From: Spirochaetota bacterium
GTDB lineage: Bacteria; Spirochaetota; Spirochaetia; Treponematales; UBA12059
Length of the DNA stretch: 64,000 nucleotides
Assembly: GCA_026398615.1 (NCBI GenBank)
Contig: JAPLSN010000041.1
Coordinates: forward strand, 66,578 to 130,577
Reading direction: 5' to 3'
The notes under the pieces are model-generated. The model searched no databases. It had not been told where the DNA came from and was given only the letters and a program-made list of their open reading frames with translations. Positions 1 through 64,000 of the stretch are shown one piece after another. Within the stretch, counting starts at the first letter, position 1, and every line of letters starts with the position of its first letter. The translations under genes were made by a program, and so were the position numbers.

Positions 1-142
1 AGAGGATGGGCACCAGCGTGGTCGCACCAAACAGCGTAAGAACGTGCTGTAACCCTGCGACCGCCGAGAAACCCCATGATGGACGGCTATCGATTGGCCA
101 TGGCACTACTCGTGCGGTTGAGACACCTTGTTCTTCCGACAT
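1..142 (-). CDS. NCS2-family purine/pyrimidine permease, N-terminal part
   Basis: This gene runs off the left edge of the window; only the first 47 codons are visible. The ATG at 142 follows an AGGAGG ribosome site at 147-153. The segment GLQHVLTLFGATTLVPIL is the first transmembrane signature of xanthine/uracil permeases (NCS2, UraA/PbuX type). It is the last visible gene of a minus-strand cluster that includes a molybdenum hydroxylase of the xanthine dehydrogenase type, so it probably imports the heterocycle that this enzyme attacks. It has its own candidate promoter and a 5' leader with two perfect hairpins. Family assignment is confident; the exact substrate (xanthine, urate, uracil or other) is inference. 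Confidence 0.85.
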   Translation of the reverse strand, partial: MSEEQGVSTARVVPWPIDSRPSWGFSAVAGLQHVLTLFGATTLVPIL

Positions 143-167
143 TCTCAGCCTCCTCGTGAACGTTTCT

Positions 168-227
168 GATCGCCCCTATCACGGGCGATCGATTCCCCCG
201 ATCAGTTTCCTTGAAACACAACTGATC
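168..227 (-). promoter_or_regulatory. two-hairpin leader before the permease
   Basis: Two perfect inverted repeats sit between the promoter and the ribosome site. The first pairs GATCAGTT (200-207) with AACTGATC (220-227) around a 12-base loop. The second pairs GATCGCCC (168-175) with GGGCGATC (183-190) around a 7-base loop. No U-tract follows either, so they are not intrinsic terminators. I do not recognise a known riboswitch; they could be an attenuator, a protein-binding leader or an operator. Confidence 0.5.
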
Positions 228-230
228 AGC

Positions 231-257
231 ATCGTATCCAGTAAGTCGAATTGTCAA
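231..257 (-). promoter_or_regulatory. candidate promoter of the NCS2 permease
   Basis: On the minus strand a perfect TTGACA (257-252) is followed after 15 bases by TACGAT (236-231, 4 of 6 matches). The spacing is short, so the -10 call is tentative. It lies about 90 bases upstream of the permease start and would produce a leader containing both hairpins at 168-227. Confidence 0.45.
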
Positions 258-472
258 GGTATTTCAGGGTGAAAGACCTGATTTCTCCCTCCTTTAGTGC
301 ATCGATTTGACCAAGTCAGAAGACCCGCAGTTTCGATAAACATGCACCCCCCAGACCAAAACTCGCGTGAAATGAAGAGAAAGCAGCAGTCCTCGTCGGA
401 CGGCAAGAACGATCAATTGCGCCAACTTCCCGCTGCCCACGATGGCGACAGCAACGGCATCGCTTCATCGCA

Positions 473-2929
473 TTACGGCGTGATCGCGTGGTCCGGATCG
501 TGCCTCCTCGCCGCGGGATCCGAACGGCACGAGCCGCTCGGCGTCTTCGTGATCCAGTTGTCGATTGGCCCGGAGTTCCGCATCGCGCGCCATACGTCCT
601 CCGCCCGGATAGGCATGTGCAAGAGCTCCGCCCCGACGGCGTGCTGGATCGCGTTGCCGAGGGCGGGCGCCACCGAGATCATCGGATGCTCGCCCACGCC
701 GCGAGCGCCGTAGGGCCCATCCAGCTGCGGCGTTTCCACGACGGCGCAGTCGATCTCGTCAGGGATGTCCTTTGAAGTCGGAATCTTGTTGTCGGTGAAG
801 GACGGATTGAGCAGGTGGCCCTCCTGGTCGTAGATGTAGCCCTCGCAGACCGCGGTGCCGAGGCCTTGTACCATTCCGCCGATGCACTGGCCGCGCACGA
901 GATCCGGATTGATCGCTTTGCCGACGTCGAAGATCGAGGCGATTTTGAGTATGCGGAACTCGCCGGTCGCGGGGTCGACTTCCACGACGATTCCGTGCGC
1001 GCCGTAGGTCCAGTCCAGGGCCGGATACCCTTGCCCCGTTTCCTTGTCCAAGTTTGAAAGGCCCTGGGCGACGTAGCGGCCCACACCGATGAGCGGCCCG
1101 CCGATCGCGTTTCCGTCGGGATAGGCATAGCCGACCGCTATGCTCGCGAAGGTGACGCCCTGCTCGGGATGGTGCCTGACGAAGACCCGCGTATCGTCGT
1201 GGTCCAGGTCGCAGCTCTGGGCCCGCAGGATCTGACCGGCCGTCTCGTACGCGCCCTTCAACAAGTCATCGCAAGCCAGAATGCAGGCATTGCCGGTCAG
1301 GATGATGCCCTTGGACGCGACCGTCTGCCAGTCATAGGGGTCGCGGTCGGTATCCTTCTCCACCGTGACCTTTACCTGATCAAGGCGGAATTTCAGACGT
1401 TCCGCGACGATCTGGCTATACGCGGTGACGGATCCCTGCCCGATCTCGGTGAGGGCCAGGTTGACGAGCACCGTGCCGTCGGAGTTCATCCTGATGATGA
1501 CCGCAGTAGCCGTGAAAGGCGGCATGGCCGGCGCCTTGTGGAGCGCTGCGATGCCCTTTCCGATCTTCCGGCCCGTCTCCTTCTCGCGCGCCTTCTCGTC
1601 CGCGCTGAGCGAGCCGTAGCCGATGGACGCGGCGGCTTCGTTGATGCATTTGAGCACGTTGCCCGAGTTTTCGGAGATGACTTCCCCGGTGAGGGTGACC
1701 GAACCGGGACGGAGGGCGTTCTTGCGACGGAATTCCAGGGAATCCATGCCGATTGCCTGGGCCACCAGTTCCATGTGCCGTTCCAGGCCCCAGAAGAACT
1801 CGACATGGCCGAAGCCGCGATACGCTGTGCCGTAAGGCTTGTTCGTGTAGATCGTGTACGCGTCCAGCCAGGCGTTCGGGATCTCGTAGGGGCCGGCCCC
1901 CGAGTAGCCTGAAGCGCGCGTGACGTTCACCGCGTAGTCGGCGTAGGCCCCGGCATCCCAGTACATCGACATTTTCTGGGCGACGATTTTTCCGTCGGAA
2001 CGCACGCCCGTCTTGATCCGGTAGGTGAGAGCAGAGCGGCAGGGCAGGAGACTGAATTCTTCCTCGCGGGTTGCCTGGAACTTGACGGGCGCGCCCCCCG
2101 CCTTGCGGGAGAGACAGGCCACGAGGGGTTCGATATGGATGCCCGCCTTGCCGCCGAAGCCTCCGCCGACGTGCGGGATGACCACGCGCACCTTATTGAG
2201 CGGGAGCTTGAACGCATAGCAGAACAGACTGCGCACGGTGAAGGGCGATTGAGCGCTCGTCCAGATGGTCACGTCGTCTCCCGTCTTCCACTGGACGATC
2301 GCCACATGGGTTTCCATCGGTACGTGCTGGACCGACGGATTGGTGTATTCGCGCTCGATTATCCATTCAGACTCCGCGAAGCCCTTTTCCACGTCGCCCT
2401 TGCGGAGCTTCGTGAGGTTCGCGATATTGGTTCCGGGCACAGGCGTGAAAGCGGCCTTCACGAAGTCGTACGTGCCGAGGTCAGGATGCACCAGGGGCGC
2501 GTCCTTCTTGAGGGCGTCCATGTGGTTGAGGATGGGCGGAAGGACCTCGTACTTCACCTCGATGAGGTCGACCGCGGCTTTCGCGATTTCCAGGGTATCG
2601 GCGGCCACCGCGGCCACCGCTTCGCCGTAATGGCGGACTTCGCCCTTGGCGAGTATGTCCTTGTCCACCACGTACAGACCCAGCCGGTAATCGAGTTCCG
2701 ACCCGACGAGGACCGCGCGCACGCCCGGGAGGGCCTCTGCCTTCGATACATCGATTCCGAGTATCTTCGCTCTGGCGTGCGGGCTCTTCTTGACCTGGGC
2801 GTACAGCATGCCCGGCATGACCATGTCGCTGGCATAGACGGCCTGACCCGTCATCTTCTCCACGCCTTCAGCGCGCAGCGCGCCCTTACCGACGTATTTC
2901 AGGGTAGCGGGATCTTGATTTTCAAGCAT
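473..2929 (-). CDS. xanthine dehydrogenase-type molybdopterin-binding subunit
   Basis: Large catalytic subunit of a three-subunit molybdenum hydroxylase, expected to insert a water-derived oxygen into an N-heterocycle. An Ald_Xan_dh_C2-type N-terminal domain (about residues 12-120) is followed by the Mo-cofactor domain. GGGFGGK at 255-261 binds molybdopterin, AYRGFGH lies near 370 and the late GVGEHP supplies the catalytic Glu. At 818 aa it is slightly longer than most homologues, with an unusual Arg/Asp-rich tail. The ATG overlaps the end of the 2Fe-2S subunit gene by 8 bases, implying translational coupling. The neighbouring purine-type permease and AllFGH-like genes favour a purine or related heterocycle, but this family also hydroxylates nicotinate and aldehydes. 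Confidence 0.9.
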   Translation of the reverse strand: MLENQDPATLKYVGKGALRAEGVEKMTGQAVYASDMVMPGMLYAQVKKSPHARAKILGIDVSKAEALPGVRAVLVGSELDYRLGLYVVDKDILAKGEVRHYGEAVAAVAADTLEIAKAAVDLIEVKYEVLPPILNHMDALKKDAPLVHPDLGTYDFVKAAFTPVPGTNIANLTKLRKGDVEKGFAESEWIIEREYTNPSVQHVPMETHVAIVQWKTGDDVTIWTSAQSPFTVRSLFCYAFKLPLNKVRVVIPHVGGGFGGKAGIHIEPLVACLSRKAGGAPVKFQATREEEFSLLPCRSALTYRIKTGVRSDGKIVAQKMSMYWDAGAYADYAVNVTRASGYSGAGPYEIPNAWLDAYTIYTNKPYGTAYRGFGHVEFFWGLERHMELVAQAIGMDSLEFRRKNALRPGSVTLTGEVISENSGNVLKCINEAAASIGYGSLSADEKAREKETGRKIGKGIAALHKAPAMPPFTATAVIIRMNSDGTVLVNLALTEIGQGSVTAYSQIVAERLKFRLDQVKVTVEKDTDRDPYDWQTVASKGIILTGNACILACDDLLKGAYETAGQILRAQSCDLDHDDTRVFVRHHPEQGVTFASIAVGYAYPDGNAIGGPLIGVGRYVAQGLSNLDKETGQGYPALDWTYGAHGIVVEVDPATGEFRILKIASIFDVGKAINPDLVRGQCIGGMVQGLGTAVCEGYIYDQEGHLLNPSFTDNKIPTSKDIPDEIDCAVVETPQLDGPYGARGVGEHPMISVAPALGNAIQHAVGAELLHMPIRAEDVWRAMRNSGPIDNWITKTPSGSCRSDPAARRHDPDHAITP

Positions 2930-3410
2930 GCCTCAGTTCTCCCTTTTTCTCGAGCTGGCCGGAGACGTCGAGTACGGCCTCGACGATCTGTTGATAACCG
3001 GTACAGCGGCAAAAATTCCCTTCGATCCCTTCCTTGATTTCCGCGACCGTAGGTTTGGGTGTTCGATGCAGGAGTTCACGGGTCGACATGATCATGCCGG
3101 GGGTGCAGAAGCCGCACTGGACGGCATGGTGCTTCTGGAAGGCTTCCTGGAGATCCGAAAGCTTCCCGTCTTTCGCCTCGCCCTCGATGGTCTCCACCGC
3201 TCGACCGTCGGCCTCCACGGCGAGCACCATGCAGGAGTTTACGGTGAGCCCGTCGAAAAGAACGGTGCAGGCGCCGCATTCACCCGCGCCGCAACCTTCC
3301 TTCGTGCCGATCAGACCCAGGTCTTCGCGCAGAAAGCGGAGGAGGGTCCGGTTCTCCGCGACGTCGCGTTCGTAGCGTTTTCCGTTGACGGTTAGACTTA
3401 TCCTGGTCAT
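2922..3410 (-). CDS. xanthine dehydrogenase-type 2Fe-2S subunit
   Basis: Small iron-sulfur subunit that relays electrons from molybdenum to the FAD subunit. At 162 aa it has the usual length. The plant-type cluster is held by C40, C45, C48 and C60 (CGAGECGAC). The second, all-helical cluster uses C99, C102, C134 and C136 (CGFC and CRC). Its ATG overlaps the FAD subunit stop (ATGA), and its own end overlaps the large subunit start, so the three subunits are translated in a coupled FAD, FeS, Mo order. Confidence 0.95.
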   Translation of the reverse strand: MTRISLTVNGKRYERDVAENRTLLRFLREDLGLIGTKEGCGAGECGACTVLFDGLTVNSCMVLAVEADGRAVETIEGEAKDGKLSDLQEAFQKHHAVQCGFCTPGMIMSTRELLHRTPKPTVAEIKEGIEGNFCRCTGYQQIVEAVLDVSGQLEKKGELRHA

Positions 3411-4222
3411 TTCATCTCCTCCATGAGGCGGCGGACGAAGGTCTCGATCATGAATAGGCGATATTCCTTCGTGCAGCGCACGTCGCTGATCGGGCTGACG
3501 GCGGCCAGCACGGCCGCGACGGCTTCGTCCACGGAAGCCGTGCCCGGGAGTCCCGCGACGAGCACGGGAGTGGGCGCCGCCGAACTCACGGCGATCCTGA
3601 GGCTTCCGTTTTTACGTGCAATCGCGACGCCGACGATGCCGAGATCGTGGCCGTTGATCCGCTTGAGCTTGCGATACTCGCCCTTCGTGCCGGCCGCGGA
3701 GGCAGGAACGACGATGCGCTCGAGAATTTCGTCCTTGGCGAGCACGGTTTTCTTGACGCCCGTGAAGAACTCGGAGAAGAGGACGGAGCGCGATCCCCGC
3801 GCCGAGGCGATTTCAGCGCGGGCGCCGAGGCAGAGCAGCGCCGGCGCCATGTCGGAGCAGGGGGACGCGTTTACGACGTTTCCGATCACGGTCGCCCGGT
3901 TCCTGATCTGGTAGGAGGCGAGATCTTGGGCGCAGACGGCCAGCAGGGGGAAGTTTGCGCGGACGCGCTTGTCGCGAAGCACGTCGTTGATCGTGGCAGC
4001 CGGGAGCAGAGACAAACCTTCCGCCGGATCCCAAGCCAGTCCGCCGTAACCTTCCACCCGTTTCACGTCGATCACGAGTCCGGGCTTCATGTTGCCGCCC
4101 CGGATATTGACGAGCAGGTCGGTCCCGCCCGCGAGCACCTTCGCGTGGTCGCCGTGTTCGGCCAGCAGATCCAACAGTTCCGAACGGCTCCGCGGAGCCG
4201 CATACCTGAAGCCATGGAGCAT
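3407..4222 (-). CDS. xanthine dehydrogenase-type FAD-binding subunit
   Basis: Medium (CoxM-like) subunit of the molybdenum hydroxylase, 271 aa. The FAD-binding AGGTDLL loop is at 31-37 and the second flavin motif IGNVVNASPCSD at 113-124. The C-terminal CO-dehydrogenase flavoprotein domain follows. The start is fixed by AAGGAGG just before ATG 4222. It follows the DUF2877 gene after a 137-base gap, the longest gap between genes of the operon apart from the one before the permease, so a secondary promoter or processing site there is possible. Confidence 0.93.
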   Translation of the reverse strand: MLHGFRYAAPRSRSELLDLLAEHGDHAKVLAGGTDLLVNIRGGNMKPGLVIDVKRVEGYGGLAWDPAEGLSLLPAATINDVLRDKRVRANFPLLAVCAQDLASYQIRNRATVIGNVVNASPCSDMAPALLCLGARAEIASARGSRSVLFSEFFTGVKKTVLAKDEILERIVVPASAAGTKGEYRKLKRINGHDLGIVGVAIARKNGSLRIAVSSAAPTPVLVAGLPGTASVDEAVAAVLAAVSPISDVRCTKEYRLFMIETFVRRLMEEMK

Positions 4223-4359
4223 AGATCCTCCTTCAATTCGCCACGATGCGCGTTCCCGTCCCGCCCCGAAGGGCTCCGGGCTTGTTTTCCCGATATATCA
4301 TGATGGCTTCGCGGCCGCCGCTTGCAGCGACCACGTGATCCCGATCTTCTTTCTCATCC

Positions 4360-5286
4360 TCATCCTCCGATCTCGTTCCGATAGGCGAACAGGAAACCCG
4401 CCGCCGCGTCCATTCCCGAGCCATGGCCGAGATCGCCGAGAACGGCGACCGTATTGTCCATTTCACCCGTCGCCCCGAGCGCTGCGTCCGCGAAAGAGAC
4501 GAGGGCGGCGCCGAAGCGGCCTTCGACAGCGTCAGCGAGGAAACCAGCGGAAATATCGTTCGTGCGCCCGAGGAGACCGGCGTCACTTTCAAGCGCTGCC
4601 GCTCTCCACCCGTTCAGGAAAGCATCCAGATCAGCATCGTCGGTGGCGCGCGAACGCAGGCCGGCGAAATAGCCGCAGAGGAAGTCGTCGCCCGCTGGGG
4701 TAAGACCCGGACCGAAGCCCGCGAGACCGAGCGCGGCGTCGAGAAAAATGAGGACGCAGCGCGCGCTGACCGCCGTCTCCAGCGCCCGGGCGGCGCGTAC
4801 GAATCGCGCAGGGAAGCCTTCCCCCGCCGGAACGTCCGCACCGAGAAGCGCAGGGAGCGAAGGCTCTGAATGGCGTTCCGAACGCAGCGCGGCCACAGCT
4901 GCCGAGGCCGCGCGAAGGGGTCCCAGGCGCGCGGATGCGGGAAAGGGTTCGACGACGGAGCGCAAGGGAGCTTCCTCGCGCGAAAGGACGCGCGAACGCG
5001 GCAGCGTCACGACGGGAGCGGCGCCGGCGAAGCATACAGCCGAACCGTCGAAACGCCCGGCATCGCCCGGTTCGAGTCCCCAGTCATCGAATCGGGCGCC
5101 CGGCACGACGGCCGCTCGCGGGTGTGTCGTGGCCGCTTCTGAAACAAGGGAAAGCAGGAGGCTGCCGCCCGAGGGTCTCAGATTCACGGCTCGGGAAAAA
5201 ACGCTGTGCACGGCAAAGGAAAAGGCGTCCGTGGGGAAAAAAGAACCCGCCGACGATGCGGCAAGGCTACATGGCGAGATGCGCAC
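4360..5286 (-). CDS. DUF2877 protein, AllH-like carbamoyltransferase component
   Basis: The signature GFGPGLTPAGDDFLCG and the following TNDISAGFL mark the DUF2877 family. The E. coli member (AllH, formerly YlbF) works with AllF (FdrA) and AllG (DUF1116) as oxamate carbamoyltransferase; both partners are encoded upstream in this operon. The role here is inferred from that triad. I chose GTG 5286, which overlaps the regulator gene by 20 bases and gives 308 aa; the reading frame is open further upstream but only inside the regulator gene. The N-terminal half is Ala/Ser/Arg-rich and poorly conserved. Confidence 0.75.
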   Translation of the reverse strand: MRISPCSLAASSAGSFFPTDAFSFAVHSVFSRAVNLRPSGGSLLLSLVSEAATTHPRAAVVPGARFDDWGLEPGDAGRFDGSAVCFAGAAPVVTLPRSRVLSREEAPLRSVVEPFPASARLGPLRAASAAVAALRSERHSEPSLPALLGADVPAGEGFPARFVRAARALETAVSARCVLIFLDAALGLAGFGPGLTPAGDDFLCGYFAGLRSRATDDADLDAFLNGWRAAALESDAGLLGRTNDISAGFLADAVEGRFGAALVSFADAALGATGEMDNTVAVLGDLGHGSGMDAAAGFLFAYRNEIGG

Positions 5287-5935
5287 GTACCAAGGCGTCC
5301 CGTATCGCCGCTTCAACGTTGGTTTTGCCCCATTCAATATTTCGCCGGAGCGCTGCGACCGCCGCAGCGCGGTCGCGCCGTTTGAGCGCACCGATGATTT
5401 CCAGGTGATCGGAACAGGTCCTTCTGAGCCGCTCCGTGTTCGTGATGTCCGAGATGCGGACGAAATGGATGCGTGAGTCGATGTCGGCGAGCATCAGTGC
5501 CAGGGCGCCGTTCCCGCATTCGCGCGCAAGCAGACGGTGGAATTCCTCGTCTTCCGCCGCGGCGTTCGGAGCCAGCTCCGGTAGTCCGTCGAGCAGGGCT
5601 TTCCAGCGCTCATCCAGAACATCCAGCGTCGCGCCGTCGACACCCTTTTCGCACAGGTAATCCATGACGGCGGTCTCAAGGATGATGCGGACATCGTAGA
5701 GGTCCTTGATTTCTTTCAGGTCCAGGCGCCGAACCGTATAACCCTGGCAGGCCTTCTTGTCCACAAGTCCACGCTCGGCGAGCATGCCGAGCGCCTCCCG
5801 GATGGGACTGCGGCTCACCGCGAATTCGGAGCAGAGTTCCTCTTCCGTGAGGCGATGGCCCGGAGGATATTCCCATTTGAGTATCCGTTCGCTGAGGCGC
5901 TCGTACACGTCGACGCTCAGATTCGCCTCTGCCAT
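5267..5935 (-). CDS. FCD-domain GntR-family transcriptional regulator
   Basis: 222 aa. The winged helix is at about residues 10-72, with the recognition region around SEFAVSRSPIREAL. An all-helical FCD ligand-binding domain follows, with conserved His in EFHRLL and SDHLEIIGAL that usually hold a metal and a carboxylate effector. The gene lies inside the catabolic operon, between the DUF35 and DUF2877 genes, so it is probably autoregulated. FCD regulators commonly bind short palindromes of the TTGTATACAA kind; exactly this sequence lies within the operon's leading promoter. Start ATG 5935 has GGGAAGGG upstream. Confidence 0.9.
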   Translation of the reverse strand: MAEANLSVDVYERLSERILKWEYPPGHRLTEEELCSEFAVSRSPIREALGMLAERGLVDKKACQGYTVRRLDLKEIKDLYDVRIILETAVMDYLCEKGVDGATLDVLDERWKALLDGLPELAPNAAAEDEEFHRLLARECGNGALALMLADIDSRIHFVRISDITNTERLRRTCSDHLEIIGALKRRDRAAAVAALRRNIEWGKTNVEAAIRDALVRAHLAM

Positions 5936-5945
5936 CGCCCTTCCC

Positions 5946-6326
5946 TTATTTAAATACGAAAATCTTGACCGGCTTGCCCGGCCGCTCGTCCGATTCCTCG
6001 ACCGTCGCGGCAAGCTTCATGCCGGTTTTTGGCTCCTCGACTTCCACGCGCCCGGAAGCGCGCAGTCCGTTTTCGAACTGCACGATCCCGAACTGCAGGA
6101 ATTTCTTGGTATAGCCCTCGGGCAGGTTCCAGACGCGCGTCCAGGTGAGAAGGGTACAGGGACCTTCCAGATCGAAGGTGGACCAGGACTTTCCCGTCAC
6201 CGGATCGCGGCGCTTGTTGCACTTGCCGCAAATCATTGGAGCCGGATAGTAAATCGCTCCGCAGGTATCGCATCTGTACGCGCTGATCTTGGGCGCCTGG
6301 AAATCGTACATGCTGAAATCGATCAT
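5946..6326 (-). CDS. Zn-ribbon OB-fold (DUF35) partner of the thiolase-like protein
   Basis: 126 aa. A rubredoxin-like zinc ribbon (C19, C22, C33, C36) is followed by an OB fold (about 48-125). Proteins of this family form complexes with thiolase-like enzymes, for example ChsH2 DUF35 with the aldolase Ltp2 in steroid side-chain degradation, PhlB in acylphloroglucinol synthesis, and the archaeal thiolase/HMG-CoA synthase complex. The thiolase-like gene ends 10 bases upstream, so the two almost certainly form one complex. AGGAGG precedes the ATG. Confidence 0.88.
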   Translation of the reverse strand: MIDFSMYDFQAPKISAYRCDTCGAIYYPAPMICGKCNKRRDPVTGKSWSTFDLEGPCTLLTWTRVWNLPEGYTKKFLQFGIVQFENGLRASGRVEVEEPKTGMKLAATVEESDERPGKPVKIFVFK

Positions 6327-6336
6327 GGCGTCCTCC

Positions 6337-7536
6337 TCAATCCTTCGCGCAGATGACCGCGGCGACGTTGTTGCCGAAGCCGCCGAAGTTAACGGACATG
6401 CCGTACTTCGGATCCTTCACCTGCCGCCCCTCCTCCGCCTCGCCGCGCAACTGCCGGACAAGCTCCACCACCTGGGAGACGCCCGTGGCCCCGACCGGAT
6501 GGCCCTTCGACTTGAGGCCGCCCGAAGTATTGATCGGGAACCTCCCGTCGATGCGGGTTTCTCCCTTTCGCACCGCCAGGAAGGATTTCCCGCGCTCGAA
6601 GAAACCGAGTTCCTCGCTGATCGCGAGTTCGAGTATCACGAAGGCGTCGTGGAGTTCGGCGAAGGAAATGTCCTTCGGCCCCAAACCCGCCATCTTGTAG
6701 GCCTTCTCCCCCGCGATGCGGACCGCGTTCAGCTGCAGGGGATCCTTGCGGTTATGCACGCAGTGCGTATCCGTCGCGCTCGCGACTCCCGCGATGCGTA
6801 CAGGCTTCTTCGCGAACTGCTTCGCCCTGGGTGAATCCATGTTGACGAGCAGGAGCGCCGCGGCTCCGTCGGAGACGGGGCAGGTGGAGTACATGCGCAG
6901 GGGCTCGGCGATGTAGTTGTTGACGACGTCGGCCTCGGGGCCGTCGGCGATCGCTTCGATGGTACAGGTGGCCTGGACGTGCGCGTACTTGTTCCTGGCG
7001 CCGTTGTCGTGGCTTTTCACGGCCACCAGCGCTAGGTCGCGCTCGGTCAGGCCGTACTTTTCCATGTAGAGACGGGTGAACATGCCGCCGAACCCGGGAA
7101 GGGTCAAGCCCATGTTGTACTCCGTGTCGGTATCGAGCATGGTGGCGACGATATCCGTCGCGCTCCAGCCGTTCACCTTGCGCATGATCTCGCCGCCCAC
7201 CACGAGCACGACATCGGCCATTCCGGACGCGATGGCCATGTAGCCGATCTTTACGGCACTTGCACCGGAGGCCGGGCCGTTTTCTATGAGTTCCGCGGGC
7301 ACCGGCTCCATATCCATCCGGCTGATGAGAGCGGAGGCGACCGCGGACTGGTGACAGAACATGCCCGAAGCCATGTTCGCGACGAAAACCTGGTCGATTT
7401 CCTTCCGTTGGGCAAGGTATCCCGCGTCCTGGAGGGCGTCGGTGGCCGCGTAGGCCATGACGTCCGCCAGGTCGTATTCGGAGGAATTCCCGAAACGGGT
7501 GTGTCCGATTCCGACTATTCCAACCCTGGCGGCCAT
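6337..7536 (-). CDS. thiolase-like protein lacking the nucleophilic Cys
   Basis: 399 aa with the SCP-x/archaeal thiolase fold. The N-terminal VGIVGIGHTRFG, His296 (ELHDAF) and His346 (GGLKSKGHPVGATG) are conserved. The nucleophile loop, normally a C-A-S-G motif, reads ENGPASG at 85-91, with Pro88 in the Cys position. Classical thiolysis is therefore unlikely. Cys-less Ltp2-type members paired with DUF35 proteins act as retro-aldolases, which this could do on a ring-opened intermediate. It is followed directly by its DUF35 partner. Fold is confident; reaction is inference. Confidence 0.85.
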   Translation of the reverse strand: MAARVGIVGIGHTRFGNSSEYDLADVMAYAATDALQDAGYLAQRKEIDQVFVANMASGMFCHQSAVASALISRMDMEPVPAELIENGPASGASAVKIGYMAIASGMADVVLVVGGEIMRKVNGWSATDIVATMLDTDTEYNMGLTLPGFGGMFTRLYMEKYGLTERDLALVAVKSHDNGARNKYAHVQATCTIEAIADGPEADVVNNYIAEPLRMYSTCPVSDGAAALLLVNMDSPRAKQFAKKPVRIAGVASATDTHCVHNRKDPLQLNAVRIAGEKAYKMAGLGPKDISFAELHDAFVILELAISEELGFFERGKSFLAVRKGETRIDGRFPINTSGGLKSKGHPVGATGVSQVVELVRQLRGEAEEGRQVKDPKYGMSVNFGGFGNNVAAVICAKD

Positions 7537-7539
7537 ACG

Positions 7540-8226
7540 TTACCTCTTGAAGTCGGGGATCTGGGGATACTCACTCGGCATGATCAGCCTGGCGGCGGAC
7601 TTGAGGTCCGCTTCCGAGGCGGGGCGGGTTCCCGTGCACTTCACGCTTCTTACCGCGTTCCAGAGCTTTCGGGTAAGCACGAAGGTGGGAACGCCGCCGA
7701 GTTCGTGGCGGACATCGGGATACTTGTCCGAGCGGTCTTCCAGCTGGTACTCGATCATCCAGCGCTTGAAGCCGATGGGGCTCTCCGCGACGATCCAGAC
7801 CTCTTCTTCGCCGAGGATGTCGATATGGTTCTCCATCTTCGCGGCGAAGAGCTGAGCGCCGATGCGCAGTCCGCGCTTTATCGTCATGGTGTGGAGGCTC
7901 ATGCCGATCTTGTCGGAAACGTGGCGGCTCGTGACGATGCCCGCGATGACGCCGTTGATGGCGCCGACGAGGGCGAATTCGTTGGCGACGCGGTAGCGGT
8001 ACCAACCGAGCAGCTCGGAGTACATCCTCGCCGCTACGATGTCGTAGTAATCGGTCGGCACGCCGATAAGCGGGAACACGGTGCCGAGGAGTACGCCGAT
8101 CTCTTCGCGCCTGGCCTCGCGGACGACCATCTTCTCACCGGAGGCAAGCGTGATCACCTTCGGGGGATAGGGTTTGAGCGCAACCTCGGGCGGGCGGAGT
8201 TTCTTCTCCAATTCATCGATAGCCAT
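7540..8226 (-). CDS. unrecognised protein, possible GNAT-like acyltransferase
   Basis: 228 aa, soluble, no signal peptide. Residues about 32-150 have the look of a GNAT fold: MVVREARREEIGVLL at the start and FALVGAINGVIAGIVTSR as the central strand pair. I cannot place the C-terminal 80 residues. It sits 3 bases upstream of the thiolase-like gene and is preceded by AAGGAG, so it is a genuine operon member. It may acylate or otherwise prime the intermediate handled by the thiolase-like/DUF35 pair, but no function should be asserted. Confidence 0.6.
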   Translation of the reverse strand: MAIDELEKKLRPPEVALKPYPPKVITLASGEKMVVREARREEIGVLLGTVFPLIGVPTDYYDIVAARMYSELLGWYRYRVANEFALVGAINGVIAGIVTSRHVSDKIGMSLHTMTIKRGLRIGAQLFAAKMENHIDILGEEEVWIVAESPIGFKRWMIEYQLEDRSDKYPDVRHELGGVPTFVLTRKLWNAVRSVKCTGTRPASEADLKSAARLIMPSEYPQIPDFKR

Positions 8227-8236
8227 GATCTTCTCC

Positions 8237-9109
8237 TTACTTCTTACGCGCTTCTTTATGGAGCCATTCGTTTTTGGCTCCCGCGACGTCTCCGAATTTG
8301 GTCAACTCCGATTTTGCCTTCTTTTTCATGAGCGCCCCGTAGCGGTCGTCGTCCACGTGGGCTACGATGCGCGCGATCGAGGATTCCCCGTCCACGAAGC
8401 GCCAGGGGTAGCAGCCTATCGTCGCCCGCTGGTTGAGGAGCAGGTCGATGTCGCCGCCCACGCACTCGGCGTGTATGAGGCCCTTGTTGAACATCTCTAT
8501 GTGCATGAGCTGGTATTTGTCTTCGGTGAAGATCTCTTCCAGTGACTTGCCGTACTTCTTCCTGAAATACGCGTCGCACTCCTTGGCTTCCCGGGGCATC
8601 CATTCCCTGATCTTCGTGTTCATGGGATGGTCGGCCGAGCCGCAATCCACGCCTATCCAGCGCAGCTTTTTCCTCTTGGCCCATTCCGCGAACTCGCGGT
8701 CCGGACCGGGGTGCTTGATCATGTAGCGGATCTCGTCGCCGGTGGGCTGGTCCCAGCCATAATGATGGAAGCCGGTATGGATGAGGAGTATATCGCCCTC
8801 CTTCACCTCTACCCGCTCCTCCACCATCCTGGAGCTGTACACGTCGTAGTCGCCGCATACGTCGGAGAGGTCGACGATCGCGCCGTCGTGCACGAGGAAG
8901 TCCATGTCCAGGCTCGCGATATCCTTGCCGGGGGTGTAGAAGTGGATCTCCCCATCCAGGTGCGTGCCGATGTGGTTCGAGTGTGTCACCACCTGGCCGT
9001 TGGCGCCGTTCGGTGCAAGGCGCTTGAAATACTGGACCTGCAAGGGGATATAGGTAGGCCACGGCGGCGTTCCCACTCCCAGCGGTATGGTCAGGTCGAT
9101 TACCTTCAT
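8237..9109 (-). CDS. cyclase-family metal-dependent hydrolase
   Basis: 290 aa member of the cyclase/kynurenine-formamidase superfamily. The metal site HxGTHxDxxxHF is visible at 46-57 (His46, His50, Asp52, His56). These enzymes are Zn or Mn amidohydrolases that open formamide, lactam or isatin-type rings. In this operon it is the best candidate for opening the hydroxylated heterocycle. ATG 9109 has GGAGG 11-7 bases upstream and overlaps the DUF1116 stop by four bases. The substrate is unknown. Confidence 0.85.
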   Translation of the reverse strand: MKVIDLTIPLGVGTPPWPTYIPLQVQYFKRLAPNGANGQVVTHSNHIGTHLDGEIHFYTPGKDIASLDMDFLVHDGAIVDLSDVCGDYDVYSSRMVEERVEVKEGDILLIHTGFHHYGWDQPTGDEIRYMIKHPGPDREFAEWAKRKKLRWIGVDCGSADHPMNTKIREWMPREAKECDAYFRKKYGKSLEEIFTEDKYQLMHIEMFNKGLIHAECVGGDIDLLLNQRATIGCYPWRFVDGESSIARIVAHVDDDRYGALMKKKAKSELTKFGDVAGAKNEWLHKEARKK

Positions 9110-10548
9110 CGTTTTCCTCCTGTGCTCGCGTATTTCTCCGCAAAGGCGACCAAGGCGTCCCTGTAGCAATTCTCGGGCGGCTTCACCAGGCCCGCGCCGA
9201 CCATGCCGACGCCGGGATCCTTGTGGGCGATGCCTGTATTGATGACCGGAAGGATCCCCTTCTCCACCACGAGCCTGAGGTCGATGGCCGTCGGCGTACC
9301 GCGGAAGTCCAGGGCGGGAATCTTGTAAGCCTCGCTTTCGGCGAGGGTGATCTCGTACATGCGCTCGGTGAACGCGATCGCGTCCGCGGGAGAGCCGCCG
9401 ACGAACTTGACGATGGCCGGGGCCGCTGCCATCGCAAAGCCACCGATGCCCGAGGTCTCGGTGATGACCGAATCGCCGATGTCGGGGGCCGCGTCCTCGG
9501 CCTTGAAGCCGGGAAGGTACAGGCCGTTGACGATGCCCGCGGGCCCGATGAACCAGCGGTCGCCGAGTCCGGAAATCTGGATACCGAAGTCGGTGCCGTT
9601 CCGCGCCATCGCGATAATGACCGTGCTGCCCTCGATGCCGCGCGCGGCGTCCACGACGGATTTGGCGGACGGCATCGTGAGGTTGAGGAAAAAGTGGTCG
9701 TTCGCGTTCATGAAGGAAAGGACCTTCGAGATCTTTTCCCTGCTCTCGTCCAGCATCACCAGATGCGGCGCCAGTTCGCGGATGATGATCGAAGTGCCCG
9801 CCCGGTTGCGGTTGTGGCCTTCGTCTCCCATCTGCAGCACCTGGGCGATTGTCGATCGCATGTCGATGGGGCCGTGGCGCTCGAGAGCCTTTGCGAGGAC
9901 CGGCGCGAGATCGGTCTCCATCCAGCGCAGTCGTTCGAGTACTTCTTCGGAGAAGGCTCCGTAGCGGAGAACCTTGCCGAGCCCCTCGTTGAGGGTCGCG
10001 TAGGCGCGGTTGCCGTAAGTCTCGTTCTCGATGATCCAGACCGGCATACGGCTGGTCATGACGCCTGCCATCGGTCCTACGGCCGCGTGGTGATGGCAGG
10101 GTTCAAAGTCGATCTTCCCCGAGGCGGCCAGCTTTTCGGCTTCCGAGCGATCCTTCGCCAGGCCCTCGTAGATGAGTCCGCCGATCACCGCTCCCCGCAT
10201 CGGGCCGCACATCCGGTCCCAGACGATCGGCGGGCCCGCATGAAGTACGAGGTTCGGCCGCATGCCTGGTACGACGTCCCGGGCCATGCCGATGCCAACA
10301 AGTACGGGCTTGCCCTTGAGGATGCGTTCGACGGCGAGCGCGTTTGCCGCTTCCACATCGATTCGCGCGTTTTTTATGCTGTCCAGCGCGGCAATCATCG
10401 CGACATCGCCGCCGGCCGGCGGGCGCCAGTCGACCTGGACCACCGGGACGCCGAGACCGGCGAGGGTCTCGCCGAAGGACTCGAGGCCGAAATTGACGAC
10501 CCGGAGTTCGGAAGAAAAAAGATCGAGCACGGGTTTCGGCGCGTTCAT
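9106..10548 (-). CDS. DUF1116 protein, AllG-like carbamoyltransferase component
   Basis: 480 aa, the full length of the DUF1116 (YlbE/YahG, AllG) family. Family blocks include HAGPPIVWDRMCGPMRGA and the His-rich CHHHAAVGPMAGVMTSRM. In E. coli, AllG is one of three proteins forming oxamate carbamoyltransferase, which converts oxalurate and phosphate to oxamate and carbamoyl phosphate. The gene overlaps fdrA by four bases (ATGA), the usual arrangement. Whether the substrate here is oxalurate or another N-carbamoyl compound cannot be told from sequence. Confidence 0.88.
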   Translation of the reverse strand: MNAPKPVLDLFSSELRVVNFGLESFGETLAGLGVPVVQVDWRPPAGGDVAMIAALDSIKNARIDVEAANALAVERILKGKPVLVGIGMARDVVPGMRPNLVLHAGPPIVWDRMCGPMRGAVIGGLIYEGLAKDRSEAEKLAASGKIDFEPCHHHAAVGPMAGVMTSRMPVWIIENETYGNRAYATLNEGLGKVLRYGAFSEEVLERLRWMETDLAPVLAKALERHGPIDMRSTIAQVLQMGDEGHNRNRAGTSIIIRELAPHLVMLDESREKISKVLSFMNANDHFFLNLTMPSAKSVVDAARGIEGSTVIIAMARNGTDFGIQISGLGDRWFIGPAGIVNGLYLPGFKAEDAAPDIGDSVITETSGIGGFAMAAAPAIVKFVGGSPADAIAFTERMYEITLAESEAYKIPALDFRGTPTAIDLRLVVEKGILPVINTGIAHKDPGVGMVGAGLVKPPENCYRDALVAFAEKYASTGGKR

Positions 10549-12122
10549 TTCGCGATCACCTTTTCCATGATCTTGACGGCCAGCATGGATGCCTGGTAGT
10601 TGGAGGGCATGACGACGACTCCCGCCGCTTCAAGCTCCGCCTTTTGCTTTTCGAAACCCTGGAAATCGCCGGAGGTGCCGGTGATCGATGCTACTACGGC
10701 GAGATAGCCGCCGCGCTTGGCGGCCGCGGCCCTGGCCCCGACGAGCGAGGGGACGAGCGCCCCGGCCGGATCGGCATGCGAACCATATCCGAGCACTACA
10801 TCGACGAGCATCACCGCTATCTCGGCGTCGTTCCGTTCGGCGTCGATCCGCTCGGTGCGCGTGCTGGGGTCGATCATGGGATGCGGGCGACCGACGGTGA
10901 AGGCATCGTCCCCGAGGTCCACGACCGTGTGCCCTGTCGACTTCATCGGGTCGCGCGGCACGAAAGCCGGGTCGGTCTGGTTGTTCGAATAGACTGCACC
11001 TGTCAATCCGTGCAGGAGGATCCAGGCCTCGTCGGCGAGGGTGCCGCCGGTGAAGTAGCCGCGTATCCATTTCTGGCCGGGCGCCATACGGGAGGTTTCC
11101 CGCGCGATCAGGGCATGGATCTCCGCGTCGCTCAGGTCGAAAGTTCGCTTTTCATACCGTTCTTTACGCGCGAGTGCGGCTGCCATGCGGGCAGCTTCCT
11201 CCAGGTTCGTCGCCCAGCGTATCGTTCCTTCCGGATTCTTCGAGGCGTCTGCCGCAAGTCCGATGAAGTGGACGACCGCGGGCTTCCCCGCCGCCTTGAG
11301 CGCCGCGACGACCTTGTCCGCGACAACCGGGGCGGGCGGCTTGGAGATGACGAGGATCGTATCGGTGGCGGGATCGGCAGCCAGAGCTTCGATCCCGGTC
11401 AGCATCGTCAGGCCTCCGACCTTCTCGTTCTTGAGGTCGCGGCCGCCAGTGCCGATTCCCTGGCTCACACCCGCGCCGAAGCGGTCGATGAGGCAGGTTA
11501 CTTCCTGAAGGCCCGTACCCGAGGCGGCGACGACGCCCACCGTTCCGCGGCGCACCACGTTCGCGAAGCAGAGCGGGATGCCGTTGATTAAGGCCGTTCC
11601 GCAGTCGGGCCCCATGACGAGGAGTCCCTTGGAACGGGCGTAGGTTTTCAGGGCGATCTCGTCTTCCAGCGAAACGTTGTCGGAAAAGAGCATGACATGC
11701 AAGCCCTTTTCCAACGCCTTTCGCGCCTCGCGGGCGGCATAGGCGCCCGGGAGGGAAATCACCGCGACATTCGCGCCTTCGATCCGCTCGAGCGCTCCGC
11801 TCAGGTCGCGCGGATTCGCCGCTTTCCCGCCGCTTCCCGATCGGGGTGCGGCCTTGCGCGCAAGGAGGGCTTCCGCGGCCTTCGCGGCCGTCTCCAGCCC
11901 CCCGACCGTGGCACAATCGATCGCTATAATGAGATCATTCGCCCCGGCCCCCGCAAAATCGGCGACGGGATATCCCGAATCGGAGAGAAGCCCCAGGTTC
12001 ATCGGCGTGCCCATCGCTACGTTCGCGTCGACGACTTCGGGTCGACCCGTAAGCTCCTTGCTCATGAGCATCAAGAAGACGGAATCAAAGTACGAGTCTT
12101 TCCTGACGAGAACTTTCTTCAA
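10545..12122 (-). CDS. fdrA: FdrA (AllF-like) acyl-CoA-synthetase-fold protein
   Basis: First gene of the operon, 525 aa. It has the succinyl-CoA-ligase-like architecture of FdrA, with the block LLVMGPDCGTALINGIPLCF and the CoA-ligase-like GTVGVVAASGTGLQEV. E. coli FdrA (AllF) is part of the oxamate carbamoyltransferase. I place the start at TTG 12122, giving KKVLVRKDSYF at the N-terminus as in homologues. GGGAGG lies seven bases before it, and any start further upstream would fall in the promoter. No carbamate kinase, which would turn carbamoyl phosphate into ATP, is in the window. Confidence 0.88.
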   Translation of the reverse strand: MKKVLVRKDSYFDSVFLMLMSKELTGRPEVVDANVAMGTPMNLGLLSDSGYPVADFAGAGANDLIIAIDCATVGGLETAAKAAEALLARKAAPRSGSGGKAANPRDLSGALERIEGANVAVISLPGAYAAREARKALEKGLHVMLFSDNVSLEDEIALKTYARSKGLLVMGPDCGTALINGIPLCFANVVRRGTVGVVAASGTGLQEVTCLIDRFGAGVSQGIGTGGRDLKNEKVGGLTMLTGIEALAADPATDTILVISKPPAPVVADKVVAALKAAGKPAVVHFIGLAADASKNPEGTIRWATNLEEAARMAAALARKERYEKRTFDLSDAEIHALIARETSRMAPGQKWIRGYFTGGTLADEAWILLHGLTGAVYSNNQTDPAFVPRDPMKSTGHTVVDLGDDAFTVGRPHPMIDPSTRTERIDAERNDAEIAVMLVDVVLGYGSHADPAGALVPSLVGARAAAAKRGGYLAVVASITGTSGDFQGFEKQKAELEAAGVVVMPSNYQASMLAVKIMEKVIAK

Positions 12123-12153
12123 GGGAGAACCTCCCGGGAAATGTCGATTCGCA

Positions 12154-12181
12154 ATCATATACCAGATTGTATACAAGTCAA
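12154..12181 (-). promoter_or_regulatory. promoter of the fdrA-xdh operon
   Basis: TTGACT (12181-12176) and TATGAT (12159-12154) are separated by 16 bases; each matches the vegetative consensus at 5 of 6 positions. The start codon follows about 31 bases after the -10 box, with a ribosome site between. Confidence 0.8.
12167..12176. promoter_or_regulatory. candidate GntR/FCD operator TTGTATACAA
   Basis: A perfect 10-bp palindrome lies between the -35 and -10 boxes, touching the -35. A repressor bound here would block RNA polymerase. Its size and TNGTNNNACNA form fit FCD-type GntR operators, and the only such regulator in view is the operon's own at 5267-5935. Confidence 0.7.
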
Positions 12182-12307
12182 GCTAAAACCGACTTCTTCA
12201 TGCAAAAATGCTAAGTCAATACTGAGCAAGACAATAATAATTCTAACGAGCCCCTCACCCCTCAGCGTGGGAGGAAAGGCGTGGATATTTTTAACAAAGG
12301 AAAGGGG

Positions 12308-14122
12308 TCAGCGCGCCTCGTCCTCGTTGGTGCGCAGGACCGCGAGGAACGCATCCTGGGAAAGCTCGACGTTGCCGACCATCTTCATCCGCTTCTTTCC
12401 CTCTTTCTGCTTTTCGAGGAGCTTGCGCTTGCGGGTGATGTCGCCGCCATAGCACTTCGCGAGCACGTCCTTGCGGACCGGATTCACCGTTTCGCGCGCT
12501 ATCACGTGACTCCCGATCGATCCCTGGATCGCGATCTTGAACTGCTGCCGGGGTATCGCGCCCTGGAGGCGTTCGCAGACCTTGCGCGCCCGTTCGTAAG
12601 CTCCCGGCTTGTGGACGAGCATCGACAGGGCGTCCACGGGTTCTCCGTTGATGAGGAAATCGAGCTTGGCGAGTTCCGCCGGGCGGTACCCGATGACTTC
12701 GTAGTCGAAACTCGCGTAGCCGCGGCTCGTGCTCTTGAGCCGGTCGTAGAAATCGAAGAGGACTTCGGCGAGCGGCATCTCGAAAACCATCTCCACGCGT
12801 TTTTCGTCGAGGTGGATGAACGAGGTCTGGACGCCGCGCTTGCCGACGCAGAGCGAGATGAGGTTCCCGACATAGCCGACCGGCGTGATGACCTGGGCCT
12901 TGATGTAGGGCTCCTCCGCCGCGTCGATGCGCGAAGGATCGGGATACTCGGAAGGATTGTCGATGAAGACGCTGTCGCCGTTGAGGAGGCGCAAGCGGTA
13001 CCGTACGCTCGGTGCGGTCAAGATGACGGTCTGGTTGAACTCCCGTTCCAGGCGCTCCTGGACGACTTCCAGGTGGAGTAGACCGAGGAAACCGCAGCGG
13101 AATCCGAAACCGAGCGCCAGGGAGTTGTCCTTGTCGTAGATGAGGGATGCATCATTGAGCTTGAGCTTTTCGAGGCCCGTCTTGAGTTCCTCGTAGTCTG
13201 ACGAATCCATGGGATAGATCGAGCTGAAAACGACCGGCTTGACCTCCTTGAAACCGGGAAGCGGCTCCTTGCAGGGTGAGGCGGCGTCCGTGATGGTATC
13301 GCCGACCCTGACGTCGGAAACCGTCTTGATGCCGGCGAGTATGTAGCCGACCTCGCCGGCGGACAGGCGGTCCGTCTTGGCCAACTCGATCTTGAACAGG
13401 CCGGTTTCCTCGATCTCGTACGTCGTGTCGCAGGACATCAACCTGATCCTCTGCCCCACTTCGAGGGAGCCGGACATGAGGCGGATGTGGACGACGACAC
13501 CGCGGTAGGGATCGTAGTGCGAATCGAAGATGAGCGCCTGAGTGGGTTCGTCGGGTTTTCCAGCGGGCGCGGGGATGCGCTCGACGATAGCTTCGAACAA
13601 TTCGTCGATGCCGATGCCCATCTTCGCGGACACGGCCAGCGCCGTGGAACCGTCCAGGCCGAGGTCCTGGTCGATCTGGCGTCGCGTATCCTCGACGTCG
13701 GCCGCCGGCATGTCGATCTTGTTGATGACGGGGATGATCTCCAGGTCATGCTCGATCGCCATGTACATGTTGGAGAGGGTCTGGGCTTCGACTCCCTGGG
13801 AAGCGTCGATCACGAGAAGGGCGCCCTCGCAGGAGTAGATCGCGCGCGACACCTCGTAGGAAAAATCCACGTGTCCCGGCGTATCGACGAGGTTGAGCGT
13901 ATAATCGTGCCCGTCCTTCGCGTGGTACGGGAGGGTCACCGCCTGGCTCTTGATCGTGATGCCCCGTTCCCGTTCAATGTCCATGTTGTCGAGCATCTGG
14001 TTCTGGAGCTTGCGATTGTCGATGATCCTCGCCTTCTCGATGAAGCGGTCGGCCAGGGTGGACTTGCCGTGATCGATATGGGCGATGATGCAGAAATTTC
14101 GGATGAATGCGGGATCGTGCAT
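12308..14122 (-). CDS. lepA: elongation factor 4 (LepA)
   Basis: Ribosomal back-translocating GTPase, 604 aa from the chosen start (E. coli 599). G1 is AHIDHGKST, the switch region contains RERGITIK, G3 is DTPGH and G4 is NKID. The LepA-specific C-terminal domain ends with the basic KRKLLEKQKEGKKRMK segment. I chose ATG 14122 because TTG 14158 is itself part of the -35 box of a promoter whose -10 ends seven bases before this ATG. The mRNA would be leaderless. Upstream neighbours are divergent. Confidence 0.97.
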   Translation of the reverse strand: MHDPAFIRNFCIIAHIDHGKSTLADRFIEKARIIDNRKLQNQMLDNMDIERERGITIKSQAVTLPYHAKDGHDYTLNLVDTPGHVDFSYEVSRAIYSCEGALLVIDASQGVEAQTLSNMYMAIEHDLEIIPVINKIDMPAADVEDTRRQIDQDLGLDGSTALAVSAKMGIGIDELFEAIVERIPAPAGKPDEPTQALIFDSHYDPYRGVVVHIRLMSGSLEVGQRIRLMSCDTTYEIEETGLFKIELAKTDRLSAGEVGYILAGIKTVSDVRVGDTITDAASPCKEPLPGFKEVKPVVFSSIYPMDSSDYEELKTGLEKLKLNDASLIYDKDNSLALGFGFRCGFLGLLHLEVVQERLEREFNQTVILTAPSVRYRLRLLNGDSVFIDNPSEYPDPSRIDAAEEPYIKAQVITPVGYVGNLISLCVGKRGVQTSFIHLDEKRVEMVFEMPLAEVLFDFYDRLKSTSRGYASFDYEVIGYRPAELAKLDFLINGEPVDALSMLVHKPGAYERARKVCERLQGAIPRQQFKIAIQGSIGSHVIARETVNPVRKDVLAKCYGGDITRKRKLLEKQKEGKKRMKMVGNVELSQDAFLAVLRTNEDEAR

Positions 14123-14129
14123 GGAGCGC

Positions 14130-14158
14130 ACTTTACCTGAAAACAGGTCGAATTTCAA
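14130..14158 (-). promoter_or_regulatory. lepA promoter, leaderless type
   Basis: TTGAAA (14158-14153), 17 bases, TAAAGT (14135-14130), then seven bases to the ATG. Transcription should start at or next to the start codon; there is no ribosome-binding site at a usable distance. Confidence 0.6.
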
Positions 14159-14290
14159 CCGACCTTCGGATGGGGAAAGTTCCGATCCGCCGGTTCGCGC
14201 GCTTTGCCCGTCCGACCTGATTCTTTTCCCCTGCTTTCATTTTCCCGAAACCATGATATTCAGTACATTTGACGTACTTTGGAGGATGAA

Positions 14291-14590
14291 ATGCTCGAAA
14301 GCCTTGAATATACCCAAGTCGACGGCGAGAAGGTTGACCACGATGTCGTCATCTACGCACTTTCCACCTGCGGCTTCTGCAAGCGCGCCATGGCCTTTCT
14401 CGACGCGAACACGATCCGTTATCGGTATGTCTACCTCGACAGGATACCGATCGAGGCAAAAAACGAAGCCAAGCGTACGCTCAAGGAGCGACATGGCATG
14501 GATGTCGCCTTTCCCTTCGCCGTGATCGATGGAACGAAAAACCTGGTCGGATTCATCGAGCCGGACTGGAAGTCCACGCTCGGACTCTGA
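14291..14590 (+). CDS. glutaredoxin-like protein
   Basis: 99 aa thioredoxin-fold protein. STCGFCKRAMAFL at 25-37 carries the redox pair C27 and C30; the cis-Pro region is VAFPFAVIDG. ATG 14291 has GGAGG at 14281-14285. The gene is followed after eight bases by the ferredoxin-thioredoxin reductase catalytic chain, so it is likely the disulfide protein that this reductase reduces. Similar Grx/FTR pairs occur in anaerobes lacking glutathione; no glutathione gene is in view. Confidence 0.9.
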   Translation: MLESLEYTQVDGEKVDHDVVIYALSTCGFCKRAMAFLDANTIRYRYVYLDRIPIEAKNEAKRTLKERHGMDVAFPFAVIDGTKNLVGFIEPDWKSTLGL

Positions 14591-14598
14591 GGAACGCC

Positions 14599-14931
14599 AT
14601 GCCTGAACGGGAAAAGACCGTCGAGGACACGGCAACCTTTGCCGGGATGGTGGCCGCCAAGCAGGGCTGGGTCGTCAATCCCGACGCCGGCTTCACCGCG
14701 CTCCTCGTCGAGGGCCTGACCGTCAACTGGAACCGCTACGGATATTTTCTCTGCCCGTGCCGCGACTCCGATGGCAGCCGTGAATCCGATTCGAAGCTGA
14801 TCTGCCCCTGCTATTACGCGCGAGCGGACATGGAAGAACACGGCCACTGTTACTGTGCCCTGTACCTTTCCCCCTCGTTCGCCGATTCAGGCGGCAAAGC
14901 GACGGGCATACCCGACCGTCGCTTTGCCTGA
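14599..14931 (+). CDS. ferredoxin-thioredoxin reductase catalytic (beta) chain
   Basis: 110 aa. The ordered motifs CPC, CPC and CYC (FLCPCR, LICPCYY, HGHCYC) provide the 4Fe-4S ligands and the active-site disulfide of FTR. It would reduce a thiol-disulfide protein with electrons from ferredoxin. There is no variable (alpha) chain nearby, as expected outside photosynthetic organisms. The last twelve codons are embedded in a 13-bp perfect stem-loop (14893-14928). Start ATG follows GAGGAACGCC. Confidence 0.93.
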   Translation: MPEREKTVEDTATFAGMVAAKQGWVVNPDAGFTALLVEGLTVNWNRYGYFLCPCRDSDGSRESDSKLICPCYYARADMEEHGHCYCALYLSPSFADSGGKATGIPDRRFA

Positions 14932-14940
14932 GGCTCAGGC
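14893..14940 (+). repeat. 13-bp perfect hairpin and 15-base palindrome at the FTR gene end
   Basis: GGCAAAGCGACGG (14893-14905) pairs perfectly with CCGTCGCTTTGCC (14916-14928) around a 10-base loop, inside the coding sequence and ending one base before the TGA. GCCTGAG-G-CTCAGGC (14926-14940) follows at once. No U-tract follows, so a simple intrinsic terminator is not supported; it may be an mRNA 3'-end stabiliser or a pause site. Confidence 0.6.
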
Positions 14941-14971
14941 GGATTCCCGGTTCTTCCGCACGGGGGCGGGC

Positions 14972-15000
14972 TTGCCGGCCGGGCCACCCCCCGGTATGAT
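14972..15000 (+). promoter_or_regulatory. promoter of the cysteine desulfurase-thiI operon, leaderless type
   Basis: TTGCCG (14972-14977), 17 bases, TATGAT (14995-15000), then eight bases to ATG 15009. The intervening CCTTCCGC has no ribosome-site character. Confidence 0.6.
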
Positions 15001-15008
15001 CCTTCCGC

Positions 15009-16154
15009 ATGCCGAACATCTACCTCGACTGGGCGAGTACCGCCCCCCCTCATATCGATATACTCGAAACGGCGCTTCGCGCAGCCGCGGCCGATCCCGC
15101 GAATCCGTCCAGCATCCACGCCGGGGGCAAGTCCGCCCGTGCCGTCTTCGAAAAAGCCAGGGACGGCCTTGCGGCCTGCCTGGGAACCGAACCATGCAAA
15201 GTTTTTTTCACTTCAGGCGGCTCCGAAGCCGACGCGATCCCAATCCTGGCGCTCCTTCGCAGGCGCCGGGCCGGATCCATCGTGCTTTCCGCCATCGAGC
15301 ATCCGGCGGCGTTCGAACAGGCCCTGGTCCTTGAACGCTTCGGGTGGAAGGTCAGGATCGTAAAGCCGGGCCCGAACGGCATCCTCGATCCCGGCGCATT
15401 GGTCCAGGCGGTCGAACAGGATACTGAACTCGTGATCTGCATGGCGGTCAACAACGAAACCGGCGCGATCCAGCCGGTAGCCCGGCTGGCCGAAGCCCTT
15501 TCCGGCATTGCGGGGAAACGGCCGAGACTGGTCTGCGACGCGGTGCAGGCACTCGGCAAGATCCCCTTCGATCCGGAGCGCCTGGGAGTCGATTGCGCGT
15601 CCTTCAGCGCGCACAAGATCGGCGGTCCGCGCGGCATCGGGGCACTCTATTCAAGGACGCCGATCGAATCGCTCATGGTCGGAGGAGGCCAGGAACGGGG
15701 CGTCAGGCCGGGGACGGAGAACCTCCAGGGTGCGGTCGGATTCGCCCTGGCCTCGGCACGTTCGGTCAACGGCCTGGAGGAATCGCGCCTTCGCGCACGG
15801 GATCTCATGGAGCGGCTCCTCGTCGGGATCCGCTCCATTTCCGGCGCGCTCGCGATGCCGCCGTCCAGGTCACCTTGCGACGACCGTTTCAGTCCATGGC
15901 TGGCCAGCCTGTCCTTTCCGGGCCTGGCCGCGGAGACGACGGTGCGCCTAATGTCCGATTCAGGCTATTTCCTGTCCGCCGGATCTGCCTGCTCCTCGGG
16001 GAAAAAAGAACGGCGCGTGCTCGACGCCATGGGCATCCCCGAAGAGCTCTCCCTGGCTTCCGTTCGCGTATCGATAGGCCCGGCGACGACGACCGACGAG
16101 ATCGACGGCGCCCTCGCCGCATTCGACGAGATCTATCACCGCTATAAAACCTGA
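15009..16154 (+). CDS. cysteine desulfurase (NifS/IscS family)
   Basis: PLP enzyme of 381 aa that moves sulfur from cysteine to an acceptor. The PLP lysine is in SFSAHKIGGPRG, and the sulfur-carrying Cys is in the flexible loop SAGSACSSGKKERR. NNETGAIQP is also conserved. It lies directly upstream of thiI (19-base gap), the arrangement used in Firmicutes for a dedicated sulfur donor (NifZ) to ThiI in 4-thiouridine formation. It could also feed Fe-S assembly; no Suf or Isc scaffold is in the window. Confidence 0.95.
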   Translation: MPNIYLDWASTAPPHIDILETALRAAAADPANPSSIHAGGKSARAVFEKARDGLAACLGTEPCKVFFTSGGSEADAIPILALLRRRRAGSIVLSAIEHPAAFEQALVLERFGWKVRIVKPGPNGILDPGALVQAVEQDTELVICMAVNNETGAIQPVARLAEALSGIAGKRPRLVCDAVQALGKIPFDPERLGVDCASFSAHKIGGPRGIGALYSRTPIESLMVGGGQERGVRPGTENLQGAVGFALASARSVNGLEESRLRARDLMERLLVGIRSISGALAMPPSRSPCDDRFSPWLASLSFPGLAAETTVRLMSDSGYFLSAGSACSSGKKERRVLDAMGIPEELSLASVRVSIGPATTTDEIDGALAAFDEIYHRYKT

Positions 16155-16173
16155 TTCCCCGAGGCTGCGACCC

Positions 16174-17337
16174 ATGGACATCATCTACCTGATAAAGATC
16201 GGCGAAATCATCCTGAAGCTCGGCAACCGACGCGAGTTCGAGGACAGACTCAGGTACGATCTCAAGCGGCGGCTTTCGGGCATCCCGGCGCGGATAGAAA
16301 TCTCGGTCGGACGCTATTTCCTCCATACCGGCGAGGAACACGCCCCAGCCGTCGAGCTGATCCTCTCGAGAACGCCGGGCGTCAACGGCTTCGCGAAGGC
16401 ATTCAAGCGTGAGAAAAACATGGACGAGATCGCAGCGGCCGCGGTGCTGGCCGCCCGGGAAGCCTCGGACGGAGGAGCCTCGAGCTTCAAGGTCGAATCG
16501 CGCAGGTCGGACAAGAGTTTTCCCCTGGATTCATATGCCATCTCCGCCGCCGTCGGGGAAATCATCCTGGAAAAGGTCCCCGCCCTTCGCGTGGACGTGA
16601 GGAACCCCGATGTCGTCATCAACGTGGAAATACGCGACAAGGCATTCATCTACGGCCGCGTGCAAGTCGGGCAGAAAGGTCTGCCGGTCGGGGTATCGGG
16701 AAAGGGACTGCTCCTCCTGTCGGGCGGCATCGATTCACCGGTGGCGGGATGGATGATGGCGAAGAGGGGGCTTTCGATCGAAGCGCTGTACTTCCACGCC
16801 TACCCCTACACTTCCGACGAGGCGCTCGGGAAAGTGAAACGCCTGGCGGAGCTCGTCGCGGATTACGCGGGAGAAGTCAAGCTTCACGTGGCATCGTTCA
16901 CCGAAGTCCAGCTCGCCATCAAGAAGCGGGCCGACGAAAGCAGGACCACGCTGTACATGCGCGGAGCCATGATGCGCGTGGCGCATCGCGTGGCCGCCAT
17001 GTCCGGGGCGCATTCCATCATCACGGGAGAGAGCCTTGGACAGGTCGCGAGCCAGACCGCCGAAAACCTGCGCTTTACCGGTTCGTTTACCGACCTTGCG
17101 ATCCTGAGGCCGCTCGTGGGCATCGACAAGGAGGATACCATCAGGATGGCAAAGGCCATCGGGACCTATGAAACGTCGATCCTTCCCTTTGAAGATTGCT
17201 GCGTCCTCTTCTCCCCACGACATCCCATTCTCAAGGCCGTGCTGGACGAGGAGCGGAAAGCGTACGACGCGATGGAACTGGACCCCCTCCTCGACGAAAC
17301 TATCCTTTCCATGCTGACCTTCCGCTACGGGTTCTGA
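16174..17337 (+). CDS. thiI: tRNA 4-thiouridine synthetase ThiI
   Basis: 387 aa. NFLD and THUMP domains (about 1-165) are followed by the PP-loop adenylation domain with LLLSGGIDSPVAGW. The catalytic Cys is in PFEDCCVLFSPRHP. There is no C-terminal rhodanese domain, so this is the short form whose sulfur comes straight from a partner desulfurase, which is encoded immediately upstream. The product is s4U8 in tRNA; a thiazole role is not implied without the rhodanese domain. Confidence 0.97.
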   Translation: MDIIYLIKIGEIILKLGNRREFEDRLRYDLKRRLSGIPARIEISVGRYFLHTGEEHAPAVELILSRTPGVNGFAKAFKREKNMDEIAAAAVLAAREASDGGASSFKVESRRSDKSFPLDSYAISAAVGEIILEKVPALRVDVRNPDVVINVEIRDKAFIYGRVQVGQKGLPVGVSGKGLLLLSGGIDSPVAGWMMAKRGLSIEALYFHAYPYTSDEALGKVKRLAELVADYAGEVKLHVASFTEVQLAIKKRADESRTTLYMRGAMMRVAHRVAAMSGAHSIITGESLGQVASQTAENLRFTGSFTDLAILRPLVGIDKEDTIRMAKAIGTYETSILPFEDCCVLFSPRHPILKAVLDEERKAYDAMELDPLLDETILSMLTFRYGF

Positions 17338-17481
17338 ACCGTCCCGCCCGACACCGGCGATCTCCTGCCCGTCAGACGGAAATCGCTGCCCGGATAAGTC
17401 TTCGCATGGTATGTTTTGCAAACTGCCGCTGAATGCGGAACCCGTTTTCCGCGGCATACTCGTCAGGGAAGAGGTGGCGCG

Positions 17482-17892
17482 ATGGCAGGAAAACCCCGGA
17501 TCGGGCAGACGATCGAAGAATGGCAAGTCGAGCGGGAAACGCTCAACGAATCCGTACTGGAATTGGCAGGACCGGAAATCAAGCGCTTTTTCAGCCTCGA
17601 CGGTCAAACCTACCGTGACGGCAGCCTGAGCGCGCGCACCAAGGAAATGCTCGGGCTGGTCGCTTCGCTCGTCCTGCGTTGCGACGATTGCATCCTCTAT
17701 CACACGATCCGTTGCCATGAGGAAGGGGTCGCTTCCGCCGAATTCCGGGAAATCCTGTCCGTGGGCCTCATCGTCGGTGGCTCCATCGTCATCCCGCATC
17801 TTCGAAGGGCTGTCTCCAGGTGGGAGGAGCTGGAAGAGGCCGGTCGCTCGGTCGAAGGACGCGTCGGCCGGGCGGATGCGCCCCCCAAATAG
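17482..17892 (+). CDS. carboxymuconolactone decarboxylase/AhpD-family protein
   Basis: 136 aa all-helical protein. The AhpD-type motif CDDCILYH (Cys-x-x-Cys-x-x-x-His) is followed by HEEGVASAEFREIL, typical of the family. Members act as alkylhydroperoxidases or, less often, decarboxylases. The two cysteines and His here support a peroxidase-like thiol function. ATG 17482 is preceded by GAGGTG. It is not closely coupled to thiI (144-base gap). Confidence 0.85.
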   Translation: MAGKPRIGQTIEEWQVERETLNESVLELAGPEIKRFFSLDGQTYRDGSLSARTKEMLGLVASLVLRCDDCILYHTIRCHEEGVASAEFREILSVGLIVGGSIVIPHLRRAVSRWEELEEAGRSVEGRVGRADAPPK

Positions 17893-17924
17893 AAAACCGG
17901 GGTTTTGGCATGTGTTTTGGCGTG

Positions 17925-17969
17925 TAAAAAAATAACGCCTTTCAGTGCAAGCACTTACAAGGCGTATTT
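17925..17969. terminator. bidirectional terminator between AhpD-like gene and tRNA-Glu
   Basis: ACGCCTT (17935-17941) pairs with AAGGCGT (17959-17965); an inner AGTGC/GCACT stem strengthens it. T-rich runs flank both sides: seven T on the minus strand and TATTTTAT on the plus strand. Confidence 0.75.
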
Positions 17970-18041
17970 TATCTCCTAGGAGAATCGAACTCCTGTTGGC
18001 GGGATGAAAACCCGCTGTCCTAACCTCTAGACGAAGGAGAC
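17970..18041 (-). tRNA. tRNA-Glu (anticodon UUC)
   Basis: A complete cloverleaf is visible on the minus strand. Acceptor GTCTCCT pairs with AGGAGAT (with a G-U at 1-72). The anticodon arm is GCGGG-TTTTCAT-CCCGC and the T arm AGGAG-TTCGATT-CTCCT. The anticodon TTC reads Glu codons. CCA is not encoded. It is a single gene with its own promoter and terminator. Confidence 0.95.
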
Positions 18042-18075
18042 ATTCCATGATCCCCTTCCGGGCCACCACGGTCAT

Positions 18076-18105
18076 ACTCTACCAAAACGGCTTCCCCCAT
18101 GTCAA
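18076..18105 (-). promoter_or_regulatory. tRNA-Glu promoter
   Basis: A perfect TTGACA (18105-18100), 18 bases, then TAGAGT (18081-18076), 34 bases before the mature tRNA 5' end. Confidence 0.65.
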
Positions 18106-18117
18106 GGGAACGGGCTC

Positions 18118-19356
18118 CTACATGCGCAACTTGGCGAGTACCAGCTCCTTCAACCTGCCTGTCTGCCCGTTCGCGGGATCGAGCGCTTCGGCAGCCAGGC
18201 AATCCGCCATCGACTTGGGATAGTCCCCGACGTGGAAATACGCCTGGCTGCGCCGGTACAGCGAATAGAAATGGTAAGGATTGACCTCGAGCGCCTTGTC
18301 GAAATCCTCGATGGCCTGGGCGTATTGTTCCAGGACGCTCCTGACGACACCGCGAAAATAGGCTGCCTTGTGGCACTTGGGATCCAGCTCGAGAGTCCGT
18401 GAAAAATCCTGTATGGCTTCGTCGTACCTGGATTCGGAAAAGTAGGCCATTCCTCGATGCGTATGAATGAGGGCGCTGATATCTTCCTTGGTTTCGAGCC
18501 TGAGTATCCGGGTGTAAACGCCTATGGCGGTCGTGAAATCGCCCCTGTTGTGTGCGTTCAGGGCTTCCAGGAGCATATCGTCGATGGAAGCTGACATGTC
18601 ACTCGAAGCGATCGAAAGATCCTCGGAGCGGGCTTGTTGGTTCGGCAGCTTGAAAAGGGGATCATCTATGCTCATTTCGATTTTTTTATAGAAATTTGTC
18701 CTGCGTTTGGCCAGTTCGTTGGTCAGAAGGTGTTGGTAATCACGCAGTTCCTGGAAAATTATGTCCGAAAGGGTCAAGTTGGCGCTCAGGGCCGCCAGTT
18801 TCCGTTTCATGGGTTCGTCGAAGGGCGAAAAATCAGCCTTGTAGACGAGTTCGTGTTCGACTTCGGCCCACGCGTCCTGCAGTATCGTCCTGATCTGGAT
18901 TTCGCAGAGCCCGGTATCGATCTGGCGGCGGTCGTGGAGGATCGGATCCGGAATACGGATGAGCAGGTGAACGGATTCATAGCCGAATTCCCTGAATGAC
19001 CGCTCTGAGCCCTTCCGTTCCACTTCGACGATCTCGAAGCTCCTGAGCAGCTCTCGCTCGATTTTCATCCGGTCGCCCAGGAAGGGGCAGATGATCCGGA
19101 AACCCAGCAGGTCGGTGACCGGGGTCGTGATCGGTGTTCCGCTTTTCAGCGCGGCCTGCGAGAGCCGTATGCGTTTCTTGAAAAGACTGTTGAAGCTCTT
19201 TATCCGTGACTTGATGCTCGGATGCAGGCCTGCGTGGTCGAGTATGTCCGCGATCTTGTCGCCCACGAGGCGAAGGACTTCCTCGTATTCCTGCTTGAGG
19301 AGGTCGTAGCGCCGTTCCTGTTCGATGCGATTGCCGGTTTCCATGACTTCGCTCAT
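18118..19356 (-). CDS. RelA/SpoT-domain (p)ppGpp synthetase with C-terminal TPRs
   Basis: 412 aa. The N-terminal half holds a nucleotidyltransferase-fold synthetase domain: TDLLGFRIICPF, FGYESVHLLI and EIQIRTILQDAWAEVEHELVYK. The last is the substrate-binding block of small alarmone synthetases. There is no HD hydrolase, TGS or ACT domain. Residues about 265-410 contain three to four TPR units (for example AYFSESRYDEAIQDFSRTLE), probably a protein-docking module controlling activity. GAGGGGGG lies before ATG 19356. The single-domain synthetase plus TPR layout suggests alarmone production in response to a protein partner rather than to ribosomes. Confidence 0.85.
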   Translation of the reverse strand: MSEVMETGNRIEQERRYDLLKQEYEEVLRLVGDKIADILDHAGLHPSIKSRIKSFNSLFKKRIRLSQAALKSGTPITTPVTDLLGFRIICPFLGDRMKIERELLRSFEIVEVERKGSERSFREFGYESVHLLIRIPDPILHDRRQIDTGLCEIQIRTILQDAWAEVEHELVYKADFSPFDEPMKRKLAALSANLTLSDIIFQELRDYQHLLTNELAKRRTNFYKKIEMSIDDPLFKLPNQQARSEDLSIASSDMSASIDDMLLEALNAHNRGDFTTAIGVYTRILRLETKEDISALIHTHRGMAYFSESRYDEAIQDFSRTLELDPKCHKAAYFRGVVRSVLEQYAQAIEDFDKALEVNPYHFYSLYRRSQAYFHVGDYPKSMADCLAAEALDPANGQTGRLKELVLAKLRM

Positions 19357-19405
19357 CCCAGTCCCCCCCTCTTCAGACCAGTCCTCCCGGCGCCCGGGAA
19401 TGTGC

Positions 19406-19435
19406 AAAAAGGGCCGTCCTTTCGGACGGCCCTTT
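19406..19435 (-). terminator. flaA terminator
   Basis: AAAGGGCCGTCC (19408-19419) and GGACGGCCCTTT (19424-19435) form a perfect 12-bp stem with a four-base loop, followed on the minus strand by a T run. Confidence 0.92.
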
Positions 19436-19451
19436 CAGCGTGGAGCAGAGC

Positions 19452-20552
19452 TTACTTCGTTTTGGGCGGCGAATCGGGAGGCGCGGTGAAGTCATCGCTG
19501 GTCTCCTGCTTGAGACTTTCCACATAGCGGAGAACCTGTTCCTGGCCGAAATATTTGGCGGCCATCTTCTTGCGCTCGTCCTCGCGCTTGGTCACGATGC
19601 CCCAGAGGGCTTCGTCGTCGATGTCGCGTACCGGTTCAAGGGAAGCCTTGTCGTAGAGAATGCGCACTTCCTTGAAGTAGGCGACGAAATCCCCGCCGTT
19701 GTGGGCGGCGTCGCGGGTGATCTGGAAACCACCGAAGCGGACAAAGGGAAGGACATTGGGGTACAGGGGGTTGAGCCTGAGCTCGCGGTTCTTGACATCC
19801 CGTACATACTGGGGATTCTCCCAGGAGAGCTCCCTCCAACCGTCGAAATTGAGGTAGCCGACGAAGCAGAGATGCTCGTTGTTGTCACTGTCGACGAGGA
19901 TGACGTACAGGCCGTGGGGGTGGTTCATGCCGCGAACCCAAACGGCGACCCGCTTGATGGCTCCGACATTCTTGACGACGCCGAAGGCGCTCGTGAGCTT
20001 GGTCGCCGGGTCGTAGCTCCCCTCGAAACGGGAGAGCCGGGCATTCTCCGGATCGGTGCCCTGCTGATCTTTGGTCACGGTGATGGCGCCGGTTTCATCG
20101 ATGGTCGCCTTGGGTTCGAACGCGGGAATGTCGAACGGGGGAAGGATCCTCGCCCAGCTGTTGTACGATTCGGTGGGGAAGTGGACGCGGATACCGAGCA
20201 CGCTCTTTCCCTTGAAATACGCGCCGCTATCGGCGATCGTGGCTTCGCGGGTGTACGAAAGGGTCTGGGCGGTGTTGGTCCGGGCGGAAGAGGCGAGAAG
20301 GACCTCCCAGTTCTCGATGGCGAGGGAAGACCTCATCTGGATCTTCTGTTCATCGGTGTAGCTCTGTCCGGCGAGAGCAGCGAAATCCATCATCGTGGCC
20401 TTGTTCTGCGACATCTTGGGGGGTGTGGCCGTGTCCGGAAGGATGTCGGCCTTCAGCGTGGCAAAATCGATAAGTACCGCTTCGTCAGCGAACGCGGCGC
20501 CGACGATGACGACCATCAACGCTATCGCAATGAAGTACAACTGTCTTCTCAT
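19452..20552 (-). CDS. flaA: flagellar filament outer layer protein FlaA
   Basis: 366 aa with a cleavable signal peptide (MRRQLYFIAIALMVVIVGAAFA). The mature start DEAVLIDFATLKADI and later WVRGMNHPHGLYVILVDSDN and NFDGWRELSW are characteristic of spirochaete FlaA. It forms the sheath around the FlaB core of the periplasmic flagella. AAGGAG precedes the ATG. A consensus promoter and a strong terminator make it a single-gene unit. It lies immediately downstream of the sugar/envelope cluster, which may be meaningful because treponemal flagellins are glycosylated. Confidence 0.95.
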   Translation of the reverse strand: MRRQLYFIAIALMVVIVGAAFADEAVLIDFATLKADILPDTATPPKMSQNKATMMDFAALAGQSYTDEQKIQMRSSLAIENWEVLLASSARTNTAQTLSYTREATIADSGAYFKGKSVLGIRVHFPTESYNSWARILPPFDIPAFEPKATIDETGAITVTKDQQGTDPENARLSRFEGSYDPATKLTSAFGVVKNVGAIKRVAVWVRGMNHPHGLYVILVDSDNNEHLCFVGYLNFDGWRELSWENPQYVRDVKNRELRLNPLYPNVLPFVRFGGFQITRDAAHNGGDFVAYFKEVRILYDKASLEPVRDIDDEALWGIVTKREDERKKMAAKYFGQEQVLRYVESLKQETSDDFTAPPDSPPKTK

Positions 20553-20604
20553 TCGCGTGCTCCTTTCTGCTGTGCGAGATCTACGTGCGTATATGACAGG
20601 TGAA

Positions 20605-20632
20605 ATTATAGCCGCGGTAAATGCTTTGTCAA
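20605..20632 (-). promoter_or_regulatory. flaA promoter (consensus sigma-70 type)
   Basis: TTGACA (20632-20627), 16 bases, TATAAT (20610-20605): both boxes perfect. The -35 overlaps the stop of the upstream GerMN gene. This indicates vegetative-sigma rather than sigma-28 control of flaA. Confidence 0.92.
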
Positions 20633-21177
20633 TTATTTTTATTTTTTTTCACCGTATCGGGATATCCGGAGGCAGTCAAGCCTCCGGGAAAATCGGCGTA
20701 GGGAACGTTGCCGTCGATGGTGACCTGTATCGATGAAACACCGGGAAACGCGTACTTGATCGTCCTTTCAAGGGCAAAAATGCCTTTCCCGACCGAATTC
20801 CCGGCCAGGACAGCGGTTTCGGCGATATCGACATGAAGGGTTCTCTCCCTGTACAGGACCGATCGGACGCCGGTATCCGCCGGGAAGACGGACCTGAGGT
20901 GAGGCGACACCGGCCCGAGGAGGTATTCCGCGAGAATCCGCTCCACGTCGTCCTCGAAATCCTTTCCCGGAAGTACGGCCCGTATCTCGGCTTGTATCCT
21001 GCCCGATTCGAAGGCCGGGTAGAAGAAGGCGGTTTCCCGGGGTTTGGCAGGATCGACAGCCAGCAGGATGGCGGAAACGGCGAACGCGAGGCAGAGCGCC
21101 GAGAACCAGACGTTTTTCCGGTCCAGGAGGAAATCCCGGCCTGTCTTCAGGGCGCGCATACCCAGTCGCGGTTTCAT
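20629..21177 (-). CDS. GerMN-domain membrane-anchored protein
   Basis: 182 aa. One N-terminal transmembrane segment (about 24-42) is followed by a GerMN domain. The hallmark ALERTIKYAFPGVSSIQVTIDG and the strand RERTLHVDIAETAV are visible. GerMN proteins are envelope proteins often paired with cell-wall amidases; here the gene overlaps the amidase gene by four bases. The lysine/asparagine tail ends at a stop that overlaps the flaA -35 box. Confidence 0.8.
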   Translation of the reverse strand: MKPRLGMRALKTGRDFLLDRKNVWFSALCLAFAVSAILLAVDPAKPRETAFFYPAFESGRIQAEIRAVLPGKDFEDDVERILAEYLLGPVSPHLRSVFPADTGVRSVLYRERTLHVDIAETAVLAGNSVGKGIFALERTIKYAFPGVSSIQVTIDGNVPYADFPGGLTASGYPDTVKKNKNN

Positions 21178-22205
21178 GGAGTTGCGGATCCTCCGCGGTT
21201 TTCAAAGTGATCGACGAAGTCGACGATGCCATTATAGACGGCGTCCCCCATCTTCGACAAGTAAGCCTGGTCGGCGAGCAGGGCAGCCTCGCCGGGTTCG
21301 GTCACGAAACCCAGTTCCACGAGCACAGACGGCATTCTCGCGTTCCTGACCACGAACCACTGCTCCGCACGTATGCCCCGGTTCCTCGACCGGTCTCCGA
21401 CGGATTCCGCGAGCCTGGCGGATATCCGCTTCGCGAGCATGAAACTCTCGGTCGTGTATTCCTCCTCGAGCATGGTGTTGATGATCGGAAGCACCGACGG
21501 GTCCACGTCGGGGACATCCGAGGAATCCACGAGGTTGCGCCGGAAGTCCGGGTCCAGGTACCATACTTCGAAACCGTTGGCGTTCCTGTTGAACGATGCG
21601 TTGGCGTGGAGCGAGATGAAGATGACGGCGTCGTGAGGCCCGAGCTGCACGGCATGGGCTTTCGCGACGCGCTCCTCCAGGGTCGGATATGTATCGTCGT
21701 CCCTGGTCATGATGATCTCGCGGTCCGGCCAGGAGGCTTTAAGGCGAGCCTGTAGGCGGATGGCCGCGGCGAGCGCGACTTCCTTCTCGACGACGCGCAG
21801 GGTTTTCGATCCGGACTTGTGTTCCCCGATGGCTCCCGGATCCTTGCCGCCGTGCCCGGGGTCGATGACGATCGCGGCAACGCGGAACCGGCTCTTCACG
21901 TCGTTTTCCCGCTCCGTGAAGTAGCTGTCGATGGCCGCCAGCGACGAATCCGGGACCGTCAGGACGCCGTCCCTGCCGATGATCGGATCCAGCCGCCTGA
22001 ACGCGCCGTCAAACGAAAAAAACCGGGCGTTCGCCTTGAAGCCGATCCTGAAACCCGAGCGCTCGACGGAACCTGTCCCGGTCAGGGGATCGTACGACAG
22101 CCGCGCGCCCATCTTCCCCGCGGCGACGGAGAGCGGTGTCTCGGCGACCGCGGCCGACAGGAAGACGAAGGCGGCAAGGAAACCCGTCCGGAACCGACCG
22201 GTCAT
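21174..22205 (-). CDS. N-acetylmuramoyl-L-alanine amidase (Amidase_3/AmiC type)
   Basis: 343 aa exported zinc amidase that cuts the peptide from muramic acid. A signal peptide (1-22) and a beta-rich N-terminal region (about 25-100) precede the catalytic domain. Zinc ligands are in VIDPGHGGKDPGA, a downstream Glu, and SLHAN; the catalytic Glu is in VLVELGFVTEPGE. It ends in a four-base overlap with the GerMN gene and begins in a four-base overlap with the ATP-grasp gene, so it is translated with the sugar cluster. Confidence 0.93.
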   Translation of the reverse strand: MTGRFRTGFLAAFVFLSAAVAETPLSVAAGKMGARLSYDPLTGTGSVERSGFRIGFKANARFFSFDGAFRRLDPIIGRDGVLTVPDSSLAAIDSYFTERENDVKSRFRVAAIVIDPGHGGKDPGAIGEHKSGSKTLRVVEKEVALAAAIRLQARLKASWPDREIIMTRDDDTYPTLEERVAKAHAVQLGPHDAVIFISLHANASFNRNANGFEVWYLDPDFRRNLVDSSDVPDVDPSVLPIINTMLEEEYTTESFMLAKRISARLAESVGDRSRNRGIRAEQWFVVRNARMPSVLVELGFVTEPGEAALLADQAYLSKMGDAVYNGIVDFVDHFENRGGSATP

Positions 22206-23794
22206 CGTCGCCCTCCCCCGGAAGACGATGTTTCACGGACGGTGTCGACGAGGTAGGCGCCGGCCTGGTAGCTGCCGCGGACGAGGGCACGCCAGAATTC
22301 CGCGCCGAGCGTCGCATCGGAGGCCGGACACCAGACGAAACCGGAGATCCGGCGCGCGGCTTCCGCGGCTTCCATGAGCGACCGGCCTTGCCAGTCGCGG
22401 GCGGTTTCGCGCTTAGCCTCGGCACAGGGTGCGACGAGAACGCCTGTGCCGGCTCCCTGGCCGTTTCCGGGAGGCATGGTACCGAGCGCCCGGCGGAACA
22501 CCGGCCCAAGCGTGGGGAAGGCGTCGGGCGGCCAGGCCCTGCCGCGATCGCCTCCGCTTTCCGGAAAGGTCATGAGGAATTCATCGGTCTCGTGCACGCA
22601 CGGTTCGAGGCGCAGGAGCACCCGACTGGCGGCCGTTTCGGCGGCTTCCACGGCGAGCGACCTCGTTGGTGCCTGGGAAATGACATTGCCGCATTTTTCG
22701 ACATTATTGGAAGGAAAGCACACGGCATCGCCGGGCGCGGTCCTCGGGAACACGTTCTTGACGTAGGGAATCGTCTCGGCTTCGAGCAGGCCCACCACGG
22801 ATCGGACCCTCCCAGGAATGGATATCCATGCGCGCTCCGCGCTCGTGGCATGCCAGCGCGGCGAAAGGCCGGTCGGCGGGACGCCGGTAGCCAGGTCCAG
22901 GGCGGCCGCGGTCAAGTCCACGCCCGACGAGTACGGGTAGGTCCAGCCGGACATGAAACCGCCCGAAAGCCGTGCCGCGATCTCCCCCACCCTGGCGCCG
23001 TCGGCCGTCAGCTTCATGTCGCCCTTGGCGACCCCGTCCGCGATGCCCAATGCCCGCACGGCGGCCTTGAAGACGCGGAGCACTTCGGCGACCGCGTCGG
23101 CCGGGTGGGCCGTCGGCATGGTATGTCCCATTTCGACGAAGTAGGGTTCGAACACCACGTGACGATCCGCCACGCCGCAGACGACGATGCGCCCGTCGTA
23201 GACGAGGGCATCGATGCTGAACTCCGGCCCCTCGAGGTATTCTTCCAGGATCGCGCGTCCCGAACGGGAATGACGCAGGGCGTCGTCCACGGCATCCGGG
23301 CACTCCACCGCCCCGCGGACGAGCCTGCATCCCCGGGCGCCCATGTTGTCGACCGGTTTCACCACCAGGGGAAAGCCCAGGCGTTCGGCGGCCGGAACGC
23401 TTTCGCCGGCCCCGGACACGACGGCGAATCGCGGACAGGGCACGCCCGCGTCGCGCAGGACGGCGCGCATCCTTGCCTTGTCGCTCGCGTTGAGCGCCGC
23501 TTCGAGGGATACGCCCGGCAGGCCGAGCCCCTCGGCGACGAAGGCGGCGGAAGCCGAAAAATCGGTTCCTGCGGTGAAAACCCCGGCGAGCTCGCCTTCC
23601 GCGGCCAGCGCTCGGGCGGCGGAGAGGAGTCCTTCCCTGTCTTTCAGGTCGATGTGGCGGAAGTCGTCCGCGAGAGGGATCGACACGGCCTTGTCCGAGC
23701 CGTCGGCGACGACGATGCGGAACCCGCGCTCCCTGGCGGCGCGAATCGCGGGCGCCTGCATGCCTCCCGCCCCGAGAATGAACAGGGTTTTCAC
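22202..23794 (-). CDS. ATP-grasp ligase, PylC/CarB-like
   Basis: 530 aa. A Rossmann pre-ATP-grasp domain (TLFILGAGGMQAPAIRAA) is followed by an ATP-grasp fold with FPLVVKPVDNMGARGC and the Mg-binding KGDMKLTADGARVGEIAAR. A C-terminal domain of about 200 aa is not recognised. It should couple a carboxylate to an amine or thiol using ATP. The GTG start forms GTGA with the previous stop, so translation is coupled. In this cluster it probably decorates a sugar or nucleotide-sugar intermediate; the substrate is unknown. Confidence 0.82.
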   Translation of the reverse strand: MKTLFILGAGGMQAPAIRAARERGFRIVVADGSDKAVSIPLADDFRHIDLKDREGLLSAARALAAEGELAGVFTAGTDFSASAAFVAEGLGLPGVSLEAALNASDKARMRAVLRDAGVPCPRFAVVSGAGESVPAAERLGFPLVVKPVDNMGARGCRLVRGAVECPDAVDDALRHSRSGRAILEEYLEGPEFSIDALVYDGRIVVCGVADRHVVFEPYFVEMGHTMPTAHPADAVAEVLRVFKAAVRALGIADGVAKGDMKLTADGARVGEIAARLSGGFMSGWTYPYSSGVDLTAAALDLATGVPPTGLSPRWHATSAERAWISIPGRVRSVVGLLEAETIPYVKNVFPRTAPGDAVCFPSNNVEKCGNVISQAPTRSLAVEAAETAASRVLLRLEPCVHETDEFLMTFPESGGDRGRAWPPDAFPTLGPVFRRALGTMPPGNGQGAGTGVLVAPCAEAKRETARDWQGRSLMEAAEAARRISGFVWCPASDATLGAEFWRALVRGSYQAGAYLVDTVRETSSSGGGRR

Positions 23795-25569
23795 GATGGC
23801 GCATCCTTGACGGCGTAGCATTCGAAGGTGTCGCCGAGGCCGAAGGTGCGGGACGCGAAACCTGCGAGTCGATGGATGGGGTTCGACGGGTCCCGGGGCA
23901 CGCCGGGGAAACGTTCGGGATGATGCCCGGTGGATCGCGTCGATCGGAGCGAAAACCCGTAGCGCCGCAGGATCACCGCCGCGCTCGCCGGGGTCCATAC
24001 GGTGAAATGGTCGTCCGGACTCCGCTCGAAAAAAGCACGACGATGTCCAAGCGCGGAAATCCCCCGGCCGGAGGGCGTGGAAAAGGCCAGTATCCCGCCC
24101 GGCGCGAGCAATCGCGCCGCCGTGCGCAGGACGGCGTCGACATCGGGGAAATGCTCGATCACGTACCATAGCGTCAGGCAATCCGCCTTCGCGGGAAGCC
24201 CTTTCATCGCGTCCGCCGTGGCGAAATCGGCTACGGCCGAAGGGATCGCGAGCACATCGCGGACGTGGGCCACGGCTTCCGCCGAGATGTCGACGCCGAA
24301 CGGGTTCCACCCCCGCCTGCGGGCTTCCCCGAGGAAGGCGCCATAGGCGCAACCGATGTCGATGACCGTCTTCCCCGCCGTCTTCCCCGCCATCCGGTCC
24401 AGGATATTCAGGCGCCCCGAAGCGAGCTTCGTCAGGTTCGGGAAATCCTCGAGGTAGGTCTTCCCGTACTGCTTCCTGTATTCCTCGAAAAAATAGGATT
24501 CCGCATACGGTTCATCGCGGGCGGAAAACCGCTCCATGTAGGTCACCCCGCATTCCCGGCACGAAAAGTACGTCTTCGCCGCGAAGCGTTCGATCGCGGA
24601 GCGTTTCGCAGAGCCGCAGACCGGGCAGGCGCCCGCGGGAGCGGGATGCAAGCCGCAGATGAATTCGGCCAGGTCCTCGCGGGCCGCCGGGGCGATCGCC
24701 GCGGTCCGCGAGGCGAGCGAGACGAAGTCCCCCACGGCCTTGCGGAAAGCGGGCAGCGAGCAGCGCAGGACGCCCGCTTCGGCGAAACCGGCTTTTCGGG
24801 ACAGATCCCGATGGTAGGAAGAGGGGTTCACCAGGATGACGGCGCAGCCTGCCCACGCGGCTTCGAATGCCGTGAGACCGAACTGGGTGACGACGAGGTC
24901 CCAGGATGCGAGATGCTCCTTCAGGTCCTGCACCGACGCCAGCCAGGTGACGCCGTCGAATCCGCCCCCGGCTTCTCCGGCGGCGGTGGGCGAAAGCGCC
25001 CCCGAGACGACGGTGAGCTGGCCGGGCTTGAAGATCCCGTTCCCGACGAGTTCTTCCACCACCGTCCGCGCAAGGCCGAGGCGGTCCTCCCCGCCAAAGG
25101 TGACGAGCACCCGTTCCGGCCGTTCAGGCGGGGTACGTCGCCGTTCCGGGAGTTCAAGGAATCCCGTCGTGGCCTTGTTCGGACGGCTCGCGCGCGGGTC
25201 CGTCCGCCTCGGGAGCGCATCGACAAGGCAGGAAACCGTCCGCCGGGCGTCTCCGCCCTCGTCGATCGCCACGGTAGGCGCGACGAGCCTCCACGCGACG
25301 GCGTCGGGAATCGACGTATTCCTCCGATCCAGCACGACGAGGTCCCAGTCGCCCTCGACTTCCGACACGATCGGCACGTCCCGTGCTTCGTTCGGGAACG
25401 CGAGCGCGATCTCGGCTGGTTTCCACGAGGAAGCATCGACGCTTTCGGCGATATACACCGCGGCGTCCACGCCGCGCTTTTCCAAGCTCCTGGCAAGGGA
25501 AAAACAGCGGACGAGATGGCCGGAGCCATTGCCCCTGAGCGCCGATGGGACGAAGAGCACCCGTTTCAT
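23791..25569 (-). CDS. PseG-like glycosyl hydrolase/transferase fused to SAM methyltransferase
   Basis: 592 aa two-part protein. Residues about 1-310 resemble PseG and GT28-type proteins: GNGSGHLVRCFSLARSL near the start is the G-x-GH-x-x-R loop, and TQFGLTAFEAAWAG is the nucleotide-sugar-binding signature. A small zinc ribbon (ACPVCGSAKR and YFSCRECGVTYM) links to a class I methyltransferase (TVIDIGCAYGAFLGEARRRG and LTLWYVIEHFPDV). It may process a UDP-amino sugar and methylate it. I am confident of the domains, not the substrate. Confidence 0.8.
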   Translation of the reverse strand: MKRVLFVPSALRGNGSGHLVRCFSLARSLEKRGVDAAVYIAESVDASSWKPAEIALAFPNEARDVPIVSEVEGDWDLVVLDRRNTSIPDAVAWRLVAPTVAIDEGGDARRTVSCLVDALPRRTDPRASRPNKATTGFLELPERRRTPPERPERVLVTFGGEDRLGLARTVVEELVGNGIFKPGQLTVVSGALSPTAAGEAGGGFDGVTWLASVQDLKEHLASWDLVVTQFGLTAFEAAWAGCAVILVNPSSYHRDLSRKAGFAEAGVLRCSLPAFRKAVGDFVSLASRTAAIAPAAREDLAEFICGLHPAPAGACPVCGSAKRSAIERFAAKTYFSCRECGVTYMERFSARDEPYAESYFFEEYRKQYGKTYLEDFPNLTKLASGRLNILDRMAGKTAGKTVIDIGCAYGAFLGEARRRGWNPFGVDISAEAVAHVRDVLAIPSAVADFATADAMKGLPAKADCLTLWYVIEHFPDVDAVLRTAARLLAPGGILAFSTPSGRGISALGHRRAFFERSPDDHFTVWTPASAAVILRRYGFSLRSTRSTGHHPERFPGVPRDPSNPIHRLAGFASRTFGLGDTFECYAVKDAPS

Positions 25570-26228
25570 GGCAGTTTCCGCCGCTTGAGGAATCCGACGA
25601 TATCGAGTGTCGCGGGATCCGGCCCGAGCGCTTCGACGATCTCGAGGGCGGAACGGTAATCGGCGTCGGTATCCACGGTGATGCGGCCTTCGGGGAAACG
25701 GTAGGGTTCGGGAACCCCGGGTTTCACGATCCTGAAGCGATCAGGCCTCCGGTAGAGGAAGGGGCAGACGTGTTCGCGTTCGTACGCATCTTCCGCTTCT
25801 TCCGACGCTTCGAGGAGGGCGCCGGCATCCACGATTTCCACGCCCAGACCCACGGGCATTCCCTCGTAACCGGCGTAATCCGTCCTTTTCGCGGACTTGA
25901 GGAGCAGGACGGCCAGTTCGGGCGAAACCAGTGGATTGTCGCCCGTGGCCCTGACGACGCGGTCCATGCCGTACGCGCGGATGACGAGCTCGAAACGGAG
26001 GAGGACGTCGTCCTTCGGGCCGGCCATGATCTCGAACCCGGCTTCTTCGGCGACGGGCGTCAGCTCGGCCAGGCTCGCTTCATCCACGGCCAGGACGCGG
26101 ACCTTGGCGGGGATCCGCGACAGCCGCCTGAGCGCCGAGCCGAGGAGCGTCGTTCCGGCGAAGGGCAGGAGCGCTTTCCGCGGCAAACGCGTCGAATCGA
26201 GCCGCGCCTGCGCGATGATCCCCGTCAT
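25566..26228 (-). CDS. cytidylyltransferase, SpsF/PseF-like
   Basis: 220 aa. GIIAQARLDSTRLPRKALLPF is the nucleotide-binding motif of CMP-sugar and SpsF-type cytidylyltransferases; RATGDNPLVSPE and VDTDADY are metal-site and sugar-site blocks. The product would be a CMP-activated acidic sugar or related compound for glycan addition. The ATG overlaps the glycosyltransferase stop (ATGA). Spirochaetes commonly encode such an SpsF homologue. Confidence 0.85.
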   Translation of the reverse strand: MTGIIAQARLDSTRLPRKALLPFAGTTLLGSALRRLSRIPAKVRVLAVDEASLAELTPVAEEAGFEIMAGPKDDVLLRFELVIRAYGMDRVVRATGDNPLVSPELAVLLLKSAKRTDYAGYEGMPVGLGVEIVDAGALLEASEEAEDAYEREHVCPFLYRRPDRFRIVKPGVPEPYRFPEGRITVDTDADYRSALEIVEALGPDPATLDIVGFLKRRKLP

Positions 26229-27190
26229 GACGAAAGGGGTTCCCAGAGGTCGACCAGCCCGCGGGCATCGGTGCGGAACCTGAAGCGGTTGATCTTCACC
26301 CATTTCCTGACCGCCGCGAATTCGGACAGGGCGCGGAATGGGCCAAGGCCCGACTTGAAGATGAAGCCCGCCGCGCGGGAGAGCGGCAACACGCCCTGGT
26401 CACCCTTGAGGGACACGGCGAGGTTCTTGAGGTAGAAACGGGAGTAATGCGCGTCGAGCGTGATATCCTCGGCGGGAGGTTCGCGTTCGCAGATTAGTTT
26501 GAGCGCCTGGGCGGAACGGATCTCTTCCCCCCAGAGCCAGGCCCTCATCCCGAAATCCAGTTTCTGCCAATGCGGGGCGCGGATGGTCCAGTCATAGCCG
26601 CCCAGCATCGCGAATTTTCCCCGGTTGTAGATGCCGCAGAAATCGAAGGGAGCGGCATTCTTTTCCTCGTCGCGCGATGCCGGTACGAGGAGGAACTTGA
26701 TGGAATCTTCCCGCATCGCGGGAATGATGATGGTCGGAACCGCTTCTCCCTTCCGCGTGGTCACGACCGGCGTCGTGCAGAGCCTCGCCTTTTCGGTGAG
26801 CCGTTCGAAAAAGCGGCTCGAAAGCGTGGACGTCGTCAGCTTCATGTCGTCGCGGAGCACGAAGACATAGGGAGCGGGCGATTCACGGATGCCGATGTTG
26901 ACCCGTTCGCCCTCGGATGCGTCCTCCTCGAGGAGCAGGTGGCGGACAGTCGGCTGGCCGGTCGCTATGGCTTCGACCTCGACGGATTCCCCGGCTTTTT
27001 CCACGGACAGGATGGAGTCGAAGCCGACGCGTTCCAGTTCCCTGAGGAGTTCCGCGCGGTGGAGCCTGCCCCCCCGGCCGAGCACCACAACGGAAACCGG
27101 GACTCCCCTGCCTCCCGTCTTCCCCTTCCCGCCCCCCACGATCGTGTAGGAAACACGGTGTGCGTCAAGCGTTGTAGGTATGGTATTCAT
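26225..27190 (-). CDS. glycosyltransferase-like protein (GT-A fold, family 2-like)
   Basis: 321 aa. VPVSVVVLGRGGRLHRAELLRELERVGFDSILSV at 30-63 looks like the start of a GT-A fold, and FVLRDDMKL supplies an acidic metal-site pair. Downstream conservation is weak, so this could be a degenerate or divergent transferase. The gene begins inside the last 26 bases of the spiro-SPASM gene and ends in ATGA overlap with the cytidylyltransferase gene. Confidence 0.65.
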   Translation of the reverse strand: MNTIPTTLDAHRVSYTIVGGGKGKTGGRGVPVSVVVLGRGGRLHRAELLRELERVGFDSILSVEKAGESVEVEAIATGQPTVRHLLLEEDASEGERVNIGIRESPAPYVFVLRDDMKLTTSTLSSRFFERLTEKARLCTTPVVTTRKGEAVPTIIIPAMREDSIKFLLVPASRDEEKNAAPFDFCGIYNRGKFAMLGGYDWTIRAPHWQKLDFGMRAWLWGEEIRSAQALKLICEREPPAEDITLDAHYSRFYLKNLAVSLKGDQGVLPLSRAAGFIFKSGLGPFRALSEFAAVRKWVKINRFRFRTDARGLVDLWEPLSS

Positions 27191-28697
27191 CGCACCGTCC
27201 GCAGATCACGGGATAATCGGCCCCGACATGCCGGAGGAACCAGGGTTCGCCGGCTTTCCAGACGGTTTCGAGCCCCGATTCGAACGCGTTGCCGAGGAAG
27301 ACCGCGTCCCCGACCGCGCCCGGCGCCAGGCACTCGCGGCAGAGCGGCACCGTGCCGTCCAGCAGGACCGAGAGGTCGCGGGCCAGGTGCCTGCAGGGAG
27401 GCCTCGAAAGCGGCGACAGGTCGGCCACGGAACGGTCGGGAAGGAGCCCGGCGAACGCGTCGTATTTCTGGATGATGACATTGTCCGTCCTTTTCTTCCA
27501 GACTCGGTAGAACCCTTCGAGCCGCTCCTCGTTTTCCTTCATCCGGACAGCCTGCACGTAGGCCATGGCCGGGAAGAGCGACACGAGGCGCAGGGCGCAG
27601 GCTTCCGCCTCGGAGCGGCCGTCGCCCCGGAGCGAAGCGTAGCCTGCGGGATCGGGATCGTCGAGGGATACGATCCAGTTGAGGCGTTCCGGGTGGGCGG
27701 CGGCGAGGGCTTCGAGCGTTGCCGGTTTCCAGCCGATCCCGCTCGTCTCGACGATCATCCGGAAACGGGGATGCCCGAGCGCGGCGTCGACGAGTCCCGG
27801 AAAATCGGGATGGAGTGATGCCTCGCCCCAGAGCGACAGGTCGACGACGATGTCGTCGCTCAGGACCGCCGCCTCGTCCATGAGGCGGGCGAAGCGTTCG
27901 ACCGACATGAAATCCTTGCGGTCGAGGAGCGCCCCCGCGTCGCCCGTCCGTTCGTGGAAACCGGGATATGGGCAGTAGGAACAGGCTTGCGGGCAAGCAC
28001 CGGCGACCTGCACCTGGAGAAAGGCGGGGAAGGTCCTGAGCAGCTCCCCGTGGGCGGGAATCAGGTTCTGGGCGCTTTCGGCATCCCCGACGCCGAGCGC
28101 CATGAGCCGTTCCACGGTTTCGAAATCCCGCTTCGTGCCGCAGGTCAGGCTGAGCCTGAATTCCCGCAGGTCCACCCTGGAAATCTCGGTTTCGATGTCG
28201 AAGGAATTGATGTCGCGCTGCACGACGGTGAACACCCCGTCCCTGGTGACGGGAAGGGCGTCGTCCCGGCACAGTGCGACGAGCGACGGGAGTATGCGGG
28301 GCCGGAGGAACTCGATCGCCAGTCCCGGCGGCAGCCCGTCGGCAAAATGGTACTCCGCCCGATAACTCCTGAAGTCGGCGAGCATCCGTCTGGCCAGGCC
28401 GGCATCGAGGAGGGGACAGTCCCCCCAGAGGTACAGGAGCGCGTCCACCTCGGGCCGGCTTTCCAGCTCCACCCTCGCGGCGTCGAGGACGTCCCGCATG
28501 GTCCAGGTTTCCCGCGAGACCGCAGGATACGGGGAGTCGGACAGAGGAGTCGGGCCGGCAAGGATGAGGGCTCCCTCGAGATCCCCGAAGGACCGCAGGA
28601 AATCGAGAGTCCGGGCGAAGGCGCCCTTCCCGGAAGCCAGGGAACGGTCCGCGAATTCGTTCGCGTCACCGTGAAATACGACGGCAAAGGTTTTCAT
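27165..28697 (-). CDS. spiro-SPASM type radical-SAM protein with cytidylyltransferase-like N-domain
   Basis: 510 aa. Residues 1-200 resemble a cytidylyltransferase/glycosyltransferase-like domain (LYLWGDCPLLDAGLARRML). A radical-SAM core follows with the cluster motif CPQACSYC, then a SPASM-like C-terminal Cys cluster (CRHLARD, CRECLAP, CGRCDEYH). This layout matches the spiro-SPASM family restricted to spirochaetes, of unknown function. It is the first gene of the sugar/envelope operon and probably modifies a peptide or sugar that downstream enzymes also act on. Confidence 0.85.
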   Translation of the reverse strand: MKTFAVVFHGDANEFADRSLASGKGAFARTLDFLRSFGDLEGALILAGPTPLSDSPYPAVSRETWTMRDVLDAARVELESRPEVDALLYLWGDCPLLDAGLARRMLADFRSYRAEYHFADGLPPGLAIEFLRPRILPSLVALCRDDALPVTRDGVFTVVQRDINSFDIETEISRVDLREFRLSLTCGTKRDFETVERLMALGVGDAESAQNLIPAHGELLRTFPAFLQVQVAGACPQACSYCPYPGFHERTGDAGALLDRKDFMSVERFARLMDEAAVLSDDIVVDLSLWGEASLHPDFPGLVDAALGHPRFRMIVETSGIGWKPATLEALAAAHPERLNWIVSLDDPDPAGYASLRGDGRSEAEACALRLVSLFPAMAYVQAVRMKENEERLEGFYRVWKKRTDNVIIQKYDAFAGLLPDRSVADLSPLSRPPCRHLARDLSVLLDGTVPLCRECLAPGAVGDAVFLGNAFESGLETVWKAGEPWFLRHVGADYPVICGRCDEYHTYNA

Positions 28698-28706
28698 GTC
28701 CCTTCG

Positions 28707-28735
28707 ATTATCGGTCCGGCGGAGCGCGCGGTTAA
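28707..28735 (-). promoter_or_regulatory. candidate promoter of the sugar/envelope operon
   Basis: TTAACC (28735-28730), 17 bases, GATAAT (28712-28707), then nine bases (including AAGGGA) to ATG 28697. The mRNA leader would be only two or three bases. Confidence 0.5.
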
Positions 28736-28779
28736 TGGCGCCGGGAGGGCAGTTTTTGCGTTTCCGCGTGCCTGGCGAC

Positions 28780-28809
28780 TCGACATTGCTCATCCATCCA
28801 TGCTACAAT
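28780..28809 (+). promoter_or_regulatory. nrdJ promoter
   Basis: TCGACA (28780-28785) and TACAAT (28804-28809), each 5 of 6, spaced by 18 bases. A leader of about 60 bases with GGAGG follows. There is no room for a cobalamin riboswitch. Confidence 0.65.
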
Positions 28810-28877
28810 AGATTGGGAATATGATAACGACGGCTACTATATATGGTATGCAAGTGGCGAACCCGTGGAGGAAAGGG

Positions 28878-31800
28878 ATGAAAGTACAGCGCTATTTCAC
28901 GAAAAAGGGACAGGGTCCGTACGCGGGGATCACCTGGGAAAAACGAATCAGCGAAATCAGGAATCCCGACGGCAAGGTCGTGTTCCGGGCCGAGGGTGTC
29001 ATCGTTCCTTCCACATGGAGCCAGATCGCCACGGACATCATCGCCCAAAAGTACTTTCGGAAAGCGGGGGTTCCCGCCGACAAGGCGGATTCGTGGCGCG
29101 ATTTCATCCCTGAAGACCAGCGTTTGCCAATGGGCACGCCGTCCAAACCCGGCGCGGAGCATGACGCGCGGCAGGTTTTCCACCGCTTGGCCTATACCTG
29201 GATGCTTTGGGGCAGGAAATCCGGCTGTTTTGATTCCGAAGAGGACGAAAGCGCCTTCTACGACGAAACCTGCCGGATGCTCGCGCTCCAGATCGCGGCT
29301 CCGAACAGCCCGCAGTGGTTCAACACGGGTCTCCACGCTGCATACGGCATCGAGGGCCCCGCCCAGGGGCATTTCTACGTCGATCCGGAAAGCGGCGAGG
29401 TCGTCAAGTCCGAAAGCGCCTACGAGCGCCCGCAGCCCCATGCCTGTTTCATACTGGACATCCAGGACGACCTCGTCAACGACGGCGGGATCATGGACCT
29501 GATCACCCGCGAAGCCCGCCTCTTCAAGTACGGGTCGGGCACCGGATCCAATTTCTCCAGGATCCGGGGATCCACCGAACCGCTGTCCGGCGGCGGCCAT
29601 TCCAGCGGCCTCCTTTCCTTCCTGAAAATCGCCGACAGGTCGGCCAGCGCCATAAAGTCCGGCGGAACGACGCGCCGCGCCGCCAAGATGGTCATCCTCG
29701 ACGCCGACCATCCGGATATCGAGCATTACGTGGACTGGAAGGCCGGGGAAGAATACAAGGTCGCCTGCCTCGCCGCAGGCAGCGCCCTGCTCAGGTCCAT
29801 CGCGTCGAAAGTGCGCGACGCCCTCGTCGATTCCGAAATCCCCCACGAGCAGCGCTTTTCCATGGACTCCAATCCGAGGCTCCGGGCGACGGCCCGCGAT
29901 GCCCTCCGCTCCGGCGTGCCGGCGGCCTTCCTCCACCAGGTGATCCGGCGCTACGCCCAGGGCGAAGCCGACCTGGGTTTCCCCTCGTACGACACCTCCT
30001 GGGAAGGGGAAGCCTACAACACGGTTTCCGGCCAATCCTCCAACAACTCGGTGAGGGTTTCGAACGAGTTCATGGACGCCGTCGTGAAGAACAGGGACTG
30101 GGCCCTGACCGCCCGGACTTCGGGCAAGACGATGCGCACGGTCAAGGCGCGCGCGCTCTGGGACAGGATGGCGAAATCGGCGTGGACCTGCGCCGATCCC
30201 GGCCTGCAGTTCCACGGAACCGTCAACGAGTGGCACACCTGCCCCCAGGACGGCGAGATCCGCGGCTCCAACCCCTGCTCGGAATACATGTTCCTCGACG
30301 ATACGGCGTGCAACCTCGCGTCGCTCAACCTCACCGCTTTCTACGACGAGCAGTCGCGCGACTTCGCGACCGTCTCCTTCCGCCACGCCATCCGGATATG
30401 GACGACGGTGCTCGAGATCTCGGTCTCGATGGCCCAGTTCCCTTCGAGGGAAATCGCCAGGAAAAGCTGGGATTACCGCACCCTTGGGCTCGGTTTCGCC
30501 AACCTCGGCACCCTCCTCATGGTGATGGGACTGCCCTACGACTCGGACGAAGGCCGGGCCGTGGCGGCGGGCATCTCCGCCATCCTGACCGGGGAAGCAT
30601 ACGCACAGTCGGCGCGGATGGCCGCGGCCTTCGGTCCCTTCGCCCGTTTCGACGCCAACCGCGACGACATGCTCCGCGTCGTCCGCAACCACCGACGCGC
30701 CGCGCTGGGCGCCGATCCGGCCGGGTACGAAGGGCTCACCGTGCTCCCTGCGGGCCTGGACCGGGAAAAGTGCCCGAAAGGAATCGCGGCGGCGGCGATG
30801 GAATCCTGGGAAGAAGCCGTGACCCTCGGCGAGAAGCATGGATTCCGCAACGCGCAGGTAACCGCGATCGCGCCCACGGGCACCATCGGCCTCCTCATGG
30901 ACTGCGACACGACCGGCGTCGAACCCGATTTCGCCCTTGTGAAGTTCAAGAAACTGGCCGGCGGCGGATACTTCAAGCTCATCAACAGGAGCGTCCCCCC
31001 CGCGCTCAGGGCTCTTCGCTACAAGGCCGCCGAGATCGACGCGATCATCGCGTACGCCGTGGGCCGTGGGACCCTCAGGGGCGCTCCAGGCGTCTCGCGG
31101 GACGCGCTTGCGGAGAAGGGCCTGTCGACCGAAGCCCTCGACAGGGCCGACGAAGCCTTGCGGAACTCCATCGGCCTTTCGTCGGCCTTTGCGCCCCACG
31201 TGCTCGGGCCGGATGCCTTCCTCGCGCTGGGCATCCCCGAGGCCGACTATGACCTCCCGGGTTTCAATCTCCTGCTCCACCTCGGTTTTTCGCCCGAAGC
31301 CGTGGCCGAAGCCCAGGAGTACGCCTGCGGCGTCATGGGGATCGAGGGTTCGCCCTTCATCAAGCCGTCCCATTACGCCGTCTTCGATACGGCCACGCCC
31401 TCCGGGGAAAAAGGCACCAGGTCGATAGCCTGGCAAGCCCATGTCGCGATGATGGCGGCCGTCCAGCCTTTCGTTTCCGGCGCGATCTCCAAGACGATCA
31501 ACATGCCCAACTCCGCGGGCTTCGAGGACGTCAAGGGCGCGCACATGCTGGCGTGGAAGAGCATGCTCAAGTCCATAGCCCTCTACCGCGACGGCTCCAA
31601 GCTCTCCCAGCCACTTTCGGCGCTCGCGCCTGGCAGCGACCTCGTCGCCGACTCCATCATGGCCCTCGAGCAGGATCTCGGGGACTCGGGAGCGGAACCT
31701 CCGCTGCCCTCCGAGCCGGAACGCAGGCCTGGCATGCGGACGAGCCTTCCCAACAAACGCTCGGGCTATACGCAGAAAGCCAGGATCGGCGGCCACACCC

Positions 31801-32375
31801 TTTTCCTCCGCACCGGGGAATACGATGACGGCCGGGTGGGAGAGATATTCCTGGACATGCACAAGGAAGGCGCCGCGTTCAGGAGCCTCCTCAACTCCTT
31901 CGCGATCGCGGTGTCGCTCGGTCTCCAGTACGGCGTACCGCTCGAGGAGTACGTGGACGCCTTTACGTTCACGCGTTTCGAGCCGAACGGGATAGTCCAG
32001 GGCCATGAATACATCAAGATGGCCACGAGCGTCATCGATTATATCTTCAGGGACCTCGCGATCGCGTACATGAACCGCTACGACCTGGGCCAGGTAAAGC
32101 CCGAGGATCTCGTTTCGACCGCGACGCAGAACGGCAGATCCATCCGCCCCCAGCCGGAAGCGGTCCAAACCAGGCATGCGGCACCCGCCGACACGGCAAT
32201 TCCGGCGAAAACAGCCACCGCGACGCCCGCGAGGAAGGTGGAGGACCGCACCCGCATCGCGAGGATCAAGGGCTACGAAGGGGATCCCTGCCCTGTCTGC
32301 GGCCACCTCACCCTCGTCCGTAACGGCACCTGCCTCAAGTGCGAAACCTGCGGCAGCACTACCGGCTGCAGTTGA
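28878..32375 (+). CDS. nrdJ: adenosylcobalamin-dependent (class II) ribonucleotide reductase
   Basis: 1165 aa, the long NrdJ form. It reduces ribonucleotides using a B12-generated thiyl radical and needs no oxygen. Visible landmarks are [13 protein letters not shown] (one redox Cys), [22 protein letters not shown] (radical Cys and finger loop) and [16 protein letters not shown]. The C-terminal [15 protein letters not shown] and CETCGS form a zinc-ribbon tail that carries the redox-relay cysteines. ATG 28878 has GGAGGAAAGGG upstream; an in-frame ATG at 28821 lacks one. No nrdA, nrdB or nrdD is in the window. Confidence 0.96.
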
Positions 32376-32479
32376 TCATGAAAAACCGGGGGATTTTGAT
32401 TCCCCATCGTATTTCTCGCTTGAAGCGCAGGCAAAAGAGGGATATTATTTCGCAACCATTTCGATCAAGGAGAGGCAGC

Positions 32480-32881
32480 ATGCCCGTTTCGACCAAGAAG
32501 ACTCCCGAGAAGAAGACGTCTGCGACCGCCTCGAAAAAACCGGCCGCAAAACCGGCCGAGAAAAAGGTAACCGTGTCCAAGACCGGGAAACCCCTCACAA
32601 AGACCCAGATCGTGGGACAGCTGGCCGAGATGAACGGCCTTACCCGCAAGCAGGTCATGGCCTTCCTCGACGCATTCGCCGACCTCGCCTACAGGGAAGC
32701 CAGGAAAAACCAGAAGTTCACCCTCCCCGGGCTCGGCATCCTCAAGCTCAACAAGCGCAAGGCCCGCGTCGGACGGAACCCGGCCACCGGCGAATCCATC
32801 AAGATTCCCGCCAAGACCGTCGTCAAGGTCACCGTTTCCAAGGCCTGCAAGGAAGCCATCCTCGGAGCACCCAAAAAATAG
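32480..32881 (+). CDS. HU-family DNA-binding protein with basic N-terminal tail
   Basis: 133 aa. Residues about 1-38 are a Lys/Ala/Pro-rich tail resembling a histone H1 terminus. The rest is an HU fold: GKPLTKTQIVGQLAEMNG, FTLPGLGILKL, RNPATGESIKIPAKTVVKV. The arm motif RVGRNPATG is intact. It should compact or bend DNA. AAGGAGAGG precedes the ATG. It lies 104 bases after nrdJ and is followed by a terminator, so it may be co-transcribed with nrdJ or separately expressed. Confidence 0.92.
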   Translation: MPVSTKKTPEKKTSATASKKPAAKPAEKKVTVSKTGKPLTKTQIVGQLAEMNGLTRKQVMAFLDAFADLAYREARKNQKFTLPGLGILKLNKRKARVGRNPATGESIKIPAKTVVKVTVSKACKEAILGAPKK

Positions 32882-32908
32882 CGCTGGAACCTTCGTGCGA
32901 AGAAACCA

Positions 32909-32935
32909 CCCCGGGGCAAGCGCTCCGGGGCTTTT
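32909..32935 (+). terminator. terminator after the HU-like gene
   Basis: CCCCGG (32909-32914) pairs with CCGGGG (32925-32930), followed by CTTTTA. Confidence 0.7.
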
Positions 32936-33078
32936 ATTGGCTGGGCACATGGGATTCTACCGGTTTTCGCCGGGCAGACGGCTTGAATCGGCTTTGCGCT
33001 TACTCACGGTTCCGGACATTCAGGTGAACCGTGACGCACATCGAGTATGACCGAGTCAGCCTCCTGAAAAGGTGTCTG

Positions 33079-33116
33079 AACCAATTTCAAACGTCGTCTG
33101 ACAACGGAAAGAGCCT
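33079..33116 (+). repeat. dispersed 38-bp palindromic repeat, copy A
   Basis: One of three related 38-base sequences in this window (others at 44298-44335 and 48222-48259). The shared core begins GAACCAATTTCAAA and ends GAAAGAGCC, with GTCGTCTGAC in the middle. This copy has the most degraded inner stem. It lies between the convergent 3' ends of the HU-like and cNMP/GGDEF/DHH genes. Confidence 0.75.
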
Positions 33117-33143
33117 TGCATGATGGATGAGCGCCGGGATCTT

Positions 33144-35339
33144 TCATGGCGCGCCGTCGCCTTGCGCGTCCCGTACCACGTCCTCGATCTTTCGCACGAT
33201 GTCCGCGGCGAAAGCGGCAAGGTCGGGAACCTCGGCCCTGTCGAAGCGGAAACCGACGGCGCCCGGGTGTCCGCCGCCGTTGAGGAAGGAATACCGGCTC
33301 AGGATGTCGCGGAGGTCGAGGGACTGGAAGCCCTGGGCCCGCCTGAGACGGAATTGCACGAAATTCGAGAGCGCCGGATCGTCGGGATACGCGACCATGC
33401 CAAGACAGCCGCTTTCCTCGGCGAGCGTATCGGCCACCGCCTTGGAGACCGAGGACACGATGTCGTTCCCGTAGGTTTCGTAAAGGAAAGATGACTCCGC
33501 GGCATCGAGGATGACGAAACGCAGGTTTTCGGAGCCCGAACGCTTGCGGTGCATGTACCGGAAGCACTCCTCCTCGTCGCCCGACAGGGATGCGATCGCC
33601 TTGAACACCTCTTCCTTCGAAGTGAAATTGGCGGAATTGCGGTGCGTCTTCTGTGAGAGCATCCTGTCGAAGAGCGCGCTGAACCACTCGTAGTACCAAC
33701 GTTCCTTCCGCGTCTTCAGGTACTTGCCCATGCGGGAATCGCCGATCATCCCGGTCAGCACGGCGAGCACGAAGTTGCGGGAGAACACCTCGTCGATCTG
33801 GTGCCGCGCCTTGTATTCGGCCGCGAGATCCATCTTGAACGCGAGCAGGCCGACGAGTTCGCTCGCCGAGGAAGCTCCCGTGACGAGGTTGTAGCCATGG
33901 TCCCCGAAATAGGTCGAATCGGCCTCGAGATGATGGTCGATCTCGATCTTCAGCACGGATTCGTCCCCGACCAGGGCGCGGATCGCCGGACTGTCCTCGA
34001 GCATGGACGGCTTGGGCGTGTCGAGGGCGATGACGGCCTGGACCGGCCCCGGCAAGTCCGAACCATCGGCGCTGAGATGGATCGAGTTGTAGGTGCAGAT
34101 GGAAAGCAGGTACGAGAACTGCTCGTGCAACGCCCCGCCCGTGACCAGGTAGACGGTCTTGTTGAGCTTGCCGGCGAGAAGCCCGAAGGCGACCATCGAG
34201 GCGATGCAATCCTCGTCGGGATTGCGGTGCCCGAGGAGGAGCAGGCCGTCCCGCTGCTCGAGGGCGGCGAGGATGTTCCCGATGATCCTGTTCTTTTCGG
34301 CGAGCGAACGCAGTTCCTTCTTGATCGCCCCGCGCTCGCCTCCCAGGGAGGGAGCGGGAGGCGGCGGCAGGGCGGCGCGGTCCCGCCCGAGTTCCTTGGC
34401 GTGGTACAGCGCGCGGTCGGCCGCAGCCGTGAGTGCATCGAGGCTCCGCGCGTGCTCGGGCAGGGACGCGACCCCGAGACTGGCGCTCACGGTGAGTCCC
34501 TCGCGACCGGGGAAGGTGAGGCTCCGGATCTCCTTGCAGACGTTCTCGCAGATCCCGAGGGCTTCGGCAGGGCCGGTTCCCGGGAGGACGAAGGTGAATT
34601 CGTCCCCGCCGTAGCGGACGAGGATGTCCCTTTCCCTGAACACCCGCCTGAACGCCTTCGATGCCTCCAGGATCACCAGGTCGCCGAATGCCATTCCGTG
34701 GGCCTTGTTGAGGTCGCCGAAGTGGTCGAGGTCGAACATCGCCACTGAGAGGGGCGCGTTGTCGATCACGGAGCGTTCGAAAATCCCCTGGAGGGAATCG
34801 TCGAGGAAGCGCCGGTTGAATAGACCCGTGGCCTCGTCGGTGACGGCGCGCCTTCGGGCCGATTCGCCCCACTGGACCATCTGCGACAGGAAGGAGCTCG
34901 TGGCGAGGAGGCGCCCCGTCGTGATCGCCAGCATCCGCTGCATGACGCGCGCCGCCGCGCCCGGCTTTTCCCGCACCAGCAGGTCGAAGTCGCGCGCGTG
35001 AAGGGAAAGCAGCACGGAATCCTCGATGATCCTGCAGGTGGCCGAACGGGGCGCCCTCTCGATCAGGGACATTTCGCCGAAAAAACCTCCCGAAGGCACC
35101 CGCGATATGGTGAGATCCTTGCCGTCATGCAGGGTGAGGGAAATGCCGACCGAGCCGCTCAAGACGACGAAGAGCTCGTCGCCGGCCGATCCCTCCACGA
35201 AGAGGGTTTCGCCGGCCGGACATTCCCGCCGTTTCATGCGGCCGAATACGAGAGCCAGGTCGTCGGGACCGAGTCCGGAAAATATGCCTATGGATTCGAG
35301 CACGCCCTCGGGCCTGTCCTTCGTTTCCGTTCCGCCCAT
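33144..35339 (-). CDS. cNMP-binding/GGDEF/DHH-DHHA1 phosphoesterase fusion
   Basis: 731 aa with three signalling modules. Residues about 12-130 are a CRP-like cyclic-nucleotide-binding domain with an intact phosphate cassette (FGEMSLIERAPRSATCR at 87-103). Residues about 165-325 are a GGDEF domain with GGDEF at 244-248 and a product-inhibition site RERD exactly five residues upstream. Residues about 350-731 are a DHH/DHHA1 phosphoesterase: HRNPDED, VIALDTP, EIDHH and GGGHPGAVGF. It could make c-di-GMP under cNMP control and hydrolyse a dinucleotide (pGpG, pApA or c-di-AMP). It follows a related gene with no gap. Confidence 0.88.
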   Translation of the reverse strand: MGGTETKDRPEGVLESIGIFSGLGPDDLALVFGRMKRRECPAGETLFVEGSAGDELFVVLSGSVGISLTLHDGKDLTISRVPSGGFFGEMSLIERAPRSATCRIIEDSVLLSLHARDFDLLVREKPGAAARVMQRMLAITTGRLLATSSFLSQMVQWGESARRRAVTDEATGLFNRRFLDDSLQGIFERSVIDNAPLSVAMFDLDHFGDLNKAHGMAFGDLVILEASKAFRRVFRERDILVRYGGDEFTFVLPGTGPAEALGICENVCKEIRSLTFPGREGLTVSASLGVASLPEHARSLDALTAAADRALYHAKELGRDRAALPPPPAPSLGGERGAIKKELRSLAEKNRIIGNILAALEQRDGLLLLGHRNPDEDCIASMVAFGLLAGKLNKTVYLVTGGALHEQFSYLLSICTYNSIHLSADGSDLPGPVQAVIALDTPKPSMLEDSPAIRALVGDESVLKIEIDHHLEADSTYFGDHGYNLVTGASSASELVGLLAFKMDLAAEYKARHQIDEVFSRNFVLAVLTGMIGDSRMGKYLKTRKERWYYEWFSALFDRMLSQKTHRNSANFTSKEEVFKAIASLSGDEEECFRYMHRKRSGSENLRFVILDAAESSFLYETYGNDIVSSVSKAVADTLAEESGCLGMVAYPDDPALSNFVQFRLRRAQGFQSLDLRDILSRYSFLNGGGHPGAVGFRFDRAEVPDLAAFAADIVRKIEDVVRDAQGDGAP

Positions 35340-36356
35340 CTACTGCCTGTCCTCGGGGAAAAGGATGATGCCGCCCCCGCGCGCCCTGCCCGCGAGGGGA
35401 AGCTCGTGGGCGATGGCTATCAGGGCGAGGGCGTCCTTCGCGTGATCGGGGTGCAGGGCTATGCCGAAACTGAATGACAGCTTGAGGGAGGATCCCTCCG
35501 TAAAGGCGCTGATGTCGAGGGCGACGAGCCGCTCCATGATGCGGGCGGCTTCCGCCCGCGCGGCGCCGCGGTCCCGCCCAGGCAGCGTCACCGCGAGCTC
35601 GTTGCCCATGTACCGGAATGCCGTGTCGGATTCGTCGAGGCATCGCGAAAGCTCCAGGGCCACCAGTTTCAGTACGGAGTCGCCGGCTTCGTGGCCCCAG
35701 GTGTCGTTGATTTCCTTGAAGTTGTCCGGCTTGAACATGAGGAGGGCCGACGGTCCGGCACGGTCCTTGAGGATCTCGGCGAGTCGTTCCTCGAGGAAGG
35801 TCTTGTTGAAAAGGCCGGTCAGCTTGTCGCCGTAGACCTGCCGCTTGAGTTCCTGCACGACGGGCGAGTTCTCCTTGATGAGCGCGTTGGCGTTCCGGAT
35901 GCGCCCCGCGATGGAATCGAGGAAATCGTAGAGCATCCGCGCGGACGCGGCCGGATGCCCCGCAAGGACTTCGTCGAAGCCGAGCCCCTTCCGTGGAAAA
36001 ACGATGAGCTCGGTCGGGGTTTCCGCGATCGCGGAAGCGTTCCTCGGAGCCGCCGTGAGAAGCTCGAGTTCCCCGAAACAGTCGCCGGGCACGAGTTCCG
36101 CGATGAGGGAGGAACCATCGTCCGAGATGCCCACGGATCCCCGCACGACGACGAAGAGGGCGTCGCCCGGGGCGTCGCGCCCGTACACGGTCTCTCCGGG
36201 CGCGTAGACCCGGCGTTCGGAACATGAGGCCACGGCACGGAGTTCGTCGCCGCCCAGGGAAGAGAAGATACTGGCCTTCCCGAGCCATTCGATCGTGTCG
36301 GCCCGGACAGGCTGCGAGCCGGGCTTCGGGCGCCCTGGCTTTTTCACTGCTTTCAT
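35340..36356 (-). CDS. cNMP-binding protein with degenerate GGDEF domain
   Basis: 338 aa. A CRP-like sensor domain (FGELELLTAAPRNASA cassette) precedes a GGDEF-fold domain with LTGLFNKTFLEERL and FKPDNFKEINDTWGHEAGD. The signature itself reads MGNEL instead of GGDEF, and the inhibitory RxxD is missing, so cyclase activity is unlikely. Its stop codon is directly adjacent to the start of the active fusion protein, which it may regulate as a pseudo-enzyme partner. I chose ATG 36356, where a promoter -10 box ends eight bases upstream; no ribosome site is present. Confidence 0.85.
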   Translation of the reverse strand: MKAVKKPGRPKPGSQPVRADTIEWLGKASIFSSLGGDELRAVASCSERRVYAPGETVYGRDAPGDALFVVVRGSVGISDDGSSLIAELVPGDCFGELELLTAAPRNASAIAETPTELIVFPRKGLGFDEVLAGHPAASARMLYDFLDSIAGRIRNANALIKENSPVVQELKRQVYGDKLTGLFNKTFLEERLAEILKDRAGPSALLMFKPDNFKEINDTWGHEAGDSVLKLVALELSRCLDESDTAFRYMGNELAVTLPGRDRGAARAEAARIMERLVALDISAFTEGSSLKLSFSFGIALHPDHAKDALALIAIAHELPLAGRARGGGIILFPEDRQ

Positions 36357-36364
36357 CTGCAGCA

Positions 36365-36393
36365 ATTCTATCGCCGCGACCGGGTGAACGCAA
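36365..36393 (-). promoter_or_regulatory. promoter of the cNMP/GGDEF pair, leaderless type
   Basis: TTGCGT (36393-36388), 17 bases, TAGAAT (36370-36365), then eight bases to ATG 36356. The -10 is good and the -35 weak. Confidence 0.5.
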
Positions 36394-36468
36394 GCCGCGA
36401 AAAAAGCAAGGATATCCGGCAATACGTCCGGCAGTCCCATCATGGGCCGTTTTACGCACCATCCATCC

Positions 36469-36532
36469 TTTACAAACCTGATTACTCTGCTAGACTTGAT
36501 GCCGCAGCGGGCAGAGCAACCCGGGCTGCGGC
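36469..36532 (+). promoter_or_regulatory. promoter and leader hairpin of the receiver-PAS gene
   Basis: TTTACA (36469-36474), 16 bases, TAGACT (36491-36496). Just after the expected start, GCCGCAGC (36501-36508) pairs perfectly with GCTGCGGC (36525-36532) around a 16-base loop. The leader of about 95 bases then reaches GGAGG and the TTG start. Confidence 0.5.
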
Positions 36533-36597
36533 AATAAACGGTTTCGCATGGTTGCCCGAACCTGCCTCGCCTGAAGACTTTTCCCGGAGGAACGTCG

Positions 36598-37851
36598 TTG
36601 GACCACGCGAAAAAGACCATACTCCTCGTCGAAGACGAAGCTATCCTCGCCCTCGACAAGGCTCATTGCCTGAAAAATCTCGGGTACGGGGTCATCCACG
36701 CGCTCGACGGCGAGACGGCCGTCGAAACGGTGCGCTCGTCCCCCGGCTCCATCGACCTCGTCCTCATGGACATCAACCTCGGGGAGGGAATCGACGGGAC
36801 CGAGACCGCGCGGAAAATCCACGAACTCCGCGAAATTCCCGTCGTATTCCTCTCCGCGCATACGGAGAAGAACGTCGTCGAAAAGACGGAATCCGTCACA
36901 TCGTACGGATACATCGTCAAGAATTCCGGCATGACGGTCCTGGATGCTTCGATAAAGATGGCTTTCAAGCTCTTCAACGCCAACAACACGTGCAGGGAGA
37001 GGGAAGAAGAATACCGCTCCATCGTCCAGAACCAGCACGAGATGATCTGCAGGTTCCTCCCCGATACCACCCTTACCTTCGTCAACGATGCGTATTGCCG
37101 CAATTTCGGGAAACGCTCCGACGAACTTTCGGGAACCCGCTTTCTCGACCTGGTGCCCCGGGAAGACCACGCGCCCATACTGGAACGGATTGAAAGGGCG
37201 AGGACGACGAGGCAGCCCATCGAATTCGAGCACAGGGTGATCTACCCCGACGGCTCGACGGGTTGGCAGAGCTGGAAGGACAGCCCCATCCTCGACAGGG
37301 ACGGCGCCGTGGCGGAGTTCCAGTCCGTCGGCATGGACATCACGGAGCGCAAGCGGGCGGAAGACGCGCTCAGGGCGAACGAGGACCTGTACCGAACGCT
37401 CGCTGAAACTTCACCCGATATGATCTACCTCGTCGACAGGGACCGGCGGATCTCCTATGTCAATACGGTCGCCGCGATGGCCTTCATGAAGGCCCCGGAG
37501 GAGATCCGTGGAAGGAAGCTCGAGGAGGTATTTTCGCCCGGGATCGCGGAACGACACTGGGCAGCCATCGGGAGAGTCATGGAAACCGGCATGAGTCTTG
37601 CGAGTGAAGCCCGCGAAGCCTTTCCGTCGGGCGAAGTCTGGATCGACGCCCGCCTTTCGCCCGTACGGGGCAGGGACGGTGCGATCGTCGCGGTGCTGGG
37701 GGTTTCGACCGACATCTCCGGTCGCAAGAAGACTGAAGCGGCGCTGCTCGAGAACGAACGTTCCCTGACCGGCCTGTCAGACTCGGTAAGGAAGCTCGAG
37801 GAAACGATCGTCCGGAAGGAAGCCCTCATCCGGGAGCTCCGGGCACGCTGA
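36598..37851 (+). CDS. receiver domain plus two PAS domains, no output module
   Basis: 417 aa. A CheY-like receiver (about 6-125) has the acidic pocket VEDE, the phospho-Asp in LVLMDINLGEG and the conserved Lys in YIVKNSG. Two PAS/PAC units follow (about 137-260 and 262-382), each ending in a DITERKRA or DISGRKKT-type linker. A short coiled coil ends the protein. No histidine-kinase, GGDEF, EAL or DNA-binding domain follows, so it may pass its signal by protein contact. TTG 36598 is used because GGAGG lies seven bases upstream. Confidence 0.85.
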   Translation: MDHAKKTILLVEDEAILALDKAHCLKNLGYGVIHALDGETAVETVRSSPGSIDLVLMDINLGEGIDGTETARKIHELREIPVVFLSAHTEKNVVEKTESVTSYGYIVKNSGMTVLDASIKMAFKLFNANNTCREREEEYRSIVQNQHEMICRFLPDTTLTFVNDAYCRNFGKRSDELSGTRFLDLVPREDHAPILERIERARTTRQPIEFEHRVIYPDGSTGWQSWKDSPILDRDGAVAEFQSVGMDITERKRAEDALRANEDLYRTLAETSPDMIYLVDRDRRISYVNTVAAMAFMKAPEEIRGRKLEEVFSPGIAERHWAAIGRVMETGMSLASEAREAFPSGEVWIDARLSPVRGRDGAIVAVLGVSTDISGRKKTEAALLENERSLTGLSDSVRKLEETIVRKEALIRELRAR

Positions 37852-37863
37852 ACGGGACAGGCC

Positions 37864-38013
37864 ATGCGCGAAACCTTCAAGGCGGGAAACCGCAGCTACC
37901 TCCTTTCTTCACCCTGCGACGACGGGGAATTCGACCGGATCGTGGCGCTCGACGCCGAGATCCATGGCGAAGGGATCGCGTTTCCTGCCGCATGCTTCCC
38001 CGCCACATTTTAA
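37864..38013 (+). pseudogene. 49-codon fragment resembling the start of a GNAT acetyltransferase
   Basis: A short open frame starts 12 bases after the receiver-PAS gene and ends at TAA 38011-38013. DGEFDRIVALDAEIHGEGIA resembles the first helix region of GNAT acetyltransferases, but the acetyl-CoA-binding core is missing. It is probably a truncated gene remnant; a functional small protein cannot be excluded. Confidence 0.4.
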
Positions 38014-38023
38014 GGAGCCGTCA

Positions 38024-38431
38024 ATGCATCGAATCGCTTCGGTCACCGTCATTTCCCTCGTGCTGTTCACCGCCTGCGCGGGCGGAAACCATGACGGCTC
38101 AAGGAGTTCGACCATGCTGGAACTGGAGGAACAGGTACTCGTCACGCTGCGGGTCGGCCAGAAGGCCGCATGTTCGGTCGGCGTGCACGGCTCGGTCGGA
38201 AAGACCGCGGAAGCGGAAACAGCCGATCCCGACATCGTCCGCCTCGTCGACAGCACCATCGCGTACCTGCACCCGGAAAACATGAAGCCGGGCATGACCG
38301 GCGGCGATGCGGCGACGCGCACCTTCGTGTTCGAGGCGCTGGCGCCCGGCGAAACGACCATCACCGTGCGCATGCTCTATCGGGGTCGGCTCGAGGAGAC
38401 GAAGATATGGAAGGTCAGGGTCGAAAAATGA
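38024..38431 (+). CDS. chagasin (I42)-like lipoprotein
   Basis: 135 aa. The signal peptide ends in VLFTAC, a spirochaete-type lipobox, so it is likely lipid-anchored. Residues about 45-135 resemble inhibitor family I42: PDIVRLVDS, GMTGGDAATRTFVFEALAPG and a final Ig-like strand. The NPTTG loop is not clear and the RPW loop is replaced by YRGRLEE, so inhibition of cysteine proteases is uncertain. AAGGAG precedes the ATG. It overlaps the next gene by four bases. Confidence 0.65.
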   Translation: MHRIASVTVISLVLFTACAGGNHDGSRSSTMLELEEQVLVTLRVGQKAACSVGVHGSVGKTAEAETADPDIVRLVDSTIAYLHPENMKPGMTGGDAATRTFVFEALAPGETTITVRMLYRGRLEETKIWKVRVEK

Positions 38432-38808
38432 GCATCACGGAAACCGTATGCCGCAAACCCGGGACGCTGCCGATCCTCGTCCTCGTTTTCGCCGGCCTGG
38501 CGTACCCCGCTTCCGCCCAATCGGGGCGAAGCTGGATGAGCGGCATCGTCCTGGGCGATTCGGATTCCCACGGCCTCCCCGGCGCCATCGTGGAGCTGGA
38601 CGGGGACCAGGCGAACCCGCGCCTGGCCTCCGTCCGCCTCGTCGCGGAAACGGACGGGATCGGCAGCTTCAAATTCGCGGTGGTTCCCTACGGCTATTAC
38701 AGCTTCCAGGTTTCGTTCGAGGGCTTCGCGACATACCGGATAGAAATCTACCTTCCCTCCGACACGCCGAGCGTGATCAACGTCAAGCTCAGGCGCGGGG
38801 CGGATTGA
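38428..38808 (+). CDS. exported single-domain carboxypeptidase-regulatory-like protein
   Basis: 126 aa. A signal peptide (to about residue 31, ASAQS) is followed by one prealbumin-like beta-sandwich: GLPGAIVELDGD, GIGSFKFAVVPYGYYSFQVSFEGF and VINVKLRRG. This is the CarboxypepD_reg-like fold used as a stalk or binding domain. The start overlaps the I42-like stop (ATGA), so the two exported proteins are made together and may interact. Confidence 0.7.
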   Translation: MSITETVCRKPGTLPILVLVFAGLAYPASAQSGRSWMSGIVLGDSDSHGLPGAIVELDGDQANPRLASVRLVAETDGIGSFKFAVVPYGYYSFQVSFEGFATYRIEIYLPSDTPSVINVKLRRGAD

Positions 38809-38868
38809 CGAAACGGCCGGCGCAATCGCGGATCCGCGTGGGTGCCCGATTGCCGGCAGCCAGCCGGT

Positions 38869-39828
38869 CTACTTGCCGGAGCCGAAGTCGTAGGTGAAGG
38901 TGCCGCGTTCGGCCTTGTCAGACGAATTGCGGAAGCCGGCTTGGGCGAAACCGAAGAGCACCGCTTCGTCGAGCTCCGAATAGCCCGAGGAGCGCTTGAT
39001 GGCCAGATCGGTGACGAATGGATTCGAACTGCCCGAGGCGATCGAAACCTGGAAGTTGATCGTCATCGGGCCTGGATTGGAGAGGCGGTAGTCCGCGCGC
39101 AGGAGATCATAGCCGCTGTCCTTGAGCAGCTGCCACAGCCTGGGTCGCTGAGGGAAGGGTATCGTGACGTTGGGCTTTTTCGTCCAGCCGTCTCCGGAAC
39201 GGTCGTACCAAGCCAGGAAGGGCGCATCGATCTCCTCGCCGCTCATGTTCTTGGTTTTCGGCATCCGGGAGACGATCGCGGGTGATATGGAGCCGGGAAG
39301 CGGCATGTACAAGTAGATGGGAACGTACAGCGTCCGACCGACGATGCCCGATCCCGCCTCGAAGGCGAGTTCGTGCCTGTTGCCCGCCTCAGATCCCTTG
39401 ACGACGTTGGGTTTTTCCTGGACGGGCGTGGACGCGGCGGGTTGGCTCGGCCCCGGGACGGGAATCGCCGGCGCAGGCGTCGTCGGAGCTGCCGGGGTTG
39501 CCGGTTTCGGTGCGGACGGGGGCGTCGTCGCGGCCGGAGCCGGTGTGGTTGTCGACGGTGCGGTCGTCGCCGCCGCTGGTACCGAGCTCGCGGGCGCTGG
39601 CATCGCCGTCCCGGCTTCGGGCGCTTCGGACGGCGCCCGGTAGTCCTCCACGCCCGTCGGCGATCCCAGGCGGACGCGGATGGGGCCGGCCGAATCCGCG
39701 AGCGCTTTCGGGAACAGCAGCCCCGCGACCATGATGAAGACGATCGCGAGGAGATAGGCGACCGCGGTTCCGCCCCAGGCGAAGATGCCGCGCTTGCGGT
39801 TTTCCCGGCGGACATAGGCTGATCTCAT
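38869..39828 (-). CDS. TonB-like energy transducer
   Basis: 319 aa. A single N-terminal transmembrane segment (about 20-42) is followed by an Ala/Pro/Thr-rich periplasmic spacer (about 65-140) and a C-terminal domain of about 150 aa. The C-terminal sequence is not a typical TonB_C, but the position third after exbB and exbD and the membrane-anchored Pro-rich form support the role. It overlaps exbD by four bases. No outer-membrane receptor is in the window, so the cargo is unknown. Confidence 0.65.
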   Translation of the reverse strand: MRSAYVRRENRKRGIFAWGGTAVAYLLAIVFIMVAGLLFPKALADSAGPIRVRLGSPTGVEDYRAPSEAPEAGTAMPAPASSVPAAATTAPSTTTPAPAATTPPSAPKPATPAAPTTPAPAIPVPGPSQPAASTPVQEKPNVVKGSEAGNRHELAFEAGSGIVGRTLYVPIYLYMPLPGSISPAIVSRMPKTKNMSGEEIDAPFLAWYDRSGDGWTKKPNVTIPFPQRPRLWQLLKDSGYDLLRADYRLSNPGPMTINFQVSIASGSSNPFVTDLAIKRSSGYSELDEAVLFGFAQAGFRNSSDKAERGTFTYDFGSGK

Positions 39829-40238
39829 GGCGACGCGCGCGCCCTCGTGAGGAGGTCCACGCCCTCGATGCCGTTGGCCCGCAGGACGTCCAGCACCGAC
39901 ACGACGAGTTCGTACGGCGCCCGGCCGTCGCCTTCCAGGAGGATCCGGGGCTTGGATCCTTCCAGGCCGATCAGCCGCTTGGAAACCAAGGCAGGCAGGC
40001 CGGCCGAGTCGGTGAGCGCGCCGTCGAGGTAGATCTCCCGCTCGGAGACGACCGTTATCCGTATCTCGGACACCGAGACGGGCTCCGCGCTGCCGGCTTC
40101 GGGCAGGTCCAGGGGAATGCCGGGAGCGGTCCTGAAGGTGCTCGTGATCATGAAGAAGATGACAAGCTGGAATATCACGTCGATGAGCGGCGTCAAGTCC
40201 ACGTTGATGAGGGGCTTGAGCCTCCTCTCCAGCCTCAC
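39825..40238 (-). CDS. exbD: ExbD/TolR-family protein
   Basis: 137 aa. One transmembrane helix near the N-terminus carries the proton-channel Asp in INVDLTPLIDVIFQLVIFF. The periplasmic domain follows. I chose GTG 40238, which overlaps the ExbB stop as GTGA. Together with ExbB it forms the proton-driven motor that energises the TonB-like protein encoded next. Confidence 0.9.
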   Translation of the reverse strand: MRLERRLKPLINVDLTPLIDVIFQLVIFFMITSTFRTAPGIPLDLPEAGSAEPVSVSEIRITVVSEREIYLDGALTDSAGLPALVSKRLIGLEGSKPRILLEGDGRAPYELVVSVLDVLRANGIEGVDLLTRARASP

Positions 40239-40882
40239 GGGAGCCCTCCCCCGCCCGGCAGGAACCCCGTCTTGGCGGGCTTTCCGCCGAGGAGCAGGAT
40301 GAGCTCGTTCACGCGGTTCTCCATGCGGATGATGATGAGGTTGACCTTGTTGACGAGGTGGTTGTAGAAAACCACTGCGGGCACCGCGACGATGATGCCG
40401 GCCACGGTCGTGATGAGGGCTTCGGAAATGCCGGCGGCCAGGACCGATGGATCGCTCACCGAGCCGAGCTGGCCAAGCACGTCGAAGGCCTTCATGATGC
40501 CGGTCACGGTGCCGAGAAGGCCGAGCAAAGGCGAGATGTGCGTGATCGTCCCGAGCGCCGACAGGTTCCGTTCGAGCCCGGGGATCTCCTGGTTGGCCGC
40601 GTCCTTGATGACATCCTTCTGGGAAGCCTCGGGATAGTCGCGGTACTCGATCCCGGCCTTGACGAGGGCGCTCATCGGCGACAGGTTGTTGTCGCAGATG
40701 GAGAGGGCTTCGTCGAAATGCCGTTTTTCCAGCGCCGCCTTGATGCGCTGGAACATCTTTTCCTCGTCGACGCGGATCTTCCTGAAGTACAGGAAACGTT
40801 CGACGACGATGGCCGTTCCGGCGAACGACAATGCGATGATGACCCAGAGGACCGGGCCGCCCTTCATCAGGATATCGTACAT
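40235..40882 (-). CDS. exbB: MotA/TolQ/ExbB proton channel protein
   Basis: 215 aa with three membrane helices: about 10-30, then ISPLLGLLGTVTGIMKAF and the pair around ITTVAGIIVAVPAVVFYNHLV. The conserved TVTG and TTVAGI blocks line the channel. GGAGG precedes ATG 40882. First gene of an exbB-exbD-tonB operon; no clear promoter was found, but a palindrome, GAGGTTT-C-AAACCTC (40954-40968), lies about 75 bases upstream. Confidence 0.93.
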   Translation of the reverse strand: MYDILMKGGPVLWVIIALSFAGTAIVVERFLYFRKIRVDEEKMFQRIKAALEKRHFDEALSICDNNLSPMSALVKAGIEYRDYPEASQKDVIKDAANQEIPGLERNLSALGTITHISPLLGLLGTVTGIMKAFDVLGQLGSVSDPSVLAAGISEALITTVAGIIVAVPAVVFYNHLVNKVNLIIIRMENRVNELILLLGGKPAKTGFLPGGGGLP

Positions 40883-41147
40883 GACACCTCCGGGAAAACG
40901 GGAATGCACCTGCGCAGGACCGACCGTCCATGATCCAACAACCGGGACGCCGGGAGGTTTCAAACCTCGCCCGGATCGGCCACGGCTGCATGGACACCCG
41001 GCAGGGTCCGCCCACGGAACATCGTGCCCCTGACGGACTTCACCGTCAAGGGTCGCGCATGGAGCCGGGAATTTCCAGCGGGCGATGCGCGACGGGGGAA
41101 GGCGCCATTCCGCGGACGCCGTTCCACCCGCACGGGGACGCTTCGCC
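40883..41147. other. divergent intergenic region exbB / acyltransferase
   Basis: About 300 bases separate the two divergent operons. Apart from the ribosome site of exbB, the 15-base palindrome at 40954-40968 (possible operator) and the acyltransferase promoter at its right end, I see no gene or RNA. Confidence 0.5.
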
Positions 41148-41176
41148 TTGACGGCGCGCAACGGCCGACCTACAGT
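41148..41176 (+). promoter_or_regulatory. acyltransferase promoter, leaderless type
   Basis: TTGACG (41148-41153), 17 bases, TACAGT (41171-41176), then seven bases to ATG 41184 with no ribosome site. Confidence 0.6.
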
Positions 41177-41183
41177 ATCGTGA

Positions 41184-42524
41184 ATGGCCTCCTCACCGAT
41201 CACTCGCGCCCGGCCCGTCCTCCAGCTGGCCGAGCCGCGGCTGCGCCCCTGGCTCCCGGGACTCGTGCGCGCGGCGGGCGGCATCTATATGCGCGGCGTG
41301 CTCAAGTACGATTCGATCGTCCTGGCGCATCCCGAACGCTTCGTCGATGCCTTCGGGCGTTTCATGTCCGGGAGAACGCGCCTTCTCGTCGCCTTCCGCC
41401 ATCCCTACGGCGACGAACCGCAGACCCTGGCGTGGGCGACCGTCGCGCTCGCCGGCGCAGCGGCGGGAAAGGCGGGCACGAAGCTTCCGGAACGGCCTCA
41501 TGTGTTCTTCATCCACGGCTACGAAGTCCCGCTCTGGGGCGGCCCCCTGGTGCGCTGGATACTCCCCCGCTCGGGCTCGGTCCCCATCCACCACGCGAAG
41601 CTCGATTCGGCGGGCCTGGCGCGGGTGCGCGCGCTCGTCCTGGACGGCGAGCATCCCGTAGCCCTCGCTCCGGAGGGACAAACCTGCTACCACTCGGAGA
41701 TCGTCGATCGCCTGGAAAAGGGCGTCGCCCGCCTGGCGCTCTGGTGCGCCGGGGATCTCGCCGGCCGCGGCCGCGCGGAATCCGTGGAGATACTCCCCGT
41801 GTCGTTCTTCACGACGTACCTCGATCCCGGCGGCCGCAAGCTCGCCCGCCTGCTTTCAGGCCTCGAGCGGCGCCTCGGGCTGGCCGAACGCGGAGTTTCT
41901 GATCCTTGCGCGCGCGTGGGGGCGTTGACGGAAGCCGTCATCGCCGCGGCGGAGAAATTCTACGACCTGCCGGGAAGCTCCGCGCCGCTCCGCGCGAGGC
42001 TCGAACTCACCCTGGACGCGGCGTTGACCGAGGGCGAGCGCATGCTCGGGCTCCCGCCCCCCGGAGGGGATCCATCAGGGTCAAACGGCCGCATCGAACG
42101 CGTCTACCGCATCAGGCAACGCGCCTGGGACGCCATCTACCGGGACGGCCTAGCGGGGGAGACGCCGCTCGGCCGCGCCCTCGCCGACCGCAGGGCCGGG
42201 GAAGCCTTCTACGCGTCGCGGCACATGGAATGGGTCGACCTGATGTACTACTTCGATCCCTCGTACGCCGCGCCCGGGAAACCGCGCGACCGGCTCTTCG
42301 AAACCGCGATCAACCTGGCCGACGCGGCGTCGCGGCTCGCCTGCGGCAACATCTCCGACCGGCCCGACCCGTTCAGGAAACGCTGCAGGGTTCTGGCGGG
42401 CGAGCCCATCGCGGTGGTCCCGGTACGGGGTGGACCCGCCGCCGGGAAGGCCGCGGCCGACGGGATCATGGAAAAACTGCGCGAATCCTACGAGAAATCG
42501 ATACTTGAAAAGGACGAACAATGA
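41184..42524 (+). CDS. PlsC-like acyltransferase family protein
   Basis: 446 aa. The acyltransferase domain occupies about 40-280: FRHPYGDEPQTL takes the place of the catalytic His/Asp block and VALAPEGQTCYHSE is the glycerol-phosphate-binding E-G block. The His-Asp spacing is one residue shorter than the usual HX4D. The C-terminal 170 aa are not recognised. It probably acylates a lipid or glycolipid at the membrane. It ends in an ATGA overlap with the GPH transporter gene. The start is placed by its promoter, since no ribosome site is visible. Confidence 0.72.
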   Translation: MASSPITRARPVLQLAEPRLRPWLPGLVRAAGGIYMRGVLKYDSIVLAHPERFVDAFGRFMSGRTRLLVAFRHPYGDEPQTLAWATVALAGAAAGKAGTKLPERPHVFFIHGYEVPLWGGPLVRWILPRSGSVPIHHAKLDSAGLARVRALVLDGEHPVALAPEGQTCYHSEIVDRLEKGVARLALWCAGDLAGRGRAESVEILPVSFFTTYLDPGGRKLARLLSGLERRLGLAERGVSDPCARVGALTEAVIAAAEKFYDLPGSSAPLRARLELTLDAALTEGERMLGLPPPGGDPSGSNGRIERVYRIRQRAWDAIYRDGLAGETPLGRALADRRAGEAFYASRHMEWVDLMYYFDPSYAAPGKPRDRLFETAINLADAASRLACGNISDRPDPFRKRCRVLAGEPIAVVPVRGGPAAGKAAADGIMEKLRESYEKSILEKDEQ

Positions 42525-43849
42525 AAGACGGCAAACTGCCGGTCGCGACGAAGCTCGGCTTCGGCGTCTGCGACCTCGGTGGAAATCTTTTCTTCACGGC
42601 CATGGGATTCTGGTCCCTCAACTACCTCACCGACACCGTCGCCGTTCCCGCGGCCGCCGCGGGGGTGGCCATCATGGTCGGCAAGTTCTGGGACGCGGTC
42701 ACCGATCCCATGATGGGCTTCATCTCGGACAGGACGAGGAGCCGCTGGGGCCGGAGGCGGCCCTACCTCCTCTTCGGGGCGATTCCGCTCCTCCTCTCCA
42801 TGTGGTGGTTCTTCAGCGCGCCGAAGATCGCCGACGGCACGCTCGCGGCGATCTGGGCCGCCCTGGCGCTCTGCGTCCTCAACACCGCCTACACGGTCGT
42901 CAACATCCCGTACAGCGCCCTGACGCCCGAACTGACGAAGGATTACAACGAACGTACCAGCCTCAACGGCTACCGTTTCAGCTTCGCGGTGATCGGCACC
43001 ATACTCGGAGCGGCTGCCGTGCAGCCGATCATCGCCGCCGCCGGAAGCTCACAGGCGGGATTCTCGCTCGTTGGCCTGGTCTTCGGCGCGACCATGGCCG
43101 CGACGGCCCTTCTCACCTTCGCGTCGGTCCGCGAACCAGATCATGACAAGGCGGAAGTGTCCCAGGATGGCTTCTTCAGAACCTACGGATCGGTCTTCAC
43201 CCACAAGCCCTACCTGATCCTCCTCTTCGTCTACGCGTTCAACCTGACCGGGATCACCTTCGTGCAGACCATCCTCGTGTACTATTTCAAGTACATCTTC
43301 GGGAACGAGGCCCTGACCACGATCGCCATGCTCCTGCTCCTCGTCACGGCGGCGCTCTGCGTGCCGATCTCGGTCCTGGTCGCGAAGCGGATCGGCAAGA
43401 AGCGGACCTACCAGCTCGCGCTCGGGATCATCGCCGTCGCCTGCATGGTCATCTTCCTCTTCGCGCACCGCCTCGGCCCCGTTTTCACCCTCGCGGTCAT
43501 GACGGTCTCCGGCATCGGCATCGGTTTCGGCTACGTGCCGCCCTTCGCCATGCTGCCCGACGCCGTGGAAGTCGACGCCAAGCGCCGCGGAAAGCGACGC
43601 GAAGGGGCTTTCTACGGCATCTGGACCTTCACCTCCAAGATCGGCGTAGCGCTGGCGACCTCGCTCGCGGGCGTATTTCTCGGCCTGGCCGGCTACGTGG
43701 CAAACGCCGCGAGCCAGCCAGAGTCCGCCATCCTCGCCATCCGCCTCGTCATCGGCCCGCTTCCCGCAGCCATCCTCCTGGCGGGCATCCTCCTGGTCGA
43801 ACGCTACCCGCTCGACGAAAAGACCTACGAGGCGATCATGGCGGAATGA
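42521..43849 (+). CDS. GPH (MelB-like) family cation-sugar symporter
   Basis: 442 aa with about 12 predicted transmembrane helices. The family signature KFWDAVTDPMMGFISDRTRSRWGRRRPYLL between helices 2 and 3 (given here in part: DAVTDPMMGFISD) and IPYSALTPELT are clear. It should import a glycoside, pentoside or hexuronide with Na+ or H+. It is translationally coupled to the acyltransferase gene, an odd pairing that hints at a glycolipid or lyso-lipid substrate rather than a simple sugar. Confidence 0.88.
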   Translation: MKDGKLPVATKLGFGVCDLGGNLFFTAMGFWSLNYLTDTVAVPAAAAGVAIMVGKFWDAVTDPMMGFISDRTRSRWGRRRPYLLFGAIPLLLSMWWFFSAPKIADGTLAAIWAALALCVLNTAYTVVNIPYSALTPELTKDYNERTSLNGYRFSFAVIGTILGAAAVQPIIAAAGSSQAGFSLVGLVFGATMAATALLTFASVREPDHDKAEVSQDGFFRTYGSVFTHKPYLILLFVYAFNLTGITFVQTILVYYFKYIFGNEALTTIAMLLLLVTAALCVPISVLVAKRIGKKRTYQLALGIIAVACMVIFLFAHRLGPVFTLAVMTVSGIGIGFGYVPPFAMLPDAVEVDAKRRGKRREGAFYGIWTFTSKIGVALATSLAGVFLGLAGYVANAASQPESAILAIRLVIGPLPAAILLAGILLVERYPLDEKTYEAIMAE

Positions 43850-43941
43850 TCGACGGGTCGGGCCTGACCGCCGCAGGGGCCATGTCCCGGGAAAAGGGAT
43901 GCCCGCCCCGGCGATCGACGGCCATCTCTACCCCGTTCTCA

Positions 43942-43971
43942 TTGCCACCCATTTCTTGCCTGTTGTATACT
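43942..43971 (+). promoter_or_regulatory. candidate promoter before the R-M remnant
   Basis: TTGCCA (43942-43947), 18 bases, TATACT (43966-43971). The -10 is embedded in TTGTATACTT, a near match to the GntR operator at 12167-12176. Confidence 0.45.
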
Positions 43972-44000
43972 TGTGCGAATGAATCGAATCCATACGAGGT

Positions 44001-44270
44001 ATGCACATGGCCCAGCGTGGACGTCCGAGTAAGGCGGCAGCACCCAAGGTAGCCAAGGCCGAGAGCTACCGTCACCCCGAGGCCGAGAGTCCCGCGGAAC
44101 GAGCGCGCTGCAGTCTTGGAAACCTCGTGTCGAACGTTCGACGCCGATATGTCCGGAGACCGAAGATGGACTCGGATGAAACCGCCTTCCCACGGAAAAT
44201 GAACGCCCGCTCCGATCTTGTGTCGGAGCGGGCGTTCGCTTTCGGATTTTACGAAAAGGATGCTTACTGA
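44001..44270 (+). pseudogene. remnant of a restriction-modification methyltransferase gene start
   Basis: The first 30 or so codons read GRPSKAAAPKVAKAESYRHPEAESP, which resembles the N-terminus of adenine-specific methyltransferases of type III-like systems (SYRHPEAxSPLRPEVGTQ form). Homology stops right after PEAESP. The remaining frame is Arg-rich, unlike any domain I know, and runs through a strong terminator. A promoter and ribosome site are still present upstream. This looks like the stump left by deletion of a methylase gene. Confidence 0.5.
44201..44237. terminator. strong terminator hairpin
   Basis: GAACGCCCGCTCCGA (44201-44215) pairs perfectly over 15 bp with 44223-44237, leaving a 7-base loop. 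GCTTTCGGATTTT follows on the plus strand and ATTTTCC on the minus strand. It probably ended the gene deleted upstream. Confidence 0.8.
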
Positions 44271-44297
44271 TCCTTACTAAAGCAAGGAAACATGAGA

Positions 44298-44335
44298 GGC
44301 TCTTTCAAAAGTCAGACGGCTTTTGAAATTGGCTC
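44298..44335 (-). repeat. dispersed 38-bp palindromic repeat, copy C
   Basis: Same family as 33079-33116 and 48222-48259, in opposite orientation. Here the stem TTTCAAAAG/CTTTTGAAA is a perfect 9-bp inverted repeat. It lies between the methylase stump and the cyclic-DPG-synthetase-like gene end. Confidence 0.8.
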
Positions 44336-44405
44336 ATGAATCATCCATTTTTCGCCCTCGCGAGGGGCAATTATTGACGATTCAAGTTTCCTTTCCATAA
44401 AATGA

Positions 44406-45761
44406 TTAGAATGCCTTCCTCTTCGAAATGCCGAGCTTGTGCTTCTTGCAGAAATCCTCGAGGACGTCGGTGAGGTTCGGACTCCCGATCTCCTGGAGTT
44501 CGTAGCCCACTTTCACGGTCGGTTTCTTGATCTTCACGATGCGGCTCAGGTCGATCGGCGTGGCGATGACGACGGTGTCGCAGTCGGTCTTGTTGATCGT
44601 GGACTCGAGATCCTTGATCTGTTCGGCGCCGTAGCCCATGGCGGGAAGCAACGTGCCGATATTCGGGTAGATCTTGAAGGTCTCGGCGAGGCGGCCCACG
44701 ACGTAGGGACGAGGATCGACGAGTTCCCTGGCGCCGAATTTGCGGGCCGCGACGGTGCCGGCGCCGATCTTCATGTGGCCGTGCGTGAGCGTCGGGCCGT
44801 CCTCGACGACGAGGCAGCGCTTGCCCTTGATGAGTTCGGGCTTGTCGACGGAGATCGGGGAAGCGCCGTCGATGACGATGGCCTTCGGGTTCACCCGCTC
44901 GATGCTGTCGCGGACGGTCTGGATGCCTTCGGGACTGGCGGTGTCTATCTTGTTGATGACCACGACGTCGGCCATGCGGAGCGTGGCTTCGCCGGGGTAG
45001 AAGCTGGTCTCGTTGCCGGGGCGGTGGGGATCGACCACCGTCACCATGAGATCCTGCTTGTAGAAGGGGAAGTCGTTGTTGCCGCCGTCCCAGAGGATGA
45101 CGTCGGCTTCCTTCTCGGCTTCGCGGACGATGGCTTCGTAGTCGACGCCGGAGTAGATCACGTTGCCGCGGACGACATGCGGCTCGTACTCTTCCATCTC
45201 CTCGATGGTGCAGTTGTGCTTCTTGAGGTCTTCGACCGTGGCGAAGCGCTGGACCTTCTGCTTGACGAGGTCGCCGTACGGCATCGGGTGGCGGATGGCC
45301 ACGACCTTGAGGCCCCTGGCCATGAGCAGTTGGACGATCTTGCGGCTGGTCTGGCTCTTGCCGGCACCCGTGCGGACCGCGCCGACCGCTATGAGCGGCT
45401 TCGTCGACTTGATCTGGGTATCGTTCGGCCCTAGGAGGCGGAAGCTCGCGCCGGCGGCGTTGACGATGGCGGACATCGTCATGACGTGCTGATAGGTGAC
45501 GTCGGAGTAGGCGAAGACGCACTCGTGGACGGAAAGCTTCTTGATGAGCCCGGGGAGTTCGGCTTCGGCAAAGATGGGAATGCCCTTCGGATAGAGCTTG
45601 CCGGCGAGCGCGGCGGGATACTTGCGGTCATCGATATCGGGAATCTGGGCTGCGGTGAACGCTGCCACGTTGTACGCGTCGTTGTCGCGGAAGAACGTGT
45701 TGAAGTTGTGGAAGTCACGCCCGGCAGCTCCGATGATGATGACATTCCTCTTTTCGGCCAT
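44406..45761 (-). CDS. cyclic 2,3-diphosphoglycerate synthetase-like GTPase (COG2403)
   Basis: 451 aa. An N-terminal Rossmann domain (NVIIIGAAGRDFHNFN) is followed by a P-loop GAVRTGAGKSQTSRK, the Walker-B-like ILWDGGNNDFPF and a VVINKID guanine-specificity motif. This matches the cyclic DPG synthetase family, in which ATP drives ring closure of 2,3-DPG in methanogens. Many bacterial members sit next to arginine deiminase or carbamate kinase genes, as here (arcA is divergent, 208 bases away), so another role linked to arginine fermentation is likely. AAGGAGG precedes the ATG. Confidence 0.82.
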   Translation of the reverse strand: MAEKRNVIIIGAAGRDFHNFNTFFRDNDAYNVAAFTAAQIPDIDDRKYPAALAGKLYPKGIPIFAEAELPGLIKKLSVHECVFAYSDVTYQHVMTMSAIVNAAGASFRLLGPNDTQIKSTKPLIAVGAVRTGAGKSQTSRKIVQLLMARGLKVVAIRHPMPYGDLVKQKVQRFATVEDLKKHNCTIEEMEEYEPHVVRGNVIYSGVDYEAIVREAEKEADVILWDGGNNDFPFYKQDLMVTVVDPHRPGNETSFYPGEATLRMADVVVINKIDTASPEGIQTVRDSIERVNPKAIVIDGASPISVDKPELIKGKRCLVVEDGPTLTHGHMKIGAGTVAARKFGARELVDPRPYVVGRLAETFKIYPNIGTLLPAMGYGAEQIKDLESTINKTDCDTVVIATPIDLSRIVKIKKPTVKVGYELQEIGSPNLTDVLEDFCKKHKLGISKRKAF

Positions 45762-45919
45762 ATAATCCTCCTTCTTTTCGCGGGCGGCCCGCCCTTCGGA
45801 AAAGCGGCAGTAGTATGGTGGCTGGAAAATCGCATGTCAAGGATATTTAAGGAAATATCCCCCGATATGGCGCACAGCGGATGTCGAGGCGGGCCGATCA
45901 ATCCCGGGAAACGACGTCG

Positions 45920-45948
45920 TTGCCTTCGGTACCGAATTCCGCTACTAT
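45920..45948 (+). promoter_or_regulatory. arcA promoter
   Basis: TTGCCT (45920-45925), 17 bases, TACTAT (45943-45948), about 21 bases before ATG 45970. Confidence 0.5.
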
Positions 45949-45969
45949 GGTCGGCGGAAGGTGCGCAGC

Positions 45970-47214
45970 ATGGCAGGACTCAACATCACGAGCGAAATCG
46001 GAACGCTCAGGCGCGTGATCATACATACCCCCGGCCCCGAAATCGAGGCGATGACGCCGAAGGAAGCCGAACAGGATCTCTACAACGACATCATCCCGCT
46101 GATCGCCGTCAAGAAGGAATACGAAAGCCTCAAGGCATTCCTCGGCACGGTCGCGCGCGTGCACGAGGTGATCGATCTTCTGGCCGAGTCCATCACCCCG
46201 ACCGGCAACAAGTTCGAGCTGATCCAGGCCCTCGCCCGCCTCTGCCCCATCCGGAGCCGGATCGACGAACTCATGGCCATGAAGCCTTCGGAACTGGCCC
46301 GCAAGGTCGTCGAAGGCCTGAAAGCGCCCGACCGGAGCCTCTCGGGAAGGTTGTCGGACCACGCTTTTTCCATGCGTCCGCTGCCGAACACCTACTTCAT
46401 GCGTGATTCGGCAGCGGTGTTCCGGAACTACGTCCTTTCGGGCGCCACCGCCTTCGACGTCAGGCTGATCGAATCCATCATCACCCGGTTCATCTTCCAG
46501 CATCATCCCGACTTCATGGCCAAGGGGCTCATCCTGGACGGCCCCGAGGAGCGCAGCCGCTACATCACCGTCGAAGGCGGCGATTTCATCGTCATCGGCC
46601 GGAAGACCCTCGCCATCGGCATCTCGGAACGGACGACGCCCGACGCGGTGGAACGGGTCGCGCTCAACGCGGCGAGGGCGGTGGACGAGGTGGTGACCGT
46701 CTTCGCGGTCCAGCTTCCCCGGGAGCGGGCGACCATACACCTCGACATGGTGTTCACCGTGATCGACAGGGACGCCGCACTCGTCCATGCCCCCCTGGTC
46801 ACCGGCCGCAACCGCTGCCGGGTGATCCGCATCGACGCCCGCCCGGACGGGGTCGCGTCCTTCGCCGACGAGGAGGGGCTCCTCCAGGGCCTCAAGGGAG
46901 CCGGCTTCGATCTGGAGCCCATCTCCTGCGGCGACGGCGACCCCCTGTACCAGGATCGCGAACAATGGTGGTCGGGCGCCAATTCCTTCGCCTTCGGCCC
47001 CGGGAAGATCGTCATGTACAACTGCAACCAGTACACCCTCGGGGCGCTCGCCAAGGCGGGCTTCGCCGTCAAGCAGGCGTCCGACTTCATCGACGGCGGC
47101 GAAAGCCCCGACGCGTACGGGAGGCTCGCGGTCGGTTTCGACGGGATCGAGCTCGCTCGCGGCGGCGGCGGGGTCCGCTGCATGACCTGCCCGGTCGAAC
47201 GCGAGGATCCGTAG
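45970..47214 (+). CDS. arcA: arginine deiminase
   Basis: 414 aa. It hydrolyses arginine to citrulline and ammonia. Landmarks: LPNTYFMRDSAAV, VEGGDFIVIG (substrate Asp region), THLDMVF-type block TIHLDMVFTVID, and the catalytic Cys in CMTCP near the C-terminus. ATG 45970 is preferred over GTG 45961; GGAAGG lies upstream. Ornithine carbamoyltransferase and carbamate kinase, the rest of the pathway, are not in the window. The next gene, DAHP synthase, begins three bases after its stop. Confidence 0.95.
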   Translation: MAGLNITSEIGTLRRVIIHTPGPEIEAMTPKEAEQDLYNDIIPLIAVKKEYESLKAFLGTVARVHEVIDLLAESITPTGNKFELIQALARLCPIRSRIDELMAMKPSELARKVVEGLKAPDRSLSGRLSDHAFSMRPLPNTYFMRDSAAVFRNYVLSGATAFDVRLIESIITRFIFQHHPDFMAKGLILDGPEERSRYITVEGGDFIVIGRKTLAIGISERTTPDAVERVALNAARAVDEVVTVFAVQLPRERATIHLDMVFTVIDRDAALVHAPLVTGRNRCRVIRIDARPDGVASFADEEGLLQGLKGAGFDLEPISCGDGDPLYQDREQWWSGANSFAFGPGKIVMYNCNQYTLGALAKAGFAVKQASDFIDGGESPDAYGRLAVGFDGIELARGGGGVRCMTCPVEREDP

Positions 47215-47216
47215 CC

Positions 47217-48206
47217 ATGGCACTCACGACGCCCGAGGAACTCGTGCGGGAACTGCCGCTTTCGAAGGACGCCAGGATTCTCGTCGAGCGTTCGCGCATC
47301 GAAATGGCCGCGTCGCTGTCGGGCAAGGATCCCAGACCGATCTTTTTCGTGGGTCCCTGCTCCATCCACGACAAGGGCGAAGCCATCGAATACGCCGGAA
47401 AGCTGGCGCGTTTCACCCAGGGAGCCGCGTCGTCCGTGCGCATCCTCCTCAGGGCTTACATCGAAAAGAGCCGGACGGCCCTGGGCTGGCGGGGCCTTGC
47501 GCGCGACCCCGATCTCGACGGCGGACGCACGACCGAAGCAGGTATCAGGGAAGCCAGGGCGACGGTCTGCGCACTCGCGGAGATCCTTCCCATCGGCGTG
47601 GAGCTGGTGAACCCGTTCTTCTGGAATTACTGGATCGATACCGTATCGCTCGCGAGCGTCGGCGCGCGCGGGGTGGATTCCCAGTCGCTCCGGGAAGCGG
47701 CTGCGATGATGCCCTGCCCCTGCGGTTTCAAGAACGCGCTGGACGGCGAGATCGAGGGAGCGGTCAACGCCGCGCTGTCGGCGAGCAGGCCCGGCACCGT
47801 CGTGGTGTTCGGGAAGGACGGCTCGGTCGTCGAAACCGAAGCCCCGGGCAATCCCGCCGTCCATGTCATACTCCGGGGCGGCAGGCATGGCCCGAACTGG
47901 CGGATGGCACCGAAAGCCGCGCTCATCATGAGCAAGGCGGGGCTCGATCCCGCCGTCGTCATCGACGCCAGCCACGACAATTCCGGCAAGAATCCCAAAC
48001 GCCAGCGCGGCGTCGCGCTGCATGCCCTCGCGATGCGCAGGCACGGCATTCCCGTTCGCGGCATCATGATCGAATCCTACCTGAAACGCGGACGGCAGAA
48101 CCCCGCGCCCAGGAACCTCCTCACCGCCGGCCTCTCGGTCACGGATGCCTGCCTGGGTTGGGAAGAAACGGAGCGCCTGCTTTCGGAACTGCTGAACCGG
48201 CTCTGA
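47217..48206 (+). CDS. 3-deoxy-7-phosphoheptulonate synthase (class I DAHP synthase)
   Basis: 329 aa TIM-barrel enzyme that starts aromatic amino acid synthesis by joining PEP and erythrose 4-phosphate. IFFVGPCSIHD, the metal/PEP block GVDSQSLREAAA, MPCPCGFKNALDGE and VIDASHDNSGKNPKRQ match the AroF/G/H type. It is about 20 residues shorter than E. coli enzymes, mainly at the N-terminus, so feedback control may differ. It directly follows arcA with a 2-base gap. Confidence 0.93.
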   Translation: MALTTPEELVRELPLSKDARILVERSRIEMAASLSGKDPRPIFFVGPCSIHDKGEAIEYAGKLARFTQGAASSVRILLRAYIEKSRTALGWRGLARDPDLDGGRTTEAGIREARATVCALAEILPIGVELVNPFFWNYWIDTVSLASVGARGVDSQSLREAAAMMPCPCGFKNALDGEIEGAVNAALSASRPGTVVVFGKDGSVVETEAPGNPAVHVILRGGRHGPNWRMAPKAALIMSKAGLDPAVVIDASHDNSGKNPKRQRGVALHALAMRRHGIPVRGIMIESYLKRGRQNPAPRNLLTAGLSVTDACLGWEETERLLSELLNRL

Positions 48207-48221
48207 AACCGGACGGCAGCC

Positions 48222-48259
48222 GAACCAATTTCAAAAGTCGTCTGACTCTTGAAAGAGCC
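48222..48259 (+). repeat. dispersed 38-bp palindromic repeat, copy B
   Basis: Same family as 33079-33116 and 44298-44335. TTTCAAAAGTC and GACTCTTGAAA flank GTCT, making an 11-bp stem with one mismatch. It lies just after the DAHP synthase stop. Confidence 0.8.
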
Positions 48260-48298
48260 TCAGCCAACCTGGGATATTCCCTGCCGGGCGCACATTGG

Positions 48299-48329
48299 AA
48301 AAGGCCGCTCCCCGACGGGAAACGGCCTT
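48299..48329 (-). terminator. ferredoxin gene terminator
   Basis: AAGGCCG (48301-48307) and CGGCCTT (48323-48329) plus an inner TCCCC/GGGA stem; followed by TTTT on the minus strand. Confidence 0.8.
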
Positions 48330-48366
48330 CTGTTCGAAAATTCCGCGCAAATGGCACGAAGGCGGA

Positions 48367-48537
48367 TCAGCCCTGGATGATGGCTTCCACAGGGCAGGAC
48401 GATGTACAAGCGTCGCAATCGGTGCAGGTGGCCGGGTCGATCCAGCGGACGCCGTTCTTTTCGGAGATGGCGTTGACCGGGCATTCGGATTCACATGCGC
48501 CGCAGTTGACGCACGCGTCGGTAATCTTATGAGCCAT
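48367..48537 (-). CDS. 2[4Fe-4S] ferredoxin
   Basis: 56 aa clostridial-type ferredoxin. Two cluster motifs are visible: CVNCGACESECP and CTDCDACTSSCP, each with the fourth Cys-Pro that ligates the opposite cluster. It carries low-potential electrons, possibly to the FTR chain or from the aldehyde oxidoreductase encoded elsewhere in the window. The ATG at 48537 has GAGG upstream. It is monocistronic with its own promoter and terminator. Confidence 0.97.
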   Translation of the reverse strand: MAHKITDACVNCGACESECPVNAISEKNGVRWIDPATCTDCDACTSSCPVEAIIQG

Positions 48538-48567
48538 GGGAATACCTCGCTTGCAAGTAGTTGCGAT

Positions 48568-48596
48568 ATGATACCATATGCGGAACCGCATGGCAA
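48568..48596 (-). promoter_or_regulatory. ferredoxin promoter
   Basis: TTGCCA (48596-48591), 17 bases, TATCAT (48573-48568); each box 5 of 6. Confidence 0.75.
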
Positions 48597-48625
48597 GCTG
48601 CGCTGGCATCGACGATTGGCTTTCA

Positions 48626-48655
48626 TTGACAGCGCTCGACGCATTTCGCTATGGT
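48626..48655 (+). promoter_or_regulatory. promoter of the M23-like gene, near-leaderless
   Basis: A perfect TTGACA (48626-48631), 18 bases, TATGGT (48650-48655), then eight bases to ATG 48664. Confidence 0.65.
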
Positions 48656-48663
48656 ACAAGGTA

Positions 48664-49668
48664 ATGAAGAAAACCGATCTGCCGACGGTCGTCGGTTTCA
48701 TCGTGATGGCATTATTCCTCTTTTGCGTCTCTGCGACGATCTCGGCGCGTCCTTATCCGCTCCCCGCTTTCATCCCCGCCACCCCCCTCCGGGCGGACAG
48801 CGACGGTATTCCCGGCGTTTTCCTTTCCGATGGACCCTCCGCCCTGAAAAACGGGCTGGCTCCCGCGCGCCTGGCGGCCATGTCGGTTGCGGAAACCCGG
48901 GCCGCCGCCGAACTCTGGTTTGAAAAGGCAGCCGAATCGGGCATCGAAGGTCGGGAATCCTTTGCCCTCGTCATGCCGGACAACGATTTCTACATGGCCC
49001 GCCTCTCGGACGAGGACACAAGGAATGACATCAAGGACCTGGCGGACGGCGATTCCCCCATCGCCCTGAGGTATGCGCGCATCCTCTCCATGATCCCCGA
49101 GGCCGAAAAGATCGCCGCACGGTACGAAACCATCGCTGAAACCTGGTGGAAACTGGACGCCCGCGCCGCCGCACCCGTTTCCCGACCCGTGGCGCCGTTC
49201 AGGAAGTCACAAGCCATCGTTCCGACCAAGGCATCGCTCAGGCAAGCCCACCAGGATGCCCTCGACGTATTCTTCGCGGAGGTCGAACGGGACGGGGTGA
49301 TTGAAAAGGGCCCGGACATCCGTTCCATGACCGACGGAGTGGTCGTGGCGGCCAGCATCGACTGGCTGGGAGACGATACGCCGGAAGGCTATGTCTCGGG
49401 CGGCATTTCACCCCGCGCCGGCAACGGCGCCATCGTCTACAATCCCGCCGAGCGGCGCTACTACCTCTATTTCCACTTTTCATCGACATTCAAGGCTGCC
49501 AGCGAACTCGTAAAAGCGGGGGAGCTGCTTGGCAGGGGCGGCAACTCGGGCTACAACGCCAGGAAAGACGGCCATGGCGAACACGTCCACCTGGAAATCT
49601 ACGATGCGGCCCAGAATCGTTCCTTCAGCTCCACGAAAATCCGCTCCTACATTCTTTCGCTCATGTAA
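48664..49668 (+). CDS. M23/LytM-like exported protein, probably missing a zinc ligand
   Basis: 334 aa. A signal peptide or anchor helix (about 8-27) leads to a helical region and a C-terminal LytM fold (about 215-330). GAIVYNPAERRYYLYFHFSS and GHGEHVHLEIYD give the usual last His-x-His, but no H-x-x-x-D block precedes TDGVVVAAS, where the first zinc ligands normally lie. It may therefore be a non-catalytic amidase activator of the EnvC/NlpD kind or a divergent peptidase. The amidase at 21174-22205 is a conceivable partner. Confidence 0.7.
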   Translation: MKKTDLPTVVGFIVMALFLFCVSATISARPYPLPAFIPATPLRADSDGIPGVFLSDGPSALKNGLAPARLAAMSVAETRAAAELWFEKAAESGIEGRESFALVMPDNDFYMARLSDEDTRNDIKDLADGDSPIALRYARILSMIPEAEKIAARYETIAETWWKLDARAAAPVSRPVAPFRKSQAIVPTKASLRQAHQDALDVFFAEVERDGVIEKGPDIRSMTDGVVVAASIDWLGDDTPEGYVSGGISPRAGNGAIVYNPAERRYYLYFHFSSTFKAASELVKAGELLGRGGNSGYNARKDGHGEHVHLEIYDAAQNRSFSSTKIRSYILSLM

Positions 49669-49768
49669 GCGCCCGGTAAAAAACTGCCATAGCCCGGGCG
49701 GCAAGTCGAAAAAACATATTTTTCGCGACATTGCCCGGGTCGGAGCCCTTGCGAATTCTACGGAATGC

Positions 49769-49798
49769 TTGGAAATTGCCGTCAGGCCGCAGTATTCT
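49769..49798 (+). promoter_or_regulatory. candidate promoter of the outer-membrane protein gene
   Basis: TTGGAA (49769-49774), 18 bases, TATTCT (49793-49798), followed by a short leader with AAGGAGG. Confidence 0.45.
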
Positions 49799-49827
49799 GT
49801 TTGGATGATGTTTTCAAGGAGGACGAC

Positions 49828-50853
49828 ATGCGACGTTTCTTGATTGCGATGACTCTCGTTTGCCTCGCTGGTGCCGCCGTGTTCGCGCAATCGGCAGATA
49901 TCACTGAATTCCAGACCACCTTCGAGGACTTTACCGGAGCCTTCGCCGCCACGCTGGCCCTCAATTCCACGGTCGGCAACACCTGGTCCGATGCCTACAT
50001 CGGCGCTTTCCCCCACCTCGGCGCCGGACTCTCCCTGGGCTTCACGTCCACGGACCCCGACCAGACCGTCAAGATGTTCGAGATTCTGCAACAGCCCGTC
50101 CCCGACTGGGCATCCGAGACGGGGCTTCCGGTGCCGGCAGTCGCGGCGACCGTCAAGCTCGGTTTCCTTTTCATCCCCATCGATCTGGGTCTCAAGGTCG
50201 GCTTCATCCCGAAGGCCGTCGGCGACGCCCTCGACCCGGTCAAGGCCGAGTACACGAACGTCGGCGCCTCCATCCGTTTCAGAGTGCTCAAGGACAACAT
50301 CCTCCTGCCGGAGATCAGCCTCGGCGGGTCCGTCAACTACCTCGAGGGGTCCGTGAGCATGCCGGTCGGAGATTCCGAGTCTGTCGCCTACAACGACGGA
50401 GCAGGCACGACCTGGACCCTGGATTTCACCAAACCGGAGATGAAACTCGCCTGGAAGACGACGACCGTCGATATGAATGCCCAGATCAGCAAGAACCTCT
50501 TCTTCCTGCTCACGCCCTATGTCGGCGGCGGCATCACGCTCGGCACATCGACGGTCGATGGCGGCGTCGAGAGCGACATGCTTTTCGGCGGCGCAGGCCC
50601 AGATGCGGATTACAATGACGATCTTGTCATCAACATAGATGACTTAAAGGACGCCCTCGCTGACGCCGGCCAGACCGTTCCCGACTTCTCCGCCACCGGC
50701 TTCATGTACAGCGCCGAGAATTCCGACCCCGTGATCCGCATCTATGGCGGCGCTTCGCTCAACCTCCTCATCCTCGTCGCCGATTTCCAGGCCATGTACG
50801 TGCCCGAGACCAAGAACCTGGGCCTCTCGGTCAATGCCCGCATCCAGCTCTGA
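49828..50853 (+). CDS. putative outer-membrane beta-barrel protein
   Basis: 341 aa. Signal peptide MRRFLIAMTLVCLAGAAVFA with cleavage at AQS. The mature part has alternating polar/apolar strands typical of barrels (for example IRIYGGASLNLLILVADFQAMY) and ends in a strand with a C-terminal aliphatic residue (VNARIQL). No lipobox. An acidic insertion (DADYNDDLVINIDD) may be a surface loop or a metal-binding site. I do not recognise a named family; similar proteins are common in treponemes. It forms a single-gene unit with its own terminator. Confidence 0.65.
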   Translation: MRRFLIAMTLVCLAGAAVFAQSADITEFQTTFEDFTGAFAATLALNSTVGNTWSDAYIGAFPHLGAGLSLGFTSTDPDQTVKMFEILQQPVPDWASETGLPVPAVAATVKLGFLFIPIDLGLKVGFIPKAVGDALDPVKAEYTNVGASIRFRVLKDNILLPEISLGGSVNYLEGSVSMPVGDSESVAYNDGAGTTWTLDFTKPEMKLAWKTTTVDMNAQISKNLFFLLTPYVGGGITLGTSTVDGGVESDMLFGGAGPDADYNDDLVINIDDLKDALADAGQTVPDFSATGFMYSAENSDPVIRIYGGASLNLLILVADFQAMYVPETKNLGLSVNARIQL

Positions 50854-50876
50854 TCCGCATTTTCCCCGAAGATGCG

Positions 50877-50902
50877 AGCCGCCCCCCTCGGGGCGGCTTT
50901 TT
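50877..50902 (+). terminator. terminator after the barrel gene
   Basis: AGCCGCCCC (50877-50885), loop CCTC, GGGGCGGCT (50890-50898), then TTTT. Confidence 0.93.
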
Positions 50903-50917
50903 GCGCCGCTTTCCCCT

Positions 50918-50946
50918 TTCCCATCCCGCCGGGCTCAGGCTAGAAT
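50918..50946 (+). promoter_or_regulatory. glucokinase promoter, leaderless type
   Basis: TTCCCA (50918-50923), 17 bases, TAGAAT (50941-50946), then six bases to ATG 50953. CGCCTC before the ATG is not a ribosome site. Confidence 0.5.
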
Positions 50947-50952
50947 CGCCTC

Positions 50953-52011
50953 ATGAGAACGAAACGCACCTCCTACGACATCGTCGTCCTCTCAGGCGAC
51001 ATCGGAGGCACCAATACCAACCTGGCGCTCGTCGGCAAGAAGGGCGGCACCGTTTCCATACTCTGCGACCGCCACTACCGGACCAGGGAGGTGGCGTCGC
51101 TGTCCGAACCCCTCACGAGTTTCCTCGCCGATGCCGCCATCGAGCACCCGTCCTTTCCGCCCGAAGTGTGCTGCATGTCAGGCGCGGGGCCCGTGGTCGG
51201 CAACCGCATTTCGCTCACCAACGCGCCCTGGGACATAGACGGTGACGCGGTCAAGGCGGAATTCGGTCTCCCGACCATCGTCATCAACGACTTCTCGGCC
51301 ATATCCTACGGCGTCATGCTCCTCGACGCGTCGGACCCCGAACAGCTTTCGGCCCTGCCGCACACGGACGGCAGCCTCCCCGACCCGCTCCCCGGCGGCG
51401 TCAAGGCCGTCGTGGGAGCCGGCACGGGACTCGGCGTCGGCTACGTCGTCAAGCACGGCGACAGGATACGCGCCTATCCGAGCGAAGGCGGCCACGCGAG
51501 CCTTCCGGTGTTCGACGGGGAAAGCCGCCGCTTTTCCTCCTGGCTGGAAACAAAATTCGGGTTTGCGCCGGGTGCCGAGGCCGGCGTCTCGGGCCAGGGC
51601 ATCGCCAATGCCTTCGCATACTTCGCGGAAACCCGGGCAGCGGAACTGACGCCCGATTCGCGCGCGATCATCGAACTGCCCGAAGCCGACCGCCCCGCCA
51701 GGATAGCCTGCCAAGCCGCGGACGATTCGACCTGTGCCCGCTCCCTCGACCTCTTCATCCACCTCTACGCACGCTTCGCCGCCGACGCGACGGCCATGTT
51801 CCTCCCTTCAGGCGGAGTATTCCTCGCGGGCGGGATCGCCTCCAAGAACGAAAAACGATTCCTGGCGGGAAACCGCTTCATGGGGATGTTCGAACGCAGT
51901 TACCGTGAGCACATCAGGTCCATCCTCGTGCGGACGCCGGTGTACATCGTCAAGGATTATGACATTTCGCTCTACGGCGCGGCCAATGCCGCGATCGAAA
52001 CATTTTCATAG
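50953..52011 (+). CDS. glk: glucokinase (Glk family)
   Basis: 352 aa ROK-unrelated Glk (COG0837) enzyme phosphorylating glucose. ATP site SGDIGGTNTNLALV near the N-terminus; INDFSAISYGV carries the catalytic Asp; GAGTGLGVGYVV and YPSEGGHASLP are family blocks; FLAGGIASKNEKRF closes the active site. It is followed nine bases later by a UDPGP-family gene, so glucose 6-phosphate and UDP-sugar formation may be co-ordinated, with a phosphoglucomutase encoded elsewhere. Confidence 0.93.
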   Translation: MRTKRTSYDIVVLSGDIGGTNTNLALVGKKGGTVSILCDRHYRTREVASLSEPLTSFLADAAIEHPSFPPEVCCMSGAGPVVGNRISLTNAPWDIDGDAVKAEFGLPTIVINDFSAISYGVMLLDASDPEQLSALPHTDGSLPDPLPGGVKAVVGAGTGLGVGYVVKHGDRIRAYPSEGGHASLPVFDGESRRFSSWLETKFGFAPGAEAGVSGQGIANAFAYFAETRAAELTPDSRAIIELPEADRPARIACQAADDSTCARSLDLFIHLYARFAADATAMFLPSGGVFLAGGIASKNEKRFLAGNRFMGMFERSYREHIRSILVRTPVYIVKDYDISLYGAANAAIETFS

Positions 52012-52020
52012 GACGGTACC

Positions 52021-53604
52021 GTGACAGAACGACGCGAACCTTCCGTGAGTCCGGCCCTCCGGGTGGACATGGAAAAGAAGGGGATCGACATCACGTTGAC
52101 CCTGTCGATCCTCTCCGATCTCAACGCCGGGCTGTACGACGGCGCGGGAACGGTGAAAGCCGCCGGGATACCGCAGGTGGCATCCGCGGCATCCTTCGCG
52201 CCAGGAACGGGCAGCATCGTCCTCGACCTTTCCCCCGGCAACGAACTGCTCTGCGTGACGCTGCCCGCAGCCGACGCGATCCGCAGGCTCGATGAACTGG
52301 GCCTTCGCCCCCCTGAAGGCGTCCCGGTTTCCGGGGGCGTCATGCGTTTCGACCGCTCAGCCCTGGAAGAAATCGGTTTCGACCTCCTCCCCTCCACGGC
52401 ATTCGGGATCCTGAACGGGGGTTCCGCCACGAGTTACGCCGATGTGAAGAAAAACGCATCCCTCGATCCGGATGCCTTCGCGCTCCTGCGGCCTGAGTTC
52501 GACGTCCTCGCACCCCGGTGCTCCGGGAAACCGAAAGGCATCACGCCCGCGTACGTGAACCCGGACGGGAGCCCCGGCGCCAGCTTCCTCGAACTCAAGA
52601 TGCGCGCCCTCCTCCTCGCCGGAAAGCGCTACGCGGAGCGGAGGGGAAAGCCCGCGCGCCCGGTGCTTCCCCTGTTCCAGATGACGAGCGACGCCACCGA
52701 TGCCGCGTTGCGCGACGCGTATGCCGCCTACCGCGACAGCCCCTTCCTCCGCGGCCCCGCCACGGGCACGGGCTTCGACCCGACCCGGGTGCTCACAGCC
52801 AACCAACCGCTTATGGCGGCTTTCACGCATTCGTGCGAGGGCAATCCGAAGCGGATCTTCGACCGCGCGTTCGGCGCACCCGATTCGGCCATCGCCCTGC
52901 CCGGCGGGCACGGCCAGAGCTTCCGGGTGCTGTCCGATATCTACGGTGCGCTGCGCGACGCAGGCTACCGCTTCACCTACCTCGGCAACGTCGACAATGT
53001 GGGCAGCCTGCCCGATCCCGTCGAGATCGCGGTGCTGGCGCTTTCCGGGGCGGAGGCGGGCTTCGATTTTTCCTACCGGACCCGGGTGGACGTGAAAGGC
53101 GGGATACTCGTCGTCGATGATCGCGGTGCGATGACGGTGGCGGATATCGGCCCGGCCATCTCCTTCGACGAGGTGAAGCGCCTCGAAAAAGCCGGGCAGC
53201 GCGTCCTGTTCAACTGCGCGACCGGGCTCTTCGACCTCGACAAGCTGGTGCCGCGCCTGCCCGAGCTGGCGCGCAGACTCCCCGTCCGCGTGAGCGACCA
53301 GGACAAGGACGCAGGCAGGTACAGCCAGGCGGAACAGGTGACCTGGGAAGCGATCGGCCTCCTCGAACGATTCGTCGGTTTCGGGGTGAGCAAGTGCGAC
53401 CGATTCGTCGCCGCCAAACTCCTCATGGAAACTGTGCTCACGAGCGGGGCCGGAGGCCAAGCGGCGCACGAGCGGCTGGCTCCCGGCCTCGCGGAGACTT
53501 CGCGGGCGCTGGGCGAAGGCCTCAGTCGGCTTCTCGCCGGTCCCTACGGCCTGCGTCTTGACCGGACCGCGGGGCGACCGGGTGCCTGGCGGCCGATGGA
53601 CTGA
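52021..53604 (+). CDS. UDPGP-family nucleotidyltransferase
   Basis: 527 aa, GTG start. The protein matches the eukaryotic-type UTP-sugar pyrophosphorylase fold (UDPGP): FGILNGGSATSYADVKKN replaces the usual GGxGTRLG loop, KPKGITPAYV supplies the Lys-rich site, LPGGHGQSF and YLGNVDNVGSLPDP the sugar and metal sites. It should make UDP-glucose, UDP-GlcNAc or a related UDP-sugar. The nucleotide loop is atypical, so substrate is uncertain. The gene meets lon tail to tail with three bases between stops. Confidence 0.8.
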   Translation: MTERREPSVSPALRVDMEKKGIDITLTLSILSDLNAGLYDGAGTVKAAGIPQVASAASFAPGTGSIVLDLSPGNELLCVTLPAADAIRRLDELGLRPPEGVPVSGGVMRFDRSALEEIGFDLLPSTAFGILNGGSATSYADVKKNASLDPDAFALLRPEFDVLAPRCSGKPKGITPAYVNPDGSPGASFLELKMRALLLAGKRYAERRGKPARPVLPLFQMTSDATDAALRDAYAAYRDSPFLRGPATGTGFDPTRVLTANQPLMAAFTHSCEGNPKRIFDRAFGAPDSAIALPGGHGQSFRVLSDIYGALRDAGYRFTYLGNVDNVGSLPDPVEIAVLALSGAEAGFDFSYRTRVDVKGGILVVDDRGAMTVADIGPAISFDEVKRLEKAGQRVLFNCATGLFDLDKLVPRLPELARRLPVRVSDQDKDAGRYSQAEQVTWEAIGLLERFVGFGVSKCDRFVAAKLLMETVLTSGAGGQAAHERLAPGLAETSRALGEGLSRLLAGPYGLRLDRTAGRPGAWRPMD

Positions 53605-53607
53605 AGG

Positions 53608-55719
53608 CTACTCGGGGAGCGCGATCCCGATCACGTCCTCCATCGTATCGACGGGGTGGAACTCGATCCCCTTCCTGACGTTTTCGGGAATCTCCTCCAG
53701 GTCCTTCATGTTGCGCCTCGGGATGATGATGTCGCGTATCTTGTTGCGCTTGGCCGCCACCGTCTTCTCCTTGAGGCCGCCGATCGGCAGCACTTGGCCG
53801 GTCAGGGACAATTCCCCGGTCATGGCCATGCGGTCCTTGATCTTGCGTCCCAGGACGAGGGACAGGAGCGCCGTGGCCATGGTGATGCCCGCGCTCGGGC
53901 CGTCCTTGGGAGTGGCGCCCTCGGGAATGTGAAGGTGGATCTGCCGCTCCTCGAAGAATTCCGCCCCGATGCCGTAGCGGTCCGCCACCATGTGGCGGAC
54001 GTAGGTGTAGGCTATCGACGCGGACTCCTGCATCACCTCGCCCATCTTCCCGGTCAGCTTGAGTCCTTCCTTGCCCGGATTGGCCACCGCCTCGATGATG
54101 AGCGTGTCGCCGCCCATGCTCGTCCATGCGAGGCCCACGGCCATGCCCGGCCGTGTCGCCCGCTTGAGCTCGTCGGCGTCGAAATAGGGCTGCCCGAGGT
54201 ACTTTGCCAGCGAGGGCTTGTCCACGAGGAATTTCTCGTTGGTGCGCCCGTCCACGACGATCAGCTTGGCTATCTTCCTGTGCACCTTGTCGAGGAGCTT
54301 TTCGAAGTTTCGCACCCCCGATTCCCGCGCATAGCTTTCCGCGATGCTGACGAGGGCATCGCGCGTGTATTTCACCCTGGCCTTCCTGAGGCCGTTCTTC
54401 TCGAGGCTCTTGGGCACCAGGAAATGCTTCGCGATCTCCAGCTTCTCGGTATCGATGTAGCCCGGCAGCTGGATGACCTCCATGCGGTCGAGGAGCGGAG
54501 GAGGTACCGTGTCCAGGGTATTGGCCGTGCAGATGAAAAAGATATTGGAAATGTCGAAGGGCAGGTCGAGGTAGTGGTCGCGGAACGAGAAGTTCTGCTC
54601 GGGGTCCAGGGCTTCGAGCAGCGCGCTCGAGGGATCGCCCTGGTAGCTGGACCCCATCTTGTCGATCTCCTTGAGTTTCCGCACCGCAACGTATTCGATG
54701 ATGCGGTCCTTGACGTCCTTGAGGCCGTAATGGTCGGCTTCCAGTATTTCGCGCGCCTTCTGGATGTCGAAGGGATGGCCCGCGGGCGCCTTCCACGGCA
54801 GGGAGCACACAAGTTCCAGCCAGTTCCGCGTCACGATGAATTCGCTCGAATTCGGATCCATGAGCCCGAATTTTTCCAGCTCCTGTTCCACCATCTCCTT
54901 CGTTTCGCCCTCGAACCGGAACGAGTCGATCTTCTCCCGGAATTTCTGGTGATCAGTTCCCTTGGCGTCCGTCGGCATCCCGAGTTCCGCTTTTATGGCC
55001 TTGAGTTCCTCGCGGAGAAAGTAATCGCGCTGGCTCTTCTCGATCTTGTCGTTGATCTCCGCCTGTATCCGTTTCTGTATCTTGAGCAGCTCCTGTTCCT
55101 TCTTGATGAACACGAGGACGCGTTCCATGCGCTCGCGCACGTTCACCATCTCGAGGATCTTTTGCTGTTCGTAACGGTCGATGTTGATGATGCTGGCTAT
55201 GAAGTCGGCGATCTTGCCGGGATGGTCGATGTTGACCATGTTGAGCCGCATTTCCTCGGAGAACATCGGGTTGTTTTCCGAAATCTGCTTCATTTCCGAG
55301 ATGATGGCCCGGGTGAGCGCCTTCACCTCGTCGCCGGATTCCATCTCGTCGTCGAGGTAGTCGACCGCCGCCACGACGGGATTTTCGCGCGAGAGGTACT
55401 TCTTCACATGAAAGCGCTTGAGGGTCGAAATGAAGATGTTCACCGATCCATCCGGCAGGTTGATCCTCTTCACGATCTTGGCCACCGTTCCCACGGAAAA
55501 AAGGTCCTCTACGGACGGCTTTTCAAGCTCGTTCCGCATCAGCACGAGCCCGACGATACCGTCGTTCTCGAGGGCGTCGTTGACGACCGAGATATCCTCC
55601 TGGTTCGAGAGCATCATGGGCGTGAAGATCCCGGGGAATATCGGCTTTCCCATGAGGGAAATGACCGGAATCTTGACGGGCAGCAGTTGTTCGATGGGTA
55701 TGAGATCGTTCTGGGCCAT
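53608..55719 (-). CDS. lon: Lon protease lacking the Walker A to Walker B segment
   Basis: 703 aa. The N-domain (SLMGKPIFPGIFTPMMLS onward), coiled-coil region, sensor-1 (FFICTAN) and the protease domain with catalytic Ser in KDGPSAG and Lys in GGLKEK are all present. After IIEYVAVRKLK the protein jumps straight to EIDKMGSSYQGDP. The roughly 75 residues that normally carry GPPGVGKT and the Walker B Asp are absent, in frame, at 54669/54670 (between K350 and E351). The protein cannot bind ATP in the usual way. E. coli Lon is 784 aa; adding the gap back gives about 778. AAGGAC precedes the ATG. Confidence 0.93.
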   Translation of the reverse strand: MAQNDLIPIEQLLPVKIPVISLMGKPIFPGIFTPMMLSNQEDISVVNDALENDGIVGLVLMRNELEKPSVEDLFSVGTVAKIVKRINLPDGSVNIFISTLKRFHVKKYLSRENPVVAAVDYLDDEMESGDEVKALTRAIISEMKQISENNPMFSEEMRLNMVNIDHPGKIADFIASIINIDRYEQQKILEMVNVRERMERVLVFIKKEQELLKIQKRIQAEINDKIEKSQRDYFLREELKAIKAELGMPTDAKGTDHQKFREKIDSFRFEGETKEMVEQELEKFGLMDPNSSEFIVTRNWLELVCSLPWKAPAGHPFDIQKAREILEADHYGLKDVKDRIIEYVAVRKLKEIDKMGSSYQGDPSSALLEALDPEQNFSFRDHYLDLPFDISNIFFICTANTLDTVPPPLLDRMEVIQLPGYIDTEKLEIAKHFLVPKSLEKNGLRKARVKYTRDALVSIAESYARESGVRNFEKLLDKVHRKIAKLIVVDGRTNEKFLVDKPSLAKYLGQPYFDADELKRATRPGMAVGLAWTSMGGDTLIIEAVANPGKEGLKLTGKMGEVMQESASIAYTYVRHMVADRYGIGAEFFEERQIHLHIPEGATPKDGPSAGITMATALLSLVLGRKIKDRMAMTGELSLTGQVLPIGGLKEKTVAAKRNKIRDIIIPRRNMKDLEEIPENVRKGIEFHPVDTMEDVIGIALPE

Positions 55720-55840
55720 GTCCTGTCCTTTCGGGAGTATGGCTGTAAAAATAAGCGAAACGGGTGAAATCGGCAAGTCGCGACGGGGTTTCGACGCCGG
55801 GAACGGGCTGCCGCCGGAGTCGATGCATGCCGGAAACCGG

Positions 55841-56791
55841 CTAGACGACGGTCTTGAGGGCTGACGCGAACCTGGCTTTTTCGATGGCGCAGAGCGGAAC
55901 GCGGATGATCTCGCCCGCAGCCCTGTTTCCGAGCCTGAGGCAGCGCTCGGGCGCCATGCCCCGGATCCGCCCCACGAGGAATCCGGCGGCAAAGGCGTCG
56001 CCGGCCCCGGTTTCGTCGTAGGGATCCTGCACGCGGACGGGACTTTCGACCACGTCATCGCGGGAAATGTAGACGGCTCCGAAACCGGCGCGCTTGACCA
56101 CGAATTCGGCGTCCATCTTCCCGAGTCGATGATGCTCCAGGGGACCACCGAGCAAGGCCACGGCTTCGTCCTCGTTCATGAAGACGAGGGGACTGTACTC
56201 GGAGATGACGGACGTGAAAAATTCCAGTTTCCGCCGCACGAGGCTTGCGCTCGCGGCATCGAATGCCAGTTTCATGCCGGCGGAGCGCCCCCGATCCATG
56301 CAGTGGCGGAACAGGGATTCGCGTTCGGCCATGTATCCGTCCAGGTACAGCGTGACGCCGCGGGAGAACGCCGCATCGGGAATATCCGCGGGCACGAGCT
56401 CCGCTGCCGCGCCCGGGGCCACGAGCACCGTGCGACGGCCATCGCCGGAACGGGTCGAGAGGAAAACCCCCGTAGGACCGTCTTTCGCCGCCAGTGCATG
56501 CCGTACGCCGGCGTCCTCAAGATCCGCGCGGATCAAGTCGCCGAAGCCGTCCTTCCCGACGGCGCCGCAGAATCCGGATTCCAGGCCCAGGAAGGCGGCA
56601 AGCCTGATCGTGTTGAGGGCGCCGCCGCCGGCAGAAAGTACGGGATGGGGCAGGGAGCCGAGGATTTTTTCGAGCTTGGGGTATTCGATGTGGCTGACGG
56701 ATCCCGCGGTATAACCGTGGCGGGGGGCGAAACCGGTTTCGACCGCGGCGCTCGCGTCGAGGAGCGCGTTTCCGATGCCGTACAAATCCAC
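55841..56791 (-). CDS. PfkB-family carbohydrate/nucleoside kinase
   Basis: 316 aa. The ribokinase fold shows GIGNALLDASAAV, the glycine-rich GGGALNTIRLAAFLG and the catalytic YDETGAGDAFAAGF with the GAGD anion hole. The adenosine-kinase-like N-terminus suggests a nucleoside or sugar substrate. GTG 56791 is chosen because GGAGG precedes it and the in-frame codons upstream are not conserved. It lies upstream of lon on the same strand with a 121-base gap. Confidence 0.87.
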   Translation of the reverse strand: MDLYGIGNALLDASAAVETGFAPRHGYTAGSVSHIEYPKLEKILGSLPHPVLSAGGGALNTIRLAAFLGLESGFCGAVGKDGFGDLIRADLEDAGVRHALAAKDGPTGVFLSTRSGDGRRTVLVAPGAAAELVPADIPDAAFSRGVTLYLDGYMAERESLFRHCMDRGRSAGMKLAFDAASASLVRRKLEFFTSVISEYSPLVFMNEDEAVALLGGPLEHHRLGKMDAEFVVKRAGFGAVYISRDDVVESPVRVQDPYDETGAGDAFAAGFLVGRIRGMAPERCLRLGNRAAGEIIRVPLCAIEKARFASALKTVV

Positions 56792-56882
56792 GCTTCGATA
56801 CCTCCGCCTGAACCCCGGTATCTTACCACGCATCCGTCCTGCCGTGGAGACGCAAAACGACCGAAAAGGTTGGCGGGAAGCG

Positions 56883-56914
56883 AAAAACCGCCTTCCGTCA
56901 GGGACGGAAGGCGG
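56883..56914 (-). terminator. oadB terminator
   Basis: CCGCCTTCCGTC (56888-56899) and GACGGAAGGCGG (56903-56914) form a perfect 12-bp stem, followed on the minus strand by TTTTTC. Confidence 0.95.
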
Positions 56915-56977
56915 TCGTGCAGTACGGAAGGCTTTCGGGCCGGTCGACCCGGGGCAGTGCTGCGGAAAAAGTCGATC

Positions 56978-58342
56978 TTACTTCGCGTAGATCGCGATCA
57001 TCACGCCGGCGGCGATCGCCGTGCCGATGACGCCGGCGACGTTGGGACCCATGGCGTGCATGAGCAGGTAATTCGATGGATCGGCTTCGAGGCCGACCTT
57101 GTTGGAGACGCGAGCGGCCATGGGAACGGCCGAAACGCCCGCGGAGCCGATGAGGGGATTGAACTTGTCCTTCATGAACAGGTTCATGAACCTCGCTGCC
57201 AGAACGCCGCCCGCCGTCGCGACGGCGAAGGCGAAGAGCCCGAGTGCAATGATCGAGAGGGACGAAAGCTGGAGGAAACGGTCCGGAGTCATCTGGCTCC
57301 CGACACCCAGGGACAGGAAAATGGATGCGATGTTGAGGAGCTCGTTCTCGAGGGTTTTCGACAGGCGGTCGACGACCCCGACCTCCTTGATGAAGTTCCC
57401 GAAGGCCAGGCAGCCGACGAGCGGCGCGGCCGCGGGGATGAGCAGGATCGAGAGTCCGAGCACGATGAGGGGGAACATGATCCGTTCGGTCTTCGACACC
57501 GGCCGGAGCTGGTGCATCCTGATCTTGCGCTCCGCCTTCGTCGTGAGGAGTTTCATGATCGGCGGCTGGATGAGCGGCACCAGGGCCATGTAGGAATATG
57601 CCGCCACCGCGACGGTGGCCAGGAGGTCCGGCGCCAGCTTCTGGGCGATGTAGATGGTCGTGGGGCCGTCGGCGCCGCCGATGATCGAGATGGCGCAGGC
57701 GTCGCGGATGGAGAAATGGAAGCCGGGAATGAGGTTGAACGCGGCCACGCCATACATGGTGATGAAAACGCCGAGCTGGGCGGCCGCACCGAGAAGCGCC
57801 GTCTTCGGGTTGGCGATGAGTGGGCCGAAATCGGTCAGCGCGCCGATGCCCATGAAGATGAGGAGTGGAAAGAACTCGTTGGCTACGCCCGTCTCGTAGA
57901 TGATCCGCAGGAAGCCGTGCGGACCATACATCCCCGCAAAGGGGATGTTGACCAGGATCGTGCCGAATCCGATGGGGATGAGCAGGATGGGTTCGAACCC
58001 CTTGGCGACACCGAGGTAGAGGATGACGAAGCCGACGAAGATCATGAGGAGCGATTGCCATCCCAAGATCACGGTCGCTTCACCCGCCGGATTGACTCCG
58101 GCATCCGCCTGGTAGATGAACGCGTAGATTCCGGTCGTCTTCAGGATACCCATGAGGAAATCAGGCAGGGACAGGCGGCCCGTCTCCAGCCCTTTCTCGT
58201 AGTCCGAGGACACGCCTGCCGGGGTGCCCGACGCTTCGGCTGATTCGGCCGCGAGCCTGGGCATGAAAGAAAAGAGGAAGAAGACGGCGCTTACGATCAG
58301 GACGACCGTCGTCACTCGTTTGGAATCTTTCCAGCGAATCAT
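56978..58342 (-). CDS. oadB: sodium-pumping decarboxylase beta subunit (OadB/GcdB type)
   Basis: 454 aa multi-helix membrane protein that couples biotin-dependent decarboxylation to Na+ export. Family blocks [20 protein letters not shown] (given in part), [19 protein letters not shown] and the Na+ path region [14 protein letters not shown] are present. The N-terminal 60 residues include an extra hydrophobic helix and a charged linker compared with OadB of Klebsiella. AAGGAAAGG precedes ATG 58342. It is monocistronic; no alpha, gamma or biotin-carrier gene is adjacent. Confidence 0.93.
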
Positions 58343-58557
58343 GAAATACCTTTCCTTCAGTCGACCGGCCGCAAGAAGGGCCGGATCGCCCGCAATTCCA
58401 GTTTTATACCGACCCCCGGCCCCCACGGGAAAGGCGGAGCGATCCGAGGCGCAATGCGGGATGCCGATACGTATGCGGAAGGATATCTGAGGAATCGCGA
58501 TTCCGCAAGCAGTATCGGGCAAAAACCCCCAATGCCGCGGTATGAGCCGTGCTATTC

Positions 58558-58586
58558 TTGACCCGTCCTGGTTCCCATGCTACGTT
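58558..58586 (+). promoter_or_regulatory. tRNA-Val promoter
   Basis: TTGACC (58558-58563), 17 bases, TACGTT (58581-58586), about 13 bases before the mature 5' end. Confidence 0.6.
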
Positions 58587-58599
58587 CAAGCCTCCTCGT

Positions 58600-58673
58600 G
58601 GGCGCTTGGCTCAGCTGGTCAGAGCGCCTGGTCTACACCCAGGATGTCGGGGGTTCAAATCCCTCAGCGCCCA
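58600..58673 (+). tRNA. tRNA-Val (anticodon UAC) with C33
   Basis: Acceptor GGGCGCT pairs with AGCGCCC; D stem GCTC/GAGC; anticodon stem CCTGG/CCAGG; T arm GGGGG-TTCAAAT-CCCTC. The anticodon loop reads TCTACAC, giving anticodon TAC at 34-36 but C at position 33, which is almost always T. Homologous genes read TTTACAC. CCA is not encoded. Discriminator A73. Confidence 0.92.
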
Positions 58674-58702
58674 AAAACCGTCGCGACAGCGGCGGTTTTT
58701 TC
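58674..58702 (+). terminator. tRNA-Val terminator
   Basis: AAAACCG-T-CGC and GCG-G-CGGTTTT form a stem with loop GACA, ending in TTTTTT. Confidence 0.85.
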
Positions 58703-58707
58703 AATTG

Positions 58708-58848
58708 GGGCGCTGAGGGATTTGAACCGGAACGAGCGCCGAGCGCATAGCGAGGAAAAGCGCCCGGGACGGGCGCGCCAGCGAGAGAAGGCGGGTCGTA
58801 GCTCCGAGGCACGATGCCGAGAAGCGGAGACCAAATCCCTCAGCGCCC
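58708..58848. repeat. 141-bp element with terminal inverted repeats copied from tRNA-Val
   Basis: The left arm 58708-58728 is the exact reverse complement of tRNA-Val bases 58652-58672. The right arm 58832-58848 repeats tRNA bases 58656-58672 directly. The 17-bp arms therefore form an inverted repeat enclosing about 107 bases rich in GAGCGCC and GCGAG-type words. No ORF fits. It could be an att-site scar, a miniature element or a non-coding RNA. Confidence 0.75.
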
Positions 58849-58860
58849 GATTATCGGCTT

Positions 58861-59391
58861 TCAGCGGACGAGAAGTTCGGAGTAGGAACGGGGCTCGATT
58901 GATGATTCCGGCACGCCGGTTCTCACGAGCATGGTACGGATGAGCCCCTGCGCGGTCGCGATCAGGGCGGAATCATCGGATTCCACGAGACGCTCGATCT
59001 CGATGAAGTCGCCAAGCCCGTCCACATGCGTGATCTCGATGGTAACGCCCTGCGCATCCCAGGCTGATCCCGTCTTCCTTTTCGCGTAGAATGGTTCGCA
59101 CCCGATCCTCAGGGCGAACTCGGAGAATGCCGCGGGATCCGACACGTCGAACTCCCGCTCATCGTTGATCTCGATGCCTGCTTCCGTCCGCTTGCGCTTG
59201 AACGTCACGATGGAACGACTTTCGTCGCTCCGGATCCTGAAGCCTTTCTGGCCCCGGTGGAGCCGCCATTCCGAGCCGTGCCAGTACTCGTCGGCCTTTT
59301 CGAAGGACCGGACGAAATTCGCGAAGGACGCGACCCGGAGCGCGACGGTCTCCGGGTCGTCGATCCATGCCTTGAGCTCGACCTCGATCAT
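58861..59391 (-). CDS. CYTH-domain protein (class IV adenylate cyclase/triphosphatase type)
   Basis: 176 aa. The metal-binding E-x-E-x-K motif is EVELKAW at the N-terminus, and acidic/basic pairs alternate along the barrel (RIRSDE, FKRKR, EIND, IEITHVDGLGDFIEIE). Members hydrolyse inorganic or thiamine triphosphate or form cAMP. cAMP production would be interesting, given the cNMP sensors at 33144-36356, but triphosphatase activity is the commoner fate. Its ATG overlaps the gpmI stop by four bases. Confidence 0.88.
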   Translation of the reverse strand: MIEVELKAWIDDPETVALRVASFANFVRSFEKADEYWHGSEWRLHRGQKGFRIRSDESRSIVTFKRKRTEAGIEINDEREFDVSDPAAFSEFALRIGCEPFYAKRKTGSAWDAQGVTIEITHVDGLGDFIEIERLVESDDSALIATAQGLIRTMLVRTGVPESSIEPRSYSELLVR

Positions 59392-61043
59392 TTCATCCTC
59401 AGGGCCGACGCATCGTAATCCGCGGGAGGAATGTAGCCGAGGAGCTGCATGCAGGTGGCCGCGAGGGAGCTGATGCCGAGTCCCCCGACGAGGGTCGCCT
59501 CGTACTCCCTCCCGTACTCCGGATCGTAGATGACGCAGGGCACGGGGTTGAGGGAATGGCTCGTCTTGGCCCTCGGCGTTCCGTCGGGCTTCAGGGACAC
59601 GGCGCCCGTCTTCTTGTCGTGCTCGTACATGTCGTCCGAGTTGCCGTGATCGGCCGTGAGAATCATGACGCCGCCAGAATCCTTGACCGCCGTTGCCAGG
59701 CGTCCGATCTGGAGGTCGAGCCCCTCCATCGAGCAGACGACGGCGGCGTACACCCCCGTGTGCCCTACCATGTCCCCATTGGGGAAATTGGTCCTGATGA
59801 AGGAGTATTTTCCGTTCCTGATGGCCTCCAGGAGGCGGTCGGTGATGACCGCGCACTGCATCCACGGGCGCTCCTCGAAGGGAACGCGGTCGCTCGGGAC
59901 TTCAACGTAGTCCTCGAGCTTTTCGTCGAACTTGCCCGTGCGGTTCCCGTTGAAGAAGTATGTGACGTGCCCGTACTTCTGTGTTTCCGAGATGGCGAGC
60001 ATCCTGACGCCGCTCGCTGCGAGGTACTCGCCCATCGTGCGTTCGATGGAGGGAGGCTCCACCAGGTACGCTGCAGGGACATGCATGTCGCCGTCGTACT
60101 CCATCATCCCGGCGTATTCGACCTTGGGGCGGCGCTCGCGGTCGAACTTGTCGAAGTCGTCCCGCTCGAACGCTGCGGTAATCTCAAGGGCTCGGTCCCC
60201 GCGGAAGTTGAAGTACACGACCGAATCCCCGTCGTCGATCGTCCCGACCGGTGTGCCGCCTTCCTCGATCACGAACTCGTGGAGATCCTGGTCGATGACG
60301 TTCGGCTTTTCCTTGCGGTAAGCTTCGATCGCGCTCCGGGCGGAGGGGAACCGGGCGCCTTTCCCCATGATATGGCAATCCCATCCGCGCTTCACCATTC
60401 CCCAGTCGGCTCCGTAACGGTCCATCGTGATGTACATGCGACCTCCGCCGGACGCGATGCGGTAGTCGAAGCCCTTGGCGTTGATGCCGGCGAGGAAGGC
60501 TTCGAAGGGATCCACATACTCGAGGGCGCTCTGCTCGCCGACATCGCGGCCGTCGAGCAGGACATGGACGCGGACCTTCGTGACGCCTTCCTCGGCCGCG
60601 CGGGATATCATCGCCTTGAGGTGATCCACGTGGCTGTGGACATTGCCGTCGGAAAAGAGTCCGATGAAATGGAGCTTGCCGGACTTGGCCTTGACGTTCG
60701 CGACGAGCTTCTTCCAGGTTTCTCCCCGGAATATCGCGCCTGAAGCGATGGATCCCGAAACGAGTTTGGCGCCCTGAGCATATACCCGTCCGCAGCCGAT
60801 GGCGTTGTGGCCGACCTCGCTGTTTCCCATGTCGTCGTCGCTCGGCAATCCGACTGCCTTGCCGTGGGCTTTCATCCGCGTGGCCGGGCAGGAGGATTCA
60901 AGGGAACGGAAATGCGGCATGAGGGCTGCGGTCACCGCGTCGCCTTCCTTGTATGCGCCATACCCGACTCCGTCCATGATCACGAGGACGACGGGTCCGC
61001 GCCGTCCCTTCCATGTCGGGTTCTTCGAGAGGGATTCGATCAT
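59388..61043 (-). CDS. gpmI: 2,3-bisphosphoglycerate-independent phosphoglycerate mutase
   Basis: 551 aa. The alkaline-phosphatase-fold catalytic part shows VLVIMDGVGYG, the phospho-Ser in DDDMGNSEVGHNAIG and late metal sites in FPNGDMVGHTG and LTADHGN. The inserted transferase domain has HVLLDGRDVGEQSALEYV. It interconverts 3- and 2-phosphoglycerate in glycolysis. AAGGAG precedes the ATG. The gene is followed by the coupled CYTH gene and preceded by apt (65-base gap). Confidence 0.96.
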   Translation of the reverse strand: MIESLSKNPTWKGRRGPVVLVIMDGVGYGAYKEGDAVTAALMPHFRSLESSCPATRMKAHGKAVGLPSDDDMGNSEVGHNAIGCGRVYAQGAKLVSGSIASGAIFRGETWKKLVANVKAKSGKLHFIGLFSDGNVHSHVDHLKAMISRAAEEGVTKVRVHVLLDGRDVGEQSALEYVDPFEAFLAGINAKGFDYRIASGGGRMYITMDRYGADWGMVKRGWDCHIMGKGARFPSARSAIEAYRKEKPNVIDQDLHEFVIEEGGTPVGTIDDGDSVVYFNFRGDRALEITAAFERDDFDKFDRERRPKVEYAGMMEYDGDMHVPAAYLVEPPSIERTMGEYLAASGVRMLAISETQKYGHVTYFFNGNRTGKFDEKLEDYVEVPSDRVPFEERPWMQCAVITDRLLEAIRNGKYSFIRTNFPNGDMVGHTGVYAAVVCSMEGLDLQIGRLATAVKDSGGVMILTADHGNSDDMYEHDKKTGAVSLKPDGTPRAKTSHSLNPVPCVIYDPEYGREYEATLVGGLGISSLAATCMQLLGYIPPADYDASALRMK

Positions 61044-61108
61044 GATGGGCTCCTTGGGATATGAGGGCAGTCCGCCGGAACCGGTGGTCTCTGGCGGGCC
61101 AACGGCAT

Positions 61109-61642
61109 CTATTCCCCGAAATATTCGATGAGCACGGAAATGTCGAGATCCGGGAGCGCGGCCGGATAATTCAGGAACGGAAGCCCGACGATGCAGAACA
61201 CGCCGGCCGGTTCGGCGCCGCCCTCGCGGATGAGGTCCCGCGTCGCGGCGATGGTCCCGCCGGTGGCTATGAGGTCGTCGACGATGAGCACGCGCCCGCC
61301 TTTCGGAATGTCATCGACGTGCATCTCGATCTCGGCCTGGCCGTATTCGAGCTCGTAGGTCCTGGATATCGTGCGGCCGGGCAGCTTGCCCTTCTTCCTG
61401 ACCAGGAGAAGCGGCACTCCCATGCGCTCGCAGAAGGGCGCGGCGAAGAGGAAACCGCGGGATTCGATCGCGGCCACCGCGTCGATCCGTTCGGCCTTGT
61501 AGCGCCCGACCATGGAGTCGATGCAATGCCTGAAAGCGTCGGGATTGGCGAGAATGCTCGTGATGTCGTAGAAGAGGATGCCTTTCTTCGGAAAATCAGG
61601 AATCTTCCTGATCGCGTCGTCGAGGTTGAAACCGGGTTCCAT
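61109..61642 (-). CDS. apt: adenine phosphoribosyltransferase
   Basis: 177 aa, normal length. DFPKKGILFYDITSIL, AIESRGFLFAAPFCERMG and the PRPP loop VLIVDDLIATGGTI are all present. It salvages adenine to AMP with PRPP. ATG 61642 has AGGAG upstream. It lies between the flavodoxin-like gene (23-base gap) and gpmI in one minus-strand run. Confidence 0.97.
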   Translation of the reverse strand: MEPGFNLDDAIRKIPDFPKKGILFYDITSILANPDAFRHCIDSMVGRYKAERIDAVAAIESRGFLFAAPFCERMGVPLLLVRKKGKLPGRTISRTYELEYGQAEIEMHVDDIPKGGRVLIVDDLIATGGTIAATRDLIREGGAEPAGVFCIVGLPFLNYPAALPDLDISVLIEYFGE

Positions 61643-61665
61643 GGACGGCTCCTGGTCGGATTGGG

Positions 61666-62079
61666 TTATTTGGCGCGTTTTGCCGGGGAATCCGGCCGCG
61701 GCGAGAAGAAATCGAGCCAGGCTGAAACATCGCTCCCCTGCTTGAACGCGTCGGGATGCACGGAGATTTCGGAGTCTTCGAGCATAGCTTTGAGGGCACC
61801 GACCGCGGACGCAGCGCCATCGGTGAAGAGGAGGGCCTTGCGACCGGCCAGGTTGACGCCCGAAAAAAGGCGGCGCAGTTCGTGGAAGGAGGCCAATTCC
61901 TTGGTCGAAGCCCCGAAGGCGAATACGCTCGACGCCAAGACATCGGGAATCCCGGTTTTCGACGCTTCGCTGCACCGGGCGGAGAACCCGGCATCCGTCA
62001 ATGCCTTCTGGAGCGTACCGGCGAGAGAAGCGAGGCGGTCCCGTTCGTCTTCATAGATGATCAATGCCGTCCGTTTCAT
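61666..62079 (-). CDS. small flavodoxin-fold-like protein
   Basis: 137 aa. Alternating strands and helices (TALIIYEDE, VFAFGASTKE, RKALLFTDG) suggest a flavodoxin-like fold. The FMN-phosphate loop (T/S-x-T-x-x-T) is replaced by YEDERDRLA, so flavin binding is doubtful. The function is unknown. A promoter with perfect TTGACA lies just upstream, making it the first gene of the apt-gpmI-CYTH run. Confidence 0.55.
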   Translation of the reverse strand: MKRTALIIYEDERDRLASLAGTLQKALTDAGFSARCSEASKTGIPDVLASSVFAFGASTKELASFHELRRLFSGVNLAGRKALLFTDGAASAVGALKAMLEDSEISVHPDAFKQGSDVSAWLDFFSPRPDSPAKRAK

Positions 62080-62089
62080 GCTTCATCAA

Positions 62090-62118
62090 ATACTAGTACG
62101 ATGCTTGTGCGCTGTCAA
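62090..62118 (-). promoter_or_regulatory. promoter of the flavodoxin-like/apt/gpmI run
   Basis: TTGACA (62118-62113), 17 bases, TAGTAT (62095-62090), then ten bases without a ribosome site to ATG 62079. Confidence 0.6.
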
Positions 62119-62160
62119 TGCACGTGCCGCGATGGCCGGCGAAAAGACCCTCATGCCCGG

Positions 62161-62568
62161 CTACCTTCCGTCCATGACGCCCGTCACGATGAAATCGATG
62201 GCTGCGACGCCGAGGGAAAGGGCTCCCGCGGTCAGGAGGGAGCGTGTGAGCTCCTCGGCGCTGGGACGGTATGAGAACTCGTTCTTGAACGGCCATGGAG
62301 CGTAGCTGCGGTCGAACCCGCTCCTGGCCCAGCGGTCGATATCGTAGCCGACCGACGAGTAGAAATACATGACAGGGAAGGAACCGATCGCGATGACTTC
62401 GAAACGGCCTATCTTGCGGAGCCATGGCGGAAATTCCTCGGGCTGGTAGGGTTCGGGCTTGATGACCTGCCCGTCGCCCGACTGCGATGCCGCCTGCCCT
62501 CCCTGGGTTTGCGCGTACGCGCCTGCTGCGATCGCGAGCAAAAACGCGACGAGCACGACCGGTTTCAT
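62161..62568 (-). CDS. exported small protein of unknown function
   Basis: 135 aa. Signal peptide MKPVVLVAFLLAIAAGAYA, then a Gln/Gly-rich linker and PYQPEEFPPWLRKIGRFE, followed by two hydrophobic segments (about 50-68 and 110-130) that may be membrane helices. I do not recognise the family; comparable proteins appear to occur in treponemes. The ATG overlaps the YggS stop by four bases. Confidence 0.6.
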   Translation of the reverse strand: MKPVVLVAFLLAIAAGAYAQTQGGQAASQSGDGQVIKPEPYQPEEFPPWLRKIGRFEVIAIGSFPVMYFYSSVGYDIDRWARSGFDRSYAPWPFKNEFSYRPSAEELTRSLLTAGALSLGVAAIDFIVTGVMDGR

Positions 62569-63272
62569 GGCGTCCCTCTCCCGAAGATGGCGGTCCCGAT
62601 CCTGATGAGGGTGGAGCCTTCCTCGATGGCGATTTCGAAATCGTTCGTCATGCCCATGGACAGGACATCGAAGCATGGCGACCGCACGATGTCCCGGGCG
62701 CGGAGGAAGGTCGCGGCGAGGGTCCTGAACGAAGCGCGAATGGGTCTTTCATCGTCCGTGTATGGCGCCATGGTCATGAGCCCCCGGATGCGGACGGATT
62801 CCAGTCCGCCGGCCCGCTTCACCGCATCGAGAAGCGATGCCGCATCCGGAAAACCGCATTTGGATTCCTCGCCCGTGTGAAGTTCGAGGAGCGCATCCAT
62901 GTGCACATCTGCGGCCGATGCGCGCCTTTCAATTTCCAGAAGGAGCTCGACGGAGTCGACCGACTGCACGCAGGCGAAGAGCCCCGTGACCTTCCTGGCC
63001 TTGTTCGACTGCAGGTGCCCTATCATGTGGAGCCTGGCGCCCGGCGTGCGCTCCAGGAAGCCCGGGTACTTCGCTTCGGCCTCCTGGACCCTGCTCTCGC
63101 CGAACAGCATGACTCCGGCATACCAGGCGGCCTCGACCGCCTCGAGCGGATGGAACTTCGTGACGGCCATGAGTTCGACGGCGCCTATCGGACGACCGGC
63201 GCGAACGCAGGCTGCTGCCATTCGTTCGCGCACCGCCTCGACATTCGCCTTCACGAATCCAGAGTCCGCCAT
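62565..63272 (-). CDS. YggS-family PLP homeostasis protein
   Basis: 235 aa. The PLP-binding lysine lies in LMAVTKFHP. HMIGHLQSNKARK, ESVRIRGLMTMAPY and LSMGMTNDFEIAIEEGSTLIRIGTAIFG (quoted in part as LSMGMTNDFEIAI) are family signatures. It buffers pyridoxal phosphate and shows no known catalysis. It begins 15 bases after the aldehyde-oxidoreductase-like gene. Confidence 0.95.
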   Translation of the reverse strand: MADSGFVKANVEAVRERMAAACVRAGRPIGAVELMAVTKFHPLEAVEAAWYAGVMLFGESRVQEAEAKYPGFLERTPGARLHMIGHLQSNKARKVTGLFACVQSVDSVELLLEIERRASAADVHMDALLELHTGEESKCGFPDAASLLDAVKRAGGLESVRIRGLMTMAPYTDDERPIRASFRTLAATFLRARDIVRSPCFDVLSMGMTNDFEIAIEEGSTLIRIGTAIFGRGTP

Positions 63273-63287
63273 CGGTATTCCGGCACG

Positions 63288-64000
63288 TCAGAGGAAATCG
63301 CGAAGGGTTTCGTCGATGCCCTTCCGCATCTCGAACCAGAATTCCAGTCCAGCTTCCTTCTTGTCGGCTTCGAAACGTCCGATCCACGAAGCCAGGTCCG
63401 GGTTTGCGTCGCCTTCCACGTCCCGTTTCCGCTTGAGGAAGGCGTACACGAAATCGAAATTCCGCTCGCTTTCCCAGAACAGGCTCGAGTTGCGGCTGTT
63501 GATGCGGCTCGCCGTTACCGCGTTCATGGCCAGGAAGGCATCCTTGAGGCCGTAGAGCGTCTCGTACACTTCCGGCATCATCTCCTCGGCCCAGGCCCGA
63601 TGGAAGCGGCAGACGCCCGCGTTGTCCATGATGAGCTCCTTCACGAGCCGGTCGGCGCACTTGCGCCCGAGCTCGCGGGGAGGGAAGAATTCCGCACCGT
63701 AGTGCATGTAGTACTTGCCCATGATGGCCATGGGAGCGAGTACGCCCGGCGTCCAGTACTGGTTGGGAACCATCCACCCCTTGCGGCCGTTGGCCGTGTA
63801 GACCAGGCTGTCGAGAATCCTGATGCCCTTGTCTCGGCGCACGCGCCGGGCCCACTTCCTGACGCCCTCGGAAAAATCGAGGATCCCGCGCCGGAGCAGT
63901 ATGGAGTCGACGAGTTCGACGCCGAGTTCGGCATTGTGGAGGGAATCGGCGACCGCGTCGAAGTTCCTGTGATCCCACCTGGGGAGTTTCGTCACGCCCA
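63288..64000 (-). CDS. C-terminal part of a probable aldehyde:ferredoxin oxidoreductase
   Basis: The frame is open to the right edge, and the only visible start-like codon (GTG 63995) is probably internal, so this is the last 237 or so codons of a longer gene. LIMDNAGVCRFHRAWAEEM and the helical C-terminus resemble tungsten-containing aldehyde oxidoreductase domain 3. The cofactor-binding N-terminal half is outside the window. If correct, it would oxidise aldehydes and reduce ferredoxin. Confidence 0.6.
   Translation of the reverse strand, partial: GVTKLPRWDHRNFDAVADSLHNAELGVELVDSILLRRGILDFSEGVRKWARRVRRDKGIRILDSLVYTANGRKGWMVPNQYWTPGVLAPMAIMGKYYMHYGAEFFPPRELGRKCADRLVKELIMDNAGVCRFHRAWAEEMMPEVYETLYGLKDAFLAMNAVTASRINSRNSSLFWESERNFDFVYAFLKRKRDVEGDANPDLASWIGRFEADKKEAGLEFWFEMRKGIDETLRDFL

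Follow-up and report, generated by a model that had tools for sequence, protein, structure and literature searches.

Within the window, the whole 64,000-nucleotide stretch of spirochaete DNA that we analysed, a minus-strand gene with an ATG start (33144-35339) encodes a 731-aa protein in which cNMP-binding and GGDEF domains are joined to a DHH/DHHA1 half. We denote the cNMP-GGDEF half of this fusion protein B, and the fusion gene B-DHH. Adjoining it upstream on the same strand is gene A (35340-36356, taking the ATG at 36356 as the probable start codon; as called mechanically, the open reading frame begins at 36659), which encodes a cNMP-binding domain followed by a pseudo-GGDEF domain with the motifs KPDNFK and MGNEL. 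The TAG stop codon of A is followed with zero gap by the start ATG of B-DHH and, because stop and start abut in this way, the two genes are probably a translationally coupled two-gene unit. On the opposite strand, heading towards this module, lie genes for a B12-dependent class II ribonucleotide reductase (28821-32375, plus strand) and an HU-type DNA-binding protein (32339-32881, plus strand).

The cNMP-binding domain (aa 38-123; 34971-35228, minus strand; Pfam PF00027, E 4e-20) contains the phosphate-binding cassette GEMSLIERAPRSA at aa 88-100 of the 731-aa protein. The cassette arginine is present in 62/62 B homologues and the glutamate in 56/62, and, by sequence, the domain matches PKA and Crp-type chains that bind cAMP. 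With an intact cassette and class III cyclases in the same genome (13 matches, some partial), this domain is predicted to bind a cyclic mononucleotide. The GGDEF domain (aa 165-321; 34377-34847, minus strand; PF00990, E 1e-33) includes the DxD motif within FDLDHF from aa 202, YGGDEF from aa 243 and an RxxD from aa 235, 5 residues ahead of GGDEF. The DHH domain (aa 368-509; 33813-34238, minus strand) scores above the Pfam cut-off (PF01368, E 2e-7) and shows GHRNPDEDC (motif I) from aa 370, ALDTP from 438 and IDHH from 467, with IGDS following from 532. The DHHA1-like domain (aa 617-716; 33192-33491, minus strand) falls below the cut-off (PF02272, E 0.02; 15.7 bits vs 25.9); GGGHPGA is present from aa 688 and a fold match spans the region. 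Among 40 family members, 32 have a DHHA1 match at E<=0.01 in Pfam, and in the alignment of 40 homologues GGGH is invariant and DHH motifs I-IV are invariant or nearly so. No NCBIfam equivalog scored above its cut-off for the DHH side of the family.

An earlier note on this DNA had described a soluble protein with intact cNMP cassette, GGDEF, DHH and DHHA1 motifs, and all of these were found, at the spacing that it gave. No hydrophobic stretch is long enough for a membrane helix (the highest 19-residue mean hydropathy is 1.35), and the Pfam scan detected no PAS domain, the cNMP domain standing in its place. The full-length AlphaFold2 model, built with 39 aligned sequences, has a mean pLDDT of 87 and a pTM of 0.51, so that the arrangement of the domains is not fixed by it; it contains a long helical stretch (aa 126-146 and 149-166) joining the sensor to the GGDEF domain, and DHH is preceded by a flexible linker some 20 residues long. 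Across 38 other full-length homologues, which share 38-51% identity with the window protein, the catalytic residues vary little or not at all, and this conservation excludes chance. A sequencing or ORF artefact is likewise ruled out, given that full-length homologues keep the whole chain.

The A-B pair and its two GGDEF domains

A and B are paralogues, and A lies directly upstream in every three-domain locus that is not cut by a contig end. In A genes, the first metal Asp is Lys in 59/60 and Gln in 1/60, and the GGDEF Asp is replaced by Asn in 53/61; in PleD numbering, used here for A and B alike, the guanine-binding equivalents are kept (Asn335 in 58/60, Asp344 in 59/61). Judging from the replacement of the first metal Asp in 60/60 sequences, A is catalytically dead as a cyclase. 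The B proteins have GGDEF intact in 63/67 cases and decayed in 4/67, retain the equivalents of the metal Asp, Asn335, Lys442 and Arg446 in 62-65 of 67, and have Asp at the Asp344 equivalent in 57/67. Thus B carries, to judge by these residues, the diguanylate cyclase signature (GGDEF, metal Asp, guanine-binding Asn/Asp) and is predicted to be a cyclase, seemingly an active one. The combination of a uniformly dead A with a nearly uniformly intact B argues for a division of labour under selection.

The position of PleD Lys332 is Gly in 44/67 B proteins; in PleD, the contact made by this residue is probably a main-chain one. The RxxD feedback site to which the earlier note had drawn attention is present and properly spaced in the window protein, but only 39/67 homologues carry it, so that this I-site is not a defining trait of the family. 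These two features and the four decayed motifs would fit an alternative in which the GGDEF domain of B senses a nucleotide in a regulatory role instead of acting as a cyclase, such that the cNMP and GGDEF domains only gate DHH as in a soluble analogue of GdpP, for which a regulatory, ATP-hydrolysing GGDEF offers a precedent (PMC12943098, PMC10720645). We nevertheless regard this alternative as improbable because the GGDEF motif, metal Asp and other cyclase residues of B are intact at the frequencies given above, quite unlike those of the neighbouring A, which is dead throughout, and we continue to favour a catalytic role for B.

Fusion genes with a decayed GGDEF and retained DHH motifs were also observed, namely L063:598-2766(-), with GSEKF, and L064:3-2012(-), with GGDKF.

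Fused, split and lone versions

Homology searches in overlapping genome sets (order, 294 genomes; class, 395; phylum, 345) placed the DHH family in many families of class Spirochaetia; outside this class, the DHH frames are nearly all of a length that fits a stand-alone protein. Scoring the domains of the fetched loci with purpose-made profiles yielded 101 DHH homologues, the window included, of which 46 are fused, 21 have a separate B ORF just upstream, mostly with A ahead of B, and 34 are lone. The cNMP-GGDEF-DHH fusion accounts for 43 of the 46 fused cases, including the window; the remaining 3 (L152, L157 and L164) consist of a GGDEF-like part and DHH only, L152 being cut by a contig end and the GGDEF motifs of L157 and L164 having decayed. 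When mapped on the DHH tree, a quick tree with support by SH-aLRT only, the fused or non-fused state changes 16 times, and at least 12 of these changes are forced by the starred branches. Such recurrent fusion or fission of neighbouring genes suggests a joint function of A-B and DHH. Accordingly, the repeated fusions and the operon linkage lend comparative support to the signalling hub envisaged in the earlier note, although the functional unit consists of two genes and the pseudo-GGDEF partner had gone unmentioned.

The split state is common to sister genomes in three groups (L176/L178/L179; L138/L145; L160/L169/L173). Some other split loci may be assembly frameshifts, the candidate being L043:6951-9183(+) in the relative G057, where the fusion appears as two overlapping frames of 330 and 532 aa, either a true split or such a frameshift. 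Genomes of family f16 contain a second DHH copy (L157, L164, L166, L171) that has a decayed or missing GGDEF part and forms a separate clade of the tree.

A-type matches are found in 43/58 DHH-positive vs 52/236 DHH-negative genomes of the order, a hand count that ignores shared ancestry. In a genome that we take to be that of T. denticola, an A-B pair (A motifs KPDNFK/QGNEF, B motifs DIDHF/GGDEF) lies about 630 kb from a lone DHH gene. A second genome, presumably that of T. pallidum, has a lone DHH gene (L073:7785-8990(+)) and one GGDEF match, with no A-type and no EAL match, which indicates that DHH can work without A-B. Conversely, some A-B pairs lack DHH. Among them are two in the window's own genome, where cNMP-pseudoGGDEF/cNMP-GGDEF tandems were observed at G000:C36:3022-4970 and G000:C26:4147-6104 (L192, L193); similar tandems occur in members of the family that have no DHH gene. 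We infer that the A-B pair is a broader spirochaete unit and that DHH became coupled to one lineage of such pairs. In A-B pairs that lack DHH, B frames as long as 538-700 aa were considered as possible carriers of extra fused domains; the excess turned out to be only an overlapping stretch of open frame ahead of B, without any added tail.

In several treponemes, a lone DHH gene is followed by queH, a tRNA-modification gene, with ends that touch or overlap (L071:7206-7820(-), L078:9018-9695(+), L080:6666-7328(-)). The queH (epoxyqueuosine reductase) call is based on a Pfam match for L071 and on a similar sequence start in L078 and L080.

Fold and likely substrate of the DHH half

Modelled with AlphaFold2 (pLDDT 89), the DHH half is most similar to TmPDE with pApA (Z 30.8), a Bacteroides nanoRNase (29.7) and NrnA/Pde2 (29.6), followed by Rv2837c (Z 28), Borrelia DhhP (27) and the catalytic domain of GdpP (5xsi; 23), and sequence-profile ranking places TmPDE first and GdpP second. 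In the model, therefore, the DHH part is nearer in fold to TmPDE/NrnA/DhhP (Z 27-31 across about 315 residues) than to the GdpP catalytic domain. It shares with TmPDE (TM1595), NrnA/Pde2 and DhhP the phosphodiesterase fold and the motif series HxxPDxD, D, DHH, D, GGGH; however, those enzymes are stand-alone proteins of about 320 aa, whereas the spirochaete half comprises about 400 aa, is fused to a sensor and a cyclase, has a larger region separating DHH from DHHA1, and is only 13-20% identical to them. Enzymes of this subgroup cut c-di-AMP, pApA and short RNA (PMC5207132, PMC5593865, PMC10720645, PMC4408052). Taking the best PDB match as proof of the substrate was rejected because NrnA, TmPDE, Rv2837c and DhhP are all within a few Z units of one another.

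Co-occurrence with other signalling genes was also considered. DAC is encoded in 280/294 genomes of the order, with one copy in the window's own genome, and c-di-AMP is probably available in these organisms; being near-universal, however, DAC is uninformative with regard to the substrate. Genomes with DAC and without a DHH protein of this family are common and another NrnA-like DHH protein (L003) is present in the window's own genome, which together imply that the DHH protein described here cannot be the obligatory c-di-AMP hydrolase. EAL proteins show no association with DHH (28/58 genomes with DHH vs 143/236 without, p 0.10; hand count within the order) and, as an indicator of substrate, EAL co-occurrence was likewise discarded.

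These data bear on the possibility that the DHH half hydrolyses pGpG, or c-di-GMP itself, to GMP, which would make the protein a self-contained, cNMP-controlled enzyme for making and breaking c-di-GMP. The fusion of DHH to an intact GGDEF speaks for this possibility, as do the EAL proteins in all ten genomes of the order with an intact B locus, the GGDEF proteins in 33/33 DHH-positive genomes tested, and the general acceptance of short oligonucleotides by NrnA-type enzymes (PMC5593865, PMC9757072). However, in L063 and L064, the signature of the B GGDEF is lost and neither genome has an EAL match, yet the DHH motifs are kept, completely in L063 and as far as the contig reaches in L064. Together with the missing tie between DHH and EAL, this argues against a dedicated role in pGpG turnover, as does the retention of DHH in the T. 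pallidum-like genome that lacks an EAL match, so that we consider this possibility rather unlikely. Alternatively, the DHH half could be a nanoRNase or another RNA-turnover enzyme that is merely co-regulated through the operon link, as its fold near NrnA and the Bacteroides nanoRNase and the queH neighbour in some treponemes might suggest. This, too, appears unlikely, because the recurrent fusion partner is a second-messenger enzyme, not an RNA enzyme, and the genome encodes the separate NrnA-like protein. On balance, c-di-AMP/pApA or short oligonucleotides are, with moderate confidence, the predicted substrates in preference to EAL-derived pGpG.

Proposed mechanism and known systems

The reading that we prefer, with a probability of roughly 0.55, is that the module encodes a cyclic-nucleotide-gated diguanylate cyclase, tuned by the pseudo-cyclase A and coupled to a DHH/DHHA1 phosphodiesterase. 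Under this model, which is built on motifs, gene order and predicted fold, a cyclic mononucleotide in the cNMP domain would cause B homodimers to make c-di-GMP from GTP, with the signal reaching the GGDEF dimer by way of the long helical connection at aa 126-166. Because A retains the guanine-binding equivalents of Asn335 and Asp344 while having lost the metal Asp, it would probably bind GTP or pair with B and tune the cyclase without catalysis of its own. The C-terminal DHH/DHHA1 half would be a phosphodiesterase of the Mn2+ type, cleaving a dinucleotide (most likely c-di-AMP/pApA) or other short oligonucleotides, and fusion or operon linkage would let cyclase and phosphodiesterase share one cyclic-nucleotide input. 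A more tentative extension, doubtful as it stands, is a class-wide switch in which a cAMP/cGMP-sensing pseudo-cyclase and an active cyclase set c-di-GMP synthesis and the fused DHH removes c-di-AMP (or pApA); if so, a single cyclic mononucleotide signal would, through one operon, shift two cyclic dinucleotides in opposite directions.

Each of the domains is known individually, and the three-domain combination and the pairing of a seemingly active with a dead GGDEF are conserved over the class. In the open-access papers searched, we found none describing the cNMP, GGDEF and DHH architecture and none characterising the lone version, the only one in which the DHH family extends to the T. denticola- and T. 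pallidum-like genomes. The module suggests a junction between second-messenger systems and, to our knowledge, direct coupling of three such systems in one protein is rare. It offers a candidate, open to testing, for the link between cAMP, c-di-GMP and c-di-AMP in spirochaetes, and its domain logic should be easy to dissect given how many split and fused versions occur in nature.

As in GdpP/YybT, a single chain carries a GGDEF-type domain and, after it, DHH/DHHA1, and the DHH fold is shared. The resemblance ends there: GdpP/YybT combines membrane segments with PAS and a degenerate GGDEF, as the earlier note had pointed out, whereas the fusion protein is soluble and has a cNMP sensor, an intact, canonical GGDEF and a pseudo-GGDEF partner gene beside it. 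Membership in GdpP was rejected, only the DHH/DHHA1 part being in common. In the DHH-GGDEF proteins known to us (GdpP), the GGDEF is dead; here it seems to be active, and the dead copy comes in trans from the adjacent gene throughout the class.

None of the other related systems in the papers found combines these parts likewise. The Bdellovibrio protein Bd1971 is a cNMP-EAL protein activated by cAMP/cGMP (PMC6717892), in which a cNMP-binding domain controls a c-di-GMP enzyme, as predicted here; its output, however, is an EAL phosphodiesterase, without GGDEF or DHH. Lcd1 of Leptospira is a GAF-GGDEF protein, a spirochaete diguanylate cyclase activated by cAMP (PMC8846402, PMC6717892), but it senses through GAF and has neither a cNMP fold nor DHH. 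In FimX and CC3396, a degenerate GGDEF is kept as a GTP sensor (PMC8846402, PMC12943098); there, the dead GGDEF is in cis with EAL, whereas here it belongs to a separate cNMP protein.
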